NCBI GenBank assembly: GCA_003220225.1
Contig: QHRU01000038.1
Location: 1-64,000 of the forward strand
Direction of reading: 5' to 3'
Source of the DNA: Candidatus Rokuibacteriota bacterium
Lineage (GTDB): Bacteria > Methylomirabilota > Methylomirabilia > Rokubacteriales > CSP1-6
Length of the DNA stretch: 64,000 nt
This document shows positions 1 to 64,000 of this stretch, in pieces (positions within the stretch are counted from its first letter, which is position 1; every line of letters starts with the position of its first letter). The notes beneath the pieces are model-generated. The model was not told the DNA's origin. It saw only the letters and a list, made by a program, of their open reading frames with translations, and ran no database searches. Both the position numbers and the translations under genes were made by a program.

Positions 1-2
1 TC

Positions 3-266
3 ATCCCCGCGCTGCTCGCGGCGCAGCAGCGCAGCGGCAAGGCGATCGCGGCGCCGTCGTACCGCGGTACGCGCGGCACGCCGGTGCTGTTTTCCTCCGA
101 GGTGTTTCCGGAATTGCGCGCGCTGGCCGGCGACTCGGGCGCGCGCGGCGTGCTGGCGGCGCGCCCCGAGCGCGTGGAGACCGTCGAGCTCGACGTCGCG
201 ATGCCCGCCGACGTGGACACGCCGGAGGACTTCGCCCGCCTTCATGGACTGAAGGAAAACTTGTGA
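3..266 (+). CDS. MobA-like nucleotidyltransferase (MoCo cytidylyltransferase type), C-terminal part
   Basis: Only the C-terminal 87 codons lie in the window, so the start is outside. The visible GTRGTPVLFSS segment followed by LxxLxGDxGARGVL is typical of the MobA/MocA family, which transfers CMP or GMP onto molybdopterin. The chain ends with DVDTPEDFARL, another family hallmark. MocA-type enzymes make the molybdopterin cytosine dinucleotide used by CO dehydrogenase and xanthine oxidase-type hydroxylases. The downstream coxD/coxE/xdhC genes fit that role. CMP versus GMP specificity cannot be read from this fragment. Confidence 0.75.
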   Translation: MPALLAAQQRSGKAIAAPSYRGTRGTPVLFSSEVFPELRALAGDSGARGVLAARPERVETVELDVAMPADVDTPEDFARLHGLKENL

Positions 267-274
267 TGCGAGTC

Positions 275-280
275 TAGAAT
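275..280 (+). promoter_or_regulatory. Candidate -10 hexamer, leaderless geometry, upstream of coxD
   Basis: TAGAAT ends 7 nt before the coxD ATG at 288, so a transcript would begin at or next to the start codon. No Shine-Dalgarno sequence lies in between and no clear -35 box is visible. It matches the arrangement upstream of several other genes in this window. Confidence 0.35.
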
Positions 281-287
281 AGACGCC

Positions 288-2648
288 ATGCGCGAAGAGA
301 TCCGGAAGATCCAGGAACTGATGGAGGCAGCGGAGTATGTGACGGATGCGCCGGTCGCGACTTCGGTGTACCTCGCGACCCGCCTGCGCAAGCCGTTGCT
401 CATCGAAGGCCCCGCGGGCGTCGGCAAGACGGAGACGGCCAAGGTCCTGGCGCGAATGCTGGGGACAAATCTGATTCGCCTGCAGTGCTACGAGGGGCTT
501 GACGCTGCAGCCGCGCTCTACGAGTGGAATTATCAGAAACAGATCCTGCACATAAAGCTTCACGAATCGTCGGGTCGGAGGGCCTCAGACGAGGAGCATG
601 AAATCTTCTCGGAAGCATTTCTTCTTCGCCGTCCGCTTCTACAGGCCATCTCTCAGCCGGACCAAGCTCCAGTCCTTCTGGTGGACGAGGTTGACCGCTG
701 TGTGACTGCGCGAACGCTCGTGGCCACGACGCGAGGCGTCCGACGTGCTGACGATATCCGCGCCGGAGACGAGCTCGTGAGCTTCGACCCGAATGCTTTC
801 ACGGTCGCGAGATCTTTCGTCAAGCGCGTCGTTCCGAGGACTGCCGAGTCCGTGCTTCGCGTGTTCGTCGGTGGGCGTGTGATCGAGGTGACACCGGAAC
901 ACAAGTTCATCCGCTACGTCGGCGCCGGGTACGAGATCGTCGAGGCCCAGAGGCTTCGCCCTGGCGACCGGCTGCCCCTCCACAAGCCCTTCTACACCGG
1001 ATCGCTTCAGAATCCGGACGTGGCCGTCGATGACGAGATGGTGAAACTGTCCGACACCGCACGGCAACGATTCGACAAGGCGTACAAGGCGTCAGGCAGG
1101 ACCTACGAAAGTCTGGCTGTCGAGATCGGTGTGTCCCGACAACATCTCCGGAACGTGATTGCGCGGACGCCGTGCAAGGACTCACTGAGATCCGGACCGG
1201 TCTCGCGACTCGGGCGAGCGCTTGGCCTCGATGAGGCCGCCCTGTGGCGATGCGATGAGGTTCGGGGACTACGGATCACGCCCTCGCCGGTGTTTTACGA
1301 GGTTCTCGGCTATATCGTCGCGGACGGGTGCTTCACAAGTGATCGGCTGTGTATCGCCGACAAGGATCGGCAGAACGTCGACCTCTACGCTGCCAAGTTC
1401 GAAAGGGCATTCCGGCGTACCGCGCGGGTTGTGAAAGGACCACACAATAACTTCGAGGTCAGTTGCCACTCCCGTCCACTCGGACGCTTCCTCAAGCGCC
1501 TGCTTGGCCCCGGTATCGTGCGGAGCCGCGACCGACAAGCGCCTGCCTTCGTTTTCGATTTGCCGGCCGAGGAACGCGCGGCTTTTCTTCGCGGATATTT
1601 CGATGGGGAGGGTTGGGTAGGTGACCATCAGGTGGCCGCGGTGTCGGCCTCCCTCTATCTTCTGATTGGCGTGCAGTGGCTTCTCGCCTCGCTCGGAATC
1701 GACAGCCACATTTCGCCAGCGTCGGACACGGGCTTCGGGCTGGGGCGTCCTTACTACACTCTCGCGCTGACAGACACAGCGCGGTTCAGCCTGCTCGTCG
1801 GATTCTGCTCCCCGGCGAAGCGGGCAAAGCTGGGTGGCGGTCGGCGCCCCCAATGGTCGACGACGTCATATTTGCCGGAGACCGCGGTGCATCCGGCTCT
1901 GCGCCGGATTCGTGAGGGCGTCGTCTTGCATCGCACGCGCGGCCATCAAACGATCTATGACATCCTCGCGCGACGCGTGAAGCCAAACGTTGGTTCGATT
2001 CGGCGCCTAGCGGCGCAGCTCGATTCGGAGGAACTTCGTGGCTTGCTCGGCAAGGAAGTCGTCCTTTCCGAAGTGAGCCGTCTTGAAACAGTTCCTGGTG
2101 AACAGCCGGTCTTCGACTTCGTGCTGGCGGACAGCCCATACTTTGTGGCCAACCAGATCGTCACCCATAACTGCGACGAGGAGTTCGAGGCCTTCATGCT
2201 CGAGATCTTCTCGGACTGGCAGGTGACGATCCCGGAGATCGGCACCATCAAGGCCTCGCACCCACCGTACGTCGTGCTCACCTCCAACCGCACGCGCGAG
2301 CTGTCCGACGCGCTCCGGCGACGGTGCCTCTACCTGTGGATCGACTATCCGGACTTCGACAAAGAGGTCCGGATCGTGCAGCTCAAGGTGCCGGCGCTCA
2401 ACGAGAGCCTCGCGCGCGAGGTGACGCGGTTCATGGAGTCCCTGCGCCGGATGCGGCTCGCCAAGGTCCCGGGCGTCGCGGAGACGCTCGACTGGGCGCA
2501 GGCGCTGGCGGCCCTGCACGCCGATCACCTCGACGAGGCGATCGTGAGCGAGACGATCGGCGCCGTGCTCAAGGACGCGGACGACATCAAGCGGTTCCGC
2601 GCCGAGATCGCCAGGTCCGGGCTCGGGCCGCTGCTGGCCACACCCTGA
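288..2648 (+). CDS. coxD: CoxD-type MoxR AAA+ ATPase interrupted by an intein
   Basis: A 786-residue precursor. Removal of the intein (residues 138-628) leaves a normal-size MoxR ATPase of 295 residues. Walker A is GPAGVGKT near residue 41. Walker B, LLVDEVDR, ends at residue 137, exactly where the intein enters. The C-extein resumes with CDEEFEAF and contains the SNRTRELSDALRRRC sensor region and a WIDYPDFDKE segment. In CO dehydrogenase systems CoxD is a membrane-associated chaperone ATPase needed to complete the Cu-S-Mo active site, working with CoxE. The coxE homologue starts 2 nt downstream. Codon use in the intein and in the roughly 240 nt before it is less GC-biased than in the rest of the gene. 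CoxD is preferred over a generic MoxR because of the CoxE and XdhC neighbours. Confidence 0.85.
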   Translation: MREEIRKIQELMEAAEYVTDAPVATSVYLATRLRKPLLIEGPAGVGKTETAKVLARMLGTNLIRLQCYEGLDAAAALYEWNYQKQILHIKLHESSGRRASDEEHEIFSEAFLLRRPLLQAISQPDQAPVLLVDEVDRCVTARTLVATTRGVRRADDIRAGDELVSFDPNAFTVARSFVKRVVPRTAESVLRVFVGGRVIEVTPEHKFIRYVGAGYEIVEAQRLRPGDRLPLHKPFYTGSLQNPDVAVDDEMVKLSDTARQRFDKAYKASGRTYESLAVEIGVSRQHLRNVIARTPCKDSLRSGPVSRLGRALGLDEAALWRCDEVRGLRITPSPVFYEVLGYIVADGCFTSDRLCIADKDRQNVDLYAAKFERAFRRTARVVKGPHNNFEVSCHSRPLGRFLKRLLGPGIVRSRDRQAPAFVFDLPAEERAAFLRGYFDGEGWVGDHQVAAVSASLYLLIGVQWLLASLGIDSHISPASDTGFGLGRPYYTLALTDTARFSLLVGFCSPAKRAKLGGGRRPQWSTTSYLPETAVHPALRRIREGVVLHRTRGHQTIYDILARRVKPNVGSIRRLAAQLDSEELRGLLGKEVVLSEVSRLETVPGEQPVFDFVLADSPYFVANQIVTHNCDEEFEAFMLEIFSDWQVTIPEIGTIKASHPPYVVLTSNRTRELSDALRRRCLYLWIDYPDFDKEVRIVQLKVPALNESLAREVTRFMESLRRMRLAKVPGVAETLDWAQALAALHADHLDEAIVSETIGAVLKDADDIKRFRAEIARSGLGPLLATP
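699..2171 (+). mobile_element. Full-length intein with LAGLIDADG homing endonuclease in CoxD
   Basis: The 491-residue insertion begins with Cys138 (CVTARTLVATTRG), carries the block B motif TPEH (T202, H205), and ends with VTHN followed by Cys629 as the +1 residue. All residues expected for self-splicing are therefore present. The endonuclease core shows both LAGLIDADG-like helices: LGYIVADG (D346) and LRGYFDGEG (E441), each with its metal-binding acid. A helix-turn-helix-like stretch (YESLAVEIGVSRQHLRN) separates the splicing domain from the endonuclease. The insertion is directly after Walker B, at the catalytic core of the ATPase. Base composition is visibly lower in GC than the host exteins, which suggests recent transfer. 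Confidence 0.93.
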
Positions 2649-2649
2649 C

Positions 2650-3783
2650 GTGAGCCGCAGCCTCGGCGCCGCGATGGTGCGCTTCGCGGCTCTGCTGCGA
2701 CGCCAGGGGCTGCCCGTCACGCCCGAGCACGTCATCGACGGCGTGCGCGCGCTCGAGCACCTCGACCTCACCGACCGCGAGGAGATCCGTACCGGCCTCC
2801 GCTCCGTGTTTGCGTCCCGATCCGAAGACTTCGCGACCTTCGACCGCGCGTTCGACGCGTTCTGGCGCGCCGCCACCGAGGCCGATCGCGTGGCCGAGGC
2901 GCTGGCCCCACCCGCGCTCCCCGAGCACGCGCCACCGGGCCTCGAGCCCGCCGGGCGCGAGACGCTGGCGCTCGACGCCTGGCAGGAATCCGGCGACGGC
3001 GACACCGGCGACGAGCCGGTCGGCGTGCCGGCCGCCTCGGAGCTCGAGGCGATCGCGGCGCGCGATTTCTCCACGTTCTCGCCGGACCAGCTCGACGAGA
3101 TCTACCGTCTGACGCTCACGATCGCGCGGCGGCTGGCGCGGCGGATCAGCCGCCGCCGGCGGCCCTCCGCCCGCCGCGGCCGGATCGACCTGCGTCGCAC
3201 GCTACGCGCCAACCTCACGCGCGGCGAGCTGATCGACCTGCGCTTCCGGCGCCGCAAGCGCAAGAAGGTGCGCCTGGTGCTCCTCTGTGACGTCTCGGGC
3301 TCGATGGACCTCTACAGCCGCTTCCTCCTCCAGTTCCTGTTCGCGCTCCAGTCGGCGTTCTCGCGCGTGGAGACGTTCACGTTCTCCGTGCGGCTCACGC
3401 GCGTGACCGACTACCTGCGCGCGCGCTCGTACCGCGAGGTGTTGCGGCGGCTCACCGCGGTGAAGGACTGGTCGGGCGGCACGAGGATCGGCGAGTCGCT
3501 CGCCGAGTTCAATCGCGGTTGGCCGTCGCTGGTGGATCGCCGCACGATCGTGATCATCCTCTCCGACGGCTGGGACACCGGCGATCCCGACGTGCTCGCC
3601 GCCGAGCTGCTGCGCATCAAGCGCCGCGCGGGCCGCGTCATCTGGCTCAATCCGCTGCTCGGCAATCCCTCGTACGAGCCGCTGACCCGGGGCATGGCCG
3701 CTGCCCTGCCGCTGGTCGACCGCTTCGCGGCCGCCCATAATCTCGCCGCCCTCCGGGACCTGGCCGGATCCCTGTCGCTCTAG
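2650..3783 (+). CDS. coxE: CoxE-type VWA-domain protein
   Basis: A 377-residue protein with a GTG start 2 nt after the coxD stop. The N-terminal third (FAALLRRQGLPVTPEHVIDGVRALEHLDL) matches the helical part of CoxE proteins. An arginine-rich segment follows (RRISRRRRPSARRGRIDLRRTLR), then a VWA domain whose metal-dependent adhesion site, DVSGS, starts near residue 214. ILSDGWDTGD is the later VWA acidic loop. CoxE partners the MoxR ATPase CoxD as a substrate adaptor in maturation of Mo-Cu CO dehydrogenase. No signal peptide or membrane segment is seen, so it should be cytoplasmic. The ATPase-VWA pair is a well-known two-gene module. Confidence 0.88.
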   Translation: MSRSLGAAMVRFAALLRRQGLPVTPEHVIDGVRALEHLDLTDREEIRTGLRSVFASRSEDFATFDRAFDAFWRAATEADRVAEALAPPALPEHAPPGLEPAGRETLALDAWQESGDGDTGDEPVGVPAASELEAIAARDFSTFSPDQLDEIYRLTLTIARRLARRISRRRRPSARRGRIDLRRTLRANLTRGELIDLRFRRRKRKKVRLVLLCDVSGSMDLYSRFLLQFLFALQSAFSRVETFTFSVRLTRVTDYLRARSYREVLRRLTAVKDWSGGTRIGESLAEFNRGWPSLVDRRTIVIILSDGWDTGDPDVLAAELLRIKRRAGRVIWLNPLLGNPSYEPLTRGMAAALPLVDRFAAAHNLAALRDLAGSLSL

Positions 3784-3926
3784 GCGCACGGCGCCGGTGC
3801 AGAGACACCGCGATAGGCTGCGGGGGTTCTGCAACGGATTGCACGGCTTCCGGTCGGTCCGGGCGCAGAACACCCGATATTTCGCCCGTCTTGCTGGCTT
3901 CTCGCTTGCAGCTTCCCGGAGGCGAC

Positions 3927-4118
3927 ATGAGAAAGGTCATCGCTCCGGTGATGCTGTTGCTCCTCGCGGTGGTGCATGGTCCGACGCAGGCGCAGGCGCT
4001 CGTGTCGTCGCTGTTCCCCAACGTCTTTCCGCTGGCGACGAGCGAGCCGGCGATGCTGTTCCTCACGGGGCTCGCGCTCCTGAGTCTCGCCTCGGTCGGC
4101 GGCGGCCGAACGCGCTAG
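3927..4118 (+). CDS. 63-residue secreted mini-protein with PEP-CTERM-like tail
   Basis: The ATG at 3927 is preceded by GGAGG at 3918-3922, which fixes the start. The product has an N-terminal signal sequence (MRKVIAPVMLLLLAVVHG, then TQAQA), a short middle, and a C-terminal SEP motif followed by a hydrophobic helix (AMLFLTGLALLSLAS) and GGGRTR. This resembles a PEP-CTERM exosortase sorting signal, with Ser-Glu-Pro in place of the usual Pro-Glu-Pro. Almost nothing lies between the two export signals. It sits between coxE and the xdhC homologue, but no link to CO dehydrogenase can be inferred. The function is unknown. Confidence 0.6.
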   Translation: MRKVIAPVMLLLLAVVHGPTQAQALVSSLFPNVFPLATSEPAMLFLTGLALLSLASVGGGRTR

Positions 4119-4165
4119 CGCCGCTTCCGCGCCCGGCGCCGATTTCGTTTTCCCGCCGCGAAGCG

Positions 4166-4171
4166 TATGAT
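4166..4171 (+). promoter_or_regulatory. Candidate -10 hexamer upstream of the xdhC homologue
   Basis: TATGAT lies 8 nt before the GTG at 4180. This is compatible with a leaderless transcript. No convincing -35 box is present. Confidence 0.3.
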
Positions 4172-4179
4172 TGAGAGCC

Positions 4180-5247
4180 GTGGCGGAACTCTTCGATCAC
4201 ATTGACGAATTGCGGCGGGCCGGCGGGCGCGTCGCCGTCGCCACCCTCGTCAACACCCGCGGCACCACTCCGCGCAAGGAGGGGGCCAAGATGCTGGTGG
4301 GCGAGGGTGGCCGCGTGCTCGGCTCTGTCACCATCGGCGGCTGCGTGGACGCGCAGGTGATCGAGGAGTCCGAGGATGTGCTGAGCACCATGCGCCCGCG
4401 CCTGCTCGAGATGAACCTCGGCGACGAGGACGCGTGGGAGATCGGCCTCACGTGCGGCGGCACCATCGAGGTCTTCGTCGAGCCGATCGCGCTCGACGGC
4501 TCGCCCGACGTGGGCGCGCGGATGTACGAGCGGGTGCGCGAGCACGCGCGCCGCGGCGGCCACGGCGCCATCGTCACGCGCCTGGACGGCCCTGGCGGCA
4601 AGCTGCTCGTGCTCGATGACGGCACCGCCGAGGGCACGCTCGGCGACGCGTTCCTCGACGAGCGCTTCGCGGCCGAGGCGCGCGACGCCATCGCGCGGGG
4701 CGGCTCGCGCGCGCTCTTCCTGGAAGGCGTGCGCGGCTTCGTGGAGGTCATCGCCCCGCCCGCGCTCCTGCTCGTCGTCGGCGCCGGACACGTGGCGATG
4801 CCGCTCACGGCGCTGGCCCGGCTCCTCGGCTACCGCACCGTCGTGGTGGACGGCCGGCCGCGCTTCGCGACGAAGGAGCGGTTTCCCGACGTGGACGAGC
4901 TGAAGGTCGGCATGCCGTCCGAGCTCATCCGCGACTACCCTCTGGTGCCGTCCACGGCGCTGGTCCTCGTGGCCCACGACTACAAGTACGATCTGCCGGT
5001 CCTCAAGCACGCGCTGGCCACGGACGTCGGCTACCTCGGCATGCTCGGCTCCTCCCGGCGCGGGACGACCATCCTGCGGCATCTCGCGGAGGACGGCGTG
5101 ACGCCGGAGGCGCTCGCTCGCGTTCACGTGCCGATCGGCCTCGACCTGGGCGCGCGGTCGGCGCCCGAGATCGCGCTGGCGATCCTCGCCGAGATCCAGG
5201 CCGTGCGCGGCGGCGGTAGCGGTCGCTCGCTGAGCACGCAACCGTGA
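4180..5247 (+). CDS. xdhC: XdhC/CoxF family molybdenum-cofactor insertion factor
   Basis: A 355-residue protein if started at GTG 4180; an in-frame TTG at 4171 is the alternative. The N-terminal XdhC/CoxI domain contains VATLVNTRGTTPRKEGAKMLV and the SVTIGGCVDAQVIEE segment. The C-terminal Rossmann domain begins near residue 197 with LLLVVGAGHVAMPL and continues through YLGMLGSSRR to the conserved IGLDLGARSAPEIALAILAE tail. XdhC proteins bind the cytosine-dinucleotide Mo cofactor, help its sulfuration and insert it into xanthine dehydrogenase or CO dehydrogenase-type enzymes. The stop overlaps the next GTG by 4 nt, implying translational coupling with the molybdopterin-binding protein. Confidence 0.85.
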   Translation: MAELFDHIDELRRAGGRVAVATLVNTRGTTPRKEGAKMLVGEGGRVLGSVTIGGCVDAQVIEESEDVLSTMRPRLLEMNLGDEDAWEIGLTCGGTIEVFVEPIALDGSPDVGARMYERVREHARRGGHGAIVTRLDGPGGKLLVLDDGTAEGTLGDAFLDERFAAEARDAIARGGSRALFLEGVRGFVEVIAPPALLLVVGAGHVAMPLTALARLLGYRTVVVDGRPRFATKERFPDVDELKVGMPSELIRDYPLVPSTALVLVAHDYKYDLPVLKHALATDVGYLGMLGSSRRGTTILRHLAEDGVTPEALARVHVPIGLDLGARSAPEIALAILAEIQAVRGGGSGRSLSTQP

Positions 5248-6278
5248 AAGCGCTTGCACAGCGGCGCGACGGCGCCACGGCCGACCTGCTCGTGGGCCGC
5301 GTGCTCTGCCACGACGTCCGCGACGCGGCCGGCAAGGTCGCCCTCGGCAAGGGGGCCCGGCTGGACGCCGATGCCGCGCGGACCCTCCTGGCGCTGCCCT
5401 GGGACGAAGTGCACCTGCTGGCCCTCGAGCCCGGCGATCTGCACGAGGAGGACGCCGGCCGGCGGCTGGCGGCGGCGGTGACCGGCGACGGGGTCGAGGT
5501 CAAGGCCTACACGGGCGGCCAGTGGACGCTGGCGGCGACCCGGCGAGGTCTCCTCCGCGTGGATCCCGCGCGGCTCGCCGCGGTGAACGTGCACGAGGGG
5601 ATGGCCGTCTTCACGCTGTTCGACCGTCAGCCCGTGGACCGCGGCGAGACCGTGGCCAAGGCGAAGGTCACGCCGCTCGCGATCGGCGCCGACACCGTGA
5701 GCGCGGTGGAGCAGGCCGCGCGCGGCGGGGCGGTGACGGTGGCGGCGTTCCGGCCGGCTGCGCTGGGGACGGTGGCGCGTGAAACTCTCGCGGCGCGACA
5801 GCGCGAGCGCTTCGAGGGCGCACTGCGGACCAAGATCGACTGGTTCGGCGGGCGGCTGCTGCCGGTGCGCTTCGCCGCCGCCTCGGCGCGCGCGGTCGCC
5901 GAGGAGATGAGCGCGCTGCGCGCAGAGGGCGCCGACGTGCTGATCGTGGCGGGCGCCAGCGCGCTCGATCCGCTCGATCCCGTCTTCGGCGGGCTCACCC
6001 TGCTCGGCGCGCGCATGGAGCGGCACGGCGCCCCCGCGCATCCCGGCAGCCTCCTGTTCCTGGCGCGCTGGCAGGACCTGCCCGTGCTCGGCATGCCGAC
6101 GTGCGGGATGTTCTCGCAGGCGACGACGTTCGACCTCGTGCTCCCGCGGCTGCTGGCCGGCGAGGCCCTCGGCAACGCGGAGATCGCCGCCCTCGGCCAC
6201 GGGGGCCTGCTCTCGCGCGAGATGGCGTACCGCTTCCCCGCGTACCGCGTCGGCGCCGCGCGCGGAGAGCTCGAGTGA
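5244..6278 (+). CDS. Molybdopterin-binding (MoeA/MoCF-like) protein
   Basis: A 344-residue protein with a GTG start overlapping the xdhC stop. The C-terminal half resembles the MoCF/molybdopterin-binding fold: ADVLIVAGASALDPLDPVF near residues 229-248, then GMPTCGMFSQATTFDLVLPRLLAGE near residues 282-306. In classical MoeA the equivalent region binds adenylated molybdopterin. The N-terminal half is distinct from full MoeA domain I. Such partial MoeA relatives are often found beside xdhC and MobA-like genes in molybdenum hydroxylase clusters, where they probably handle cofactor synthesis or transfer. The precise reaction is not established. Confidence 0.7.
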   Translation: MKALAQRRDGATADLLVGRVLCHDVRDAAGKVALGKGARLDADAARTLLALPWDEVHLLALEPGDLHEEDAGRRLAAAVTGDGVEVKAYTGGQWTLAATRRGLLRVDPARLAAVNVHEGMAVFTLFDRQPVDRGETVAKAKVTPLAIGADTVSAVEQAARGGAVTVAAFRPAALGTVARETLAARQRERFEGALRTKIDWFGGRLLPVRFAAASARAVAEEMSALRAEGADVLIVAGASALDPLDPVFGGLTLLGARMERHGAPAHPGSLLFLARWQDLPVLGMPTCGMFSQATTFDLVLPRLLAGEALGNAEIAALGHGGLLSREMAYRFPAYRVGAARGELE

Positions 6279-6649
6279 GCAGCGTCACGCGCCCGGCCCT
6301 CTACAGCGAGACGATCCGGGAGCGCTGGCGCCGGCCGCGCTTCCGCGGCGAGCTGGCCGGCGCGACGGCGACCGCCGAGGACGTCAACCCGCTCTGCGGC
6401 GACCGCGTGCGGATGCAGGTCACGCTGCAGGACGGCCGCGTGAGCGCCGCGCGCTTCGTCGGCGACTCCTGCGCGATCTGCACCGCGTCCGCCGACGTCC
6501 TGTCGGAGTTGATCGAGGGCCGCTCGCGCGCCGAGGCGTCGGCGCTGGGCGCCGGCGACGTGCTCGAAATCTTGAGAGCCGACGTGCGCCCCACGCGCAT
6601 GCGCTGCGTGACGCTGCCGATCAGCGTGCTCGCGAAGGCGCTGGCATGA
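6275..6649 (+). CDS. sufU: SufU/IscU-like Fe-S or sulfur scaffold
   Basis: A 124-residue protein. The start is GTG 6275, which overlaps the upstream stop by 4 nt; a longer reading would run into the previous gene. Likely zinc or cluster ligands are C41-x-D43 (NPLCGD), C66 (DSCAIC) and C111 (RMRC). The C66-C111 spacing is short, close to IscU, and lacks the insertion usual in Gram-positive SufU. SufU accepts persulfide sulfur from SufS, and sufS follows with an ATGA overlap. In this context the pair may feed Fe-S assembly or cofactor sulfuration of the molybdenum enzymes; that role is inferred. Confidence 0.82.
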   Translation: MSSVTRPALYSETIRERWRRPRFRGELAGATATAEDVNPLCGDRVRMQVTLQDGRVSAARFVGDSCAICTASADVLSELIEGRSRAEASALGAGDVLEILRADVRPTRMRCVTLPISVLAKALA

Positions 6650-7857
6650 CGCTCGACGCCCAGACGCGGCGCGACTTTCCGATCCTCGAGCGGATCGTCA
6701 ACGGCCGCCCGCTCGTCTACCTCGACTCTGCCGCCTCCAGCCAGAAGCCGCGAACGGTGATCGAGGCGATGGCGCGTTACTACGAGACCTCGCACGCGAA
6801 CGTGCATCGCTCGATCCACACGCTGGGGGAGGAGGCGACCGAGCTCTACGAGATCGCGCGCGACCGCGTCCAGCGCTTCATCGGCGCCGCGGCCCGCGAG
6901 GAGATCGTGTTCACGCGGGGGACCACCGATGCGATCTCGATCGTGGCCGAGGCCGTCGGGCGGACGCTGAAGCCGGGCGACGAGATCCTCGTCACGGACA
7001 TGGAGCATCACTCGAACCTGGTGCCCTGGCAGGTGGCGGCGCGTGACCGCGGCGCGCGGATCCGCTCCGTCCCGCTCGTCGGCGAGGGGACGCTCGATCT
7101 CGCGGCCCTCGACCGGCTCCTGACCGATCGCACCCGGGTCTTCGCGTTCGCGCACGTGTCCAACGTCCTGGGGACCATCAACCCCGTCGCCGAGCTCGCC
7201 GCGCGCGCGCGTCGGGTGGGAGCGCTGAGCCTGGTGGACGGGGCTCAGGCGATCCCTCATCTACTCCTTGATATGTCCGTGCTGGGATGCGATTTTTACG
7301 CGTTCTCCGCCCACAAGATGCTGGGCCCGACCGGACTCGGTGTGCTGTACGGCCGCCGGGCGCTGCTCGAGGCGCTCGAGCCCGCGCGGGGAGGCAGCGA
7401 GATGATCAAGGAAGTCTGGGTGGATCGCGCCACCTGGAACGACCTGCCGTGGCGGTTCGAGCCCGGCACGCCGCCGATCGCCGAGACCGTCGGTCTCACC
7501 GCGGCCGTCGAGTATCTCGAGAAGCTCGGCATGGAGCGGGTGCGCGAGCACGAGCAGGCGCTGGCCGTGCAGACGGTGGATCTCTTGAGCGCGATCCCGG
7601 GCGTGCGGATCTACGGGCCGCGACGCGAGCGCGGCGCCGTCGTGGCCTTCTCCGTCGACGGCTGGCACCCGCACGACGTCGCCGCCGCCCTCGACGCCGA
7701 GGGCATCGCGGTGCGCGCCGGCCATCACTGCGCCCAGCCGCTGATGCGCTGGTGTGGCGTGGTCGGCACGAGCCGCGCCAGCTTCTCCGTCTACAACTCG
7801 TCGGAGGAGGTCGCCCTGCTGGCCCACGCCGTGGCCTCGCTCGGGGCGGCGCTCTGA
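6646..7857 (+). CDS. sufS: SufS-type cysteine desulfurase
   Basis: A 403-residue class V aminotransferase-fold enzyme that releases sulfur from cysteine as an enzyme persulfide. The PLP lysine is K224 in FSAHKMLGPTG, and the persulfide cysteine is C362 in RAGHHCAQPL, both in standard SufS context. EHHSNLVPWQ marks the cofactor pocket. Length and start (RRDFPILERIVNGRPLVYLDSAASSQKP) are typical of SufS. The ATG overlaps the sufU stop, so the two are very likely co-translated. Confidence 0.95.
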   Translation: MTLDAQTRRDFPILERIVNGRPLVYLDSAASSQKPRTVIEAMARYYETSHANVHRSIHTLGEEATELYEIARDRVQRFIGAAAREEIVFTRGTTDAISIVAEAVGRTLKPGDEILVTDMEHHSNLVPWQVAARDRGARIRSVPLVGEGTLDLAALDRLLTDRTRVFAFAHVSNVLGTINPVAELAARARRVGALSLVDGAQAIPHLLLDMSVLGCDFYAFSAHKMLGPTGLGVLYGRRALLEALEPARGGSEMIKEVWVDRATWNDLPWRFEPGTPPIAETVGLTAAVEYLEKLGMERVREHEQALAVQTVDLLSAIPGVRIYGPRRERGAVVAFSVDGWHPHDVAAALDAEGIAVRAGHHCAQPLMRWCGVVGTSRASFSVYNSSEEVALLAHAVASLGAAL

Positions 7858-7862
7858 GTGCC

Positions 7863-8801
7863 ATGAGCCTGCCGGGGCCGCGCAACCCGTTCCAGTCGCC
7901 GCGCTTCGGGCAGATCGCGACCTTCATGCTGCTGCCCGCGGCGGCCGACGCCACCGGCCTGGACGTCGCCCTGCTCGGGGTGCCGTACGACGGCGGCACC
8001 TCGTATCGCTCGGGCGCGCGCTTCGGTCCGCGCGCCGTGCGCGAGCAGTCGTCGCTGATCCGTCCGTGGAACCCGGTGCTCAAGGTCCATCCGTTCGAGC
8101 GGCTGCGCGTGGCGGACTGCGGCGACGTCGACGTGGTGCCGATCTCCATCGAGCGGACGTTCGAGGCCGTCGAGCGGCGGATCGACGCCGTCGTGCAGGC
8201 CGGCGCGACGCCGGTGTGCGTCGGCGGCGACCACTCGGTCTCGCTCCCGATCCTGCGATCGCTGGCCCGCCGCCACGGCCCGCTCGGCGTCGTGCACTTC
8301 GACGCGCATCCCGACACCTGGGACGAGTACTTCGGCAGCAAGTTCTTCCACGGCACGCCGTTCCGCCGCGCGATCGAGGAGGGCGCGGTGGACGGCCGCC
8401 GCATGATCCAGGTCGGGATCCGTGGACCGCTCTACGGGCCCGAGGACTTCGCGTTCCACGACGAGCGCGGCCTGGAGGTGCTCCGCATCGAGGCGGTCAA
8501 GGAGCATGGCACGGCGTGGGCGGCCGAGCGGCTGGCGCGGCTGCGCGGCGGTCCCGTCTACTGCTCGTTCGACATCGACGCCGTCGACCCGGCGTACGCG
8601 CCGGCCACCGGCACGCCGGAGGTCGGCGGGCTCACGTCGTTCGAGGCGCTCACGCTCGTGCGCGCGCTGGCCGGCCACTCGCTGGTGGGCGCCGACGTCG
8701 TCGAAGTCTCGCCGCCCTACGACGGGCCCGGCCAGATCACCTCGCTGCTGGCCGCCAACCTCATGTTCGAGCTCGTGAGCGTCCTCGCGCTCGGCCGATG
8801 A
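7863..8801 (+). CDS. Agmatinase-family ureohydrolase
   Basis: A 312-residue member of the arginase/agmatinase family, a di-manganese enzyme that hydrolyses guanidino compounds to urea. Metal-binding motifs are GGDHSVS near residue 121, DAHPD starting at residue 147 and SFDIDAVDP with D237. The tail ATGTPEVGGLTSFE is also characteristic. The ATG at 7863 lies 5 nt after the sufS stop and begins just before the conserved NPFQSPRF segment. Agmatine is the likely substrate, but guanidinobutyrate or another guanidine cannot be excluded. It shows no obvious link to the molybdenum genes. Confidence 0.85.
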   Translation: MSLPGPRNPFQSPRFGQIATFMLLPAAADATGLDVALLGVPYDGGTSYRSGARFGPRAVREQSSLIRPWNPVLKVHPFERLRVADCGDVDVVPISIERTFEAVERRIDAVVQAGATPVCVGGDHSVSLPILRSLARRHGPLGVVHFDAHPDTWDEYFGSKFFHGTPFRRAIEEGAVDGRRMIQVGIRGPLYGPEDFAFHDERGLEVLRIEAVKEHGTAWAAERLARLRGGPVYCSFDIDAVDPAYAPATGTPEVGGLTSFEALTLVRALAGHSLVGADVVEVSPPYDGPGQITSLLAANLMFELVSVLALGR

Positions 8802-8876
8802 GACATCCTGTGTCAAGCCCGAGGCGCGCCCCGGATGCGCCGTGGCGCGTCCGAGCGATGGCCGGGGGAGTCCGAG

Positions 8877-8930
8877 GGGGGCGTAGCCCCCTTCGCTTGA
8901 AGAGGCTGGGGGGCCATATCGGGGCCCCCC
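8877..8930 (+). repeat. Intergenic GC-hairpin repeat, copy A (diverged)
   Basis: Two hairpins are adjacent here: GGGGGC-GTA-GCCCCC at 8877-8891 and GGGGGGCC / GGCCCCCC at 8908-8930 with loop ATATCGG. The second shares its core with the elements at 23,111-23,182 and 36,737-37,027. It lies in the 139-nt gap between the ureohydrolase and the NfeD gene. Confidence 0.6.
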
Positions 8931-8940
8931 ACGACGATCG

Positions 8941-10248
8941 ATGAGCCGGCGCGCCCAGGGCGTTCTCGTTCTCGTCGCGCTCGTCCTGCTGGCGGCCGCG
9001 CCGGCATCGGCGGCGCCCGCGCCGGTCGCCACCGTGGTCATCGATGGGGTCATCAGCCCGGTCACGCTCCGCCTCATCGAGAGCGCGCTCACGCGCGCGA
9101 AGGCCGGGGGCGCGCAGGCGCTCGTCATCCAGCTCGACACCCCCGGCGGCCTCGAGCGCTCGATGCGCGCGATCTGCCAGCGCCTGCTCAACGCCGAGAT
9201 CCCGGTCGTCGTGTGGGTGGGGCCGACGGGTGCGCGCGCCGCCTCCGCCGGGGTCTTCATCACCATGGCCGCCCACGTCGCGGCCATGGCGCCGGCGACG
9301 AACATCGGCGCCGCCCATCCGGTGTCGGTCGGCGGCGGCATGGACAAGGAGAGCATGCGCAAGGTCGAGAACGACGCCGCGGCGTTCATCCGCACGATCG
9401 CCATCGAGCGCGGGCGCAACGCCGAGTGGGGAGAGAAGGCCGTGCGCCAGTCGGTGTCCGTCACCGAGCGCGAGGCGGTGCGGCTGAAGGTCGTGGACTT
9501 CATCGCCGACTCCATTCCCGATCTGCTCACGAAGCTCGACGGCCGCACCGTGAAGACGTCGCAGGGCCCCGTGACGCTGGCCACGCGCGAGGCCGTCGCC
9601 AAGCCGATCGAGATCGGCTTCCGCGACCGCGTGCTCGCCGTGATCACCGACCCGAACGTCGCGTACGTGCTGATGATGCTCGGCACGCTCGGGCTCATCT
9701 TCGAGCTGTCGACGCCCGGCGCGGTCCTGCCCGGCGTCATCGGCGGCATCTCGCTGATCCTGGCGTTCTTCGCCTTCCAGAGCCTGCCGATCAATTTCGC
9801 GGGCCTGCTGCTCATCCTGTTCGCCATCGTGCTCTTCATCGCCGAGGTCAAGGTGACGAGCCACGGCGTGCTCGCCGTCGGCGGTATCGTCTCGATGGCG
9901 CTCGGCTCGCTCATGCTGTACGACGCGCCGGAGGTCGGCTTCCGGGTCTCGTGGCGGGTCATCGTGCCCACCGTCGCTCTCACCGCCGCCTTCTTCCTGT
10001 TCGCGCTCACGCTCGGCGTGCGCGCGCTCCGGCGGCGGCCGCTGCTCGGCGTGAGCGGCCTCGTGGGGCAGACGGGCGTGGCGCGCGGCGCGCTCGAGCC
10101 CGAGGGGCAGGTGAGCGTGCACGGCGAGATCTGGCGCGCCGTCGCCGACCGGCCGCTCGCCGACGGGACGCCGGTCACGGTCGTGGACGTTCAGGGGCTC
10201 ACGCTGCGCGTGGTGGGCAGCGACGCTTCGGGAGGAGGGACGCGATGA
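8941..10248 (+). CDS. NfeD-family membrane-bound serine protease (ClpP class)
   Basis: A 435-residue protein with a signal peptide ending near [10 protein letters not shown] ClpP/SppA-like protease domain follows, with [19 protein letters not shown] and the likely nucleophile S102 in [12 protein letters not shown]. Four or more membrane segments occupy roughly residues 235-360. A C-terminal soluble NfeD beta-barrel domain follows ([26 protein letters not shown]). NfeD proteases pair with stomatin/slipin proteins, and the next gene is a slipin with an ATGA overlap. They are thought to act in membrane quality control. The substrate is unknown. Confidence 0.88.
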
Positions 10249-11048
10249 TCTCGATGGACTCGGCGCTGGTCTTCGTGGTGGTGATCGCGGCCGTGATCTT
10301 CATCGGCTCCTACGCCAAGATCCTGCGCGAGTACGAGCGCGGCGTGATCTTCCGGCTCGGCCGCAACGCGCGCGCGCTGCTCAACCCGGGGGGCACCGGG
10401 AACGGCCCCGGCCTCGTGCTGCTGGCGCCGTTCATCGACCGGATGGTGAAGGTGAGCATGCAGACCGTCGCGCTCGACGTGCCGCCTCAGGACATCATCT
10501 CGCGCGACAACGTCTCGCTCAAGGTGAGCGCCGTGATCTACTTCCGCGTCATCGACCCCATCAAGGCGGTGATCGCGGTGCAGGACTATCTCTACGCGAC
10601 CTCGCAGATCGCGCAGACGACGCTGCGGAGCGTGCTTGGGCAGGTCGAGCTCGACGACCTGCTGTCCGCGCGCGACAAGATCAACCAGCAGCTGCAGCGC
10701 ATCATCGACGAGCACACCGAGCCCTGGGGCATCAAGGTGGCCAACGTCGAGGTCAAGCAGATCGACCTGCCCCAGGACATGCAGCGCGCGATGGCCAAGC
10801 AGGCCGAGGCCGAGCGCGAGCGGCGCGCCAAGGTCATCAACGCCGAGGGCGAGTTCCAGGCGGCGGCCAAGCTCGGCGAGGCCGCCGAGGTGCTCACGCG
10901 CTTCCCGGTGGCCGTGCAGCTGCGGTATCTGCAGACGATGCGCGAGATCGCCTCGGAGCGGAACACCACGACGTTCTTCCCGCTGCCGATGGACATGCTG
11001 GGACTCTTCCAGACGATGCGCGGCAAGGACGGCGGCGACACCAAGTGA
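10245..11048 (+). CDS. SPFH-domain slipin (stomatin family)
   Basis: A 267-residue protein. The ATG at 10,245 overlaps the nfeD-like stop by 4 nt and is preceded by GGAGGAGGG. There is one N-terminal membrane segment ([15 protein letters not shown]), then the SPFH core: [44 protein letters not shown] and [17 protein letters not shown] short coiled coil rich in Ala/Glu ([16 protein letters not shown]) follows. Slipins oligomerise on membranes and are substrates or scaffolds of the partner NfeD protease. Confidence 0.93.
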
Positions 11049-11057
11049 CGCGCGGGG

Positions 11058-11086
11058 TTGGAGCGCGCGCGGATCGCGTGTAAGAT
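11058..11086 (+). promoter_or_regulatory. Sigma70-type promoter of tRNA-Ala
   Basis: TTGGAG (11,058-11,063) and TAAGAT (11,081-11,086) are separated by 17 nt. The -10 box lies 17 nt before the tRNA 5' end. This is the best canonical promoter in the window. Confidence 0.65.
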
Positions 11087-11103
11087 ACGGAGGCTTTCGA
11101 CTC

Positions 11104-11179
11104 GGGGGGTTAGCTCAGTTGGGAGAGCGCGGCGTTCGCAACGCCGAGGTCGAGGGTTCGAATCCCTTACCCTCCACCA
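11104..11179 (+). tRNA. tRNA-Ala (anticodon CGC)
   Basis: The 76 nt include an encoded CCA. The acceptor stem GGGGGGT pairs with ACCCTCC and contains the G3-U70 wobble pair that identifies tRNA-Ala. The anticodon loop TTCGCAA gives CGC, reading GCG. The D arm (GCTC...GAGC) and T arm (GAGGG-TTCGAAT-CCCTT) are normal. The 3' end lies 1 nt from the stop codon of an integrase remnant on the other strand, so this tRNA was probably an integration site. Confidence 0.97.
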
Positions 11180-11180
11180 T

Positions 11181-11756
11181 CTATTCTCCACCGCGCTGAT
11201 CGGCACTTAGCGCACGACCAGCCGCAGGTGGGACGCAGTGGGACGCGGCGGGACGCTCGGCGTCGTCGGACTCGAGCGTTCCTCCGCCGTCACCCGCCGA
11301 GTTGACGCCCCACAGAACCGCGTCGAGGTGGTCGACGTCCCGTTCGTGACGCTCGCGTACGAGGTGCCCGTAGGTCCCCTCGGTCTCGCCGATCGAGGCG
11401 TGGCCCATCTGGTCTTTGACCCAGCGGATGTCGGCGCCGGCCTCGAGCAGCCAGGTGGCGTAGCTGTGCCGCATCGCATGCGGCTTGCGGTAGGGCAGGC
11501 CGGCCGCGCGCAGGAGCGGCTGCCACACGAGCTCGTGGAACGCGCCGTAGCGGGTCACCCCACCGACGGTGTTGGGGAAGACGAGCCGTCGTTGCTCCGG
11601 CGTCCACTCCTTGAGTGACGCCTCGAGCTCCATCGCCTCGCAGTGCGCTCTCAACGCGGCAAGGGCCGAGGCGGGGAGGGTCACCCAGCGATCGTCGCCG
11701 TCCTTGCAACGTTCGACCCGGCCACCGCTCTCCGACCAGGCCCGCTGCACGCCCAT
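11181..11756 (-). pseudogene. Truncated tyrosine recombinase (integrase) remnant
   Basis: The surviving 191 codons encode only the C-terminal catalytic part: a beta-hairpin lysine (ERCKDGDDRWVTLP), H93-x-x-R96 (HAMRHSYATWLLEAGAD), H119 (MGHASIGET) and nucleophile Y129 (EGTYGHL). The first catalytic arginine and the core-binding domain are missing. Upstream sequence switches directly into an unrelated acetyltransferase fragment on the opposite strand near 11,752. The stop codon abuts the 3' end of tRNA-Ala, the usual position for an integrase of a tRNA-targeting element. It is almost certainly inactive. I saw no duplicated tRNA end downstream. Confidence 0.85.
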
Positions 11757-12057
11757 CGGCCTGGCACTCTACTACTTCACGTACTCCACGTTCCTCGGCC
11801 GGCCGACGCTCTACCTCGAGGACCTTTTCGTCCTTCCCGCGGAGCGCGGCAACGGCGCCGGCCGGGCGCTCCTCCGGGCGCTCGCGAAGATCGCCGTGCG
11901 GAGCGGCTGCGGCCGGATGGAGTGGGCGGTGCTCGACTGGAACACGCCCTCGATCCGCTTCTGCCGGAAGCTCGGCGCGAAGCTCCGGCGCGAGTGGATC
12001 CTCACCCGTCTCGCCGGCGCGCCGCTCCGCCGCCTCGCGCGCGGCCGCGAGCGATGA
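11752..12057 (+). pseudogene. N-terminally truncated GNAT acetyltransferase
   Basis: About 101 codons match the C-terminal part of GNAT N-acetyltransferases of the diamine acetyltransferase type: PIGLALYYFTYSTF, LYLEDLFVLPAERGNGAGRALL (acetyl-CoA loop), then MEWAVLDWNTPSIRFCRKLGA. The N-terminal strand and helices are absent. Homology begins at 11,752, the point where the oppositely oriented integrase fragment ends, so a deletion or recombination junction joined the two remnants. The frame is open upstream only through antisense integrase sequence, so no genuine start is visible. Confidence 0.78.
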
Positions 12058-12106
12058 AGTCTCAAGGCGTCAGGTGCGCAGAGGGGACACGATCGAAGTT
12101 CTGCAA

Positions 12107-12140
12107 CACCCGAGCGCCGAGTCCTCTCGGCGCTCGGGTG
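12107..12140 (-). terminator. Perfect 15-bp hairpin after the exported protein gene
   Basis: CACCCGAGCGCCGAG and its exact complement CTCGGCGCTCGGGTG are separated by a 4-nt loop. It lies 12 nt past the stop codon of the minus-strand gene at 12,152. The downstream T-tract is weak (TTGCAG...), so termination or 3'-end stabilisation is inferred from the hairpin strength. Confidence 0.55.
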
Positions 12141-12151
12141 GGTGCGACCTG

Positions 12152-12787
12152 TTACGGGTTGTTGTACTCTTCGATCACCAACGAGCGCTTGCCGGCCACG
12201 GCTCGGGTCCCGGGGTCCGCCGGCGCATTCGGGTCTGGGCTCACGAGGCTGTCCACTTTAACTTCGACGTAGTGCACGCCGCTGCCAACGTTGTTCCGGT
12301 AGAAGTTGAAGTGATTCGCGTTCTTGGTTTTGAGGAATAGGTCCAGGGTGATCGCATCCGTGACCTCGACCGTGAGCGAAGAAAATTGCAGACTCACGGT
12401 CTGCTGGCGGTCGCAGTACACGACCTGCCCGGGCTCGGCCGGCACTCCGTCGACGTAGACGGTGGCATTCACGGCAGCCCTGGCTGTGGACGTCGTCCTG
12501 GTGCCACCCTTTGTGGCCGTGGTGCTCGTCGAGGTCCACAGCGCGCACTCCATCGAGAACCCGATCATCAGATCCCCTACGCTCGACGTCTTCATGTACC
12601 CGGAGAGCACGACGCCGCCGTTCGGGTTGAGGATCTCGGTGACGCCGGAGCCGAAGTACGCCTTCTGAGACGCCACGTTCTGAGCGTGGGCAGGCGTCAC
12701 GGCCCACAGCAACATACCGACAGCCGCCAGGAGCGAGAGTGTGCGTGACACGCCGAGTGCAGAGAGCGTCTTTTTTAGCTGCATCAT
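12152..12787 (-). CDS. Exported protein of unknown function
   Basis: A 211-residue protein with an ATG at 12,787, preceded by AGGAGG at 12,797-12,802 at good spacing. A signal peptide (LSLLAAVGMLLWAVTPAHA) is cleaved near residue 35. The mature part has two cysteines (SMECALW, VVYCDRQ), a Thr/Ser/Ala-rich linker (TSTSTTATKGGTRTTST) and beta-rich sequence with VDGVPAEPGQVVYCD and HYVEVKVDSLV. It ends in KRSLVIEEYNNP. I do not recognise a family. GC is lower than in flanking housekeeping genes, and the neighbours are gene remnants, so acquisition by transfer is plausible. A strong hairpin follows the gene. Confidence 0.75.
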   Translation of the reverse strand: MMQLKKTLSALGVSRTLSLLAAVGMLLWAVTPAHAQNVASQKAYFGSGVTEILNPNGGVVLSGYMKTSSVGDLMIGFSMECALWTSTSTTATKGGTRTTSTARAAVNATVYVDGVPAEPGQVVYCDRQQTVSLQFSSLTVEVTDAITLDLFLKTKNANHFNFYRNNVGSGVHYVEVKVDSLVSPDPNAPADPGTRAVAGKRSLVIEEYNNP

Positions 12788-13149
12788 GTCCCTGGGCCTC
12801 CTGTGAGGTTCTGTGCGCGCCAGAAGGAAGACCCCATCGTTCCGCCAGGGCTGCGGCCCCGCCTCGCGACGGGTGTGCCCTTTCGGGAGGGGTCGTCCCC
12901 CTTGGGGGAGGTGGGTGCAGAGGGGATGCCAGGCAGCGGTCGCGCCGGGTCGAGGCGCCGAAAATCGGGAAATCGTGGGGACCTCAGCGGTCGCGGGATA
13001 GTCGATGCGCGTGGTGAGCCGAACGGTCGAGCGCCATCGAGACACGACCTTCGACAAAGAGCGTCACGCTGCAATCGCGCCACTGGTCAGAAACGATGCG
13101 GAGGGCACACGCCGAGCCGACGAGGAGCCGTCTGGCGCGGTGGCGTCAG
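12788..13149. other. Intergenic stretch without a recognisable gene
   Basis: About 360 nt between the exported-protein start and the old-yellow-enzyme remnant. It holds the Shine-Dalgarno of the minus-strand gene (12,797-12,802) and G-rich blocks near 12,880-12,920. No convincing promoter, RNA or coding sequence was seen. Open frames here have no family resemblance. Confidence 0.5.
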
Positions 13150-13640
13150 TCGGCCGAGGGCGGGGTCCACGACGGCGGCAAGAGGCGGCGCTTGCCGTCG
13201 CTCGCGAGCCTCACCGTACTGCCGCGCGGCCGCCACGCAGTCCGCCTCCCCCCGTTCCAGGATCCCCTCGCCTGCTCGAACGTCGTGATACTGCCGCTCG
13301 TCACGACGGGCGTCGCGTGGCCCGCGTCGCGGAGCGCTCGGCGGATCGCCGCGGCCAGCGGCACGTTGCGGCCGAACGGCCCGCGCGCGTCGGAGAGGAC
13401 CGTCGGCATACACTCGTAGCCCGACTCGCCCGTGTACGGGTAGACCGCCTCACCGATCTTCGGCTGCTTCGCATCCTCGAAGCGGCCGCCCTTCGAGACC
13501 GAGAGATAGTCGACACCGCCTTCGGCGAACTTGATTCCGAACCACCCGGCGTCGTCGACACGGCTGCCGCCCTCAACGACCTCGTCGCCGAGGTATCGAA
13601 TGCCGACCGGGTAGTCGGGGCCAACGCGCGCGCGCAGCGG
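13150..13640 (-). pseudogene. Old-yellow-enzyme (NADH:flavin oxidoreductase) fragment, frameshifted
   Basis: Reading leftward from about 13,640, one frame gives VGPDYPVGIRYLGDEVVEG, then WFGIKFAEGGVDYLSVSKGG, GESGYECMPTVLSDARGPFG and PVVTSGSITTFEQA. This is the C-terminal part of an OYE-family TIM barrel. Near 13,270 one base is missing and the match continues in the next frame as EGILERGEADCVAAARQ. The N-terminal FMN-binding half is absent, and sequence beyond either end does not resemble the family. Truncation plus frameshift indicate a decayed gene. The original function in the OYE/enoate reductase group cannot be narrowed. Confidence 0.72.
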
Positions 13641-13825
13641 AGTTACCTCAGCGTGGGCGATAAGAGTCTCCTTTTCGATACCCTTGCCCCCGGGCCCTCG
13701 TACTCCGCCGGGGGTTGTGGCGCCGGGTGGCGCCAGGCCGTCGCGTGGTGCATGCTCCTGCCTAATGGTGCGCGACGGATCCCTGATCTTTCACCATTTC
13801 GACGCGCCCCGGCGGGGAGGCCGAC

Positions 13826-14347
13826 ATGAAGGTCGAGGAGAAGCTGGCGAAGCTGGGGCTGGAGCTGCCGAACCTCGAGGACCTCTACCGCACGAACGCC
13901 TCGGGCGCGCACTACGTCTCGCACTTCCCCGTGCAGAACCTGCTCTATCTGTCCGGCACCACGCCGCGGAAGAACGGGCAGGGATACCTGCCGGGCGTCG
14001 TCGGCAAGGACGTGACCCTCGAGCAGGGGCGCGAGGCGGCGCGTTACGCGGCGCTGACGACGCTCGCGGCCGTGAAGTACGCGCTGGGCGATCTCGACCG
14101 GGTGCAACAGATCGTCCACATGCTCGGATTCGTGAATTCGGCGCCCGGGTTCAATGACCAGCCGCGTGTGATCAACGGCGCCGCCGACTTGCTGGTCGAA
14201 CTGTTCGGCGACCGCGGCAAGCCGACGCGCGCGGCGATCGGCTGTCAGGGGCTGGGCGGGGGCGCCTCGGTCGAGATCATCGTGACCCTGCTGTTCTCCG
14301 GCAGCGACGTGCGGCCGCCGCTGGCGCGCGACCAGTTCGTGAAGTAG
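13826..14347 (+). CDS. RidA/YjgF-family protein
   Basis: A 173-residue protein with an ATG preceded by GGGGAGG. Family features are YLSGTTPRKNGQ, the helix with ARYAALTTLAAVKYALGDLDRVQQIVHMLGFVNS, and the C-terminal PTRAAIGCQGLGGGASVEIIVTLLF strand pair. RidA proteins deaminate reactive enamine/imine intermediates made by PLP enzymes. In canonical RidA a conserved arginine near the PTRA segment binds the substrate carboxylate, and it is present here. The chain is longer than classical RidA (about 130 residues) and belongs to a YjgF-like subgroup whose activity is less certain. Confidence 0.85.
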   Translation: MKVEEKLAKLGLELPNLEDLYRTNASGAHYVSHFPVQNLLYLSGTTPRKNGQGYLPGVVGKDVTLEQGREAARYAALTTLAAVKYALGDLDRVQQIVHMLGFVNSAPGFNDQPRVINGAADLLVELFGDRGKPTRAAIGCQGLGGGASVEIIVTLLFSGSDVRPPLARDQFVK

Positions 14348-14351
14348 CCGC

Positions 14352-14741
14352 GTGCGCCGCGCGCTCTTCGCGGTGGCGGCGATGCTGCTCCTCGCGGGTT
14401 GCCGCGCGGCGCCGCGCGGAGTCACGATCATCGCCAGCGTGCCGTGCCTGCCGCCGGGCGTCAGAGGCGACTTCTTCGGCTGGCCCGTGGTCGCCTTCCA
14501 GCCGATCGTGCTCCGTCAGGAGGCGGGCGACGACGTGGAGGCGCGCATCGTGCGGTATCAACACGGGCGCGATGCGGTAACCGTCGTGTGGGTGGGCTCG
14601 GATCTCGTGGCCGTCGATCCGAGTCCCGACACCTCGGAGCCAGACTGGGTGGACGACTCGCTCGTCATGGACGACGAGCTGACGCTGCGCGCGCGGCCCG
14701 AGGCGCCGTGTCAGTGGCGGCGCCACAAGTCGGCGACCTGA
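14352..14741 (+). CDS. Small lipoprotein of unknown function
   Basis: A 129-residue product from GTG 14,352, 5 nt after the RidA-family stop, suggesting one transcript. The N-terminus MRRALFAVAAMLLLAGC is a lipoprotein signal with lipobox LAGC, so it should be diacylated and probably sorted to the outer membrane. The mature domain is short, mixed and acidic (DTSEPDWVDDSLVMDDELTLR), with two further cysteines (VPCLPP, APCQWR) that could form a disulfide. No family was recognised. Confidence 0.65.
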   Translation: MRRALFAVAAMLLLAGCRAAPRGVTIIASVPCLPPGVRGDFFGWPVVAFQPIVLRQEAGDDVEARIVRYQHGRDAVTVVWVGSDLVAVDPSPDTSEPDWVDDSLVMDDELTLRARPEAPCQWRRHKSAT

Positions 14742-14777
14742 CGCGCGCCTTCCGTCAGCGAGTCGCCGTCGGGGCGC

Positions 14778-14891
14778 TCAGGACTTCTTCGCGGGGCGCG
14801 CGGGGCAGGACTTGTGATACCACGTGACGCCGAGCTTCACGTGGTTGCCGTTCTTGCGAATGCGTAGCTTGCACTTCGGACACGTGCCCAT
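14778..14891 (-). CDS. 37-residue zinc-finger microprotein
   Basis: The ATG at 14,891 has AAGGAG about 9 nt upstream on the minus strand. The product begins MGTCPKCKLRIRKN and ends with YHKSCPARPAKKS. It has one CxxC pair and one HxxC pair, enough to bind a single zinc ion. The rest is basic. It is convergent with the lipoprotein gene and divergent from the HIT gene. Function is unknown; nucleic-acid or protein binding would be typical of such fingers. Clear initiation signals and the intact metal site argue that it is real despite its size. Confidence 0.6.
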   Translation of the reverse strand: MGTCPKCKLRIRKNGNHVKLGVTWYHKSCPARPAKKS

Positions 14892-14960
14892 CCGGCGACT
14901 CCTTTTCGTCGAGGCGGTTCGATGAACGCCGTATTATAGCAGCAACGTTCGGGAGGGTCC

Positions 14961-15302
14961 GTGACCGACTGCGTCTTCTGTCGCATCGTCGCCCGCCAGA
15001 CCGCCGCCGACATCGAGTACGAGGACGAGCACGTGATGGCCTTCAAGGACATCTATCCGAAGGCGCCGGTGCACCTCCTGATCGTGCCCAAGCGCCACAT
15101 CGCCTCGATCGCGGAGCTGAAGGACGCCGATGCCGAGGTCATCGGCCGCTGCTTTCTCGCGGCGCGACGGCTCGGCGAGGCGAAGGGCTTCGGCGAGAAG
15201 GGCTATCGCATCAGCGTGAACACGGGGCCCGAAGGCGGCCAGGTCGTGTACCACGTCCACTTCCACTTCACGGCGGGACGCCAGCGGGGTCACGGCGCCT
15301 AA
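14961..15302 (+). CDS. HIT-family nucleotide hydrolase/transferase
   Basis: A 113-residue HIT protein with GTG start and GGGAGGG upstream. The N-terminal CVFCRIVARQ carries a CxxC pair typical of zinc-binding HINT proteins. The catalytic histidine triad is HVHFHFTAG at the C-terminus. PVHLLIVPKRHIASI is also characteristic. HINT proteins hydrolyse purine nucleoside phosphoramidates in the cytoplasm. Length and motif order are normal. Confidence 0.95.
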   Translation: MTDCVFCRIVARQTAADIEYEDEHVMAFKDIYPKAPVHLLIVPKRHIASIAELKDADAEVIGRCFLAARRLGEAKGFGEKGYRISVNTGPEGGQVVYHVHFHFTAGRQRGHGA

Positions 15303-15320
15303 CGGCACCGACCCGGCTCG

Positions 15321-16778
15321 CTAGGCCTTCGCCTCCAGGGGAAATCCCGCGTTCGCCCACGACCCGAGCCCGCCCTTGAGGATGCGCACGTTGTGGAAGC
15401 CGAGCTGTCGGAGCCGCAGCGCCACACGGGCGCTGGTCATCTCGTCGGGTCAGGTGCAGTAGGCGACGACGACGCGGGAGGGATCCGCCGGCACGCTGGT
15501 GCCGTCGGCGAGCGCATCGAGGGCCACGTGGACCGAGCGCGGAATGCGGACCGGGCTGCGCGCGTAGGCATCGGAGGCGCGCACGTCGAGAATCGTCGGC
15601 GGCTCGGGCCCTTCGATGAGTCGCATGACCTCCGCGGGACGGATGCGGAAGCGGTTGCGCTGCCAGCGGCGGAGCAGCAGCGCCGCCCAGCCCGCCGCGC
15701 TGACGACGAGCATGCCGATCGCCACCTGCGTCCACGGCAGGAGCGGCTCGCGCTTGAGGCGCTCGGCGTTCTCGATCGTCATCCGCCGCACGTCCGGCAG
15801 GTCCGGGAGCAGCCGGTTGGCCTCCATCAGCTCCGCGCGCGCGCGGCGGTAGTTGCCGGCGAAGTGATCGCGCAGCCCCGCGTGCCACGCCGCGTTGAAT
15901 CGGCTCGGCTCGCCGCGCGGCACCGGCGTGCCCTCGAGAAATTTGGTGACCGCCGCCGACGGGATGACGAAGTTGAAGCCCTGGACGATGTTGCTCTGCG
16001 CGTCCGAGGAGAGCGTGACGAACGTGAGCACGCCGACGACCTCGCCGGCGTCGTTCACCGCCGGCCCGCCGCTGTTGCCCCACGCCGCCGACGCGTCCGT
16101 CTGGATCACGGGCTGATTCGCGCGATCCTGCTTGAAGCCCGAGATGGCGCCACCGGTGACCGACGCTTCCATCTTGGCCGACGCGTTCAGCAGCTCGTGA
16201 CTCAGCACGACGCCGGGAAAGCCGATGATGTGCAGGCGGTCGCCGATCCGTGCCTGCGCGGAGTCGGCGAGCGGGAGCGCCGGCATGTCGGCCGCCTCGA
16301 GCTTCAACAGGGCGAGATCCTGACCCGACATCGCCTCGCCGGCGACGGGCGGGCTGTACTTCACGACGATCGCGGGCATCCGCACGCCGTTGGCCAGGAG
16401 CACGGAGATCGACGGCTCGAGCTTCGCGCGCCCCGCCCCCGCCATACCGCCGCACGTCTGCTTGATCGCCTTCTGCGTCTGCTCCCGGGCCAGCCACTCG
16501 GGCGGATGATGGGCCGGCGACACGACGTGCCCGTTGGTCACGAGCCAGCCCGCCGAGGCGACGAACCAGCCGGTGCCCGTCTCGCGGAAGGGCGGCGGCG
16601 TCACGGTCGTCTCGGCGCCGGCGCCGCAGCGCACGGTGACCTCACCGCCGACCTCGGAGACCACGAGCGCGACAGCGGGCTTCGCGCGCAGCAACGCCTC
16701 TTGAAGGGAGAGCGCGGGCTGAGCCGTGGCGAGCGCGGGTGCGACCAGCAGGAACAGCGCGCCGATGAGACTGCGCAC
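15321..16778 (-). CDS. Periplasmic trypsin-like protease fused to rhodanese, with in-frame UGA (candidate Sec443)
   Basis: Read through the UGA, this is a 485-residue protein. GTG 16,778 is chosen because it directly precedes the signal peptide (RSLIGALFLLVAPALA). The DegP/trypsin-like catalytic triad is H84 (TNGHVV), D154 (SGQDLALLKL) and S236 (GNSGGP). A membrane segment spans about residues 348-371, and a rhodanese domain about 378-485. The rhodanese loop reads Y-C441-T-[UGA443]-P-D-E, where relatives commonly have YCxCP. The frame stays open for 42 more sense codons with normal rhodanese sequence (SARVALRLRQLGF, LKGGLGSWANAGFP) before TAG at 15,321. A 7-bp hairpin follows the UGA at SECIS distance. 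UGA replacing Cys plus the hairpin favours selenocysteine; a Cys-to-stop mutation or sequencing error is the alternative. Topology predicts the protease outside and the rhodanese inside the cytoplasm. Confidence 0.7.
15417..15435 (-). promoter_or_regulatory. SECIS-like hairpin downstream of in-frame UGA
   Basis: On the transcript CAGCGCC pairs with GGCGCUG around the 5-nt loop CGUGU. The stem begins 14 nt after the UGA (15,452-15,450), and the loop GU lies about 23 nt after it, within the usual range for bacterial SECIS elements. The stem also encodes the conserved SARVAL segment, so coding constraint alone could create it. Confidence 0.45.
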
Positions 16779-16794
16779 GAGCGCGATTGTAGCG

Positions 16795-16832
16795 GAAAAC
16801 GAAAGGCTCCAGGAGGTTGCCCTCCTGGAGCC
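16795..16832 (-). terminator. Rho-independent terminator of the SPRGQ-repeat gene
   Basis: A 12-bp perfect stem (GGCTCCAGGAGG / CCTCCTGGAGCC) with a TTGC loop at 16,805-16,832 is followed on the minus strand by TTTCGTTTTCC. It lies 27 nt past the stop codon at 16,859 and just before the protease-rhodanese gene, separating the two transcripts. Confidence 0.85.
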
Positions 16833-16858
16833 CTGATACTTCAGACGGCTGATTGGAG

Positions 16859-17752
16859 TTACTTCATCTCCGCCAGGGCCGCCTCGGCCTTGGCCTTCGC
16901 CGTCGTCATGTCGCCTTTCGCGCACGCCGCCTCGGCCTCCTTCACGAGGTTGAAGGCCTTGCTGGCACCCGCCTTCGAACCGGCGAGCGACCGCGGCGAC
17001 TGCACATCCTGACCACGCGGGCTCTGGATGTCCTGACCGCGGGGGGACTGAATGTCCTGGCCACGCGGGCTCTGGATGTCTTGACCACGCGGGGACTCGA
17101 CACGCTGGCCACGCGGGCTCTGAATGTCCTGACCGCGCGGGCTCTGGATGTCCTGACCACGCGGGGACTCGACACGCTGACCACGCGGGCTCTGGATGTC
17201 CTGACCACGCGGGCTCTGGATGTCCTGACCACGCGGGCTCTGGATGTCCTGACCGCGCGGACTCTGGATGTCCTGACCACGCGGGCTCTGAATGTCCTGG
17301 CCACGCGGGCTCTGGATGTCCTGGCCACGCGGGGACTCGACACGCTGACCACGCGGGCTCTGAATGTCCTGACCGCGCGGCGACTGAATGTCCTGGCCAC
17401 GCGGCGACTCGATCTGGCGCGCACCCGCGAGCGAGCGTGGCGACTGAATGTCCTGGCCACGCGGGCTCTGGATGTCCTGGCCACGCGGGGACTGGATGTC
17501 CTGACCACGCGGGCTCTGGATGTCCTGACCGCGCGGCGACTGGATGTCCTGGCCACGCGGCGACTCGATCTGGCGCGCACCCGCGAGCGAGCGCGGCGCC
17601 TGGACGGTGTCAGCCTTCGCCGTCCGCATGCTCAGCTGTTCCTTGGCCTTCGCGACTTCGGGCGGGCACGACGCGGTCTGGGCCTCGACGGTCGCCGTGG
17701 CAAACGTGGCGATCGCGAAGGCGCTCATCAAGCCTGCAAGCACTCTCTTCAT
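16859..17752 (-). CDS. Secreted SPRGQ octapeptide-repeat protein
   Basis: A 297-residue protein with ATG at 17,752 and GGAAGGG upstream. A signal peptide (VLAGLMSAFAIATFATATVEA) is followed by a short helical piece with one cysteine (SCPPEVAKAKEQLS). About 23 near-identical octapeptides follow, mostly SPRGQDIQ, with SPRGQRVE and SPRSLAGARQIE variants. A helical tail with one cysteine closes the chain (AFNLVKEAEAACAKGDMTTAKAKAEAALAEMK). The two ends look like halves of a helical hairpin that could be joined by a disulfide, with the repeat as a long disordered arginine-containing insert. No known family was recognised. A strong terminator follows the gene, and it is divergent from the M16 peptidase pair. 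Confidence 0.8.
   Translation of the reverse strand: MKRVLAGLMSAFAIATFATATVEAQTASCPPEVAKAKEQLSMRTAKADTVQAPRSLAGARQIESPRGQDIQSPRGQDIQSPRGQDIQSPRGQDIQSPRGQDIQSPRSLAGARQIESPRGQDIQSPRGQDIQSPRGQRVESPRGQDIQSPRGQDIQSPRGQDIQSPRGQDIQSPRGQDIQSPRGQDIQSPRGQRVESPRGQDIQSPRGQDIQSPRGQRVESPRGQDIQSPRGQDIQSPRGQDIQSPRGQDVQSPRSLAGSKAGASKAFNLVKEAEAACAKGDMTTAKAKAEAALAEMK
16984..17604 (-). repeat. 24-bp in-frame tandem repeat array
   Basis: Tandem 24-nt units encode the SPRGQDIQ-type octapeptides. All units keep the reading frame, and third-position differences are few, suggesting recent expansion by slippage or unequal exchange. Variant units recur in a higher-order pattern: the RVE variant appears three times and the SLAG variant marks the two ends and one internal point. 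Confidence 0.9.
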
Positions 17753-18090
17753 ATCGTCCCTTCCAGTTGGTTAGAGGTGGGTTGACTGGCGCGACCCCCA
17801 TTGGCCGCCGCCCGATCTGGTCACCGCGGATCTACTCCTGCGATGCTCGAACCGTTGTCCCGGTTCCTGAAACGATCGGTAGGGGAATTAGCAATGCGGC
17901 TGCCAAGGGTCAGCGAGAGGTATATCGTGCGGAATTACAGGTAGTTGTCATTCATGGGGCCCGGGTAAAGAGGGCGATGTGCCCTGCGGGCTCCGATCGC
18001 GTTGCCCGGCAAAATGCCCGGCCGCCCTCGAAGGGTCGGACCGACGAAGCAAAGGCCAAAGACGCCTGCCGTGATAGGCTTTTAGGGCTT
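17753..18090. other. Divergent intergenic region with a GAACCG dyad
   Basis: This 338-nt gap separates the repeat-protein gene (minus) from the M16 peptidase pair (plus). It contains the perfect dyad GAACCG-N6-CGGTTC at 17,849-17,866, a candidate operator about 97 nt from the repeat-protein start. TAGGCT at 18,075-18,080 could be a -10 box for the peptidase gene. No coding sequence was recognised. Confidence 0.3.
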
Positions 18091-19428
18091 ATGGTCCGGA
18101 TGGCGCCTCTCACTCTGGCGCTGGTGGCCCTCGCGATGAGTTGGGGATGCGGCGCCGTTCGGACCGTCACGCGGCCCGCGCCCACAGCGACCGGCCCGAC
18201 GCGTCACGTCCTTGCCAACGGCATTCCGGTCATCGTCCAGGAGCATCGCGGCAGCGACGTCGTCGCGCTGCAGTTGTGGGTGCGCGCCGGCGCGCGCGAC
18301 GAGAGCGCCGCCGAGCTCGGGCTCGCGCACTACCTCGAGCACATGCTGTTTCGCGGTACCACGTCCCGCCCGAGCGGGTTCGTGGAGCGCGACGTCGAGG
18401 GCGTCGGCGGCCGGATGAACGCCGGCACCTCGTGGGACTACACCTTCTATTACGTCACGCTGCCCGCGCGGCGCGTGGTGCCCGGGCTCGAAATGCTCGC
18501 CGACATCGCGGTGAACGCAACGCTCGACGCCGACGTGCTCGAGAAGGAGAAAGAAGTCGTCCTGGAGGAGATGCGCCTGGGCGACGACAATCCGCGCCGC
18601 CGGCTCGGGCGTCAGCTCTACACGCATCTCTTCGAGGGCCACCCGTACGGCCGACAGGTGATCGGTACGCCCGAGCTGGTCCAGGGCCTCACGCGCGACA
18701 CGCTCGCGAGCTTCTACCGGCGCCACTACATACCCGAGGCGTTCGCCGTCGTCGTCGTCGGCGCCGTGGACCCGCAGCAGGTGCTCGCGACCGCGGGCGC
18801 GACGTTCGGCCGGCTGCCGCGCCGGGGCGTGGCGCGCCTCCCCGTGGCGCCGCCGCCTGCATTCCGCCCGCGGCGCCAGCAGCTGACGCATCCGGGCACC
18901 CACGCGCACCTCGGCATGGCGTGGCCCGCGACGCGACTCGACCACGCCGACACGCCCGCGCTCGATCTCCTCGTCTCCATCCTCGGCGGCAGCCGCTCGT
19001 CGCGCCTGGTGCAGGCGCTGCGCGAGCGCGACGGGCTCGTCGTCTCCGTCGGCGCATCGTTCTCGGCGCTGGAGGGCGCCGGCGGCGTCACGGTGAGCGC
19101 TCAGCTGCCGCCCGCCAACCTCGAGCGCGCCGAGACGCAGATCCTCGCCGAGATCCGCCGCGTCCGCGACGCCGGTGTGACGGACGCGGAGCTGCGGCGC
19201 GCCATCACCGCGGCCGAGGCCGCGCACGAGTTCGAGACGGAGACAGCGGAAGGCCGTGCGACCGCGCTGGGGCGCGCCGAGACGATCTGGACGATCGAAG
19301 ACGAGCAGGCGTACGTCAATAGGATACGTTCGGTCACGGCGACGCAGGTGCGCGCGGTTGCCCGGCGCTACCTCGATCCCGAGCGGTACACGCGGCTGGC
19401 GCTCCTGCCGCCGGGAGGCGCGCGATGA
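18091..19428 (+). CDS. M16 zinc peptidase, catalytic subunit
   Basis: A 445-residue protein; ATG 18,091 or 18,100. The N-terminus has a hydrophobic export signal with a cysteine (MSWGC) that may be a weak lipobox. The zinc motif is H80-Y-L-E83-H84 in AHYLEHMLFRGT, with the distal glutamate in EKEKEVVLEEM about 75 residues later. A second inactive M16 domain begins near residue 240. These pitrilysin/processing-peptidase relatives degrade peptides in a clam-shell chamber and act in the periplasm when exported. It overlaps by 4 nt with a paralogue lacking the zinc site, giving the usual active/inactive pair. Confidence 0.92.
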   Translation: MVRMAPLTLALVALAMSWGCGAVRTVTRPAPTATGPTRHVLANGIPVIVQEHRGSDVVALQLWVRAGARDESAAELGLAHYLEHMLFRGTTSRPSGFVERDVEGVGGRMNAGTSWDYTFYYVTLPARRVVPGLEMLADIAVNATLDADVLEKEKEVVLEEMRLGDDNPRRRLGRQLYTHLFEGHPYGRQVIGTPELVQGLTRDTLASFYRRHYIPEAFAVVVVGAVDPQQVLATAGATFGRLPRRGVARLPVAPPPAFRPRRQQLTHPGTHAHLGMAWPATRLDHADTPALDLLVSILGGSRSSRLVQALRERDGLVVSVGASFSALEGAGGVTVSAQLPPANLERAETQILAEIRRVRDAGVTDAELRRAITAAEAAHEFETETAEGRATALGRAETIWTIEDEQAYVNRIRSVTATQVRAVARRYLDPERYTRLALLPPGGAR

Positions 19429-20726
19429 GGCGGGCGCTGCTCACGCTGGCCGTGCTCGGGGCGCTGGCGACATACGCCGCCGCGCAGCCGCCGGCGATCG
19501 TCCGCCACGTGCTGCCGAACGGGCTCGTCGTCCTCGTGCGCGAGGATCCGGCCGTCGGCGTCGTCGCCGCGTCGCTCCTCGTGCAGAGCGGCTCGGCCTT
19601 CGAGACCTCCGACACGGCCGGCGTGACGAACTTCCTGCAGCGGGCGATGCTGCGCGGGACGAGGCGCCACTCGGCCCTCGCGCTGGCCGAGGCGGCCGAG
19701 GAGCTGGGCGGCGCGCTCGACGCTTCGGGCGATGTTGACTACGCGGAGGTCCGCGGCACGGCGATCGCACGCCACTGGGAGGCGCTCCTGGCGCTGCTGG
19801 CAGAGGTGGCGCTCGAGCCGACGCTGCCCGCCGCCGAGATCGAGAAGGAGCGCGCGCTGATCCTCGGCCAGCTCCAGACGCGCGCGGACCAGCCGTTCCC
19901 GCGGGCCTTCGACACCGCGCTCGCCGACCTCTACGGCGGGCATCCCTATGCGTGGCCCGCGCTCGGGCGCGCCGAGAGCGTGGCGAGACTGACGCGCGAC
20001 GCGCTGCTGGAGCGCTACGCCGCCGCGTATCGTGCCGGCCGCATGGTGCTCGCGGTCGCTGGCGGTGTGCCGCGGCAGCGCGTGATCGCTGCCGCCGAGC
20101 GCCTGTTCAAGCGAGTGCCCGGCGCCGCGGCCGCCGCCGCGGGGCCGGTCCTCGAGGCCGCCCCGCGCGGTGAGCGCCGGCTCGTCGAGCGCGACGCGCG
20201 CCAGGCGCAGGTGCTCGTCGGCTTCCTGGCGCCACCGCTCACGCACCCGGACTACGCGGCGATGCGCGTGCTCGGCGCCGTGCTCGGCGGCGGGATGTCG
20301 AGCCGGCTCTTCGTCGAGTTGCGCGACCGGCGCGGGCTGGCGTACTCCACCGGCGTGCTGACGACGAATCGCGCGGGCCCCTCGCTGTTCCTGCCGTACC
20401 TCGGCACCGCGCCCGGCAACGCCGACGCCGCGGTCGCCGGCGTGCTGGCGGAGGTGGACCGGCTGCGCCGCGACCGCGTCGAGGAGCGCGAGGTGGCCCG
20501 CGCCAAGGCCTGGCTCCTCGGCAACCTCGCGATGGACCGCCGCACCAGCGCGCGCCACGCGTGGTACCTCGCGTTCTTCGAGCTGGTCGGCGGCGGCTGG
20601 GACTGGCCCGAGCGCTACGCGCGGGCGGTGGAGACGGTGACCGTCGCCGATCTCGCGCGCGTGGCCGAGCGCTACCTGGCGCGGCCGACGGTGGTCGTGT
20701 TGCGGCCGCCGGAGGCGACGCGGTGA
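19425..20726 (+). CDS. M16 peptidase-like protein, non-catalytic subunit
   Basis: A 433-residue paralogue with a signal peptide (LLTLAVLGALATYAAAQ). The position of the HxxEH motif reads NFLQRAMLRGT, so zinc ligands and the catalytic glutamate are lost. The rest of the fold is retained: EIEKERALILGQLQ, HPYAWPALG and VLGGGMSSRLFVELRDRRGLAYS. The last segment contains the conserved Arg-Gly-Leu-Ala-Tyr that helps bind substrate in such heterodimers. It should form a complex with the preceding gene product, to which it is coupled by an ATGA overlap. Confidence 0.9.
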   Translation: MRRALLTLAVLGALATYAAAQPPAIVRHVLPNGLVVLVREDPAVGVVAASLLVQSGSAFETSDTAGVTNFLQRAMLRGTRRHSALALAEAAEELGGALDASGDVDYAEVRGTAIARHWEALLALLAEVALEPTLPAAEIEKERALILGQLQTRADQPFPRAFDTALADLYGGHPYAWPALGRAESVARLTRDALLERYAAAYRAGRMVLAVAGGVPRQRVIAAAERLFKRVPGAAAAAAGPVLEAAPRGERRLVERDARQAQVLVGFLAPPLTHPDYAAMRVLGAVLGGGMSSRLFVELRDRRGLAYSTGVLTTNRAGPSLFLPYLGTAPGNADAAVAGVLAEVDRLRRDRVEEREVARAKAWLLGNLAMDRRTSARHAWYLAFFELVGGGWDWPERYARAVETVTVADLARVAERYLARPTVVVLRPPEATR

Positions 20727-21448
20727 TCCCGCTGCGCGACGATGTCCCCAACCGCTCCGTGCCCGTGGTGACGATCGTCCTCATCGCCCTCAACGTGCTG
20801 GTCTACCTCTACGAGGTTTCGCTGGGCGTCGGGAGCCGAGAGACGGGCGGTCCGGCGGCGGCCGAGGCGTTCCTGCTGGAGTTCGGCGCGACCCCGTGCC
20901 GGCTCACCGGTGCCTGCGCGAGTCTGGACGATTTCCCGAGCCCGCTGGTGACGGTCTTCACCTCGATGTTCATGCACTCGCTCAATCCGATGCACCTCGT
21001 CGGGAACATGCTCTACCTGTGGATCTTCGGCGACAACGTCGAGGACACGCTGGGGCACGGGCGATTCCTCGTCTTCTACCTGCTCGCGGGCGTGGCGGCG
21101 GCCGTCGCCCAGACGCTGACCGCTCCGCGCTCGGTCGTGCCCATGATCGGCGCCAGTGGCGCCGTGTCCGGCGTGCTCGGCGCGTACCTGGTCCTGTTCC
21201 CCTACGCGAGCATCCTGACGCTCGTGGGCTTCGCGTTCTTCTGGAGGTTCGTGCGCGTCCCGGCCCTGGTCATGATCGGGTTCTGGATCGTGATGCAACT
21301 GCTCTTCGGCTATCTCACCGTGAGCGCCTCGACGCGAGGCGCAGAAACTGGAGGCGTAGCGTGGTTCGCTCACATCGGCGGATTTCTGGCAGGCGTGGTG
21401 CTCCTGTTCCTCCTCCGGCCCCCGTCCCCGAAAAGCGCTCGCCTATAA
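20723..21448 (+). CDS. Rhomboid-family intramembrane serine protease
   Basis: A 241-residue protein with a GTG start overlapping the preceding stop. It shows about six membrane segments. The catalytic dyad is S145 in GASGAVSGVLGAY and H217 in FAHIGGFLAGVVL. HLVGNMLYLWIFGDNVEDTLGHGRF is the typical rhomboid loop and helix preceding the serine. The tail PPSPKSARL is short and cytoplasmic. Rhomboids cleave single-pass membrane proteins; the substrate is unknown. Confidence 0.93.
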   Translation: MIPLRDDVPNRSVPVVTIVLIALNVLVYLYEVSLGVGSRETGGPAAAEAFLLEFGATPCRLTGACASLDDFPSPLVTVFTSMFMHSLNPMHLVGNMLYLWIFGDNVEDTLGHGRFLVFYLLAGVAAAVAQTLTAPRSVVPMIGASGAVSGVLGAYLVLFPYASILTLVGFAFFWRFVRVPALVMIGFWIVMQLLFGYLTVSASTRGAETGGVAWFAHIGGFLAGVVLLFLLRPPSPKSARL

Positions 21449-21449
21449 T
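21444..21449 (+). promoter_or_regulatory. Consensus -10 box upstream of tlyA
   Basis: A perfect TATAAT overlaps the rhomboid stop codon and ends 7 nt before the tlyA GTG, so transcription would start on the start codon. No -35 box is evident. Confidence 0.45.
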
Positions 21450-21456
21450 CGAGGGC

Positions 21457-22248
21457 GTGGCGACGCGGATGCGGCTGGACCGGCTGCTCGTGGAGAAGGG
21501 ACTGCTCGACAGTCGCGAGAAGGCGCTGCGCTCCATCATGGCCGGCGACGTGCTCGTGGATGGGCAGCGCGCGGACAAGGCGGGGGCGCTCGTGTCCACG
21601 GAGGCGGAGCTGGAGCTGAAGGGCCGCTCGCCTTACGTCAGCCGCGGAGGCGAGAAGCTCGTCCACGCGCTCGAGCACTTCGGCATCAGCGTCAAGGGGC
21701 GGATCTGCGTGGACGTCGGCGCCTCCACGGGCGGCTTCACCGACTGCCTGCTCCAGCGGGGCGCGAGCATGGTCTACGCGGTGGACGTCGGCAGCGGCCA
21801 GCTCGACGAGCGGCTGCGCAAGGACGCGCGCGTCGTGGTCATGGAGCACACGAACGCGCGAACGCTGGACCCGCGGCTGTTCGGCGACCAGCCCACGCTC
21901 GCGGTGGTCGACGTGGCGTTCATCTCCCTGGAGAAGGTGCTGCCGGCCATCTTCAACGTGCTGGCCCCGCGCAGCGAGGTCATCACGCTCGTCAAGCCCC
22001 AGTTCGAGGCGGGTCGCGAGCACGTCGGCAAGGGCGGCGTCGTGCGCGACCCCGCGCAGCACCGCGCGGTGGTGCAGCGCCTCGCGCGCTACGCGGTGCT
22101 CCGGGGCTGGCACGTGCTCGGCGTGACGGCGTCGCCGCTGCGCGGGCCCAAGGGCAACCGCGAGTTCTTCCTGCACCTCTCGATGCACGGCCGGACAACG
22201 GCGAACCTCGAGGGGATCATCGACCGCACCGTGCAGGCGCTTGCGTGA
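21457..22248 (+). CDS. tlyA: TlyA-family rRNA 2'-O-methyltransferase
   Basis: A 263-residue protein from GTG 21,457 (ATG 21,469 is the alternative). An N-terminal S4 RNA-binding domain (RLDRLLVEKGLLDSREKALRSIMAGDVLV) is followed by an FtsJ-like methyltransferase domain with SAM motif CVDVGASTGGFTDCLL and YAVDVGSGQL. TlyA methylates cytidine 2'-OH positions in 16S and 23S rRNA; some relatives are annotated as haemolysins. The C-terminal SPLRGPKGNREFFLHL is a family signature. It overlaps nadK by 4 nt, a conserved tlyA-nadK-recN order. Confidence 0.93.
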   Translation: MATRMRLDRLLVEKGLLDSREKALRSIMAGDVLVDGQRADKAGALVSTEAELELKGRSPYVSRGGEKLVHALEHFGISVKGRICVDVGASTGGFTDCLLQRGASMVYAVDVGSGQLDERLRKDARVVVMEHTNARTLDPRLFGDQPTLAVVDVAFISLEKVLPAIFNVLAPRSEVITLVKPQFEAGREHVGKGGVVRDPAQHRAVVQRLARYAVLRGWHVLGVTASPLRGPKGNREFFLHLSMHGRTTANLEGIIDRTVQALA

Positions 22249-23102
22249 CACGCGTCGGCCTCGTCGCCAAGTCCGACGCCGCCGGGGCCGGTGACGCCCT
22301 CGACCGCCTGATCCAGTGGCTCGGGCGCCGCGGGCTGCCGGTGGTATTGGAGAAGGAAACGGCGGGGCTGGCGCCGGCGGCCGCCCTGCCGACCGCGCTC
22401 AAGTCCGACCTGGCCGGCCAGGTGGATCTCCTCATCGTGCTCGGCGGCGACGGCACGCTGCTCTCGATGGCGCGGGCCGTCGGCGGTCTCGCCGTGCCGA
22501 TCCTCGGCGTCAATCTGGGCGACCTCGGCTTCCTCACCGCGACCACGCTGGACGAGATGCTGCCGGCGGTGGAAGCCGCGCTCGCAGGCCGGATGGCGAT
22601 CGACGAGCGGATGCTGTTGTCGGCGCGCCTCGTACGCGGCGGCACCGCCGTGGGCGAGTACGTGGCGCTCAACGACGTCGTCATCACCAAGTCGGCGATG
22701 AGCCGCATCATCAACCTCAAGGTGTCGGTCGAGGGAGGGCACGCGACCGCGTATCGCGCCGATGGCCTCATCGTGTCCACGCCGACGGGCTCGACGGCCT
22801 ATTGCCTCTCGGCCGGCGGTCCGATCCTGTTTCCGACCATGGACGCCATCGTGCTGGTGCCGATCGCCTCGCACACCCTCACGAACCGGCCCATCGTGCT
22901 GCCCGCGACCCAGCGCATCGAGGTGACGCTGATGACCGACCAGGAGGTCATGCTCACGATCGACGGGCAGGTGGGCATCCCGCTCCGCGAGCGCGACGTC
23001 GTCGAGATCGAGAAGGCCGCCGCGCGCGTCCGGCTCGTCCGCTTCCCGCGCACCGACTTCTTCTCGGTGCTCCGGACGAAGCTCAAGTGGGGTGAGCGCT
23101 AG
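22245..23102 (+). CDS. nadK: NAD kinase
   Basis: A 285-residue enzyme that phosphorylates NAD to NADP. The GGDGTLLSMARA motif binds the nucleotide diphosphate. NLGDLGFLT and PTGSTAYCLSAGGP are the other invariant NAD-kinase motifs, and HTLTNRPIVLP follows as expected. The GTG start overlaps the tlyA stop. The gene is followed by a hairpin repeat that could end the transcript before recN. Confidence 0.96.
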   Translation: MTRVGLVAKSDAAGAGDALDRLIQWLGRRGLPVVLEKETAGLAPAAALPTALKSDLAGQVDLLIVLGGDGTLLSMARAVGGLAVPILGVNLGDLGFLTATTLDEMLPAVEAALAGRMAIDERMLLSARLVRGGTAVGEYVALNDVVITKSAMSRIINLKVSVEGGHATAYRADGLIVSTPTGSTAYCLSAGGPILFPTMDAIVLVPIASHTLTNRPIVLPATQRIEVTLMTDQEVMLTIDGQVGIPLRERDVVEIEKAAARVRLVRFPRTDFFSVLRTKLKWGER

Positions 23103-23110
23103 CGCGATCT

Positions 23111-23182
23111 CGAGGGGCGCCACGGGTTCCCCGGGGCGCCGCGAGCCGTGAGGGGGTTTGGGGGCCATGTCGGGGCCCCCCA
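23111..23182 (+). repeat. Intergenic GC-hairpin repeat, copy B
   Basis: The copy begins CGAGGGGCGCCACGGG and ends in the hairpin GGGGGCC-(7 nt)-GGCCCCC at 23,160-23,180, followed by CATCTTTTC. It is homologous over about 70 nt to the reverse complement of the 99-nt units at 36,731-37,027. The following T-tract makes it a plausible terminator for nadK. Confidence 0.7.
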
Positions 23183-23221
23183 TCTTTTCAGATACGTCTT
23201 GAGCGACGCGCCTCGGTGACC

Positions 23222-23227
23222 TAGCAT
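23222..23227 (+). promoter_or_regulatory. Candidate -10 hexamer upstream of recN
   Basis: TAGCAT ends 9 nt before the recN ATG. It would give a leader of only 2-3 nt. No -35 box is clear. Confidence 0.3.
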
Positions 23228-23236
23228 CGTCGGCGG

Positions 23237-24931
23237 ATGCTGCGCGAGCTGCGGATCCGAAACTTCGCGGTCGTCGAGAACGTCACCGTCCCCTTCGCCC
23301 CCGGCCTCAACGTCCTCACCGGCGAGACCGGCGCCGGCAAGTCCATCCTGGTCGACGCCATCCTCCTGGTGCGCGGCGCCCGCGCCCAGACCGACGTGAT
23401 CCGCGCCGACGCCGAGAGCGCCACCGTGGAAGCGGTGTTCGCCGTGCCCGACGGCGGCGTGGCGGCCGCGCTCGACGAGGCGGGACTCACGGTGGAGGAG
23501 GGCGAGATCGTGGTGCGTCGCGAGCTCTCGCGCAGCGGCCGTCACCGCGCGTTCGTCAACGACGCGGCGGTGACGGTCGGCCTGCTCGAGCGCCTCGGCG
23601 ACGCGCTCGTCCAGGTCCACGGCCAGCACGAGCACCAGCGCTTGCTCGAGCCTGTGCGCCAGCTCGACCTGCTGGACCGGTTCGCCGATGCCGAGCCGCT
23701 GGGCGAGCGCTTCGCCGCGCTCTTCGCCAAGCACCGCGAGGCGCGGGAGGACCTCGAGCGCCGCCGCGGCGCCGGACGCGACCGCGCGCAGCGCGAGGAC
23801 CTCCTGCGCTTCCAGGTGTCGGAGCTGGACGCCGCGCGGCTGCGCCCGGGCGAGGAGGAGGAGCTGCGCACGGAACGGCGCCGGCTCCAGCACGCCGAGC
23901 GCTTCGCGGCCGGGCTGGAGGAGGTCGGCACGTTGCTGCAGGACGACGCCGCCTCCGCGGCGGCCCGGCTCGCGCGCGCGACACGGGTCCTGACTGACCT
24001 CGGCCGGCTCGACCCGGCGTTCGGGGCGCCCGTGGAGATGGTGGAGGCCGCGCGCGTGCAGGTGGACGAGACGCTGGCCGCTGTGCGCGCGCTGCGCGAC
24101 ACGATCGTGTTCGAGCCCGGACGGCTGGAGGCGATCGACGACCGGCTGGATGCGCTCAAGCGGCTGGCGCGCAAATACGGCGACAGCGAGGAGGCGATGC
24201 TCCGCTTCCGCGCCGAGGCGGCGGCCGAGCTGGACCGGCTGGAGCGGCACGAGGAGCTGCTGGGCGAGGACGAGCGGCGGCTCGCCGAGCTCGAGGTCGA
24301 GGTGACCACGGCCGCGCGCGCGCTCGGCGCCGCGCGGCGCGAGGCGGCGGCGAAGCTCGCGCCGGCCGTGCAGCGCGAGCTGCGGCAGCTCGGGATGGAG
24401 CGGGCGACGTTCGAGGTCGCGGTGATCGAGGCGGCGCTGGCGGAGTGGGGGCCGCGCGGCGCCGAGCGCGTGGAGTTCCGCTTCACGGGCAACCCCGGCG
24501 AGCCCGTACGGCCGCTGGCGCGCATCGCCTCCGGGGGGGAACTGGCGCGCAGCATGCTGGCGCTGCAGGTCGTCCTCTCCGGGTACGAGCGCGCGCCGAC
24601 CATGGTGTTCGACGAGGTGGACGCGGGGATCGGCGGCCGCGCCGCGTCGGTGGTCGGCGAGAAGCTCGCGGCCGTCGGCGCCGGCCGGCAAGTCCTCTGC
24701 GTCACGCACCTGGCGCCGATCGCCGCCCTCGCGCACCAGCACGTGCGCGTGACCAAGAGCGTCCGCGGGGGCCGCACGCGCGCGAGCGCCGGCCTGGTGG
24801 CCGGCGACGAGCGCGCGGCCGAGATCGCGCGGATGCTCGGCGGCGACGCCTCCGGCGCCGCCGCCCTCGAGCACGCGCGCGCGCTCCTGCGTGGCCGCGG
24901 CGCGCAGGGCCCTCGAGGCCGAGGCGTATAA
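23237..24931 (+). CDS. recN: DNA repair protein RecN
   Basis: A 564-residue SMC-like ATPase that organises broken DNA ends during recombination repair. The N-terminal [19 protein letters not shown] and Walker [11 protein letters not shown] are typical. [14 protein letters not shown] is the RecN-specific motif. A coiled-coil middle follows, then the ABC signature [16 protein letters not shown] and Walker [28 protein letters not shown] is the H-loop. The length is normal and nothing is missing. Confidence 0.96.
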
Positions 24932-24932
24932 T
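24927..24932 (+). promoter_or_regulatory. Consensus -10 box upstream of secA
   Basis: A perfect TATAAT overlaps the recN stop codon (TAA) and ends 9 nt before the secA ATG. No Shine-Dalgarno lies in the gap, which is consistent with a near-leaderless secA transcript. Confidence 0.45.
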
Positions 24933-24941
24933 GCTCCTGCG

Positions 24942-27761
<2,820 letters not shown>

Positions 27762-27765
27762 CGTG

Positions 27766-28176
27766 ATGAGCGACCGTCGATATCGGCAGCAGGGTTACCG
27801 GAGTGCCGGCAGCAGCGGCCAGGACCGGCGCGAGCCGCCCAAGCCGCCCAAGCCGGAGGGCACGTTTGGCGTCCTCAAGAGCCGCGCGACCTCGCGCTGC
27901 GCCGAGTGCGGCGCGGTGCTGCCGATCACCGCCGACTCGCTCACCCAGTGCCCGCACTGCCGCGTCGAGCTGCACGCCTGCCGCCAGTGCGCCCACTTCG
28001 ATCCGGCCCGCCGTTTCGAGTGCGGGCAGGAGATTCCCGGGCGGATCGCAGACAAGCGTGCCCGCAACGAGTGCGCGCTGTTCTCGATGATGGTCACGGT
28101 CGAGCGTGACACCTCTGCCGGGTCGGTTCATCCCGACGAGGCGCGCCGGACCTTCGGGAGCCTCTTCAAGAAGTAG
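27766..28176 (+). CDS. Small zinc-ribbon protein of unknown function
   Basis: A 136-residue protein from ATG 27,766 (GTG 27,763 is directly before it), 4 nt after secA. The N-terminal 35 residues are disordered, proline- and arginine-rich (RREPPKPPKPEG). Two CxxC knuckles follow (CAECGAVLP, CPHCRVEL), then CRQCAHFDPARRFECGQ and NECALF, giving up to eight metal-binding cysteines. The last segment TFGSLFKK is conserved-looking. It probably binds two zinc ions. Its place between secA and smc does not reveal a function. Confidence 0.75.
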   Translation: MSDRRYRQQGYRSAGSSGQDRREPPKPPKPEGTFGVLKSRATSRCAECGAVLPITADSLTQCPHCRVELHACRQCAHFDPARRFECGQEIPGRIADKRARNECALFSMMVTVERDTSAGSVHPDEARRTFGSLFKK

Positions 28177-28286
28177 CCCCGGATTCGGGCCCTCGGCCTC
28201 GACATCTAGGGTCGACGGCGGGTTCCTGGCCCTAGCGCTGGTATTTTTTTCTTGGTCGTTTCGCGAGCCGCGTGTCAAGATTCGGC

Positions 28287-31200
28287 ATGCGCCTAGAGTC
28301 GATCGCGCTCAACGGCTTCAAGTCGTTCGCGGAGAAGACTGTCGTGAGGGTGCTGCCCGGCATCACCGCGATCGTCGGTCCGAACGGCTGCGGGAAGTCG
28401 AACGTCGGCGAGGCTGTCCGCTGGGCGCTAGGCGAGCAGAGCGCCAAGTCGCTGCGCGGCCAGCGCATGGAAGACCTCATCTTCCACGGCTCCGCCTCGC
28501 GGAAGGCCGTCGGCCTGGCCGAGGTGGAGCTGCTGTTCAGCAACGACGGAGCGCTCTCGGTGCCGTGGAGCGAGGTGTCGGTCAGCCGGCAGCTCTATCG
28601 CACGGGTGAGAGCGAGTACCTGCTGAACGGGACCGTCTCGCGCCTGCGCGACATCCTCGACCTCTTCGCCGGCACCGGCGCCAACCCCCGCGCGTACTCG
28701 GTGATGGACCAGGACAAGCTCAACCACGTCCTGGTCGCCAAGCCGCACGAGCGTCGCGTCTTCATCGAAGAGGCGGCGGGCATCGCGCGCTACAAGCAGC
28801 AGCGCAACGAGACGCAGGGCAAGCTCGAGCAGGCGCGCCAGAACCTCGTTCGCGTGCGCGACGTCATGGACGAGGTGCGCCGCCAGCTGCACTCTCTCGA
28901 GCGCCAGGCGAAGAAGGCGCAGCAGTACAAGACGCTCCAGAACGAGCGGCGCGACCTGGCGCTGGCCCTCGTGGCGGCGGACTACGCGGCGCTGACCGCC
29001 CAGGCGGCGCAGCTCGCGACCGAGCTCGAGGGGCTGCGCGAGACGGAGCAGGCGCAGCGCACGCGCGTGACGGCGCTGGCCGCGCGGGAGGCGCGGCAGC
29101 GCGAGGTCATCCAGGCCAGTGACCACGCGCTGTCCGACCTGCGCCAGCGCGTGCAGAAGGTGCAGGGCGAGCTCGAGCGACTGCTCGAGCGGCGCGAGCA
29201 GATGGGCGTGCAGGTGCGCGAGCTCGGCGAGGAGTCGGTGCGGCTCGACGAGGAGATGCGCGCCGCCGGCGAGCGCCTGGACTCGATCGTGGGCGAGCGG
29301 GAGACGGCCCGGACGGCGCTGGGCGAGGCCGAGCGGCTCTCGGCCGAGCGGGCCGCCGTCGCGCGCGTGCTCGAGGCGACGGTGGCGCATCACCGCGCGG
29401 CGCTCGGCGGCGACCGCGACCGGCTCGAAGCGCTGCGGCTCGAGCAGGTGAGGATCGCGGGCGAGCGCGTGGACCTCATGCGCCAGGCCGGCGAGCTGCG
29501 CGAGCGGCGCGTGCAGCTGGCGCGCCGGGTCGAGCGCCTGGCGCAGGAGCGCGCGGCGGCCGAGGCCGAGGCGCTGCAGCTGAGCGCGGAGCGCGCGACC
29601 GTCGAGGCCGCGCACGGTCGGGCGATGGCCGCGCTATCCTCGCTCGGCGCCGAGCGCGAACGGCTCCAGAACGCGCTCGCGGTACGCGAAGGCGAGTTGG
29701 CCACCGCCGAGGCCGCGCTCGCCGACACCCGCCTCGGGTACGTGTCCAAGAGCTCACAGCTCGAGGCGCTGCGCGCGCTCGAGACCGCACGCGAGGGCTA
29801 CGGCGCGGGCGTGCGCGCGATCTTCGACGCCGGCGCCAGCTTGGCCGGCGTGCGCGGCACGGTCGCCGACCTGCTCGAGGTCCCGCCGGGCCTCGAGCGC
29901 GCGGTGGAGGCCGTGCTCGGCGAGTGCCTGCAGTGGGTGGTGGTGGACCGCTTCGAGCACGCGCGCGCCGCGGTCGAGTACCTCGCGAACCGACGCGCCG
30001 GCGCCGCGACGTTCGTCCCGCTCGAGCACCTCCACGATGGGGTATCGCGAGGCGCCCCCTCCATGTCCCCCCACGACGAAGCGGCGAATTCCGGTCTCAC
30101 GTGGGTCGCGAAGGCGATCGGCGGGTCGGTGCCGAGCCTCGTCCACCATCTCCTCGGCCACGTGGCCGTGGTCGATCACCTCGACGCGGCCGAGGCGCTC
30201 TGGCGGCGCAACGGTGTGGTGGCGACCTACGTCACGCCGGCGGGCGAGGTGCTCTCCCCGGCCGGCCGGCTCCGTGGCGGCGCCCCCGCCTCCGACGAGG
30301 GCGCGGGCGAGCACTCACTGCTCGCGCGCAAGCGCCACCTGCGCGAGCTGGAGGAGGCAGTGGCGCGGCTCATCGCCGACGTCGAGACGCGCCAGGACGC
30401 GGCGGCGGCGCTCTCCGCCGAGCTCACGACGCTGCGCGCGCGCCTGGGCAGCCTCGACCACGACGTGCAGGCGCGCCAGGCCGAGCGCGTCGGCAGCGAG
30501 AAGGACATCGAGCAGGCGGTCCGAGAGCACGAGCGCGTGCACCGTCACCTCGAGACGCTCGGCAGCGAGATCCGCCAGGTCGAGTCGGAAGCGCAGGAGA
30601 CGGTGGCGCTGCTGGAGCGGCTCGAGCAGCACGTGGAGGCGGCCCGCGAGGCCGAGGCGCGGCAGGAGGCGGCGATGGCCGCCGCCCGCGCCGCCATTGA
30701 CACCGCGCAGGCGCGCGAGACCGAGCTGGTCGCCGAGCTGAGCGCGTGCCGCGTGGACGCGGCCTCCGTGGCCGAGCGTGCGGAGGCGCTCACCCGCGAG
30801 CTGGCCCGGCTGGACGAGATGGAGGCGGACGTCACCGAGCGCGTGGGGCAGGCGCAGCAGCGGCAGGCGCAGCTCGGCGAGCGGCGCCAGTGGCTGGCCG
30901 AGGAGCGCGAGCGCACCGACGCGAGCGCGCGCGACGTCGCCGTCGAGCGCGACCGGCTGGAGGCCGAGGCGCGCGGCGCCGGACAGGGCCACCAAACGCT
31001 GCTCGACGAACTGACGACGATCGAGGCCGAGCTGCGTGGCGTGCAGGCGGAGTTGTCCCGTGCGGTCGCCGCCATCCATGACGTCGAGCTCCGGGCCACG
31101 GAAGGCCGCGTGCGCCGCGAGGAGCTGGGGCAGGACGCCTGGCGCACCTACGGCGTCGACGCGGCGGCGCTGCTGGCGCTCCACGATGCGGCGCGCGACC

Positions 31201-31874
31201 TCGCGTCCGCCCGAGATCGCGTCGGCGAGCTGGACGCCAAGCTGGCCGCCATCGGTCCCGTGAACCTCGTGGCCGACGAGGAGTACCGCGAGCTCGACGA
31301 GCGCCTCACGTTCTTGCGGACGCAGTACGACGACCTCACGGCGTCGATCAAGGACCTGGAAAAAGCGCTGCGCGGCATGACGCGCACGGCCCAGGACCGA
31401 TTCGCCTCCGCGTTCGCGGAGATCAACCGCCACTTCGGCGAGATCTTCCAGCGCCTCTTCGAGGGCGGCCGCGCCGAGCTGCGGCTGGTCGAGGCCGAGG
31501 ACGGCGGCGACCCGCTCGACACGGGCGTCGAGCTCATGGCGCAGCCGCGCGGCAAGCGCCTGCAGGCGGTGTCGCTGATGTCCGGCGGCGAGCGCGCGCT
31601 GACGGGACTGGCGCTGCTCTTCGCGATCTTCTACTTCCGTCCGAGCCCGTTCTGCGTGCTCGACGAGGTGGACGCGCCGCTCGACGACGCCAACATCCAC
31701 CGCTTCCTGCGCGTGCTGCGCGAGCTGACGAGCCAGACGCAGTTCCTCGTCATCACGCACAACCGCAAGACGATGGAGGCGGCCGACATCCTCTATGGCG
31801 TCACCATGGAGGAGCCCGGGCTCTCGAAGCTCGTCTCCGTGAACCTCGCCGCGGCCGGCGCGCACGCCGGGTAG
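28287..31874 (+). CDS. smc: Chromosome partition protein SMC
   Basis: A 1195-residue ATPase. ATG 28,287 is preferred over GTG 28,272 because it starts the canonical SMC N-terminus (MRLESIALNGFKSFAEKT). Walker A is GPNGCGKSN near residue 31. Two long Ala/Glu/Arg-rich coiled coils flank the hinge around residues 510-650 (YGAGVRAIFDAG to SPAGRLRGG). The C-terminal head has signature LMSGGERALTGLALLFAI near residue 1097 and Walker B FCVLDEVDAPLDDAN. SMC dimers fold and segregate the chromosome with ScpA/ScpB, which are not in this window. Confidence 0.97.
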   Translation: MRLESIALNGFKSFAEKTVVRVLPGITAIVGPNGCGKSNVGEAVRWALGEQSAKSLRGQRMEDLIFHGSASRKAVGLAEVELLFSNDGALSVPWSEVSVSRQLYRTGESEYLLNGTVSRLRDILDLFAGTGANPRAYSVMDQDKLNHVLVAKPHERRVFIEEAAGIARYKQQRNETQGKLEQARQNLVRVRDVMDEVRRQLHSLERQAKKAQQYKTLQNERRDLALALVAADYAALTAQAAQLATELEGLRETEQAQRTRVTALAAREARQREVIQASDHALSDLRQRVQKVQGELERLLERREQMGVQVRELGEESVRLDEEMRAAGERLDSIVGERETARTALGEAERLSAERAAVARVLEATVAHHRAALGGDRDRLEALRLEQVRIAGERVDLMRQAGELRERRVQLARRVERLAQERAAAEAEALQLSAERATVEAAHGRAMAALSSLGAERERLQNALAVREGELATAEAALADTRLGYVSKSSQLEALRALETAREGYGAGVRAIFDAGASLAGVRGTVADLLEVPPGLERAVEAVLGECLQWVVVDRFEHARAAVEYLANRRAGAATFVPLEHLHDGVSRGAPSMSPHDEAANSGLTWVAKAIGGSVPSLVHHLLGHVAVVDHLDAAEALWRRNGVVATYVTPAGEVLSPAGRLRGGAPASDEGAGEHSLLARKRHLRELEEAVARLIADVETRQDAAAALSAELTTLRARLGSLDHDVQARQAERVGSEKDIEQAVREHERVHRHLETLGSEIRQVESEAQETVALLERLEQHVEAAREAEARQEAAMAAARAAIDTAQARETELVAELSACRVDAASVAERAEALTRELARLDEMEADVTERVGQAQQRQAQLGERRQWLAEERERTDASARDVAVERDRLEAEARGAGQGHQTLLDELTTIEAELRGVQAELSRAVAAIHDVELRATEGRVRREELGQDAWRTYGVDAAALLALHDAARDLASARDRVGELDAKLAAIGPVNLVADEEYRELDERLTFLRTQYDDLTASIKDLEKALRGMTRTAQDRFASAFAEINRHFGEIFQRLFEGGRAELRLVEAEDGGDPLDTGVELMAQPRGKRLQAVSLMSGGERALTGLALLFAIFYFRPSPFCVLDEVDAPLDDANIHRFLRVLRELTSQTQFLVITHNRKTMEAADILYGVTMEEPGLSKLVSVNLAAAGAHAG

Positions 31875-31915
31875 GGTGAAAAGCTCGGGCGCATAGGCTA
31901 GACTCGTCTTGCAGC

Positions 31916-32806
31916 ATGGCCTCCGTCGGCGACTATCTCCGCGATCTCCGTGACCGCCGCGGGATCTCGCTCGAGGAGATCTCCCGCGTCACCCGCGTCG
32001 CGTCCGGCTACCTCGAGGCCCTGGAGTCCGACCGCTTCTCCGCGCTGCCCCCGCCCGTGTTCACGCGCGGCTTCATCCGCGCCTATTGCCAGGCGCTCGG
32101 CGAGTCGCCCGACGAGGCGCTGGCGCGCTACGACGGCCGCGAGGGCGGCGCGCCCCCGCCGCCGCGTCCCACCGCCCCTGCCGGCACGACGCCGGCGGCC
32201 AAGGGCGAGCCGCCCAGCCGCAGCGCCGTGCTCGTCAGCTTCGTGCTGCTGGTGATCCTCGGGATGGCGCTGTTCGCGGTGGCGCTGATGACGCAGCCGG
32301 CTCGCGAGGACCGCGTGGAGCGGCGCATGCCGAGCGCGAGCGAACGGGCGGCGTCCCCTCCACCCACGCCGACGTCCCCATCGGCGTCGGCGCCGCCCTC
32401 GACCGCGAGGGTGCCGGCGGTGTCGTCCACCGCTCCGGGCCCCGGTGTCGTCCGGCCGACGCCGGCGGCGCCGCCGGTCCCCGCCGTGACCGCCGAGGCC
32501 GCGCGCGCGTCGTCGCCGCCGCCCTGGCTGGGCGACGTGCAGGCGGCGACCGGGGGCGTGGCGTCGCCCTATCGCCTGGTCGCGCGCGTGTCAGAGCCGA
32601 CATGGATCCGCGTGCGGACCGAGGACGGGAGCAGCACGGAGGAGACGGTGCCCGCGGGCCAGATCCGCGAGTGGGTCTCGAACCGCCCGTTCGTCCTCAC
32701 GCTCGGCAACGCCGGCGGGGTCACGCTGGAGCTGAACGGGCGGACGCTGCCGCCGCTCGGCCCCAGCGGAACCGTCATCAGCCGCATCGTCCTTCCTCCG
32801 CAATAA
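31916..32806 (+). CDS. rodZ: RodZ-like cytoskeletal/membrane protein
   Basis: A 296-residue protein. The N-terminal helix-turn-helix (SVGDYLRDLRDRRGISLEEISRVTRV to FTRGFIRAYCQALG) is the RodZ-type domain that binds MreB. A single membrane segment (AVLVSFVLLVILGMALFAVAL) lies near residues 104-124. A Pro/Ala/Ser-rich periplasmic linker leads to a C-terminal beta domain of the DUF4115 type (LVARVSEPTWIRVRTEDGS to LELNGRTLPPLGP). RodZ couples MreB filaments to the cell-wall elongation machinery. mreB is not nearby. TAGACT at 31,899-31,904 could be a -10 box. Confidence 0.88.
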   Translation: MASVGDYLRDLRDRRGISLEEISRVTRVASGYLEALESDRFSALPPPVFTRGFIRAYCQALGESPDEALARYDGREGGAPPPPRPTAPAGTTPAAKGEPPSRSAVLVSFVLLVILGMALFAVALMTQPAREDRVERRMPSASERAASPPPTPTSPSASAPPSTARVPAVSSTAPGPGVVRPTPAAPPVPAVTAEAARASSPPPWLGDVQAATGGVASPYRLVARVSEPTWIRVRTEDGSSTEETVPAGQIREWVSNRPFVLTLGNAGGVTLELNGRTLPPLGPSGTVISRIVLPPQ

Positions 32807-32820
32807 CGCTCGTCCTGATC

Positions 32821-32826
32821 TACACT
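32821..32826 (+). promoter_or_regulatory. Candidate -10 hexamer upstream of ftsY
   Basis: TACACT ends 7 nt before the ftsY ATG at 32,834, with no Shine-Dalgarno in between. The geometry is the same as for coxD and tlyA. Confidence 0.35.
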
Positions 32827-32833
32827 TGCACCC

Positions 32834-33781
32834 ATGTCCCTGTTTTCGGGTCTGAAGGAGCGCCTGCGTGACGGGCTGAAGCGCTCCCAGGAATACCTCG
32901 CCACCGGTCTCGCCACCGTGCTCGAGGCCGACCGCCCGATCGACGACACGCTCTACGAGGAGCTCGAGGAGCTCCTGATCGCGGCCGACCTCGGCGCCGC
33001 CATCGCCGCCGACTTCACGAACCGCGCACGCGAGGAGGTCATGTTCGGGACCGTCACGCGCGCCGATCAGCTCCGGCCGTTGTTCCGGCGCTTCCTGGTG
33101 GACGCGTTGAAGCCCGCCGCCCAGCCGCTCAACCTCGACGCGCGGCCGAGCGTGCTGCTCATGCTCGGCGTCAACGGCGCGGGCAAGACGACCACGGCCG
33201 CCAAGCTCGCCGCCTCCCTGAAAGGCGACGGCCGGCAGGTGCTGCTCGCCGCGGCGGACACCTTTCGCGCGGCGGCGATCGAGCAGCTCGAGACGTGGGG
33301 GACGCGCATCGGCGTGGACGTCATCCGCCAAGCCGCCGGCTCCGACCCGGCCGCCGTCGTCTTCGACGCGGTGAAGGCGGCGCTGGCAAGGCGCGCTGAC
33401 GTGCTCGTGGTGGACACGGCGGGCCGATTGCACACCAAGAGCAACCTCATGGACGAGCTGGCCAAGCTCAGGCGCGTGATCGAACGCCAGTGCCCCGGCG
33501 GCCCGCACGAGTCGCTGATGGTGCTGGACGCGCCCACCGGTCAGAACGGGTTCGCGCAGGCGCAGATGTTCCACGAGGCGATCGGGCTGAGCGGCGTGTG
33601 CCTCACCAAGCTCGACGGCACCGCCAAGGGCGGCATCGTGGTCCGCATCGTCCGCGAGCTGAAGCTGCCCATCAAGCTCGTCGGCGTGGGCGAGCGCGTC
33701 GAGGATCTCAAGGCCTTCGACGCCGACGCCTTCGTTGACGCGCTGGTGCCCGCGGATCCCGCGGGAGGGCCACGCGAATGA
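32834..33781 (+). CDS. ftsY: Signal recognition particle receptor FtsY
   Basis: A 315-residue SRP GTPase that docks ribosome-nascent chains at the membrane. The helical N domain (DDTLYEELEELLIAADLG) precedes the G domain. G1 is GVNGAGKTTTAAKLA near residue 112, followed by AADTFRAAAIEQLETW, DTAGRLHTKSNLMDEL (G3) and LTKLDGTAKGG (G4). VGVGERVEDLKAFDADAFVDAL closes the chain. There is no acidic A-domain extension, as in many non-enteric FtsY proteins. It is coupled to ribD by an ATGA overlap. Confidence 0.97.
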   Translation: MSLFSGLKERLRDGLKRSQEYLATGLATVLEADRPIDDTLYEELEELLIAADLGAAIAADFTNRAREEVMFGTVTRADQLRPLFRRFLVDALKPAAQPLNLDARPSVLLMLGVNGAGKTTTAAKLAASLKGDGRQVLLAAADTFRAAAIEQLETWGTRIGVDVIRQAAGSDPAAVVFDAVKAALARRADVLVVDTAGRLHTKSNLMDELAKLRRVIERQCPGGPHESLMVLDAPTGQNGFAQAQMFHEAIGLSGVCLTKLDGTAKGGIVVRIVRELKLPIKLVGVGERVEDLKAFDADAFVDALVPADPAGGPRE

Positions 33782-34923
33782 CGCCGGAGGCGCTCATGCG
33801 GCGCGCGCTCGAGCTGGCCGAGCGCGGGCGCGGGCTGACGTCGCCCAATCCGATGGTCGGCGCCGTCGTCGCGCGCAACGGCGAGATCGTGGGGGAGGGC
33901 TTCCACGCGCGCGCGGGCGGGCCGCACGCGGAGATCGTGGCCCTCGAGGCGGCGGGCGGCCGCGCGCGCGGCGCCACGCTCTACGTCACGCTGGAGCCGT
34001 GCAACCACGCGGGTCGTACGCCACCGTGCGTGCCGGCGATCTTCGCGGCCGGCATCACGCGCGTGGTGGCCGCGGCGGCGGATCCCAACCCGTTCGTCCC
34101 GGGCGGCGGCGTAGCGGCTCTGCGGGAGCAGGGCGTCGCCGTCGTGACCGGCGTGCTCGGCGCGGAGGCCGCCGCCCAGAACCGCGTCTTCTTCACGGCC
34201 ATGCGCGAGCGCCGGCCGCACGTGACGCTCAAGGCGGGGATGAGCGCCGACGGCAAGATCGCCGACGTGCACGGCGCCGCGCGCTGGGTCACCGGCGAGG
34301 CCGCGCGCGCCGAGGCGCACCGGCAGCGCAGCGAGGCCGACGCGCTCGTGGTCGGCGTCACCACGGTGCTGCGCGACGACCCGGCGCTGACGGTGCGGCT
34401 GGACCGGCCGTGGCCGCGCGAGCCGTGGCGCGTGGTCCTCGACACCGAGGCGCGCACCCCCTCCGGCGCCCAGGTGATCGCCGGCGCCACGCCGTCGCGC
34501 GCGCTCATCGCCGTGGGCGAGCGGGCGCCGGCCGCGCGCGTCACGGCGCTGCAGTCGGCGGGCGCGACCGTGCTCCGCTGCCCGGTCCGCGCCGGCCGCG
34601 TCGCCGTCGACGCGGTCCTGGCCGCGCTGTTCGAGCGGGAGGTCCGCGCCGTGCTGGTGGAGGGCGGCGGCGAGGTGCACGCGTCGTTCCTCGAGGCGGG
34701 CGTGGTCGATCGCGTGGCGCTGTTCGTCGCGCCGCTGCTGCTCGGCGGCCGGACGGCGCCGCCGGTCGTCGGCGGCCCCGGGCGCGAGCTGAAGTCCGCG
34801 ATCCGTCTGGGACCGATGACCGCGCGCGCCGTCGGAGACGACCTCCTGATCGAGGCCGACGTGCTTCGCGACACCGACGGTTCTCTGCCCGACCGCCGCG
34901 GCGGCGGCGCCGGCGGCACATAA
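33778..34923 (+). CDS. ribD: Bifunctional riboflavin deaminase/reductase RibD
   Basis: A 381-residue enzyme for the second and third steps of riboflavin synthesis. The N-terminal zinc deaminase has HAEIVAL and [15 protein letters not shown]. The C-terminal reductase starts near residue 145 with [17 protein letters not shown] and includes [24 protein letters not shown] and [15 protein letters not shown]. The order ribD-ribE-ribBA-ribH follows as one operon. The end of the chain ([10 protein letters not shown]) is non-conserved. Confidence 0.96.
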
Positions 34924-34925
34924 GA

Positions 34926-35525
34926 ATGTTCACCGGGATCATCGAGGAGGTCGGCACGGTGCGCGCCGTCGCGCGCCGGGGCGACGTGACGCGGCTCGAG
35001 GTCGCCGCCGCGCTCACGCTCGAGGGCAGCGACCGCGGCGCCAGCGTCGCGGTCAGCGGTGTCTGCCTTACCGTGATCGGGCGCGCGCCCGACGGCCTCG
35101 CCTTCGAGATGGGCCCGGAGACGCTCGCGAGGACTGCGCTCGGTGCGTTGCGTCCGGGCGCCGCCGTCAACCTCGAGCGTCCGCTGCGCTTCGGTGGCTC
35201 GCTGGGGGGGCATCTGGTTCTCGGCCACGTGGACGGGACGGGCACGGTAGAGGCGGTGACGCGTGTAGAATCGACGGCACGGGTGAGGATCGCTTTCCGC
35301 GACCGGGGGCTGGCGCCGCTGCTGATCCCCCAGGGCTCGGTGGCCGTGGACGGTGTGAGCCTGACGGTGGCGTCGCTCGACGAGGCCGCCTTCGAGGTGA
35401 TGCTGATCCCGCACACGCTGGCGGTCACGACGCTCGGCCGGCTGGCGGCGGGACGGGCGGTCAACATCGAGACGGACGTGATCGGCAAGTACGTGCAGCG
35501 GTCGCTCGCGGTGAAGGGGGCATGA
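34926..35525 (+). CDS. ribE: Riboflavin synthase alpha subunit
   Basis: A 199-residue enzyme that dismutates two lumazine molecules to riboflavin. The two tandem lumazine-binding repeats are visible. The first begins [12 protein letters not shown] and has [13 protein letters not shown] and [14 protein letters not shown]. The second has [13 protein letters not shown] and [12 protein letters not shown]. The ATG lies 2 nt after the ribD stop. Its end overlaps the start of ribBA. Confidence 0.96.
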
Positions 35526-36736
35526 TGAGCGGCTTCGCGACCATCGACGAGGCGATCGAGGAGATCCGGCACGGCCGCATCCTGGTCGTCGTCGACGACG
35601 AGGACCGGGAGAACGAGGGCGACCTCGTCATGGCCGCCGACAAGATCACCCCCGAGGCCGTCAACTTCATGGTCACGCACGCGCGCGGGCTCATGTGCGT
35701 GCCGATGCTGGGCGAGCGGCTGGACGAGCTCAAGCTCGGCATGATGGTGGCCGAGAACACCGCGCCGATGGGCACCGCCTTCACGATCAGCGTGGACGCG
35801 CGGCGCGGCATCACCACCGGTATCTCCGCCTACGACCGGGCCGTCACCATCCGCGCGCTCGTCGATCCGCAGATGACCTCGGCCGATCTCGTCACACCCG
35901 GACACATGTTCCCGCTGCGCGCGATGGAGGGCGGCGTGCTGCGCCGCGCCGGGCACACGGAGGCGGCGGTGGACCTCGCGCGGATGGCGGGCTGCTATCC
36001 CGCCGGCGTGATCTGCGAGGTGCTCGACGAGACCGGCGGCATGGCCCGCCTGGCCAAGCTGAGCGATCTTGCGCGGCGGCACGGACTCAAGCTCATCACC
36101 ATCAAGGACCTCATCGAGTACCGCACGCAGAAGGAGAAGCTGGTGCGGCGGGTCGCGACCTCGCGGCTGCCGACCGACTACGGCGAGTTCACCGCGATCG
36201 CCTACGAGGCGACGGTCTACAGCCGGGTCCATTTCGCCATCGTGATGGGCAACGTGGCCGGCGACGACCCGGTGCTCGTGCGCATGCACTCCGAGTGCCT
36301 CACCGGCGACGTGTTCCACTCGATCCGCTGCGACTGCGGGCCGCAGCTCAACATGGCGATGGCGATGGTCCAGAAGGAGGGGCGCGGCGTGGTCGTGTAC
36401 CTCCGGCAGGAGGGCCGCGGCATCGGCCTGCACAACAAGGTGCGCGCCTACGGGCTTCAAGATTTGGGCATGGACACGGTGGAGGCCAACGCGGCACTCG
36501 GCTTCAAGGCCGACATGCGCGACTACGGCATCGGCGCCCAGATCCTCGTGGATCTCGGGCTGAAGAACCTGCGCCTGCTGACCAACAATCCGGCCAAGCG
36601 GGCCGGCCTCGAGGGCTACGGCCTCACGGTGGTCGAGCGCGTACCGATCGAGGTGCCCGCGAACCCCGAGAACCGCAAGTACCTCAGCACCAAGCGCGAC
36701 AAGCTGGGTCACCTCCTGTCCTCGCTGCCGGATTGA
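35522..36736 (+). CDS. ribBA: Bifunctional DHBP synthase / GTP cyclohydrolase II
   Basis: A 404-residue fusion that starts both arms of riboflavin synthesis. The RibB half has [16 protein letters not shown] and YDRAVTI, and the conserved [13 protein letters not shown]. The RibA half starts near residue 210 and has the zinc site [21 protein letters not shown] plus [32 protein letters not shown] is the final conserved motif. Its last codon and stop form the start of the first of three 99-nt tandem repeats. Confidence 0.97.
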
Positions 36737-37027
36737 GTGGGGGCCCCGAGATGGCCCCCACACCCCCAACGCTCGGCAGCGCCCCGGCAAAGCCGTGGCG
36801 CTCCTCAGTCCCGCGCTTCGTGCGCGCCCGATTGAGTGGGGGCTCCGACATGGCCCCCACACCCCCAACGCTCGGCAGCGCCCCGGCAAAGCCGTGGCGC
36901 TCCTCGGTCCCGCGCTTCGTGCGCGCCCGATTGAGTGGGGGCCCCGACATGGCCCCCACACCCCCACACGCTCGTCGCGCCCCGGCGCAGCCGTGGCGCT
37001 CCTCGACGATGCGATTCGTTCACGCCG
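36731..37027 (+). repeat. Three tandem 99-bp copies of the GC-hairpin repeat
   Basis: Units begin at 36,731, 36,830 and 36,929, each starting GATTGAGTGGGGGC. The first two are nearly identical; the third diverges in its second half. Each carries GGGGGCC-(7 nt)-GGCCCCC or a one-base variant. The first unit starts inside the last codon of ribBA, and the third ends 6 nt before the ribH start. The reverse complement matches the copy at 23,111-23,182. The array separates ribBA from ribH in an otherwise overlapping operon. Confidence 0.9.
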
Positions 37028-37033
37028 TCTGAC

Positions 37034-37537
37034 ATGGCCGGCCGCGCGCCGTCACCCCGCCGGCGGACGCGGTCGCGCCCCGGCCTCAGATTCGCCGTCG
37101 TCGCCGCGCGCTTCAACGAGCCGATCACCAAGCGGCTGCTCGACGGCGCGCTGCACGCCCTCGACGCCTCCGGCGTCGCCGCGCGCGATCTCGAGGTGCA
37201 CTGGGTGCCCGGCGCCTTCGAGCTGCCGCAGGCGGCGCTGTACCTGGCGCGCACGCGCCGTTTCGCCGCCATCGTCTGCGTCGGGTGCGTGATTCGCGGC
37301 CAGACGCCGCACTTCGACTTCGTGGCGGGCCAGGCCGCAGCGGGGATCCAGCGCGTCGGCCTCGAGACGGGCGTGCCGACGACGTTCGGCGTGGTCACCG
37401 CGCTCACGGAGGCGCAAGCGTGGGAGCGCGCGGGTGGTGAAGTCGGCAACCGCGGCGCCGAGGCGGCGGAGGCCGCGCTCGAAATGGTCTCGTTCGTACA
37501 GCGGGTGAGGGGCCATGGGAAAACGGCGCAAGGCTAG
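37034..37537 (+). CDS. ribH: 6,7-dimethyl-8-ribityllumazine synthase
   Basis: A 167-residue enzyme for the penultimate riboflavin step. Family motifs are VVAARFNEPITKRLLDGAL, WVPGAFELPQAA, CVGCVIRGQTPHFDFVAGQAA and GVPTTFGVVTALTEAQAWERAGG. ATG 37,034 is chosen because the conserved region starts about 20 residues in; an in-frame ATG 99 nt upstream lies within the repeat array. No good Shine-Dalgarno precedes it. The repeats next to the start may influence its expression. Confidence 0.94.
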   Translation: MAGRAPSPRRRTRSRPGLRFAVVAARFNEPITKRLLDGALHALDASGVAARDLEVHWVPGAFELPQAALYLARTRRFAAIVCVGCVIRGQTPHFDFVAGQAAAGIQRVGLETGVPTTFGVVTALTEAQAWERAGGEVGNRGAEAAEAALEMVSFVQRVRGHGKTAQG

Positions 37538-37928
37538 GGAGGTCGCCCTGCAATTCCTCTATCAGCTCGACCAGACGGGCGCCGACGATCCCACGCCCTT
37601 CGAGGACGACTTCTGGGGCCGTCATCCCGTGGACGAGGTCGCGCGCGCCTTCGCGGCCTCGCTCGTGCGGGGGACCAAGGCGCAGCAGCCGAAGATCGAC
37701 GCGATCATCGCCGAGACCGCTGAGCACTGGGATCTCGAACGCATGGCCGTGGTCGACCGTAATATATTGAGGATGGCCGTGTACGAGCTGCTGTGCGAGC
37801 CCACCGTGCCGGGCAAGGTCGCGATCAACGAGGCCATCGAGATCGCCAAGAAGTTCGGCACGGCCGAGTCGAGCCGCTTCATCAACGGCGTGCTCGACCG
37901 TATCCACCGGGAGCTGCGTCCCGCCTGA
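37515..37928 (+). CDS. nusB: Transcription antitermination factor NusB
   Basis: A 137-residue all-helical RNA-binding protein that joins NusE at boxA of rRNA transcripts. Typical segments are MGKRRKAREVALQFLYQLDQTG, WDLERMAVVDRNILRMAVYELL and VAINEAIEIAKKFGTAESSRFINGVLDRI. It overlaps the 3' end of ribH by 23 nt, the common ribH-nusB arrangement. Confidence 0.96.
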   Translation: MGKRRKAREVALQFLYQLDQTGADDPTPFEDDFWGRHPVDEVARAFAASLVRGTKAQQPKIDAIIAETAEHWDLERMAVVDRNILRMAVYELLCEPTVPGKVAINEAIEIAKKFGTAESSRFINGVLDRIHRELRPA

Positions 37929-37941
37929 GCACGCGCCGCCC

Positions 37942-38667
37942 GTGAGGTACGCCATCCTGTCGGACGTCCACGGTAACCTGGAGGCGCTGCGCGCCGTGCT
38001 GGCCGACGCCGTGCCGCGCACGGACGGCGTCCTCTGCCTCGGCGACAGCGTCGGCTACGGCGCGGATCCCGGGGCGTGCGTCGAGCTCCTCGACGCTCGC
38101 GCGCGCGCGATCGTCGCCGGCAACCACGAGCACGGCGTGGCGGGCCTGCTCGACCTCGACTGGTTCAACCGGTGGGCGCGCGCGGCCGCCGAGTGGACGC
38201 GCGAGCGCCTCCACGACGATCAACGCGCGTGGCTGGGCGCGCTGCCGCTGACGAAGGACGTGGAGGACGCCACGCTCGTGCACGCCTCCCCCGAGGCCCC
38301 CGACGAGTGGGAATACCTCGTGACGCCCGAAGAGGGCTGGGCGGCCTTTTCCCATTTTGCGACGCGCTGGTGCTTCGTCGGGCACTCGCACGTGCCGGGC
38401 GCGTGGTCGCTCGGCTCGTCGGGACCCGACTTCGAGCCGCGGCCGCGCGTCGTCACCGCCGAGGCCGGTCGCCGCTACATCGTCAACGTCGGCAGCGTCG
38501 GCCAGCCGCGCGACCGCGACCCGCGCGCCGCCTACGGGGTGTGGGACGTGGAGGCGGGGCGCGTGGAGCTGCGCCGCGTGACGTACGACGTCCAGGCCGC
38601 CCGCGACAAGATCGTGGCCGCGGGCCTGCCACGCTTCCTCGCCGATCGGCTGGCCACCGGCACATGA
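37942..38667 (+). CDS. Calcineurin-like metallophosphoesterase
   Basis: A 241-residue protein with a GTG start 13 nt after nusB. Metal-binding motifs run in the expected order: SDVHGN at the N-terminus, LCLGDSVGYGADP, VAGNHEHG, and VGHSHVPGAW in the C-terminal half. It belongs to the YfcE/diadenosine tetraphosphatase-like group, which uses two metals to hydrolyse phosphodiesters or monoesters. The natural substrate is unknown. It overlaps lnt by 4 nt. Confidence 0.88.
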   Translation: MRYAILSDVHGNLEALRAVLADAVPRTDGVLCLGDSVGYGADPGACVELLDARARAIVAGNHEHGVAGLLDLDWFNRWARAAAEWTRERLHDDQRAWLGALPLTKDVEDATLVHASPEAPDEWEYLVTPEEGWAAFSHFATRWCFVGHSHVPGAWSLGSSGPDFEPRPRVVTAEAGRRYIVNVGSVGQPRDRDPRAAYGVWDVEAGRVELRRVTYDVQAARDKIVAAGLPRFLADRLATGT

Positions 38668-40187
38668 CGCGACTCTGGGACGTCACGCTGCACGCGGTGA
38701 TCTTGATGACGGCCGCCTTCGTGATGGCCCTCGCGTTCCCGCGCACCGACTGGTCGCTCACGCCGTGGGTGGCGCTGGCGCCGCTGCTCGCGATCGCCAC
38801 CATCCGCGCGCCGCGGACGGCGTTCTTCTGGGGCTGGGCGTCGGGGACGCTCTTCTTCCTCGTCCTGCTGCGCTGGCTGCAGTACACCTTCCAGGTCTAC
38901 AGCGCGATCCCGTGGCCGCTCGTCTACGGCCCCGTGTTGCTGCTCGCCGCCTACTGCGGATTCTGGACGGGCGCGGTGGCGTGGGCGGTGTCGTGGCTGA
39001 CCGCGCGCCGGTCGGCCGCGCTGGCGCTGGCCCTGGCGCCGTTTCTCTGGGTGGCCGCGGAGTGGCTGCGCGGCCACCTCTTCGGCGGCTTCCCCTGGGG
39101 CGCGCTCGGCTACTCGCAATACCTGCGCTTGCGCGTGATCCAGATCGCGGAGCTGGCCGGCGTCCACGGCGTGTCGTTCGTGCTGCTCGCGGTGAACGCC
39201 GCCCTCGCCGGCTGCGTCGTGCTGCGCGGGCGCCACGCGCTCGGCGGCGTGGGGGCGGCGGCCGTCCTCGTCGCGGCCACGCTCGCCTTCGGGGCGGTCC
39301 GGCTCGGCGAGGCACCGCCCGCGAGCGTGGGACGCGTCGCGATCGTCCAGCCCTCGATCGAGCAGCCGCTCAAGTGGGAGGCACGCCACACGCGCGAGAC
39401 GCTCGGCATCTACTTCGCGCTGCTGCGGCGTATCGGAGAGCAGCATCCCGCGCTGATCGTCTGGCCCGAGACGGCGGCGCCGACGATTCTGACGCGGGAC
39501 CCCGCGCTGGTCGAGCGCTTCCGGGCGGCCTCGGCCGAGCTGGGGGTGCCGATGCTCCTCGGCAGCATCGACGCCGTGGACGGCGGCTTCCGCAACACCG
39601 CGTTCCTCATCACCGATCAGGGGATCGTGGATCGGTATGATAAAATCCATCTCGTTCCGTTCGGAGAGTTCGTGCCGCTGTCGGGGGTGCTCCGGTTCGT
39701 GCGCCGCTGGGCCCAGTTCATCGCCGAGCTGGAGGCCGGGACGCGCGCCCATGTCTTCAATGCTCCGCCGGCTCCCTTCGGTGTCGTAATCTGTTACGAG
39801 GGCACCTTCCCCGATCTGTTCAGACAATTCGTGAGGGACGGCGCGCTGCTGATGGTGAACATGACGAACGACGCGTGGTTCGGGCGGACGAGCGGGCCCG
39901 CGCAGCATCTCGCGATGTACCCGTTCCGCGCGGTCGAGCACCGCGTGAGCATCGTGCGGGCCGCCAACACCGGCGTCTCCGCCTTCATCGCGCCCAGCGG
40001 CATCATCGTGCGCCGCCTGCACCTCTTCGAGCGCGGCGTCATGACCGAGAGCGTGCCGCTGCGCGCGCGGCGGACGCTCTTCACGCGGCTCGGCGACTGG
40101 CTCGGCCTGCTCTCGCTGGCGGTGACGACGGCCGCGGTGGCGGGGACGTGGCGGCGGGCCGGCGCCGCTGCCGCCGGGAGCGCGTAG
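38664..40187 (+). CDS. lnt: Apolipoprotein N-acyltransferase
   Basis: A 507-residue inner-membrane enzyme that adds the third acyl chain to lipoproteins. About eight hydrophobic segments span residues 10-220, followed by a periplasmic nitrilase-like domain. The catalytic triad is E269 (VWPETAAP), K327 (YDKIHLVPFGEF) and C377 (VVICYEGTFP). NDAWFGRTSGPAQH is a further Lnt signature. Its presence fits the lolC/lolD lipoprotein-release genes downstream. Confidence 0.96.
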   Translation: MTRLWDVTLHAVILMTAAFVMALAFPRTDWSLTPWVALAPLLAIATIRAPRTAFFWGWASGTLFFLVLLRWLQYTFQVYSAIPWPLVYGPVLLLAAYCGFWTGAVAWAVSWLTARRSAALALALAPFLWVAAEWLRGHLFGGFPWGALGYSQYLRLRVIQIAELAGVHGVSFVLLAVNAALAGCVVLRGRHALGGVGAAAVLVAATLAFGAVRLGEAPPASVGRVAIVQPSIEQPLKWEARHTRETLGIYFALLRRIGEQHPALIVWPETAAPTILTRDPALVERFRAASAELGVPMLLGSIDAVDGGFRNTAFLITDQGIVDRYDKIHLVPFGEFVPLSGVLRFVRRWAQFIAELEAGTRAHVFNAPPAPFGVVICYEGTFPDLFRQFVRDGALLMVNMTNDAWFGRTSGPAQHLAMYPFRAVEHRVSIVRAANTGVSAFIAPSGIIVRRLHLFERGVMTESVPLRARRTLFTRLGDWLGLLSLAVTTAAVAGTWRRAGAAAAGSA

Positions 40188-41289
40188 ATGCTGAGCGATT
40201 TCAAGCGCGACGTCGCGGAGCTGACCGGACGCGTCGACGAGCTCCGGGGGCACCTTTGACCTGTCCGCCAAGGAGGCGCGCCTGGCGGCGCTCGACGCCG
40301 AGATGGCGTCGCCCGCCTTCTGGGACGACAACCGCCGCGCGCAAGAGCTGATCCGCGAGCGCGCCGAGCTGGCCCGCGTGGTGGCGCGGGTGACCGAGCT
40401 CGGCGGCCAGGCCTCCGATCTGGCCGTCCTGCTGGAGCTTGCGGGCGAGGCGGGCGACGACAGCGTCGACGCCGAGATCCGCGAGGGGATCGCCAGGCTG
40501 CAGCGCGAGCTCGACGAGTTCGAGCTGAAGGTGATGCTCTCGGGCCCGCACGACGCGAAGGCGGCCATCCTCTCCATCCATCCGGGCGCGGGCGGCACCG
40601 AGTCGCAGGACTGGGCGCAGATGCTCATGCGCATGTACCTCCGCTGGTGCGAGCGCGCGGGCTTCAAGGCGGAGGTCGTGGACCTGCTGCCGGGCGAAGA
40701 GGCGGGCATCAAGTCCGCCACCATCGAGGTGACCGGCGACTACGCCTACGGCTATCTCAAGGGCGAGGCGGGCGTGCACCGTCTCATCCGCATCTCGCCC
40801 TTCGACGCCTCCAGCCGCCGCCAGACGTCGTTCGCGTCCGTCGCGGTGACGCCGGAGGTCGACGACGTCGAGGTCACCGTCCGCGAGGACGAGCTGCGTG
40901 TCGACGTCTATCGCTCGTCGGGGCCGGGCGGACAGGGCGTGAACACGGCGGACTCCGCGGTGCGGATCACGCACCTGCCGACGGGGATCGTGGTGGCCTG
41001 CCAGAACGAGCGCTCGCAGCTCCGCAACCGGGACACCGCGCTCCGTATTCTGAAGGCGCGCCTGTACGAGGTGGCGTCGAGCAAGCAGAAGGAAGAGCTG
41101 TCGGCGCTGGCCGGGGAGAAGAAGGGGATCGCCTTCGGCAGCCAGATCCGCACCTACACCTTCCATCCCGAGCAGCGCATCAAGGACCACCGCACGGGCG
41201 TGGAGATCGGCAACGTCGAGGCGGTCATGGACGGCGCCATCGACGAGTTCATCAAGGCGTACCTGCTCTGGGCGCGGGGGAAAGCGTAG
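40188..41289 (+). CDS. prfB: Peptide chain release factor 2 with programmed +1 frameshift
   Basis: Translation starts at ATG 40,188, one base after the lnt stop, and reaches an in-frame UGA at codon 24 (40,257). A +1 shift at CTT-T continues as DLSAKEARLAALD to 41,289, giving 366 residues. RF2 motifs are intact: SPF (RISPFDASSRRQTSF) for UAA/UGA recognition and GGQ (SSGPGGQGVNTADSAVRITH) for peptide release. RF2 itself reads the UGA, so low RF2 favours the shift and raises its own synthesis. It should not be annotated as a pseudogene. Confidence 0.96.
40244..40260 (+). promoter_or_regulatory. prfB programmed +1 frameshift site
   Basis: CCGGGGG acts as an internal Shine-Dalgarno 3 nt before the slippery CTT, followed by TGA-C. 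This is the canonical RF2 autoregulatory signal. Confidence 0.95.
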
Positions 41290-41306
41290 CCCCAGGGGGG
41301 CCACCA

Positions 41307-42827
41307 GTGAGCGAGCAGCCGCGCGACACCAACGACCTGATCCGCCAGCGTGAGGAGAAACTGGAGGCGCTGCGCCGACGCGGCGTCGATCCCTTCGGCG
41401 GGCGCTACCCGGTCACGCACACGGCGGGCGACCTCACCACGCGGCTGGAAAAGGCCGCCGACGCCGAGCTGGAAGCCTTCGGCCCCGTGAGCCTGGCCGG
41501 GCGCCTGGTGGCCATGCGCGACCACGGCAAGACGGCCTTCGCGCACCTCATGGACCGGACCGGCCGGCTGCAGCTCTACGCGCGCGCCGACCAGCTCGGC
41601 GACGACTTCGCGCTCTTCCGCGACCTCGACGTCGGTGATTTCATCGGCGTCACGGGCGGGATGTTCCGCACGCGCACGGGCCAGCTCACGCTGGCCGTGA
41701 AGTCGTTTGCGTTCCTGGCCAAGTCGCTGCGTCCGCTGCCCGAGAAGTGGCACGGCCTCAAGGACGTCGAGACGCGCTATCGGCAGCGCTACGTCGACCT
41801 GATCGTCAACCCCGAGGTCCGCGAGATCTTCCTGCTGCGCGCGCGGCTCGTCCAGGGGATCCGCGCGTTCCTCGACGCGCGCGGCTTCCTCGAGGTCGAG
41901 ACGCCGATGATGCAGCCCATCCCGGGCGGCGCCATCGCGCGCCCGTTCAAGACGCACCACAACGCCCTCGACATGGACCTCTATCTGCGGATCGCGCCGG
42001 AGCTCTACCTCAAGCGGCTGGTCGTCGGCGGCTTCGAGCGCGTGTACGAGATCAACCGCAACTTCCGGAATGAAGGCGTGTCCACGCAGCACAACCCAGA
42101 ATTCACCATGCTCGAGTTCTATCAAGCCTATGCGGACTATCAAGATCTCATGGAGCTCACCGAAGAGCTCTTCACCGATCTGGCGCAGTCGCTGCTCGGC
42201 CGGCTCACGCTGAGGTGGGGCGAGCACGCGATCGACCTCGCGCGGCCGTGGAAGCGCCTGCCGTTCTTCTCGGGCGTCTCGGCGGCGCTCGGGACCGTGG
42301 TGACCGTCGAGACCGACGCGGCGACCGTCGCGCGCGCGGCGGCCGCGAAGGGCGTCAGCGTGAAGCCCGGCGCCGCCGCGTGGGAGGTCTGGAAGGAGGT
42401 CTTCGACGAGCTGGTCCAGCCCACCCTCGTGCAGCCGACGTTCGTCGTGGACTACCCGATCGAGCTCTCGCCGCTGGCCAAGAAGAAGCGCGACAACCCG
42501 CGCCTGGTTGACCGCTTCGAGCTGTTCGTCGGCACGCGCGAGCTGGCGAACGCGTACAGCGAGCTGAACGATCCCGTCGACCAGCTCGCGCGCTTCCGCG
42601 AGCAGGCCGCCCAGAAGGCGCGCGGCGACGACGAGGCCCACTGGCTCGACGAGGATTACGTGCGGGCCCTGGAGTACGGCATGCCGCCCGCGGCGGGGGA
42701 GGGAATCGGCATCGACCGGCTGACGATGCTCTTCGGCAACCTGCCGTCGATTCGCGAGGTGATCCTGTTCCCCCACTTGCGGCCGGAGGGAGACTCGGCA
42801 TACCCCCCGGGAGGGCCGAGCGAGTGA
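41307..42827 (+). CDS. lysS: Lysyl-tRNA synthetase, class II
   Basis: A 506-residue enzyme. GTG 41,307 is chosen because the protein then starts SEQPRDTNDLIRQREEKLEALR, as in other LysS proteins, and GGGGGG lies upstream. The N-terminal OB fold (VSLAGRLVAMRDHGKTAFAHL) is followed by the class II core: motif 2 in FERVYEINRNFRNEGVSTQHNPEFTMLEFYQAY and motif 3 in GEGIGIDRLTMLF. The C-terminal tail (YPPGGPSE) overlaps lolC by 4 nt. The lysS-lolC-lolD order is widespread. Confidence 0.97.
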   Translation: MSEQPRDTNDLIRQREEKLEALRRRGVDPFGGRYPVTHTAGDLTTRLEKAADAELEAFGPVSLAGRLVAMRDHGKTAFAHLMDRTGRLQLYARADQLGDDFALFRDLDVGDFIGVTGGMFRTRTGQLTLAVKSFAFLAKSLRPLPEKWHGLKDVETRYRQRYVDLIVNPEVREIFLLRARLVQGIRAFLDARGFLEVETPMMQPIPGGAIARPFKTHHNALDMDLYLRIAPELYLKRLVVGGFERVYEINRNFRNEGVSTQHNPEFTMLEFYQAYADYQDLMELTEELFTDLAQSLLGRLTLRWGEHAIDLARPWKRLPFFSGVSAALGTVVTVETDAATVARAAAAKGVSVKPGAAAWEVWKEVFDELVQPTLVQPTFVVDYPIELSPLAKKKRDNPRLVDRFELFVGTRELANAYSELNDPVDQLARFREQAAQKARGDDEAHWLDEDYVRALEYGMPPAAGEGIGIDRLTMLFGNLPSIREVILFPHLRPEGDSAYPPGGPSE

Positions 42828-44033
42828 AGCGCGGGCTCCCACTCGAGCTATTTCTCGGCCTGCGGTACCTGACCGCGCGCGGCAGCCGCGCCAACCTCTC
42901 GCTCTTCGTCTGGATCGGCGTGGGCGGCGTCTTCCTCGGCGTGGCCGCGCTCATCGTCGTGCTCGCCGTCATGACCGGCTTCCAGGACGGCATCCGGGAC
43001 CGGATCATCTCCGCCAACCCGCACCTGCTCGTGTTCCAGTCGGGCAGCGCGGGCATGGCCGATCCCGCCGCCGTCGTCGCGCGCGTCACGACGCTGCCCG
43101 GCGTGCGCGCCGCAACGCCGTTCGTGCTCCAGCAGGCGCTGTTCACGAGCGCGGGCGGCGACGCGCACGGCGGGCTCGTGCGGGGGGTGGATTTCGACTC
43201 ACGCCCCGTGCGCGACGACCTCAAGGCGCAGCTGCGCTCCGGCCGGCTCGAGGCGGCGGTGGGTGGCGAGGGGATCCTCCTGGGCGTCGAGCTGGCGCGC
43301 ACCCTCGGCGTCGTGCCGGGCGATGCGGTCACGGTCATCTCCCCGAAGGGCGCGCTGACGGCGGTGGGCATGGTGCCGAAGATGCGCCGCTTCACCGTGG
43401 TCGGCACCATCGAGGTGGGGATGTACGAGTACGACGCCTCGCTCGCCTACCTCTCGCTGGCGGCGGCACGAGACTTCGCGGGGCTGGCCGGCGTCACGGG
43501 CGTGGAGGTGCGTCTGGACGATCCGTTCGACGCCAAGCGGGTAGGCCGCGCGGTGGCGGGCCGGCTCGGCGTTCCGTACTGGGTGCGCGACTGGATGGAC
43601 ATGAACCGCAACCTCTTCAACGCGCTCCAGCTCGAGAAGCTCGCGCTCTTCGTCGTGGTCACCATCATCGTGCTGGTGGCCGCCTTCGCGATCATCGGTC
43701 ACCTGGTGCTCCTCGTGGCCGAGAAGCGCAAGGAGATCGGGGTGCTCAAGGCGATCGGCGCCAGCGCCTCGTCGATCACGGCCGTGTTCTTCTCGGTGGG
43801 GATGACCATCGGCGTCGTGGGCACCGTGGCCGGCAGCATCGTGGGCCTGGCGATCATCTGGATCCAGAACACCTACAAGATCATCAAGCTCGCCGGCGAC
43901 GTCTACCAGATCGACTATCTGCCGATGAAGCTGGCCTTCGGCGATTTCGTGCTGATCGTGAGCGCGACGCTGCTCCTGTCGTTCCTGGCCACCATCGTAC
44001 CCGCGCGCCGCGCAGGGTCACTCTCGCCGGTGG

Positions 44034-44053
<20 letters not shown>
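42824..44053 (+). CDS. lolC: Lipoprotein-releasing ABC transporter permease LolC/LolE
   Basis: A 409-residue permease. It has an N-terminal membrane helix (LFVWIGVGGVFLGVAALIVVLAVMTGF), a large periplasmic MacB-like domain of about 220 residues, and three C-terminal helices of the FtsX type (LALFVVVTIIVLVAAFAIIGHLVLLV, VGTVAGSIVGLAIIW, LIVSATLLLSFLATIVP). KRKEIGVLKAIGASASSI is the coupling helix. LolCDE extracts mature lipoproteins from the inner membrane for transport to the outer membrane. Only one permease gene is present, so it probably acts as a homodimer. Confidence 0.92.
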
Positions 44054-44744
<691 letters not shown>

Positions 44745-44835
44745 ACGTCCCCCGAGTTGGCCACGGTTTCGCATAAGCTTTCGATGGGTTAGTTGCTCGT
44801 GAAGAAAAAGGCTAGCAGCGGTATCGGGCGCGGGC

Positions 44836-44841
44836 TATACT
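44836..44841 (+). promoter_or_regulatory. Candidate -10 box in the clpC leader
   Basis: TATACT lies about 81 nt before the clpC start in the 178-nt gap after lolD. It is the best -10 match there; a TTGAC at 44,846 lacks a partner. No CIRCE or CtsR-type operator was found. Confidence 0.35.
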
Positions 44842-44922
44842 ACGGTTGACCTCGATTAACTAGGCGTCGCCCAAAGCGAAATCGGCTCTCACGGAGACAC
44901 GAAAAAGGGGTGGGGGACACCA

Positions 44923-47370
<2,448 letters not shown>

Positions 47371-47400
47371 GCACCACCCCGCGCGAGCCTGAGCGACCCG

Positions 47401-49653
47401 GTGACCCCAGGGGGGGGCCTGCGTCTTACCGTCGTCATCGTCGTGCTCGCGGCTGTGCTCGATCTCGCGTCGGTGGTGACCGCCCAGCAGCCCCCCGTCC
47501 TCATCAAAGAGCTCACCGTCGAGGGCAATCGCCGCGTGCAGGAGGCGGTCATCCTCGGCCGCGTGAAATCGGCCATCGGCGCGCCCTTCAGCCCCGCCCA
47601 GCTCTCCGAGGACGTCCGCGCCGTGTTCGCGCTCGGCTTCTTCGACGACGTCCAGGTGAAAGTCGAGGACTTCGAGGGGGGCGTGAAGGTCGGCTTCGTC
47701 GTCGTGGAGCGGCCGTTCGTGCGCGACGTCGACTTCGTCGGCAACAAGCACGTCGCCACCAACGACCTGCAGGACAAGATCGACCTCAAGCTCGGCAGCG
47801 TCTACAACCCCGTGGACGTCCAGCGCGCGCGCGAGCGGATGAAGGACCACTACGAGAGCGAGGGCTACTTCGAGGTCCAGATCACGCCGGACATCGAGAA
47901 GTTCGCCGACGGCGACGTGAAGGTCGTCTTCACCATCAACGAAGGCCGCCAGATGAAGATCGAGCAGATCGTCATCCGCGGCAACCGGGGCCTCACCGAC
48001 AAGCAGATCAAGAACGCCATGGCCACCCAGGAGCGCCAGTACTGGATCCTGCGCGGCACCGTGCAGCGGCAGCGCCTGGACGAGGACGTCGACCGCATCC
48101 TGCAGCTCTACAACGACCACGGGTACATCCAGGCGCGGGTCGAGTCGCACGACGTGACGGTGGACCGTGAGAAGGCGCGCGTCACCATCAACATCGTGGT
48201 GGTGGAGGGCTCGCAACACCGGGTGGCGTCGGTCGGCTTCACCGGGCTGACCCTCATGCCGGAGAACGAGCTCCGGCGGCAGGTGAAGCTCAAGGCCGGC
48301 GACGTCTTCTCGCGCTCCGCCCTGCGGGACTCCGCCAAAGCCCTCGAGGACCTCTACTCGAACATCGGCCGCGCGTCGGCGGAGGTGAATCCCAAGATCG
48401 ACCTCCTGCCCGAAAACAAGATTGCCATCGTGTTCGAGATCAACGAGGGCCCCACCGTCTACGTCGAGCGGATCAACATCGCCGGCAACGTCCGCAGCCA
48501 GGACAAGATACTCAGACGAGAGCTGCAGATGGCCGAGGGCGAGATCTTCACCCTGCGGAAGATGCAGCGCAGCAAGCAGCGCCTGACCAACCTGGGCTAC
48601 TTCGAAAAGGTCGAGGTCAACACGGCGCCCGGCTCCGACAAGACCAAGATCATCGTCAACATCGACGTCACGGAGCGGCCGACGGGACTCTTCTCGATCG
48701 GCGGCGGATACTCCTCCGCGGACGGCGCGCTCGGCACCGTCGATCTCTCGCAGAACAACTTCCTGGGCCGGGGCTGGCTGGCCGCCATCAAGATCCGCGC
48801 GGGCGCCAACGTGCAACAGGGCCAGATCAGCTTCACCGAGCCGTGGCTGTTCGACCGGCCGCTGTCCACGGGCTTCGATGTCTTCAGCACGCGGCGAACG
48901 TTCATCGAGTACGACTACAACACCCTCGGCCTCGGCCTGCGGATGAGCCATCCGTTCGAGGAGTTCTGGCGCTGGCACCTCGGCTATCGCATCACCCAGG
49001 ACGAGATCCTGCACCTGAAGAACCGCGACGACTCGTTCCTGCGCGCGGAGGAAGGCTCACTGATCACCTCACTGGTGTCGGGCGTGATCGCGCGCGACAG
49101 CCGCGACAGCATCCAGACGCCGAGCAAGGGCGGGCAGATCGTCTTCACGACGGAAGCGGCGGGGCTCGGCGGCGACCATCACTACGCCAAGACCACGCTG
49201 TTCGCGACGTACTTCAAGCCGATCTGGCTCGATCACATCATGTCGGGGCGCATCCAGGGCGGCTACGGGTTCGGGTTCGGGAACGAGCGCCTCCCGGTGT
49301 TCGAGCGCTTCTACCAGGGCGGGCCCAACTCGAACCGGGCCTTCAAGCCGCGGCAGGTCTCGCCGATCGACGAGTTCGGAACCCGCATCGGCGGCACCAG
49401 CGAGGTCCTCGGCACCCTCGAGTACATCGTGCCGCTGCCCTTCGACATCCGGCTGGCGGCGTTCTTCGACATCGGCAACGTGTACGGCTTCAGGACCAAG
49501 TTCGATCTGACCGACCTCCGCGAGGCCGCCGGCGGCGGCGTGCGCTGGGTGTCGCCGTTCGGCCCGGTCCGCGTAGACTACGGTTTCAATCTCGACAAGC
49601 GGCCCGGAGAGAAGGCGGGGAATTTCCATTTTTCGGTCGGCTCGCCGTTTTGA
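47401..49653 (+). CDS. bamA: Outer-membrane protein assembly factor BamA
   Basis: A 750-residue Omp85 protein. GTG 47,401 precedes a signal peptide (LTVVIVVLAAVLDLASVVTAQ). Five POTRA domains occupy about residues 30-430 (LIKELTVEGNRRVQEAVIL; FVRDVDFVGNKHV; IEQIVIRGNRGLTDKQI; RVASVGFTGLTLMPENEL; YVERINIAGNVRSQDKIL). The C-terminal 16-strand barrel has the lid motif YQGGPNSNRAFKPRQ, a variant of the usual VRGF loop region. It ends with a C-terminal phenylalanine (FHFSVGSPF), the signal for barrel insertion. BamA folds outer-membrane proteins and is followed by the Skp-like chaperone gene. Confidence 0.95.
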   Translation: MTPGGGLRLTVVIVVLAAVLDLASVVTAQQPPVLIKELTVEGNRRVQEAVILGRVKSAIGAPFSPAQLSEDVRAVFALGFFDDVQVKVEDFEGGVKVGFVVVERPFVRDVDFVGNKHVATNDLQDKIDLKLGSVYNPVDVQRARERMKDHYESEGYFEVQITPDIEKFADGDVKVVFTINEGRQMKIEQIVIRGNRGLTDKQIKNAMATQERQYWILRGTVQRQRLDEDVDRILQLYNDHGYIQARVESHDVTVDREKARVTINIVVVEGSQHRVASVGFTGLTLMPENELRRQVKLKAGDVFSRSALRDSAKALEDLYSNIGRASAEVNPKIDLLPENKIAIVFEINEGPTVYVERINIAGNVRSQDKILRRELQMAEGEIFTLRKMQRSKQRLTNLGYFEKVEVNTAPGSDKTKIIVNIDVTERPTGLFSIGGGYSSADGALGTVDLSQNNFLGRGWLAAIKIRAGANVQQGQISFTEPWLFDRPLSTGFDVFSTRRTFIEYDYNTLGLGLRMSHPFEEFWRWHLGYRITQDEILHLKNRDDSFLRAEEGSLITSLVSGVIARDSRDSIQTPSKGGQIVFTTEAAGLGGDHHYAKTTLFATYFKPIWLDHIMSGRIQGGYGFGFGNERLPVFERFYQGGPNSNRAFKPRQVSPIDEFGTRIGGTSEVLGTLEYIVPLPFDIRLAAFFDIGNVYGFRTKFDLTDLREAAGGGVRWVSPFGPVRVDYGFNLDKRPGEKAGNFHFSVGSPF

Positions 49654-49663
49654 GGAGGGGTTG

Positions 49664-50239
49664 ATGAAGGCAGCAGTCGCAGCGGTGGTGGCGATGGCCG
49701 CGGGCGTGATGCTGGTGTCGGGCACGGCCGCCCAGGGGCCGGCGCCCGCGGCGGTTCCGGCGGTGCCGGCGGTCCAGACGTCGAAGATCGGCTACATCGA
49801 CGTGCAGCGGGTGCTGGCGCGCTCGGCGGCCGGCGTGGCCGCGCGCGAGCAGCTCGAGAAGGAGCGCGCCGCGATCCAGAAGGACATGGACGGTCGCCGG
49901 GTGGAGCTGGAGAAGCTGCGCGACGAGATCGAGAAGAAGGGCGCCCTCATGACGGCCGACGCGCGGCGTGAGAAGCAGGAGGTGTTCGAGCGCAAGCGCC
50001 GCGACGCCGCGCGCGCCGCCGACGACTACCAGAAGGAGCTGGAGAAGAAGGAGGGCCAGCTGCTCCAGAAGGTGCTCCAGGAGGTCGGTGGCGTCATCGA
50101 GAAGGTCGGCAAGGAGAAGAACTACTACATGATCGTCGAGAAGCGGAACGCGGGCGTCCTCTACGCCTCCAACGACGCCGACCTCACCGACGAGATCATC
50201 CGGGCCTATGATCGTGACGCCGGAGGCAAGAAGAAGTAG
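49664..50239 (+). CDS. skp: OmpH/Skp-family periplasmic chaperone
   Basis: A 191-residue protein with ATG 49,664 and GAGGAGGGG upstream. A signal peptide ([19 protein letters not shown]) is followed by the conserved [17 protein letters not shown] strand. Long charged helices ([30 protein letters not shown]) form the tentacle arms of the Skp trimer. The C-terminal strand [16 protein letters not shown] is also typical. Skp holds unfolded outer-membrane proteins for BamA. Its place between bamA and lpxD is the standard one. Confidence 0.93.
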
Positions 50240-50244
50240 CGACG

Positions 50245-51306
50245 ATGGTCAGCCGAGCCGAGTTCACTCTCGGCCAGCTCGCGGAGGCGCTGGGCGCCAC
50301 CCTCGAGGGTGACCCCGCGCGGGTGGTGAGGGGCGTGGCGCCGCTGGAGAGCGCCGGGCCCGACGACGTGTCCTTCCTCACCGACGCCCGCTACCGCGCG
50401 GCCGCCCAGGCCTCGCGCGCGGGCGCCTTCGTCGCCGGTGCCGACGTCACCGGCCTGCCCGCGCCGATCCTGACGGTGGCCGCGCCGCAGCAGGCGATGA
50501 TCGATCTGCTCCTGCTGTTCCACCCCGCGCCCCCGCTGCTCCCGGGCGTCGACGCGAGCGCCGTCGTCGCCGGGGACGCGCGCGTCGACGCGACGGCGGC
50601 GGTGGGACCGCTGGCCGTGATCGAAGCGGGCGCGCGCATCGGATCGGGCGCGCGCGTCGGCGCGCTCACGTACGTGGGCCCCGACGTGGAGGTCGGCGAG
50701 GGCTGCGTGCTGGGCCCGCACGTGACGCTGCTGGCGGGCGCGCGGCTCGGGCGCCGCGTGCTCGTGCATCCGGGCGCCGTCATCGGCGCCGACGGCTTCG
50801 GGTTCGCCTTCGACGGCGCGCGCCACCGCAAGATTCCGCAGACGGGCGGCGTCGTCATCGAGGACGACGTGGAGATCGGCGCCAACACCACGATCGACCG
50901 CGCGACCTTCGGCGATACCATCGTCCGCCGGGGGACCAAGATCGACAATCTCGTCCAGATCGGGCACAACGTGGAGGTGGGTGAGCACTCGATTCTCGTG
51001 GCCCAGGTCGGCGTCTCGGGGTCCTCGAAGCTCGGGCGCGGGGTGGTGCTGGCCGGGCAGGTGGGGATCGCCGACCACGTCAGCGTCGGCGACGGGGCCA
51101 TGGTCGCCGCGCAGGGCGGCGTGCCGTCCGACCTCGAGGCCGGCGGGCGCTACCTCGGCACGCCGGCGCGGCCCGCGATGGAAGCGCGGCGGATCTTCGC
51201 GGCGGAGTCGCGTCTGCCCGAGCTGCTGCAGCGCGTGCGCGCGCTGGAGCGCGCGGTGGAGGCCCTCGGCGGCGGTCCGCTCGGGCGCAAAGGGGGCGCG
51301 CGATGA
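50245..51306 (+). CDS. lpxD: UDP-3-O-acylglucosamine N-acyltransferase LpxD
   Basis: A 353-residue acyltransferase for the third lipid A step. The N-terminal uridine-binding domain ([38 protein letters not shown]) is followed by a left-handed beta helix of hexapeptide repeats. The catalytic histidine is in the [30 protein letters not shown] and [22 protein letters not shown] region. It overlaps lpxA by 4 nt; fabZ, which usually lies between, is absent. Confidence 0.96.
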
Positions 51307-52169
51307 GTGACGCGATCCATCCCTCGGCGATCATCGATCCGCGCGCGCGGCTCGAGGCCGGGGTGCGGGTCGGCGCCTTCAGCGTGATCGGCCCCGAGGT
51401 GACGCTGGAGAGTGGCGTCGAGATCGGCCACCACGCCGTGCTCGAGGGCCGCGTGGCGCTCGGCCCGCGCGTGAAGGTCGGCCACGGCAGCGTGCTCGGC
51501 GGCGTGCCCCAGGACCTCAAGTACAAGGACGGCACGCCCTCGGGCGTGCGCGTGGGCGCCGACACCGTCATCCGCGAGTACGTGACCGTGCACCGCTCCA
51601 CGCGCGCGGAGGGTTGGACGGACATCGGTCGCGAGTGCCTGGTGATGGGCCTGAGCCACGTCGCGCACGACTGTCGGATCGGCGACGGCGTGATCGTCAT
51701 CAACTACGCGGGCCTCACCGGCCACTGCGAGATCGGCGACCGCGCGACGATCGGCGGCCTCTCCGGCATGGTGCCGTTCACGCGCGTCGGCGCCTACGCG
51801 TACGTCGGGGGGATGGCGAAGCTCACGGCCGACGTACCGCCCTACGTCCTGGTGGAAGGCCAGCCGGCCACCGCGCGCGCGATCAACGTGATCGGCCTGC
51901 GCCGCGCGGGCATGAACCCGGCCGACCGGCGCAGCCTTCAGAATTCGTTCCGCATCCTCTATCGCAGCGGGCTGGCGCCGGCGCGGGCCGTCGAGCGGAT
52001 CCGCGAGGAGGTGCCCGCCACGGAGCCGATCCGCGTGCTCCTGGACTTCGTCGCTCGGGCCAGTCGTCACGGGATCGTGAAGGGGACTCTCATGTCTGCC
52101 GAAGATTGGGGGGACGAGGCGTCCCCCCGATTGCCCCCCGCCCCGCGTCACCGGGAGATCACCGGCTGA
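51303..52169 (+). CDS. lpxA: UDP-N-acetylglucosamine acyltransferase LpxA, with C-terminal extension
   Basis: A 288-residue hexapeptide acyltransferase for the first lipid A step. Conserved parts are [61 protein letters not shown], the catalytic-histidine region [13 protein letters not shown], and the helical domain [28 protein letters not shown]. Normal LpxA is about 260 residues; here some 20 extra residues ([21 protein letters not shown]) are encoded by a GC-hairpin and C-rich stretch. Either the tail is tolerated or a repeat has displaced the original stop. Confidence 0.95.
52108..52128 (+). repeat. GC hairpin inside the 3' end of lpxA
   Basis: GGGGGGAC and GTCCCCCC form a perfect 8-bp stem around GAGGC. 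It lies within the extra C-terminal codons of lpxA, about 40 nt before the next start. It resembles the GC-hairpin repeats elsewhere but does not share their flanks. Confidence 0.5.
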
Positions 52170-53194
52170 TGGCCAACGGGGCGAAGGTGCGCGCCGGCGT
52201 CGTCGGCACCGGCCACATGGGCCAGTACCACGTGCTCGTGTACGCCGAGCTGCCGGACGTCGAGCTGGTCGGCGTGGTCGACACGGACGCCGCGCGCGCG
52301 GCCGCGGTGGCCAGGCAGTACGACACGCAGGTCTTCGCCGACCATCGGGCGCTCGTCGGCCGCGTGGACGTCGCGAGCGTCGCCGTCCCCACCGGCGAGC
52401 ACTTCGCGGTCGCGCGCGACCTGCTCGAGGCCGGGGTCAGCGTGCTCGTGGAGAAACCGATGACGCCGACGCTGGAGGAGGCGCGCGCGCTCTTCGCGGT
52501 GGCCGAGCGCACCGGCGCCGTCCTGCACGTCGGCCACGTCGAGCGGTTCAACGGCGCCGTCGAGGAGCTGCGGCAGATCGTGCGCGCGCCCATCCTCATC
52601 GAGTCGCGCCGGCTGGGACCGTTCGCGTCGCGCGTGCAGAAGGACACGGTGGTGATGGACCTCATGATCCACGACATCGACATCGTGCTGGGTCTCGTGG
52701 ACTCGCCGCCCCTGCGGCTGGCCGCCCAGGGCGCCGCCGTGCACTCGCCCGTGACCGACGTGGCCAGCGTCCAGGTCCGGTTCGAGTCGGGCACGATCGC
52801 CATCATCACCGCGAGCCGCGCCACCGAGGAGAAGGTCCGCACGCTGGCGATCACCATGCACGACGCCTACGTCCACCTCGACTACACGGACCAGGACATC
52901 CGCGTCTACCGGCGCGCGAAACAGCAGTACACGATGAGCCGCAAGGCCATTCGCTACTCCCGCGCCTCGCTCGTCGAGCATCTCCAGGTGCACCGCGAGA
53001 ACCCGCTGAAGCTCGAGATCCAGCACCTGATCGCCGCCCACCGCCGGCGCCAGGCGGGGCGGAAGGTCGAGCTGAACCTCGCCGAGGATCTCACGTCGCT
53101 CGCGATGGCCCTCGAGATCGAGCGGATGATCCGCGACGGCGTCCCCGAGATCGCGTGGCCGAAGGACCTGCCGTGGAGCGGTCGCTCGGACTGA
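52169..53194 (+). CDS. Gfo/Idh/MocA-family oxidoreductase
   Basis: A 341-residue NAD(P)-dependent oxidoreductase. The ATG overlaps the lpxA stop by one base. The N-terminal Rossmann motif is VGTGHMGQYHVLVYAELP, the conserved EKP motif is VLVEKPMTPTLEEA, and HVGHVERFNGAVEEL precedes the catalytic region. DLMIHDIDIVLGLV carries the conserved histidine. Members near lpxA-lpxI-lpxB are common in diderms and are suspected to modify a UDP-sugar used for lipid A, for example by oxidising UDP-GlcNAc at C3 as GnnA does. No GnnB-like aminotransferase is present here, so that role is unproven. Confidence 0.85.
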   Translation: MANGAKVRAGVVGTGHMGQYHVLVYAELPDVELVGVVDTDAARAAAVARQYDTQVFADHRALVGRVDVASVAVPTGEHFAVARDLLEAGVSVLVEKPMTPTLEEARALFAVAERTGAVLHVGHVERFNGAVEELRQIVRAPILIESRRLGPFASRVQKDTVVMDLMIHDIDIVLGLVDSPPLRLAAQGAAVHSPVTDVASVQVRFESGTIAIITASRATEEKVRTLAITMHDAYVHLDYTDQDIRVYRRAKQQYTMSRKAIRYSRASLVEHLQVHRENPLKLEIQHLIAAHRRRQAGRKVELNLAEDLTSLAMALEIERMIRDGVPEIAWPKDLPWSGRSD

Positions 53195-53985
53195 TGTGCG
53201 GCGCCGGCGAGCTGCCGGCGCTGATGGCCGCCGAGGCGCGACGGCGGGGATGGCGCGTCGTCGCCTTCGCGTTCGCTCGCGACACCGGCGCCGCCGCCCA
53301 CGCCGCGCGCGTCGTCCCCGCCGCCATCGCCGAGATGGCGCCCGTCATCGCCGCCCTGCGGGAGGAGAAGGTCGCGGGCGTGCTCTTCTCCGGCAAGTTC
53401 TGGATGGGAGATCTCCTGCGCGCGGAGGCGGTGGACGACGCGCACCGCGCGATGGCGCGGCGCGCGGGCGGCCTGCTCGACGGCAACGTCAAGGCCGTGC
53501 TGCTCGCCACCCTCGGCTCGATGGGCATCGAGCTGCTCGACCAGCGGCCGTTCCTGGGCACCGGCCTGCCCGGCGAGACGGTGCTCGGCGCGCGCGCGCC
53601 GACGGCGGACGAGTGGGCGGACGTTCGCCGCGGCCTCGCCGTCGCGCGCGCGGCGGCGGATCTCGGCGTGGGACAGACGGTGGTCGTGCGCCGCAGCGTC
53701 GTGAGCGCGGTGGAGGCGATCGAGGGCACGACGGCGGCCATCCGTCGCGGCACGGCGCTGAGCGGCCCCGGCGCCGCCATCGTGAAGGCGGTGGGCGGCG
53801 AGCACGACTTCCGCTTCGACGTGCCGACCATCGGGCCGGAGACGATCGAGGCGGCGGCCGAGGGCGGCGCCACCGTCATCGCGCTCGAGGCCGAGCGCGT
53901 CTTCGTGCTCGAGCGGGAGGCGACGGCGCGGCGCGCCGACGCGGCGTCCATCGCGCTGGTCAGCACGCGTGGCGCCGGCGCCTGA
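53173..53985 (+). CDS. lpxI: UDP-2,3-diacylglucosamine pyrophosphatase LpxI
   Basis: A 270-residue LpxI-type enzyme that replaces LpxH in many bacteria and cleaves UDP-diacylglucosamine to lipid X and UMP. GTG 53,173 gives the typical start MERSLGLMCGAGELP and overlaps the upstream gene by 22 nt. GTG 53,155 would add six residues. Conserved segments are LLDGNVKAVLLATLGSMGIELLDQ, DLGVGQTVVVRRSVVSAVEAIEGT and the C-terminal FDVPTIGPETIEAAAEGGATVIALEAERVFVL. It lies between lpxA and lpxB as expected. Confidence 0.92.
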   Translation: MERSLGLMCGAGELPALMAAEARRRGWRVVAFAFARDTGAAAHAARVVPAAIAEMAPVIAALREEKVAGVLFSGKFWMGDLLRAEAVDDAHRAMARRAGGLLDGNVKAVLLATLGSMGIELLDQRPFLGTGLPGETVLGARAPTADEWADVRRGLAVARAAADLGVGQTVVVRRSVVSAVEAIEGTTAAIRRGTALSGPGAAIVKAVGGEHDFRFDVPTIGPETIEAAAEGGATVIALEAERVFVLEREATARRADAASIALVSTRGAGA

Positions 53986-55132
53986 GCGGCCGCGCTCCAT
54001 CATGCTCGTCGCCGGCGAGGCCTCCGGCGACCTGCACGGGGCGACGCTGGCGCGCGCGCTGCGCGCCGCCGCGCCGGGCGCGCGGCTCTCCGGGATGGGC
54101 GGCCGCCGCATGGCCGCCGAGGGCGTCGAGCTGCTCGTCGACGTGACGGCCGCGGCCAGCATGGGCGGCACCGAGGCGGTCGGCGGCATGCCCGCACTCT
54201 ACCGCGCGTACCGGCGGTTGCGGGCCGTCGTGACCGGCCCCGACCGTCCCGACGCTCTCGTCGTCATCGATTTCCCGGAGTTCAACCTGCGACTGGCGCG
54301 GGCCGCGCGCCGGGCGGGCGTCGCCGTCGCCTACTTCATCCCGCCCCAGGTGTGGGCGTGGCGGCCGTGGCGCGTGCGGCTCATCCGTCGCGTGGTGTCG
54401 CTCGTCCTCGCCGTGTTTCCGTTCGAGACCGCGCTGTATCGTCGGGCCGGGGTGCCCGTGGCGTTCGTCGGCCATCCGGTGCTCGACGCGCTCGCCGGGG
54501 CGCCGTCGCGCGCCGCCGCGCGCAAGGAGCTCGGCGTCGACGGCGACGCGCCCGTGGTGGGGCTCGTGCCCGGCAGCCGCCGCCACGAGGTCGCCGGCGT
54601 GCTGCCGATGATGCGCGAGGCCGCCGCCCTCGTCGTGGCCGCGCATCCCGACGCGCGCTTCCTGGTGGCGCAGGCGCCCACGGTGGACGCGGAGGACCTG
54701 CGCGTGGCCGGCGCACCGCCGTTCCGCGTCGTCACCGGCCGCACCTACGCCGTGATGCGCGCCGCCGATCTGCTGCTCGTGACCTCCGGCACGGCGACTC
54801 TCGAGGCCGCGCTGCTCGGCACGCCGATGGTCGTCTGCTACCGGCTCTCGCGCCTCAGCGAGCTGCTCTTCAAGCCGCTCGTGCGCGTGCCGTGGATCAG
54901 CCTCGCCAACATCGCGCTCGGCCGCGCGGTGGTGCCCGAGCTCTACCAGCGCGGGCTGACAGGCCAGGCGCTCGGCCGCGAAGCGCTGCGCCTGCTCGAT
55001 TCGCCGGCGGCGCTCGCCGGGCAGCGCGAGGCGTTCGGCGAGCTGGCCGGCCAGCTCGGCGCGCCGGGCGTCGGCGCGCGCGCCGCGCGTCACGTGCTCG
55101 AGCTGGCCGCCGGCCGCGCGGCGCGCCCATGA
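53969..55132 (+). CDS. lpxB: Lipid-A-disaccharide synthase LpxB
   Basis: A 387-residue GT19 glycosyltransferase that joins UDP-diacylglucosamine and lipid X. The N-terminal VAGEASGDLHGATLARAL is the family signature. IDFPEFNLRLARAARRAGV, YFIPPQVWAWRPWRV, FVGHPVLDAL and VPGSRRHEVAGVLPMM follow in order. TSGTATLEAALLGTPMVVCYRLS is the nucleotide-sugar site. GTG 53,969 overlaps lpxI by 17 nt. Confidence 0.96.
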   Translation: MAPAPERPRSIMLVAGEASGDLHGATLARALRAAAPGARLSGMGGRRMAAEGVELLVDVTAAASMGGTEAVGGMPALYRAYRRLRAVVTGPDRPDALVVIDFPEFNLRLARAARRAGVAVAYFIPPQVWAWRPWRVRLIRRVVSLVLAVFPFETALYRRAGVPVAFVGHPVLDALAGAPSRAAARKELGVDGDAPVVGLVPGSRRHEVAGVLPMMREAAALVVAAHPDARFLVAQAPTVDAEDLRVAGAPPFRVVTGRTYAVMRAADLLLVTSGTATLEAALLGTPMVVCYRLSRLSELLFKPLVRVPWISLANIALGRAVVPELYQRGLTGQALGREALRLLDSPAALAGQREAFGELAGQLGAPGVGARAARHVLELAAGRAARP

Positions 55133-55794
55133 GCGCGCTCCTGGCGCGGATGCTGCCCGTGGTGGCCGCCTCCGCCGTCAGCGCGCTCGGCGCGACGCTC
55201 TCGGTGCGCGCGGCCGGCGTGGACGCGCTCCGGCCGCTCTGGCAGGCGCGCCGCCCGCTGATCTACGCCGTCTGGCACGGCCGCATCCTCATCGTGCCGT
55301 GGCTCAACGCGCGGCTTCGTCGGAGCGAGGGCGCCCGGCGCGTGCGCGTGCTGGCCAGCCGCTCGCGCGACGGCCAGCTGATGGCGGACTTCGCGCGGCG
55401 CTTCGGGCTCGACGTCGTGCGCGGGTCGTCGTCGCGCGGCGGACTGGACGCCCTGCGTGAGCTCACGCGCGCGATCCATGCCGGCGAGGACGTGGCCATG
55501 GTGCCCGACGGCCCGCGCGGACCGGCCCGCCGGCTGCAGGGCGGCATCGTGGCGCTGGCCGCGACCACGGGTGCGCCGATCGTGCCGGTGGGCGTGGCCG
55601 CGCGGCCCGCGCGCCGTCTCGGCTCCTGGGACCGCTTCATGGTGCCGGCGCCGTTCGCCAGGTGCGCGGTGGTGTTCGGCGGCCTGCTCGAGGTCAAGGG
55701 CCATGACGATCGCGAGGACGCGCGCCTGCGCGTGGAGCGCGCGCTCGAGGACGCCACCGACGCGGCGGACGCGCTGGTCGGAGCACGCCGGTGA
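55129..55794 (+). CDS. DUF374 lysophospholipid acyltransferase-like protein
   Basis: A 221-residue protein with ATG 55,129 overlapping the lpxB stop. The HGRILIVPWL motif, then SRSRDGQLMADFARRFGLDVVRGSSSRGG and MVPDGPRGPARRLQGGIVALA, identify the DUF374 (COG2121) group of acyltransferase-fold proteins. One N-terminal membrane-associated helix is present. In waaA/lpxK neighbourhoods these are thought to acylate lipid A late in its synthesis, in place of LpxL/LpxM. That activity is inferred, not shown for this protein. Confidence 0.85.
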   Translation: MSALLARMLPVVAASAVSALGATLSVRAAGVDALRPLWQARRPLIYAVWHGRILIVPWLNARLRRSEGARRVRVLASRSRDGQLMADFARRFGLDVVRGSSSRGGLDALRELTRAIHAGEDVAMVPDGPRGPARRLQGGIVALAATTGAPIVPVGVAARPARRLGSWDRFMVPAPFARCAVVFGGLLEVKGHDDREDARLRVERALEDATDAADALVGARR

Positions 55795-57098
55795 CCTACG
55801 CGACGTACGTGCTCTACACCGCGCTGCTCGCCGCGGGCGTCACCGCGTACGCGCCGCTCGCCGTGGCGCGGCGCCTCACGCGCGGCGTGCCGCTGAACCT
55901 CCGGGCCCGGTTCGGCTACGGCGGCCAGGACGGACGGGGACCGCGCGGCTGGGTGCACGCCGTCTCGGTGGGCGAGGCGATCGCGGCGGCGCCGCTCGTG
56001 GAGGGCCTCCACCAGACGTATCCGTCGCTGCCGCTCGTGGTCACGACGGTCACGCCGACGGGCGCGCGCGTCGTCACCGAGCGCTTCGCGGGGCTCGCGA
56101 GCCATCGCTACTTTCCGCTCGACTTTCCCGGCGCCGTGCGCCGCACGCTGGCGGCCATCGACCCCGCGTTTTTCATCTGCATGGAGACGGAGCTCTGGCC
56201 CAACGCGCTGCGCGCGCTCGCCGCGCGGGGCGTGCCGACGATGATCGCCAACGGCCGGCTCTCCGACCGCTCCTTCCGGCGCTACCGGCTGGTCCGCTCG
56301 GCCCTGCGCGGCGTGCTGGCCGACGTCCGCGTCTTCGCGATGCGCTCGGACGAGGACGCGCGGCGGATCATCGCGCTCGGCGCTCCGGCGGAGCGCGTCG
56401 TGGTGACCGGCAATCTCAAGAACGACGCGCCGGCGGACCCGGCCGGGGTCGCCGATCTCTGGCGGCGCCTGCTCGGCCTGTCGCGGGATCAGCGCGTGTG
56501 GATCGCGGGCAGCACGCACGGCGGCGAGGAGGAGGCCGCGCTCGCCGCGCACGCGGCGGCGGCGGCGGAGCACCCCGGGCTCGCGCTGATCCTGGCGCCG
56601 CGCCATCCGGAGCGGGTGGACGAGGTGCTGTCGCTCATCGCCGCCCGCGGCCTCAGGGCGGTGCGCCGCAGCGCGCTGCCCGTTGGGCGCGCCGCCGGCG
56701 CCATCATCGTCGTCGACACCGTCGGCGAGCTGGCGCAGATGTACGCCGTCGCCGACGTCGTCTTCGTCGGCGGCAGCCTCGTGCCGCTCGGCGGCCACAA
56801 CGTGCTGGAGCCGGCGTTGCGCCGCAAGCCCGTGCTCATGGGTCCGCACACCGACAACTTCCGCGAGGCCGCCGGGCTCCTGACGGCGAGCGGCGGCGCC
56901 CTCGTCGTCCACGACGCCGCGTCGCTCGGGTTCGAGCTGCGCCGGCTGCTCGCCGATCCCGGGCTGGCGGCGCAGCGCGGCGAGGCCGGCTTCGAGTCGC
57001 TCGCGGCCCAGCACGGCGCCGTGCGCCAGACGCTCGAGCTCGTCGCGCGCTTCCTGGCCCCGGAGTCGCTGGCCCGCTCCGGGGACGCCGGACGGTGA
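55791..57098 (+). CDS. waaA: Kdo transferase WaaA (KdtA)
   Basis: A 435-residue GT30 enzyme that adds Kdo to lipid IVA at the inner membrane. It has an N-terminal membrane helix (YATYVLYTALLAAGVTAYAPLAV). HAVSVGEAIAAAPLVEGL contains the catalytic glutamate. TTVTPTGARVVTERF, ETELWPNALRALAARGVP, NGRLSDRSFRRY and GSTHGGEEEAAL follow. GGSLVPLGGHNVLEPALRRKPVLMGPHTDNF is the CMP-Kdo site. Whether it adds one or two Kdo residues cannot be read from sequence. Confidence 0.96.
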   Translation: MTYATYVLYTALLAAGVTAYAPLAVARRLTRGVPLNLRARFGYGGQDGRGPRGWVHAVSVGEAIAAAPLVEGLHQTYPSLPLVVTTVTPTGARVVTERFAGLASHRYFPLDFPGAVRRTLAAIDPAFFICMETELWPNALRALAARGVPTMIANGRLSDRSFRRYRLVRSALRGVLADVRVFAMRSDEDARRIIALGAPAERVVVTGNLKNDAPADPAGVADLWRRLLGLSRDQRVWIAGSTHGGEEEAALAAHAAAAAEHPGLALILAPRHPERVDEVLSLIAARGLRAVRRSALPVGRAAGAIIVVDTVGELAQMYAVADVVFVGGSLVPLGGHNVLEPALRRKPVLMGPHTDNFREAAGLLTASGGALVVHDAASLGFELRRLLADPGLAAQRGEAGFESLAAQHGAVRQTLELVARFLAPESLARSGDAGR

Positions 57099-57202
57099 GC
57101 GCCGTGCGGCCACTCGGATTTCGGGGGGCCGCCGTGCGAGCCCGCTTCAGGAGCCGCAGCCGCAGGCGAGGCGACGCTGTGACGAGCGAGGCGAGCCTGT
57201 GA
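57095..57202 (+). CDS. 35-codon arginine-rich mini-ORF linking waaA and lpxK
   Basis: GTG 57,095 overlaps the waaA stop (GTGA), and its own stop overlaps the lpxK GTG (GTGA), so it tiles the whole gap. The peptide is arginine-rich (VRARFRSRSRRRGDAV). A 20-nt near-tandem duplication (57,166-57,185 and 57,186-57,205) surrounds the end and carries a second GTGA, so the mini-ORF may have arisen by duplication of the lpxK start region. It may serve mainly to carry ribosomes from waaA to lpxK. No family resemblance. Confidence 0.4.
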   Translation: MSAVRPLGFRGAAVRARFRSRSRRRGDAVTSEASL

Positions 57203-58296
57203 GCGACCTGAGCGCGCGCGTCACGCGCGCCTGGCAGCGCGGGGTCGGCCCCGCCGGCTCGCGCGTTCTTGGCGTGGCCGCCGGCGGCTATCGCGGGCTC
57301 CTCGGCACGCGCGACTGGCTCTACGCGCGCGGCGTGCTCAAGTGCCGCGGGCTCGGCGTGCCCGTGGTGTCGGTGGGCAACCTCACGGTGGGCGGCACCG
57401 GCAAGACGCCTGCCGTCGAGCTCGCGGTGCGCACGCTCATGGAGCTCGGCCATCGACCCGCGGTGGTGAGCCGCGGCTACGGCCGGCGCGGCCACGGCAT
57501 CCAGGTCGTCGCCGACGCCGCCTCCATCCGCCTGGATGCCGACGAGGGCGGCGACGAGCCGTTCCTTCTCGCCCGGCGGCTGCCCGGCGTGCCCGTCGTC
57601 GTGGGCGCCCATCGGTACGAGGCGGGCCGTCACGCCGTCGAGCGCTTCGGCGTCAGCGCGATCGTGCTCGACGACGGCTTCCAGCACCGCACGCTCGCCA
57701 AGGATCTCGAGATCGTGATGGCCCGGGCCCGCGCGCCGTGGGGCAGCGCGCGGCTCCTGCCCGGCGGGCCGCTGCGCGAGCCGCTCGCGGCCCTGGCGCG
57801 CGCGCACCTGATCGTCGTCACGGGCGCGCGCGGCCGCGACGACGTCGGCGAGGTGGCCGCCGCCGCGCGGGTCCACGCCCCCGGCGTGCCGATCCTGGCC
57901 GCGCGTCACGTGCCGACCGAGTGCTGGGAAGCGGGCGCGATGCGCTATCTCGGTCCGGAGGCGCTGCGCGGGCTCAAGCTGTTCGCCTTCGCCGGCATCG
58001 GCTCACCGGACGGCTTCCGGCAGACGCTCGAGGAGACCGGCGCGCTCGAGGCGGGCTTCGCGCGGTTCGCCGATCACCACTGGTACTCGCGCGAGGAGGT
58101 GGCCGCGCTCGAGCAGCGCGCCCTCGCCGCGTCGGCCGTCGGCCTCGTGACCACGGAGAAGGACTGGGCGCGCCTGCGCCGGTTACCGCCCCGCGGCGTC
58201 CCGCTCTACGTGCTGGCGGTGCGGCTGGCGCTGCTCTCCGGAGCCGCGCAGTGGCGGGCGGCCTTCGCGCGCGCCTGTCCCGCGCCCTCCCCATGA
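57199..58296 (+). CDS. lpxK: Tetraacyldisaccharide 4'-kinase LpxK
   Basis: A 365-residue membrane-associated kinase that makes lipid IVA. The N-terminal hydrophobic region precedes the P-loop VSVGNLTVGGTGKTPAV near residue 60. VVSRGYGRRGHGIQVV, DEGGDEPFLLARRLPGVPVVVG and VLDDGFQHRTLAKDLEIVM are invariant LpxK motifs. LLPGGPLREPLAALARAHLIVVT and FAGIGSPDGFRQTLE follow. All catalytic residues appear intact. waaF starts within its stop codon. Confidence 0.96.
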   Translation: MSDLSARVTRAWQRGVGPAGSRVLGVAAGGYRGLLGTRDWLYARGVLKCRGLGVPVVSVGNLTVGGTGKTPAVELAVRTLMELGHRPAVVSRGYGRRGHGIQVVADAASIRLDADEGGDEPFLLARRLPGVPVVVGAHRYEAGRHAVERFGVSAIVLDDGFQHRTLAKDLEIVMARARAPWGSARLLPGGPLREPLAALARAHLIVVTGARGRDDVGEVAAAARVHAPGVPILAARHVPTECWEAGAMRYLGPEALRGLKLFAFAGIGSPDGFRQTLEETGALEAGFARFADHHWYSREEVAALEQRALAASAVGLVTTEKDWARLRRLPPRGVPLYVLAVRLALLSGAAQWRAAFARACPAPSP

Positions 58297-59318
58297 TCTC
58301 GGCGCTCGCGGTGCGCCTGCCCAACTGGCTGGGCGACACGGTGATGGCCGAGCCGGCCGTGCGCGCGCTGCGCCGCGCGCATCCGCAGGCGCAGGTGCTG
58401 CTGGCGGGGCCGTGGGCGACGGTGCTCGGCGGCCAGGGGCTCGCGGACACGCTCGTGACCTATCCGCGCGCGTGGTCCGGGCGGCTCGCTGCCGCCGACG
58501 TCGTGCGGCGGCTCGCGCCCGACACCGCCGTGCTGCTGCCCAACTCGGTCGAGTCGGCGCTGGCCGCCTGGTACTGGGGTGCGGGCCGTCGCATCGGCTT
58601 CGACGCCGGCGTGCGCGGCAAGGTGCTCACCGACGTCGTCGCGCTGCCCGAGCCGCGGCGCCACCAGATCGACGAGTACCTGATGCTCGCCGAGCGGTGT
58701 GGCGCGAGCGCCGACGACGCGGAGCCGACGCTCACGCCGCCGCCGGCCGACGGCGCCGCGCGGGCCGAAGCGCGCGCGCTGCTCGCCGAGGCCGGCGCGC
58801 ACGGCGGACGCCGCACGGTCGGCGTGCACCTGGGCGCCGCCTACGGGCCGGCGAAGACGTGGCCCGCCGAGCGCGTCGCCGAGCTCTGCCGGCTGCTCGA
58901 CACCGTCGGCGCGCGCGCTGTCCTGCTCGGCACGGCCGCCGAGGCGCCCGCGGCGGCGGCCCTCGCCGCCGAGGCGCCGGCGGCGACGCTGGCCGGGCGC
59001 GATCGTCCCGCGCTGCTGCCGTCGCTCCTCGCGGAGCTGGACGCGCTCGTGTCTGGCGACACGGGCGTGGCGCATCTCGCCACCGCGCTCGGCACGCCCG
59101 TGGTCGCGCTGTTCGGTCCCACCGATCCCGCGCTGTCGGCGCCGCGCGGCCGCGCGGTGGCGCTGACCCACCCGGTGCCGTGCGCGCCGTGCTTCTATCG
59201 CGTCTGCCCGATCGAGCATCCCTGCCTGCGCGGGCTCGAGGCCAAGCGCGTGCGCGACGCCGTGCTGGCGCTGCTGGAGAGCGCGCCACCGCCGCGTCCG
59301 GCGCGGAGGCAGCAATGA
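58293..59318 (+). CDS. waaF: LPS heptosyltransferase II (GT9)
   Basis: A 341-residue GT9 enzyme with ATG 58,293 overlapping the lpxK stop. The N-terminus VRLPNWLGDTVMAEPAVRALRRAHP is the WaaF signature. LLPNSVESALAAWYWGAGRRIGFD, GAAYGPAKTWPAERVAELCRLL and VSGDTGVAHLATALGTPVVALFGPTDP follow. CAPCFYRVCPIEHPCLRGL is the cysteine-rich tail common in WaaF. It adds heptose to the Kdo core, implying ADP-heptose synthesis elsewhere in the genome. Confidence 0.94.
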   Translation: MISALAVRLPNWLGDTVMAEPAVRALRRAHPQAQVLLAGPWATVLGGQGLADTLVTYPRAWSGRLAAADVVRRLAPDTAVLLPNSVESALAAWYWGAGRRIGFDAGVRGKVLTDVVALPEPRRHQIDEYLMLAERCGASADDAEPTLTPPPADGAARAEARALLAEAGAHGGRRTVGVHLGAAYGPAKTWPAERVAELCRLLDTVGARAVLLGTAAEAPAAAALAAEAPAATLAGRDRPALLPSLLAELDALVSGDTGVAHLATALGTPVVALFGPTDPALSAPRGRAVALTHPVPCAPCFYRVCPIEHPCLRGLEAKRVRDAVLALLESAPPPRPARRQQ

Positions 59319-59389
59319 GCGCGCGCGTTGACTTGCCGACCGTCGAGCGGCGGAGCCCTGCGAAGCCGCGCCGACGGCAAATCCAATGA
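59315..59389 (+). CDS. 24-codon mini-ORF linking waaF and the next glycosyltransferase
   Basis: ATG 59,315 overlaps the waaF stop (ATGA), and its stop overlaps the downstream ATG at 59,386 (ATGA). The peptide is basic (VERRSPAKPRRRQIQ). It has the same tiled arrangement as the mini-ORF at 57,095. It may be a functional peptide, a ribosome relay, or a chance reading of a short linker. Confidence 0.35.
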   Translation: MSARVDLPTVERRSPAKPRRRQIQ

Positions 59390-60525
59390 CCGCGGGAGCG
59401 CTGACCGTCCTGCATCTCGCGGCCAATCGCTGGTGGACTGGCAGCGCCGACCCGACCATCCAGCTCGCGAGCGCGCAGCAGGCGCGCGGCCACCGCGTGC
59501 TGCTGGCGGTGCCGCCGGGCGACCGATTCGAGGCCAAGGCGCGCGAGGCCGGGCTGACGCTGGTCGAGGGCTTCCACCTGCGCGCGCGGCTGGCGCCGTT
59601 GCAGATCGCCCGCGACGCCGTCCGGCTGCGCCGTGTCGCGCGCGAGCAGGCGGTGGACGTGCTGCACGCGCATCATTCCCACGACCACTGGCTCGCGCTG
59701 CTCGCGCGGCCCCGCAGCGGCGGGCGGCGGCCACCGGTGGCCCGCACGTTCCACGCGCTGCGCGCGGTGAAGCGCGACGCGGTGTCGCGCCGGCTCTACC
59801 GTCGCACGGACGCCGCGCTCGCCGTTTCGCGCCAGATCGAGGCGCGCTGCCGCGAGGCGGGCGTTCCTCCCGAGCGCGTGTACTGGACGCCGGGGATGGC
59901 GGACCTGCCGCGCTTCGCCGCCGAGGCCGACGGCCGCGCGGTCCGCGAGGAGTTCGCGCTGGGCGACGCGCCGGTGGTCGTGTCCGTCGCGCGGCTCGCG
60001 GCCAACCGCGGCCACGAGTTGCTGCTCGCGGGCTTTCGCGGACTGCTCGCCGATCTCCCCGCCGCGCGCCTGTTGCTGGTGGGCAAGGGGGAGACGCGCG
60101 AGCGCCTCGAGCGGCTCGTCGCCGGGCAGGGGCTCGCCCGACACGTCACGTTCGCCGGCTACCGCGACCGCGACCTGCCGTCGGTGCTGGCGGCGGCCGA
60201 CTGCTTCGCCCTGATGGCGCCGGGCTCCGACGACTCGTGCCGCGCGGCGCTCGAGGCGATGGCGGCCGCACGCCCCGTCGTCGCGCGCGCGGTCGGCGCG
60301 CTGCCGGAGACGGTCGCTCACGGCGAGACCGGACTCCTGGTGGAGGGCGACCGGCCGGAGGCGGTCGCGTGGGCGCTCCGCTCCGTGCTGACCGATCGCG
60401 CGCGCGCCCGCGCGATGGGGGCGGCGGGGCGGCGGCGCGCCGAGAAGGAATTCAGCCCGGCGCGCGCCGTCGAGACCGTCGAGCGTGCGTACCGCGCGAT
60501 GCTCGGCGCCCGGCCGGCCCGGTGA
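59386..60525 (+). CDS. GT4-family glycosyltransferase
   Basis: A 379-residue GT-B glycosyltransferase. The N-terminal domain starts TVLHLAANRWWTGSADPTIQLA and contains DVLHAHHSHDHWLAL. The C-terminal nucleotide-sugar domain has VVVSVARLAANRGHELLLAGF, RLLLVGKGETRERLERL and the glutamate motif CRAALEAMAAARPVVARAVGALPETV. It is probably an LPS core or oligosaccharide transferase because it sits in the waaF cluster. Donor and acceptor are unknown. Confidence 0.88.
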   Translation: MTAGALTVLHLAANRWWTGSADPTIQLASAQQARGHRVLLAVPPGDRFEAKAREAGLTLVEGFHLRARLAPLQIARDAVRLRRVAREQAVDVLHAHHSHDHWLALLARPRSGGRRPPVARTFHALRAVKRDAVSRRLYRRTDAALAVSRQIEARCREAGVPPERVYWTPGMADLPRFAAEADGRAVREEFALGDAPVVVSVARLAANRGHELLLAGFRGLLADLPAARLLLVGKGETRERLERLVAGQGLARHVTFAGYRDRDLPSVLAAADCFALMAPGSDDSCRAALEAMAAARPVVARAVGALPETVAHGETGLLVEGDRPEAVAWALRSVLTDRARARAMGAAGRRRAEKEFSPARAVETVERAYRAMLGARPAR

Positions 60526-60535
60526 GAGCTCGCCG

Positions 60536-61651
60536 GTGAGGATCCTGCACCTGATGTCGTGCCGCGGCTGGTCGTCGGACGCCTACTGGGCGGCGCGCGC
60601 GTGTCGCGAGCTCGAGCGCCGCGGGCACGCGGTGACGCTCGGGTGCAAGCGCGGCACCGACGATCGCGTCATCGACCGCGCGCGCGAGGAGGGGGTGACG
60701 CGGATCGAGACGTTCGAGCTGGCGGGCGGCCTGCGGCCGGCGCTGGACGGCGCCGATCTGCGACGGCTCGCGCGCGCGCTGCGCGACGCCGACGTCGTGC
60801 ACGTCCACCGCGGCAAGGAGCACTGGCTCGCCGCGGCCGCCGGGTACCTCACGGGCGGGCGGCGGCCGCCGGTCGTGCGCACGCGCCACATCGCGCAGGC
60901 GGTGCGGCCGCACGCCGCCAATCGCTGGCTCTACCGCCGGGCCACGGCCCTCGTCGTCACCGTGACCGAGGCGATCCGCCGCCAGTACCTCGCATCCGGC
61001 CTGCTGCCTCCCGAGCGCGTCGTCGCGCTGCAAGGCGGCGCCGACGTCGAGACGTATCGCCCGGGGCCGGCGGATCCCAGCGTCCGGCGCCGGCTCGGCG
61101 GCGACGGCGAGCCGCTCGTCGGCCTCGTCTCCGGGCTGCGCGTGATGAAGGGCCACCAGGTTGTCGTCGACGCCCTCGCGCGTCTGGCGTCGCGGGGCCG
61201 GACCCCCCGCGTGGTCTTCGTCGGCCGCGGCACTCACGAGCCCGCCGTGCTCGCGGCGATCCACCGCGCCGGACTCGAGCGCCGCGTGACGGTCGCGGGC
61301 TTCGCCCCCGACCTCCCGGCGGTGATGGCCGCCCTCGACGTCGCGCTCTACGTGCCGCTGGAGTCCGACGGGATGTCGCGCGTGCTGTTCGAGTACCTCG
61401 CGGCCGGGCGGCCGCTCGTCGCCGCGCGCACCGGGGTCGTGCCCGAGGTGCTGGGCGACGGCGTGCACGCGCTCCTCGTGCCGGCCGGCGACGCGGGCGC
61501 GCTGGCCGAGGCCCTCGAGCGCCTGCTCGACAACGCCGCGCTCCGTGCGCGACTCGGAGCGGCCGCGCGCGCGCTGGCGCTGGAGCGCTACTCCGGTGCG
61601 CGGCTGGCCGAGGCGCTCGAAACCCTCTACGCGCGCCTCCTCGTGGCATGA
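60536..61651 (+). CDS. GT4-family glycosyltransferase
   Basis: A 371-residue GT-B enzyme. GTG 60,536 is chosen because RILHLMSCRGWSSDAYWAARACRELERRGH is the conserved N-terminus. DVVHVHRGKEHWLAA and TRHIAQAVRPHAANRWLYRR follow. The C-terminal domain shows VGLVSGLRVMKGHQVVVDAL, VFVGRGTHEPAV and MSRVLFEYLAAGRPLVAARTGVVPEVL. It is related to the preceding gene product, suggesting duplication within the cluster. Specificity is unknown. Confidence 0.88.
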   Translation: MRILHLMSCRGWSSDAYWAARACRELERRGHAVTLGCKRGTDDRVIDRAREEGVTRIETFELAGGLRPALDGADLRRLARALRDADVVHVHRGKEHWLAAAAGYLTGGRRPPVVRTRHIAQAVRPHAANRWLYRRATALVVTVTEAIRRQYLASGLLPPERVVALQGGADVETYRPGPADPSVRRRLGGDGEPLVGLVSGLRVMKGHQVVVDALARLASRGRTPRVVFVGRGTHEPAVLAAIHRAGLERRVTVAGFAPDLPAVMAALDVALYVPLESDGMSRVLFEYLAAGRPLVAARTGVVPEVLGDGVHALLVPAGDAGALAEALERLLDNAALRARLGAAARALALERYSGARLAEALETLYARLLVA

Positions 61652-62787
61652 AGGTCTCCGTCCTCGCCTTCGACCTCTCGGACAACGCCACCGGACGCGC
61701 CGACCTGCTCGCACGCTTGCTGGCGCCGCGCTACGAGGTGGAGGTGGTGGGACCGCGCTTCGGCGACGCCGTCTGGCGCCCCGCTCGCGACGGCGCGGTC
61801 CGTTACCGCGCACTCCCGGGCGCGCGCTGGCCGCGCTTCGGCGCGATGCTGCCCGCGCTCGCCCGGCTCGCCGACGGCGACGTGTTGTTCGCCTCCAAGC
61901 CGCGGCCGACCAGCTTCGGCGTCGCGCTGCTCGCGCGACGGCAGCGACGCCGGCCGCTGATCCTCGACATCGACGACTGGGAGCTCGGCTTCTTCTATCG
62001 CGCCGGCTTCTGGGGGCGGGTGGGGCGGCTGCTGAACCTCGGGAACCCGAACGGGCTGCCGTGGACGTGGCTCGCCGAGCGGTTCGTGGCCCGCGCCGAC
62101 GCGCTGACGGTGGCCTCGCGCTTCCTCGCCGATCGCTTCGGCGGGATCCTCGTGCCCCACGTCCGCGATACCGAGGCGTGGGCGCCGGAGCGCTTCGACC
62201 GTGCCGCGGCGCGCGCCCGGCTCGGCGTCGGCGACGCGCGCGTCGTGATGTTCCTCGGCACGCCGCGCGGCCACAAGGGCGTCGAGGATTTGGTCGAGGC
62301 GACGGCCGGACTCGACGCCGCGCGGCTCGTCCTCGTCGGCGCCAATGCCGACAGCGCCGCCGCGCGGCGCTGGGCCGCGCGCGGGCACGTGAAGGTCGTC
62401 GGCGAGATCCCGTTCGACGACGTGCCGCGCTACCTGGTGGCTGCCGACGTGGTCGCCGTGCCGCAGCGCGCGACCACGGACACGCTCGGGCAGGTGCCCG
62501 CGAAGCTCTTCGACGCGATGGCGCTGGGACGGCCGATCGTGTCCACGGCCGTGTCCATGATCCCCGAGATCCTCGAGGGCTGCGGCGTGCTCGTTCGTCC
62601 GGGCGACACGACGGCGCTGCGCGTGGCCCTCGGGCGCCTGCTCGACGATCCGGCGAGCGCCGCCGAGCTGGGACGCCGCGCCCGTCAGCGCTGCGCCGAG
62701 CGCTACAGCTTCGCCACCGCCCGCGCCGTCCTGTTCCCGCTCATCGACGATCTCGCCTCCAAGTTCCGTCTGAAGCGAGGCACGTGA
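61648..62787 (+). CDS. GT4-family glycosyltransferase
   Basis: A 379-residue GT-B enzyme with ATG 61,648 overlapping the previous stop. The N-terminal half includes FASKPRPTSFGVALLARRQRRRPLILDIDDWELGFF. The C-terminal half has VVMFLGTPRGHKGVEDLVEA, LVLVGANADSAAARRW and KLFDAMALGRPIVSTAVSMIPEILEGCGVLV. It is more distant from its two upstream neighbours. Donor and acceptor are unknown; a role in LPS or surface glycan is inferred from position. Confidence 0.87.
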   Translation: MKVSVLAFDLSDNATGRADLLARLLAPRYEVEVVGPRFGDAVWRPARDGAVRYRALPGARWPRFGAMLPALARLADGDVLFASKPRPTSFGVALLARRQRRRPLILDIDDWELGFFYRAGFWGRVGRLLNLGNPNGLPWTWLAERFVARADALTVASRFLADRFGGILVPHVRDTEAWAPERFDRAAARARLGVGDARVVMFLGTPRGHKGVEDLVEATAGLDAARLVLVGANADSAAARRWAARGHVKVVGEIPFDDVPRYLVAADVVAVPQRATTDTLGQVPAKLFDAMALGRPIVSTAVSMIPEILEGCGVLVRPGDTTALRVALGRLLDDPASAAELGRRARQRCAERYSFATARAVLFPLIDDLASKFRLKRGT

Positions 62788-62845
62788 CGGCAGTGCGGCG
62801 GATCGTGCGCGCGCGCTTCGCTGGCGAGTGGGCAAGCGCGTGGCC

Positions 62846-62999
62846 GCGGCGGCGGGCCGGCGGGGCGGCCGGCCCTGTTCGGCCACGCAAATCGACAACG
62901 CAGTGCGCCTGTCATCGGCCCACGATGTACAGCCGGAATCGACGCAATACCCAGAAGACACGGGCCTCACAGGGCCGGCCGCCCCGCCGACCCGCCGCC
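62846..62999. repeat. Long inverted repeat in a glycosyltransferase gap
   Basis: Arms at 62,846-62,877 and 62,968-62,999 are 32 nt long and complementary with one mismatch. Weaker complementarity extends outward. The 90-nt interior is less GC-rich than the arms and encodes nothing recognisable. It occupies most of the 244-nt gap (62,788-63,031) before the waaG-like gene. It could be a small transposon-like element, a structured RNA or a strong transcriptional barrier. Confidence 0.8.
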
Positions 63000-63031
63000 G
63001 CAACCCACACGCTCGGCGCCGCCACCGTGTC

Positions 63032-64000
63032 ATGAGAATTCTCATCATCGCTCGCCCGTATGCGTTTCATGGGGGCGTGGAGAGTGCGACGGCCGGGCTG
63101 ATGCGCGCGCTCGTCGCGTACGGCCACGACGTGCATCGCGCCGGTCCTGGCCGCCAGTCGCCGCAGATCGGTGTCACCGAGCACCCGCTGCCTCTCCCGC
63201 CGCTGCCCTCGGCAGCGCGTGGGCTGGCGCTGGCGCTCGCGGCCGTGGTCGTCGCCCGCCGCCGGGGGTGGGACGTGGTGCAGAGCCACGAGCGCACGCT
63301 CGTTCAGGATGTCTATCGCGCGGGCGAGGGGTGCCACCGCGCGTATCTCGAGGCGATCGGCGCCTCGGCGGGACGGCGGCTGCATCACGCGGTGACGCTC
63401 GCCCTCGAGCGGCGCGTGTTCGCGCGCACGCCCCAGATCGTCGCGATCGCGCGACGCGGCGCGGAGGAGATCGCGCGGCACTACGCGGTGCCGGCACCGC
63501 GGCTCTCCGTCGTCTACAACGGCGTGGACCTGGAGCGCTTCCATCCACGGCTGCGCGGTCCGCATCGCGAGGGCGCGCGCGACGAGGCCGGCATCCCGGC
63601 CGGCGCGTTCACCGCGCTGTTCGCCGGCAGCGGCTTCGCGCGCAAGGGTCTCGCGACGGCGATCCGCGCGCTCGCGCAGCTCACGGACTCGCGCGCGCGC
63701 CTGCTCGTGGTCGGGCGGGACGACACGGCTCCCTATCGGCGGCTCGCGGGCGAGCTCGGCGTGGCGGGACGCGTCGCGTGGCTCGGCGCGCGGCCGGACA
63801 TCGAGCGCTGGTACGCCGCCGCCGACGCGCTGGCGCTGCCCACGCGCTACGAGCCGTTCGGCAACGTCCACCTCGAGGCGCTCGCGAGCGGCCTGCCCGT
63901 GGTGACGAGCGTGGTGGCGGGCGGTGCCGAGATCGTCGACGAGCGCTGCGGCGCGATCGTGGCCCCTGATGACGCCGCCGGGCTCGCGGCCGCGCTCGAC
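63032..64000 (+). CDS. waaG: WaaG-like LPS core glycosyltransferase, N-terminal part
   Basis: The frame is open from ATG 63,032 to the window edge (323 codons), so the C-terminus is outside. ILIIARPYAFHGGVESATAGLMRAL is the N-terminus. VVQSHERTLVQDVYRAGEGCHRAYL is the strongly conserved WaaG motif. VVYNGVDLERFHPRL, ALFAGSGFARKGLATAIRAL and ALPTRYEPFGNVHLEALASGLPVVTS follow. WaaG adds the first glucose to heptose in the LPS core; the sugar here may differ. Confidence 0.88.
   Translation, partial: MRILIIARPYAFHGGVESATAGLMRALVAYGHDVHRAGPGRQSPQIGVTEHPLPLPPLPSAARGLALALAAVVVARRRGWDVVQSHERTLVQDVYRAGEGCHRAYLEAIGASAGRRLHHAVTLALERRVFARTPQIVAIARRGAEEIARHYAVPAPRLSVVYNGVDLERFHPRLRGPHREGARDEAGIPAGAFTALFAGSGFARKGLATAIRALAQLTDSRARLLVVGRDDTAPYRRLAGELGVAGRVAWLGARPDIERWYAAADALALPTRYEPFGNVHLEALASGLPVVTSVVAGGAEIVDERCGAIVAPDDAAGLAAALD

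Follow-up and report, generated by a model that had tools for sequence, protein, structure and literature searches.

The window, that is, the whole stretch of 64,000 nucleotides analysed here, starts at a contig end, inside the gene that precedes coxD. Its forward strand carries a reading frame (288-2648) that is open across 786 codons (786 aa), and the outer parts of this frame match MoxR/CoxD-type ATPases, with both a Walker A and a Walker B motif. Between these exteins, and in frame with them, lies an intein of 491 residues (699-2171). The TGT codon of its first residue, Cys1 (699-701), stands directly 3′ of LLVDEVDR, the Walker B sequence; its C-terminal end reads ACCCATAAC (THN; ...VTHN), and the TGC codon directly 3′ of it (2172-2174) encodes the +1 Cys. 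Removal of the intein from the frame leaves a CoxD-type MoxR ATPase of 295 aa. Genes for a VWA (CoxE) protein and for an XdhC protein adjoin. The features of the locus are the following.

270..2171, + strand: probable imported recombination tract, N-extein and intein; diverged, with low GC3; ends sharply at the 3′ junction of the intein; left boundary approximate
288..698, + strand: N-extein, CoxD-type MoxR/AAA+ ATPase; Walker A GPAGVGKT; ends in LLVDEVDR; GC3 0.72 against 0.91-0.92 in congeners G001 and G002
681..698, + strand: homing-site footprint, upstream half, codons -6 to -1 (comparative)
699..2171, + strand: class 1 intein with LAGLIDADG endonuclease, 491 aa (Pfam, alignment, model)
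699..737, + strand: block A, C1-VTARTLVATTRG; Cys1 invariant in 15 allelic inteins
852..908, + strand: block B region VLRVFVGGRVIEVTPEHKF with TPEH; E67 and H68 invariant
1053..1160, + strand: helix-turn-helix-like insert, probable DNA contact; HTH_3 E=0.011 (weak); model helices 119-132, 136-143 and 147-154
1302..1328, + strand: first LAGLIDADG motif, VLGYIVADG (Asp209); D209 invariant
1584..1613, + strand: second LAGLIDADG motif, FLRGYFDGEG (Glu304); E304 in all except G062 (DGGG)
2106..2171, + strand: blocks F and G, PVFDFVLADSPYFVANQIVTHN; D473, H490 and N491 invariant
2172..2648, + strand: C-extein, +1 Cys (2172-2174) followed by DEEFEAFMLE; Cys at +1 in each of the 16 occupied alleles read
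2172..2192, + strand: homing-site footprint, downstream half, seven codons 3′ of the junction (0 to +6) (comparative)
2650..3783, + strand: CoxE-type VWA protein, downstream partner gene; VWA_CoxE E=1e-64
4171..5247, + strand: XdhC/CoxF-type maturation factor (domain/homology match)

The insert has the make-up of a class 1 intein with a LAGLIDADG endonuclease. The sequence holds Cys1, a block B TxxH (TPEH, with His68), a terminal HN and a Cys at +1. The Hint fold is seen in an AlphaFold model (pLDDT 85, pTM 0.84), whose nearest PDB structures in a Foldseek search are the endonuclease-bearing inteins TliVMA (E 1e-23), PI-PkoII and PI-PfuI. Searching the reading frame against Pfam yields LAGLIDADG_3 (E=1e-12), the two motifs each having an acidic residue (D209 and E304), and Intein_splicing (E=5e-7), which covers both halves over residues 22-491 with 30.2 bits, that is, below the curated cut-off of 35.8. 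Alignment of 15 allelic inteins shows that C1, E67-H68 of block B, D209, D473 of block F, H490 and N491 are invariant; E304, of the second LAGLIDADG motif, is kept in 14 of them, the exception being G062 (DGGG for DGEG). The exteins are homologous to one uninterrupted protein, 29 uninterrupted homologues being continuous across the junction. Helical inserts are found between the splicing and endonuclease domains, one of which is weakly HTH-like (HTH_3, E=0.011) and probably contacts DNA. The original prediction had placed an active-looking intein with an endonuclease at the Walker B site of a CoxD/MoxR-type ATPase. Anatomy, alignment and fold confirmed this, and the coordinates, the length of 491 residues and the motifs given for it proved exact against the reading frame, the junction codons, Pfam and the 15-intein alignment. 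Judged from its sequence, this is a genuine and active-looking mobile intein, in a host site without description in the papers searched.

The gene order MoxR ATPase - VWA - XdhC is also that of A. carboxidovorans. It had been proposed that splicing is required before CO dehydrogenase can be matured, a claim that does not survive inspection of the operon. The large subunit encoded upstream has the motif AYRGAGR (form II) in G001 and in other relatives. The matching large-subunit fragment of the window genome is of the same AYRGAGR type and shares 93% identity with its G001 counterpart; as the window starts at a contig end, the link to this subunit in the window genome rests on the gene order of the congener. 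An AYXCSFR large subunit is absent from this type of operon (in G001, the other relatives and the matching fragment of the window genome), and the form I CoxL (AYRCSFR) of the window genome lies on a different contig. The AYRGAGR motif of the large subunit hence rules out a form I CO dehydrogenase operon. Downstream of the cox-type genes the window also holds genes for a NifU-like scaffold and a SufS-type cysteine desulfurase (6167-7857), which fit a sulfur supply to the Mo centre. In another genome, G079, coxD contains an in-frame TAA (L060, G079:C112), the mark of a pseudogene or of an assembly error.

The same intein was found at the same residue in 16 of the 57 genomes of the family and in G036, of a sister family in the same order, all of them Rokubacteria. 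Carriers thus amount to 17 of the 95 phylum genomes sampled, and the intein was not found in the remaining ones. A scan with one genome per species across 85,000 prokaryotes recovered full-length relatives only in Candidatus Rokuibacteriota; the genomes in question are, wherever titled, apparently metagenome assemblies. This distribution bears on whether the insert was made by an assembly chimera or a strain mixture, one of the two findings that the original prediction had named as its refuters. One contig (G027:C69) does have the look of an empty allele mixed with an occupied one. Against such an origin, 15 complete alleles from separate assemblies have corresponding junctions and open frames throughout, and because the same intein occupies the same residue in 17 Rokubacteria genomes, the insert of the window is no assembly chimera, an explanation to which we leave practically no room. 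The contig in question (L014, ~1054-2620) presents an empty coxD junction (DR followed by SDEEFEAFMLEIFSE), a shared EIFSE segment and then an occupied junction (DR followed by CVAAR). It is probably an assembly joining two coexisting strains and, if so, both alleles were present in one population. A phage as the present vehicle of the intein was rejected, the scan of viral contigs having returned just two remote matches, at 24% identity.

The intein is missing from 41 of the 57 family genomes, most of which have a continuous coxD, and coxD is uninterrupted in both congeners of the window genome. Both states occur among full-length alleles within the genera g1, g4, g9, g15 and g17. The host-gene tree calls for 12 changes in the state of the intein, of which well supported branches force 10 or more, and clustering of the intein on this tree was not found (212 of 500 label shuffles were as low). 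The outcome is a natural series of ~29 empty and 17 occupied alleles at one site in one bacterial order.

These data also bear on the suggestion that the intein acts as a conditional switch, that is, as a domesticated element whose regulated splicing gates maturation of the Mo enzyme. Since the insertion disrupts the Walker B region, the unspliced precursor should be inactive, and regulated inteins exist, such as that of Pyrococcus horikoshii RadA (PMC5790916). However, most relatives do without the intein, including both congeners with their uninterrupted gene, that of G001 standing in the same kind of operon; the intein does not cluster on the host tree; the enzyme of the operon is other than form I CO dehydrogenase; and the endonuclease too is under purifying selection, a requirement of mobility. 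A switch is hence unsupported and appears very improbable: the distribution is patchy, and all the signs point to a mobile element.

In close pairs, the dN of the intein is well below its dS in all domains. This includes the endonuclease (dN 0.065 and dS 0.383 for G063/G068; dN 0.095 and dS 0.811 for G063/G067), which is thus being maintained. Comparison of G029 with G076 yields a divergence of 0.15-0.20 upstream of the gene and of 0.12-0.19 in the early C-extein, against mostly 0.01-0.05 over a tract of ~1.5 kb that takes in some of the N-extein and the greater part of the intein; dS is 0.085 for the intein and 0.336 for the host gene. This tract is best read as a recent recombination that carried the intein together with its upstream flank. 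A similar picture is seen in the window, where the N-extein has a GC3 of 0.72 (0.91-0.92 in congeners) and diverges from congeners by 0.22, and the C-extein has a GC3 of 0.96 and diverges by 0.10-0.13, the shift taking place at the 3′ intein junction. The N-extein and intein of this allele were probably imported as one tract by recombination.

Inteins in decay were also observed. The second LAGLIDADG motif of G062 (L044) has a Glu to Gly change, and the inteins of G013 (L012) and G033 (L010) have internal deletions of ~30 residues; splicing residues are kept in these alleles. Outside genus g9 the intein tree has poor resolution, and for this reason incongruence between the intein and host trees was not used as proof of transfer. 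Within g9 the dS of the intein exceeds that of the host, which is no proof of transfer either, because the host genes have a stronger codon bias. Taken together, patchiness, selection, recombination tracts and stages of decay match what would be expected of a homing cycle.

The residue at +1 is Cys in all 16 occupied alleles read. Among 29 empty alleles it is Ala (11), Ser (10), Gly (5), Cys (2; TGT, in G032 and G034) or Val (1). The view that the +1 Cys replaces Ala or Ser therefore stood for the two commonest residues and was incomplete, given the Gly, Cys and Val alleles. A paralogue (~48% identity), present in most of these genomes and uninterrupted in the copies read, has Ala at this position in 21 of 21 cases, and in eight homologues of other phyla the residue is Ala or Thr. 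As +1 is mostly a residue other than Cys in empty alleles, in the paralogue and in other phyla, the Cys codon has to arrive with the intein, and co-conversion accounts for this.

The cycle that we propose runs as follows. The precursor would be translated and the Hint domain would splice itself out through Cys1, the block B His, Asn491 and Cys+1, leaving a 295-residue ATPase in which Cys replaces the usual small residue. The freed endonuclease would then cut empty coxD alleles at the junction, and repair off the occupied allele would copy the intein and flanking coxD, and with them the +1 Cys codon, which is essential. In exposed genera, empty alleles would subsequently diverge fast at the target, mostly through synonymous changes and tolerated swaps, and probably escape in this way. 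Both splicing and cutting of the coxD site by the intein are steps that we infer.

The last step was assessed at the presumed target over 13 codons (~39 bp), six before the junction and seven after it, a width chosen after inspection of the codon profile. Genera with carriers are referred to as exposed; they are only five, four of them with at least two empty alleles, and each is represented by few genomes. Of the empty alleles, 11 come from exposed genera and 18 from unexposed ones. The main carrier-containing clade comprises 19 empty alleles; their GC3 at the site is 0.73, against an expectation of 0.92 for these residues in these genes (z -11.6), and GC3 of pooled empty alleles is normal in stretches more than 15 codons away from the junction. 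A tree-aware count gives 47 third-position changes at the site for empty alleles of exposed genera, vs 20.6 on average, and 35 at most, across the 258 other windows. For empty alleles of unexposed genera it gives 46 vs 41.8, which is ordinary, and for carriers 50 vs 38.1, with first and second positions conserved. When pairs within exposed genera are compared, the top window of the whole scan falls exactly on the site, with 3.03-fold the mean divergence; in unexposed genera the site is not among the top windows of the divergence scan. Furthermore, exposed genera have a larger excess of A/T third positions than unexposed ones (p=0.014 by genus, p=0.0004 by genome). The changes are mostly synonymous (AGR for CGN, GAA for GAG, AGY against TCN), and the tolerated swaps lie at the +1 residue, three residues before (Val to Cys/Leu) and four after (Phe to Leu/Ala). 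The +1 residue is variable in unexposed genera also, and genus g10, with no known carrier, has a partial footprint (2.1, 1.7 and 0.8-fold). Empty alleles from three genera (L021 of G014, L025 of G035 and L033 of G031) share a near-identical site, ATC GAT CGN GGN GAC GAG GAG CTG GAA GCC, in genes that are distant from each other elsewhere; convergence could explain it, as could the transfer of a short resistant stretch.

The anomaly of the site could instead consist of scars of intein loss, namely co-converted flanks and a left-over Cys. The empty alleles of G032 and G034 with TGT at +1 speak for this, as does the fact that G034 has the fewest site differences from a congeneric carrier (5 of 39). 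GC3 is low at the site in carriers as well, so that flanks co-copied with the intein may account for part of the anomaly. On the other hand, codon -1 is mostly CGA or CGC in carriers and CGC, CGT, CGG or AGR in empty alleles (CGA in 1 of 19), codon +3 is mostly GAA in carriers and mostly GAG in empty alleles, and empty alleles are strongly different from each other within a genus. Loss scars may hence account for the two Cys-bearing alleles; they fail for the remaining ones, whose codons differ from those of carriers and from each other, and as a general explanation we regard them as unlikely.

A fast site could also be unrelated to the intein and reflect a peculiarity of this loop in codon usage or translation, or else small-sample chance. 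In all groups of alleles, codons -1 and 0 are indeed somewhat raised. A further point in favour comes from a second intein of the window genome, which interrupts the Walker A of a bacterial RadA gene between GCGK and STLLL (L003 442-3297, G000:C113); RadA of the congener G001 is split at the same place. Empty alleles of this RadA site have a GC3 dip (z -6.9, 15 sequences), with g1 as the only genus of the family that shows signs of carrying the intein, although divergence there is modest (1.53-fold, rank 59 of 509) and without a clear peak. Against an unrelated cause, unexposed coxD alleles are ordinary at the site, and the paralogue of the same genomes behaves in the opposite manner at the same position: its Walker B codons show 0.52-fold the mean divergence in the same genera (rank 258 of 267), among the most conserved windows, and GC3 there is slightly above expectation. 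We consider this explanation about as doubtful as that of loss scars.

Pressure from the endonuclease is the likeliest cause of the footprint, in that alleles missed by target recognition would persist empty. In empty alleles of exposed genera, Walker B DNA, normally highly constrained, is the fastest-changing stretch of the gene, with the paralogue of the same cells frozen; that homing pressure drives this, and does so independently in several genera, has in our judgement an even chance. A comparable footprint would arise from mutagenic repair at the cut, and action of the endonuclease would be needed there too. That the localised divergence of empty sites represents escape from the endonuclease is a reading that we favour slightly. 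In the interpretation as a whole we have good confidence: a class 1 intein able to splice and to move, which bears a homing endonuclease with two LAGLIDADG motifs, is allelic among Rokubacteria and sits after the CoxD-type Walker B, with homing and probable target escape.

Two observations concern other loci. A third intein-like insert of the window genome (L002 889-3537, G000:C69) has LAGLIDADG-type motifs in a host that looks like a DUF362-type iron-sulfur protein. In the window, at 11104-11756, a tRNA-Ala (CGC) adjoins an integrase gene of phage type that runs on the opposite strand; an integrated element probably has one of its edges here.

A description of an intein in CoxD was not found in the literature searched, and for a known class of inteins the locus is thus a new host gene with a new insertion point. 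CoxD of Afipia (Oligotropha) carboxidovorans (PMC3471820; L155) has 295 aa and the same MoxR ATPase - VWA - XdhC order; unlike CoxD of the window, it has no intein, its +1 residue is Ala and a form I (AYRCSFR) large subunit adjoins. With the class 1 LAGLIDADG inteins TliVMA (7qss), PI-PkoII (2cw7), PI-PfuI (1dq3) and PI-SceI the CoxD intein shares the Hint fold, the inserted two-motif endonuclease, C1, TxxH and HN. It differs from them in host protein, in insertion site and in its two helical inserts, one of them HTH-like, and is ~14-17% identical to the best of the TliVMA/PI-PkoII/PI-PfuI class matches. TerL1-e of mycobacteriophages (PMC5050341) is likewise inserted at the Walker B of a P-loop ATPase. 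The likeness lies in the insertion point, the host being here a CoxD/MoxR ATPase of a bacterial chromosome.

The part worth following is the allele series with its localised divergence footprint. The stability of homing elements depends in theory on host escape from cutting (PMC3229294), natural evidence for which was found to be only limited (PMC10643990). A series of empty and occupied alleles, with several genera that have both, allows us to ask directly whether hosts escape by changing conserved targets. In the model of the homing cycle, X-prime alleles, that is, less susceptible empty ones, are predicted as target-site mutants with less homing, costly as the sites are conserved (PMC3229294); compared with this theory, the coxD case is a comparative footprint in natural genomes, known from sequence alone. 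A precedent for the empty alleles is found in the MCM-d intein of Haloferacales (PMC10643990), where they likewise have a +1 residue unsuited to splicing (Pro there; Ala, Gly or Val here) within an insertion site that is variable in both systems. Because the empty +1 residue is unsuited to splicing, the nucleophile codon must be copied during homing in both MCM-d and CoxD. The MCM-d endonuclease still cuts the resistant mcm allele (PMC10643990). In contrast to MCM-d, the whole site of ~39 bp diverges in coxD, and it does so mostly through synonymous changes.

Follow-up and report, generated by a model that had tools for sequence, protein, structure and literature searches.

Selenocysteine (Sec)-containing rhodaneses with a CxU loop (form 3) are a selenoprotein family already described (PMC13188914), represented by the profile NF041203 (rhodanese_LYCAU), which covers 126 positions of a small protein. 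A Sec-rhodanese fused to membrane parts is the rhodanese/DsbD fusion-like selenoprotein TsoB (NF045694), which has two Sec residues in a UxxxxU motif. Selenoproteins annotated as proteases, trypsin-like, have been predicted from the GOS metagenome, among them a MucD protein with a CxxU motif (PMC2398784) that seems to correspond to the Trx7/PDZ entry in the 2026 selenoprotein review (PMC13188914). In the Methylomirabilota, 63 selenoproteins have been reported (Deng 2026, as cited in PMC13188914). Membrane-anchored periplasmic proteases of the DegS/HtrA type, for their part, are built on a trypsin-like domain with a catalytic triad.

The gene considered here lies in a window of 64,000 nucleotides (the whole stretch of DNA analysed) from a bacterium of the Rokubacteria group, which dwells in soil and groundwater. 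Its likely product (Table 1) shares with NF041203 the Cys-x-Sec register of the loop (AYCTUPDEMTSARVA, against LYCAUPSEATSARVA in the small protein) and a SECIS hairpin of the same place and shape, while adding a protease and a transmembrane helix. It scores 66.6 bits against that profile, below the curated cut-off of 115, and matches TsoB marginally (E 0.046). Its CTU stands in register with the CAU of two other loci, L211 and L212, and two full NF041203 members in related genomes have the same Sec register and hairpin. Like DegS and HtrA it has a trypsin-like domain with the triad; unlike them it lacks a PDZ domain, places the helix after rather than before the protease, and adds a rhodanese predicted to be cytoplasmic. 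Its Sec is in the rhodanese, whereas in the GOS proteins it falls inside the trypsin domain or in the CxxU motif. The same genome also has two genes for VTT (DedA)-rhodanese proteins, L223 (G000:C1:98015-98344) and L224 (G000:C40:3318-3653), with an in-frame UGA and the same hairpin. Such proteins agree with the fusion in Sec position and hairpin and likewise fall below the NF041203 cut-off; their N-terminal partner differs, a VTT membrane domain taking the place of the protease. Judged from these sequences, several membrane partners have been combined with a known Sec-rhodanese module, and the combination with a protease is a new architecture. In a further locus, L213 (G026:C266), each of two consecutive rhodanese frames has a UGA after YC(x), the first at position 1702 of the locus and the second at 2080, and the second UGA frame is without a canonical hairpin.

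The sequence-only reading that drew attention to the gene had not recognized the fusion as a described selenoprotein. This holds for the architecture, since protease, transmembrane helix and rhodanese in one chain are absent from the 2026 review (PMC13188914) and from NCBIfam, an earlier listing elsewhere being possible; it does not hold for the Sec-rhodanese module, and because that module had been described (NF041203; PMC13188914) novelty is confined to the fusion and to the clade that has it. Neither 'protease' nor 'trypsin' occurs as a word in the review (PMC13188914), and rhodanese, protease, Rokubacteria and Methylomirabilota all go unmentioned in the deep-Sep paper.

Table 1. Positions of the selenoprotein gene, its parts and the selenocysteine genes (window coordinates unless a contig is named)
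Feature	Positions	Strand	Remark
Predicted selenoprotein gene: signal peptide, HtrA-type protease, transmembrane helix, rhodanese with Sec443	15321..16778	-	GTG start, TAG stop; translated with UGA as Sec
In-frame UGA, putative Sec codon 443 (C441-T-U443)	15450..15452	-	UGA at this place in 51 fetched homologues
Trypsin-like (HtrA-type) protease domain, residues 68-250	16029..16577	-	Pfam PF13365, 1.7e-27
Transmembrane helix, residues 349-375	15654..15734	-	AlphaFold helix 349-375
Rhodanese domain, residues 381-476	15351..15638	-	Pfam PF00581, 1e-11
Hairpin of the bacterial SECIS type (stem GCGCC/GGCGC; loop CGUGU, second nucleotide G)	15419..15433	-	conservation
selA	C5:17043-18137 (contig 5)		adjoins selB
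selB	C5:15074-16951 (contig 5)		adjoins selA
selC, tRNA-Sec, anticodon TCA	C5:19682-19775 (contig 5)		close to selA and selB; in L111

Read on the minus strand from the GTG at 16778, the frame meets the UGA at codon 443, in the context YCT-U-PDE, and continues for 42 sense codons to TAG, just as the sequence-only reading had it. With Sec the product has 485 residues, over the whole of which homologues are collinear, and a Pfam scan of this read-through product returns Trypsin_2 and Rhodanese. Standard gene callers will stop the gene at the UGA, so that the second half of the rhodanese is lost. The hairpin too had been proposed at the outset, as a stem of 7 bp with a loop of five nucleotides: such a stem (CAGCGCC/GGCGCUG, loop CGUGU) does begin 14 nt past the UGA, although relatives retain its inner five pairs only (GCGCC/GGCGC, 15433-15429 paired with 15423-15419). 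This core, GCGCC-N5-GGCGC, stands at exactly +16 nt from the UGA in all 51 UGA loci, and answers the proposed check for a SECIS signal after the UGA. The loops of these loci (CGGGT, CGTGT, AGTGT, AGGAT, AGTAT) follow the pattern [CA]G[GT][GA]T, the second nucleotide being G and the fifth T throughout, and a G within the first two loop positions of a hairpin shortly after the UGA is what characterizes a bacterial SECIS element. Protein sequence and codon usage would by themselves yield the hairpin in about 4% of loci, that is some two of the 51, a figure to be read as a scale rather than as a P value because the loci are related and not independent. Better evidence comes from a control within the alignment: in the TGA set the hairpin codons Ser449, Ala450, Val452 and Ala453 show no synonymous variation, and codon positions 4-5 and 13-17 past the UGA vary synonymously in the usual way. 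One compensatory stem pair, C-G to U-A, occurs in the NF041203 selenoproteins. The folding energy of the single sequence is unremarkable in such GC-rich DNA (z = -0.5), and an Rfam search gave no SECIS match, only one weak irrelevant hit.

Homologues, all of them from metagenome-assembled genomes (MAGs), were compared at 90 loci including this one, of which 89 can be read at codon 443: TGA in 51, Ser in 29, Thr in five, Cys in two, Glu and Ile in one each. The UGA/Cys alternation that had been named as a test of the Sec reading is thus there, with TGC in L054 and TGT in L083. That the non-Sec forms are mostly Ser or Thr instead of Cys is unusual for Sec/Cys pairs, and counts against the Sec reading. 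Every one of the 51 Sec forms has Cys441, as do 35 of the 38 others. The hairpin is found in no more than two of the 38 non-UGA homologues, L083 (TGT, Cys) and L048 (GAA, Glu); both give the impression of having left Sec recently, with the hairpin as a relic. Across 148 related genomes the protein was found in almost all genomes of the same family, most copies having exactly one in-frame TGA; when 84,980 named genomes were scanned, no fusion appeared outside Rokubacteria and related Methylomirabilota/NC10 MAGs, matches elsewhere covering the protease part alone. On a quick tree of 87 proteins, with a midpoint root only, Sec forms are scattered over several clades, and the Ser, Thr, Ile, Cys and Glu forms nest between them; repeated change would lead one to expect such interleaving. 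One large clade of Ser/Thr forms represents a paralogue that many genomes carry alongside the Sec form. In the present genome this is L121 (G000:C106:57281-58798), with protease, transmembrane segment, rhodanese and a terminal cyclic-nucleotide-binding (cNMP) domain; it has lost Cys441, the rhodanese Cys being replaced by Asp (YDTS). The family is thereby an unusually clean natural experiment, in which Sec, Cys, Ser, Thr, Glu and Ile forms coexist and the hairpin is present, lost or a relic, so that evolution into and out of Sec is directly readable.

The machinery for Sec insertion had also been set as a test, and selA, selB, selC and selD were all found in the same genome. ARAGORN detected no tRNA on the stretch L009, which stops before selC. 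The gene selD (L105, G000:C159:12780-13730) has an in-frame UGA of its own, followed by a 6-bp hairpin, CCUGGA-GAUC-UCCAGG. The features by which bacterial selenoproteins are recognized are therefore assembled here: a conserved in-frame UGA with conserved flanks, a hairpin, Cys homologues and the four sel genes, to which are added other rhodanese genes of this genome that have a UGA and the same hairpin. Taken together, the comparative data make it very probable that UGA443 is decoded as Sec by way of the hairpin 16 nt downstream, giving a membrane selenoprotein of 485 residues.

Competing accounts of the UGA fare poorly. If it were a true stop, the protein would have 442 residues and the frame beyond it would be a relic or a separate fragment. 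Of the 51 UGA-containing family genes, 19 do end in an ordinary UGA stop, a point in favour of this account. Yet the codons past the UGA, through LKGGLGSWANAGLPLE, are in frame and conserved in the UGA homologues, the hairpin and its codons are frozen, and Ser and Cys forms run through codon 443 without a break, leaving a stop very improbable. The same 19 genes bear in the opposite direction on the idea that UGA specifies a different amino acid, Trp or Cys, through suppression or a changed code: they end in UGA, and therefore the code is not reassigned and UGA is not a sense codon genome-wide. It is true that an open frame does not by itself tell which residue is inserted. However, a tRNA-Sec with anticodon TCA lies beside selA and selB, Trp is found at codon 443 in no homologue, and a position-fixed hairpin specifically marks this UGA, so that such decoding has very little likelihood. 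Least credible of all is an error of sequencing or assembly in a TGC or TGT codon, or a pseudogene. The sequence does come from a MAG, but the same UGA recurs in some 50 loci from many separate genomes and genera, which excludes a sequencing error, and the protease triad and the rhodanese are conserved. Homologues, hairpin, UGA-ended sister genes and sel genes thus led to the rejection of error, pseudogene, true stop and changed code alike.

With regard to the protein, the protease domain has the catalytic His, Asp and Ser motifs, which were found in most members of the family. It had been likened to DegP; the HtrA-type assignment with its triad stands, but the nearest solved structures are those of DegS without its PDZ domain rather than of full DegP, and the Pfam scan of the fusion protein found no PDZ domain. 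In the AlphaFold model (mean pLDDT 87.7) the protease is followed by a small helical part, the long helix and the rhodanese. A positive flank of a membrane helix faces the cytoplasm (the positive-inside rule). Here the flank C-terminal to the helix, RRWQRNR, is positive, and in 87 of 89 relatives the C-terminal side is the more positive one; for this reason the rhodanese is predicted to be cytoplasmic, opposite the exported protease. Its active-site loop, CTUPDEMTS, lacks the Arg closing the CxxxxR loop by which rhodanese sulfurtransferases are defined. In rhodaneses the catalytic Cys directly follows the end of a strand, and in the model the last strand residue is Tyr440, with Cys441 directly after it. 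Profile alignment pairs C441 with the rhodanese catalytic Cys, whereas single-sequence alignment pairs U443 with it; predicted structure and profile thus favour C441 as the catalytic position, against U443 from the single sequence. Under either alignment Cys441 and Sec443 share one loop, and a Cys-Sec bond could form.

The sequence-only reading had suggested that proteolysis might be coupled to the sensing of persulfide or selenium. What such a chain does may be approached, tentatively, as a Cys-Sec loop sensor that switches a periplasmic protease. The signal peptide would export the HtrA-type serine protease domain to the periplasm, the single helix crossing the inner membrane and holding the rhodanese in the cytoplasm; there Cys441 would accept persulfide or an oxidant, Sec443 would resolve it by bonding to the Cys, and the helix would relay the condition of the loop to the protease and so switch it. 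In the absence of selenium, translation would stop at codon 443, keeping protease and helix and truncating the rhodanese. Because protease and helix precede the UGA, cells short of selenium should be left with a protease that has only half of its rhodanese, and the sensor half would thus be selenium-dependent. The single transmembrane chain and the paralogue with a cNMP domain suggest that conditions in the cytoplasm are signalled to the periplasmic protease; in favour of a cytoplasmic sensor, the cNMP-binding domain of the paralogue follows the rhodanese and so shares its predicted side of the membrane. That the persulfide, oxidant or selenium-supply state of the Cys-x-Sec loop specifically controls the protease, with shortage producing a truncated sensor, we consider rather unlikely. 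Were the coupling true, envelope proteolysis would be under an inside-out control that depends on selenium, and no such control turned up in those described selenoproteins that were checked.

The rhodanese half might instead be an enzyme of sulfur or selenium transfer, for example a persulfide carrier, with the protease merely co-located and no signal crossing the membrane. We give this, too, limited credence. Its fold lies near YgaP, GlpE and other sulfurtransferase-type domains (the neighbours among solved structures being 3ilm/Alr3790, 6mxv and the YgaP rhodanese 5hbo), and the same Sec-rhodanese module is found on the unrelated VTT/DedA membrane domain and also standing alone. By contrast, the Ser/Thr paralogues retain the fusion although some have lost Cys441 as well, and the domain therefore seems worth keeping without transfer chemistry; the additional cNMP-binding regulatory domain in the paralogue of this genome likewise speaks against a transfer enzyme.

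Directly upstream, at 16859-17752 of the window (minus strand), lies a gene for a secreted protein of QDIQSPRG repeats with two conserved Cys, which has no match in Pfam or NCBIfam. Among the 33 Sec forms for which sufficient upstream sequence is available, 19 are preceded by such a gene, against none of the 25 Ser/Thr forms; the repeat protein is at most a candidate partner or substrate of the protease-rhodanese. No clear sulfur or selenium pathway is apparent among the neighbouring genes, and the search for operon partners left this single conserved neighbour, set apart by a terminator-like hairpin (16834-16803) in the intergenic window 16779-16858 (minus strand). One terminator-like site is about what shuffled sequence yields; the intergenic hairpin nonetheless recurs in relatives, as does the TATAGAAT-like box that comes after it, 7-10 nt ahead of the start codon. 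Hairpin and box together suggest a separate, leaderless transcription of the protease-rhodanese gene, its mRNA being predicted to begin at the start codon or right beside it. Beyond the repeat-protein gene and divergent from it, two adjacent M16 peptidases occupy 18100-20723 (plus strand) of the window.
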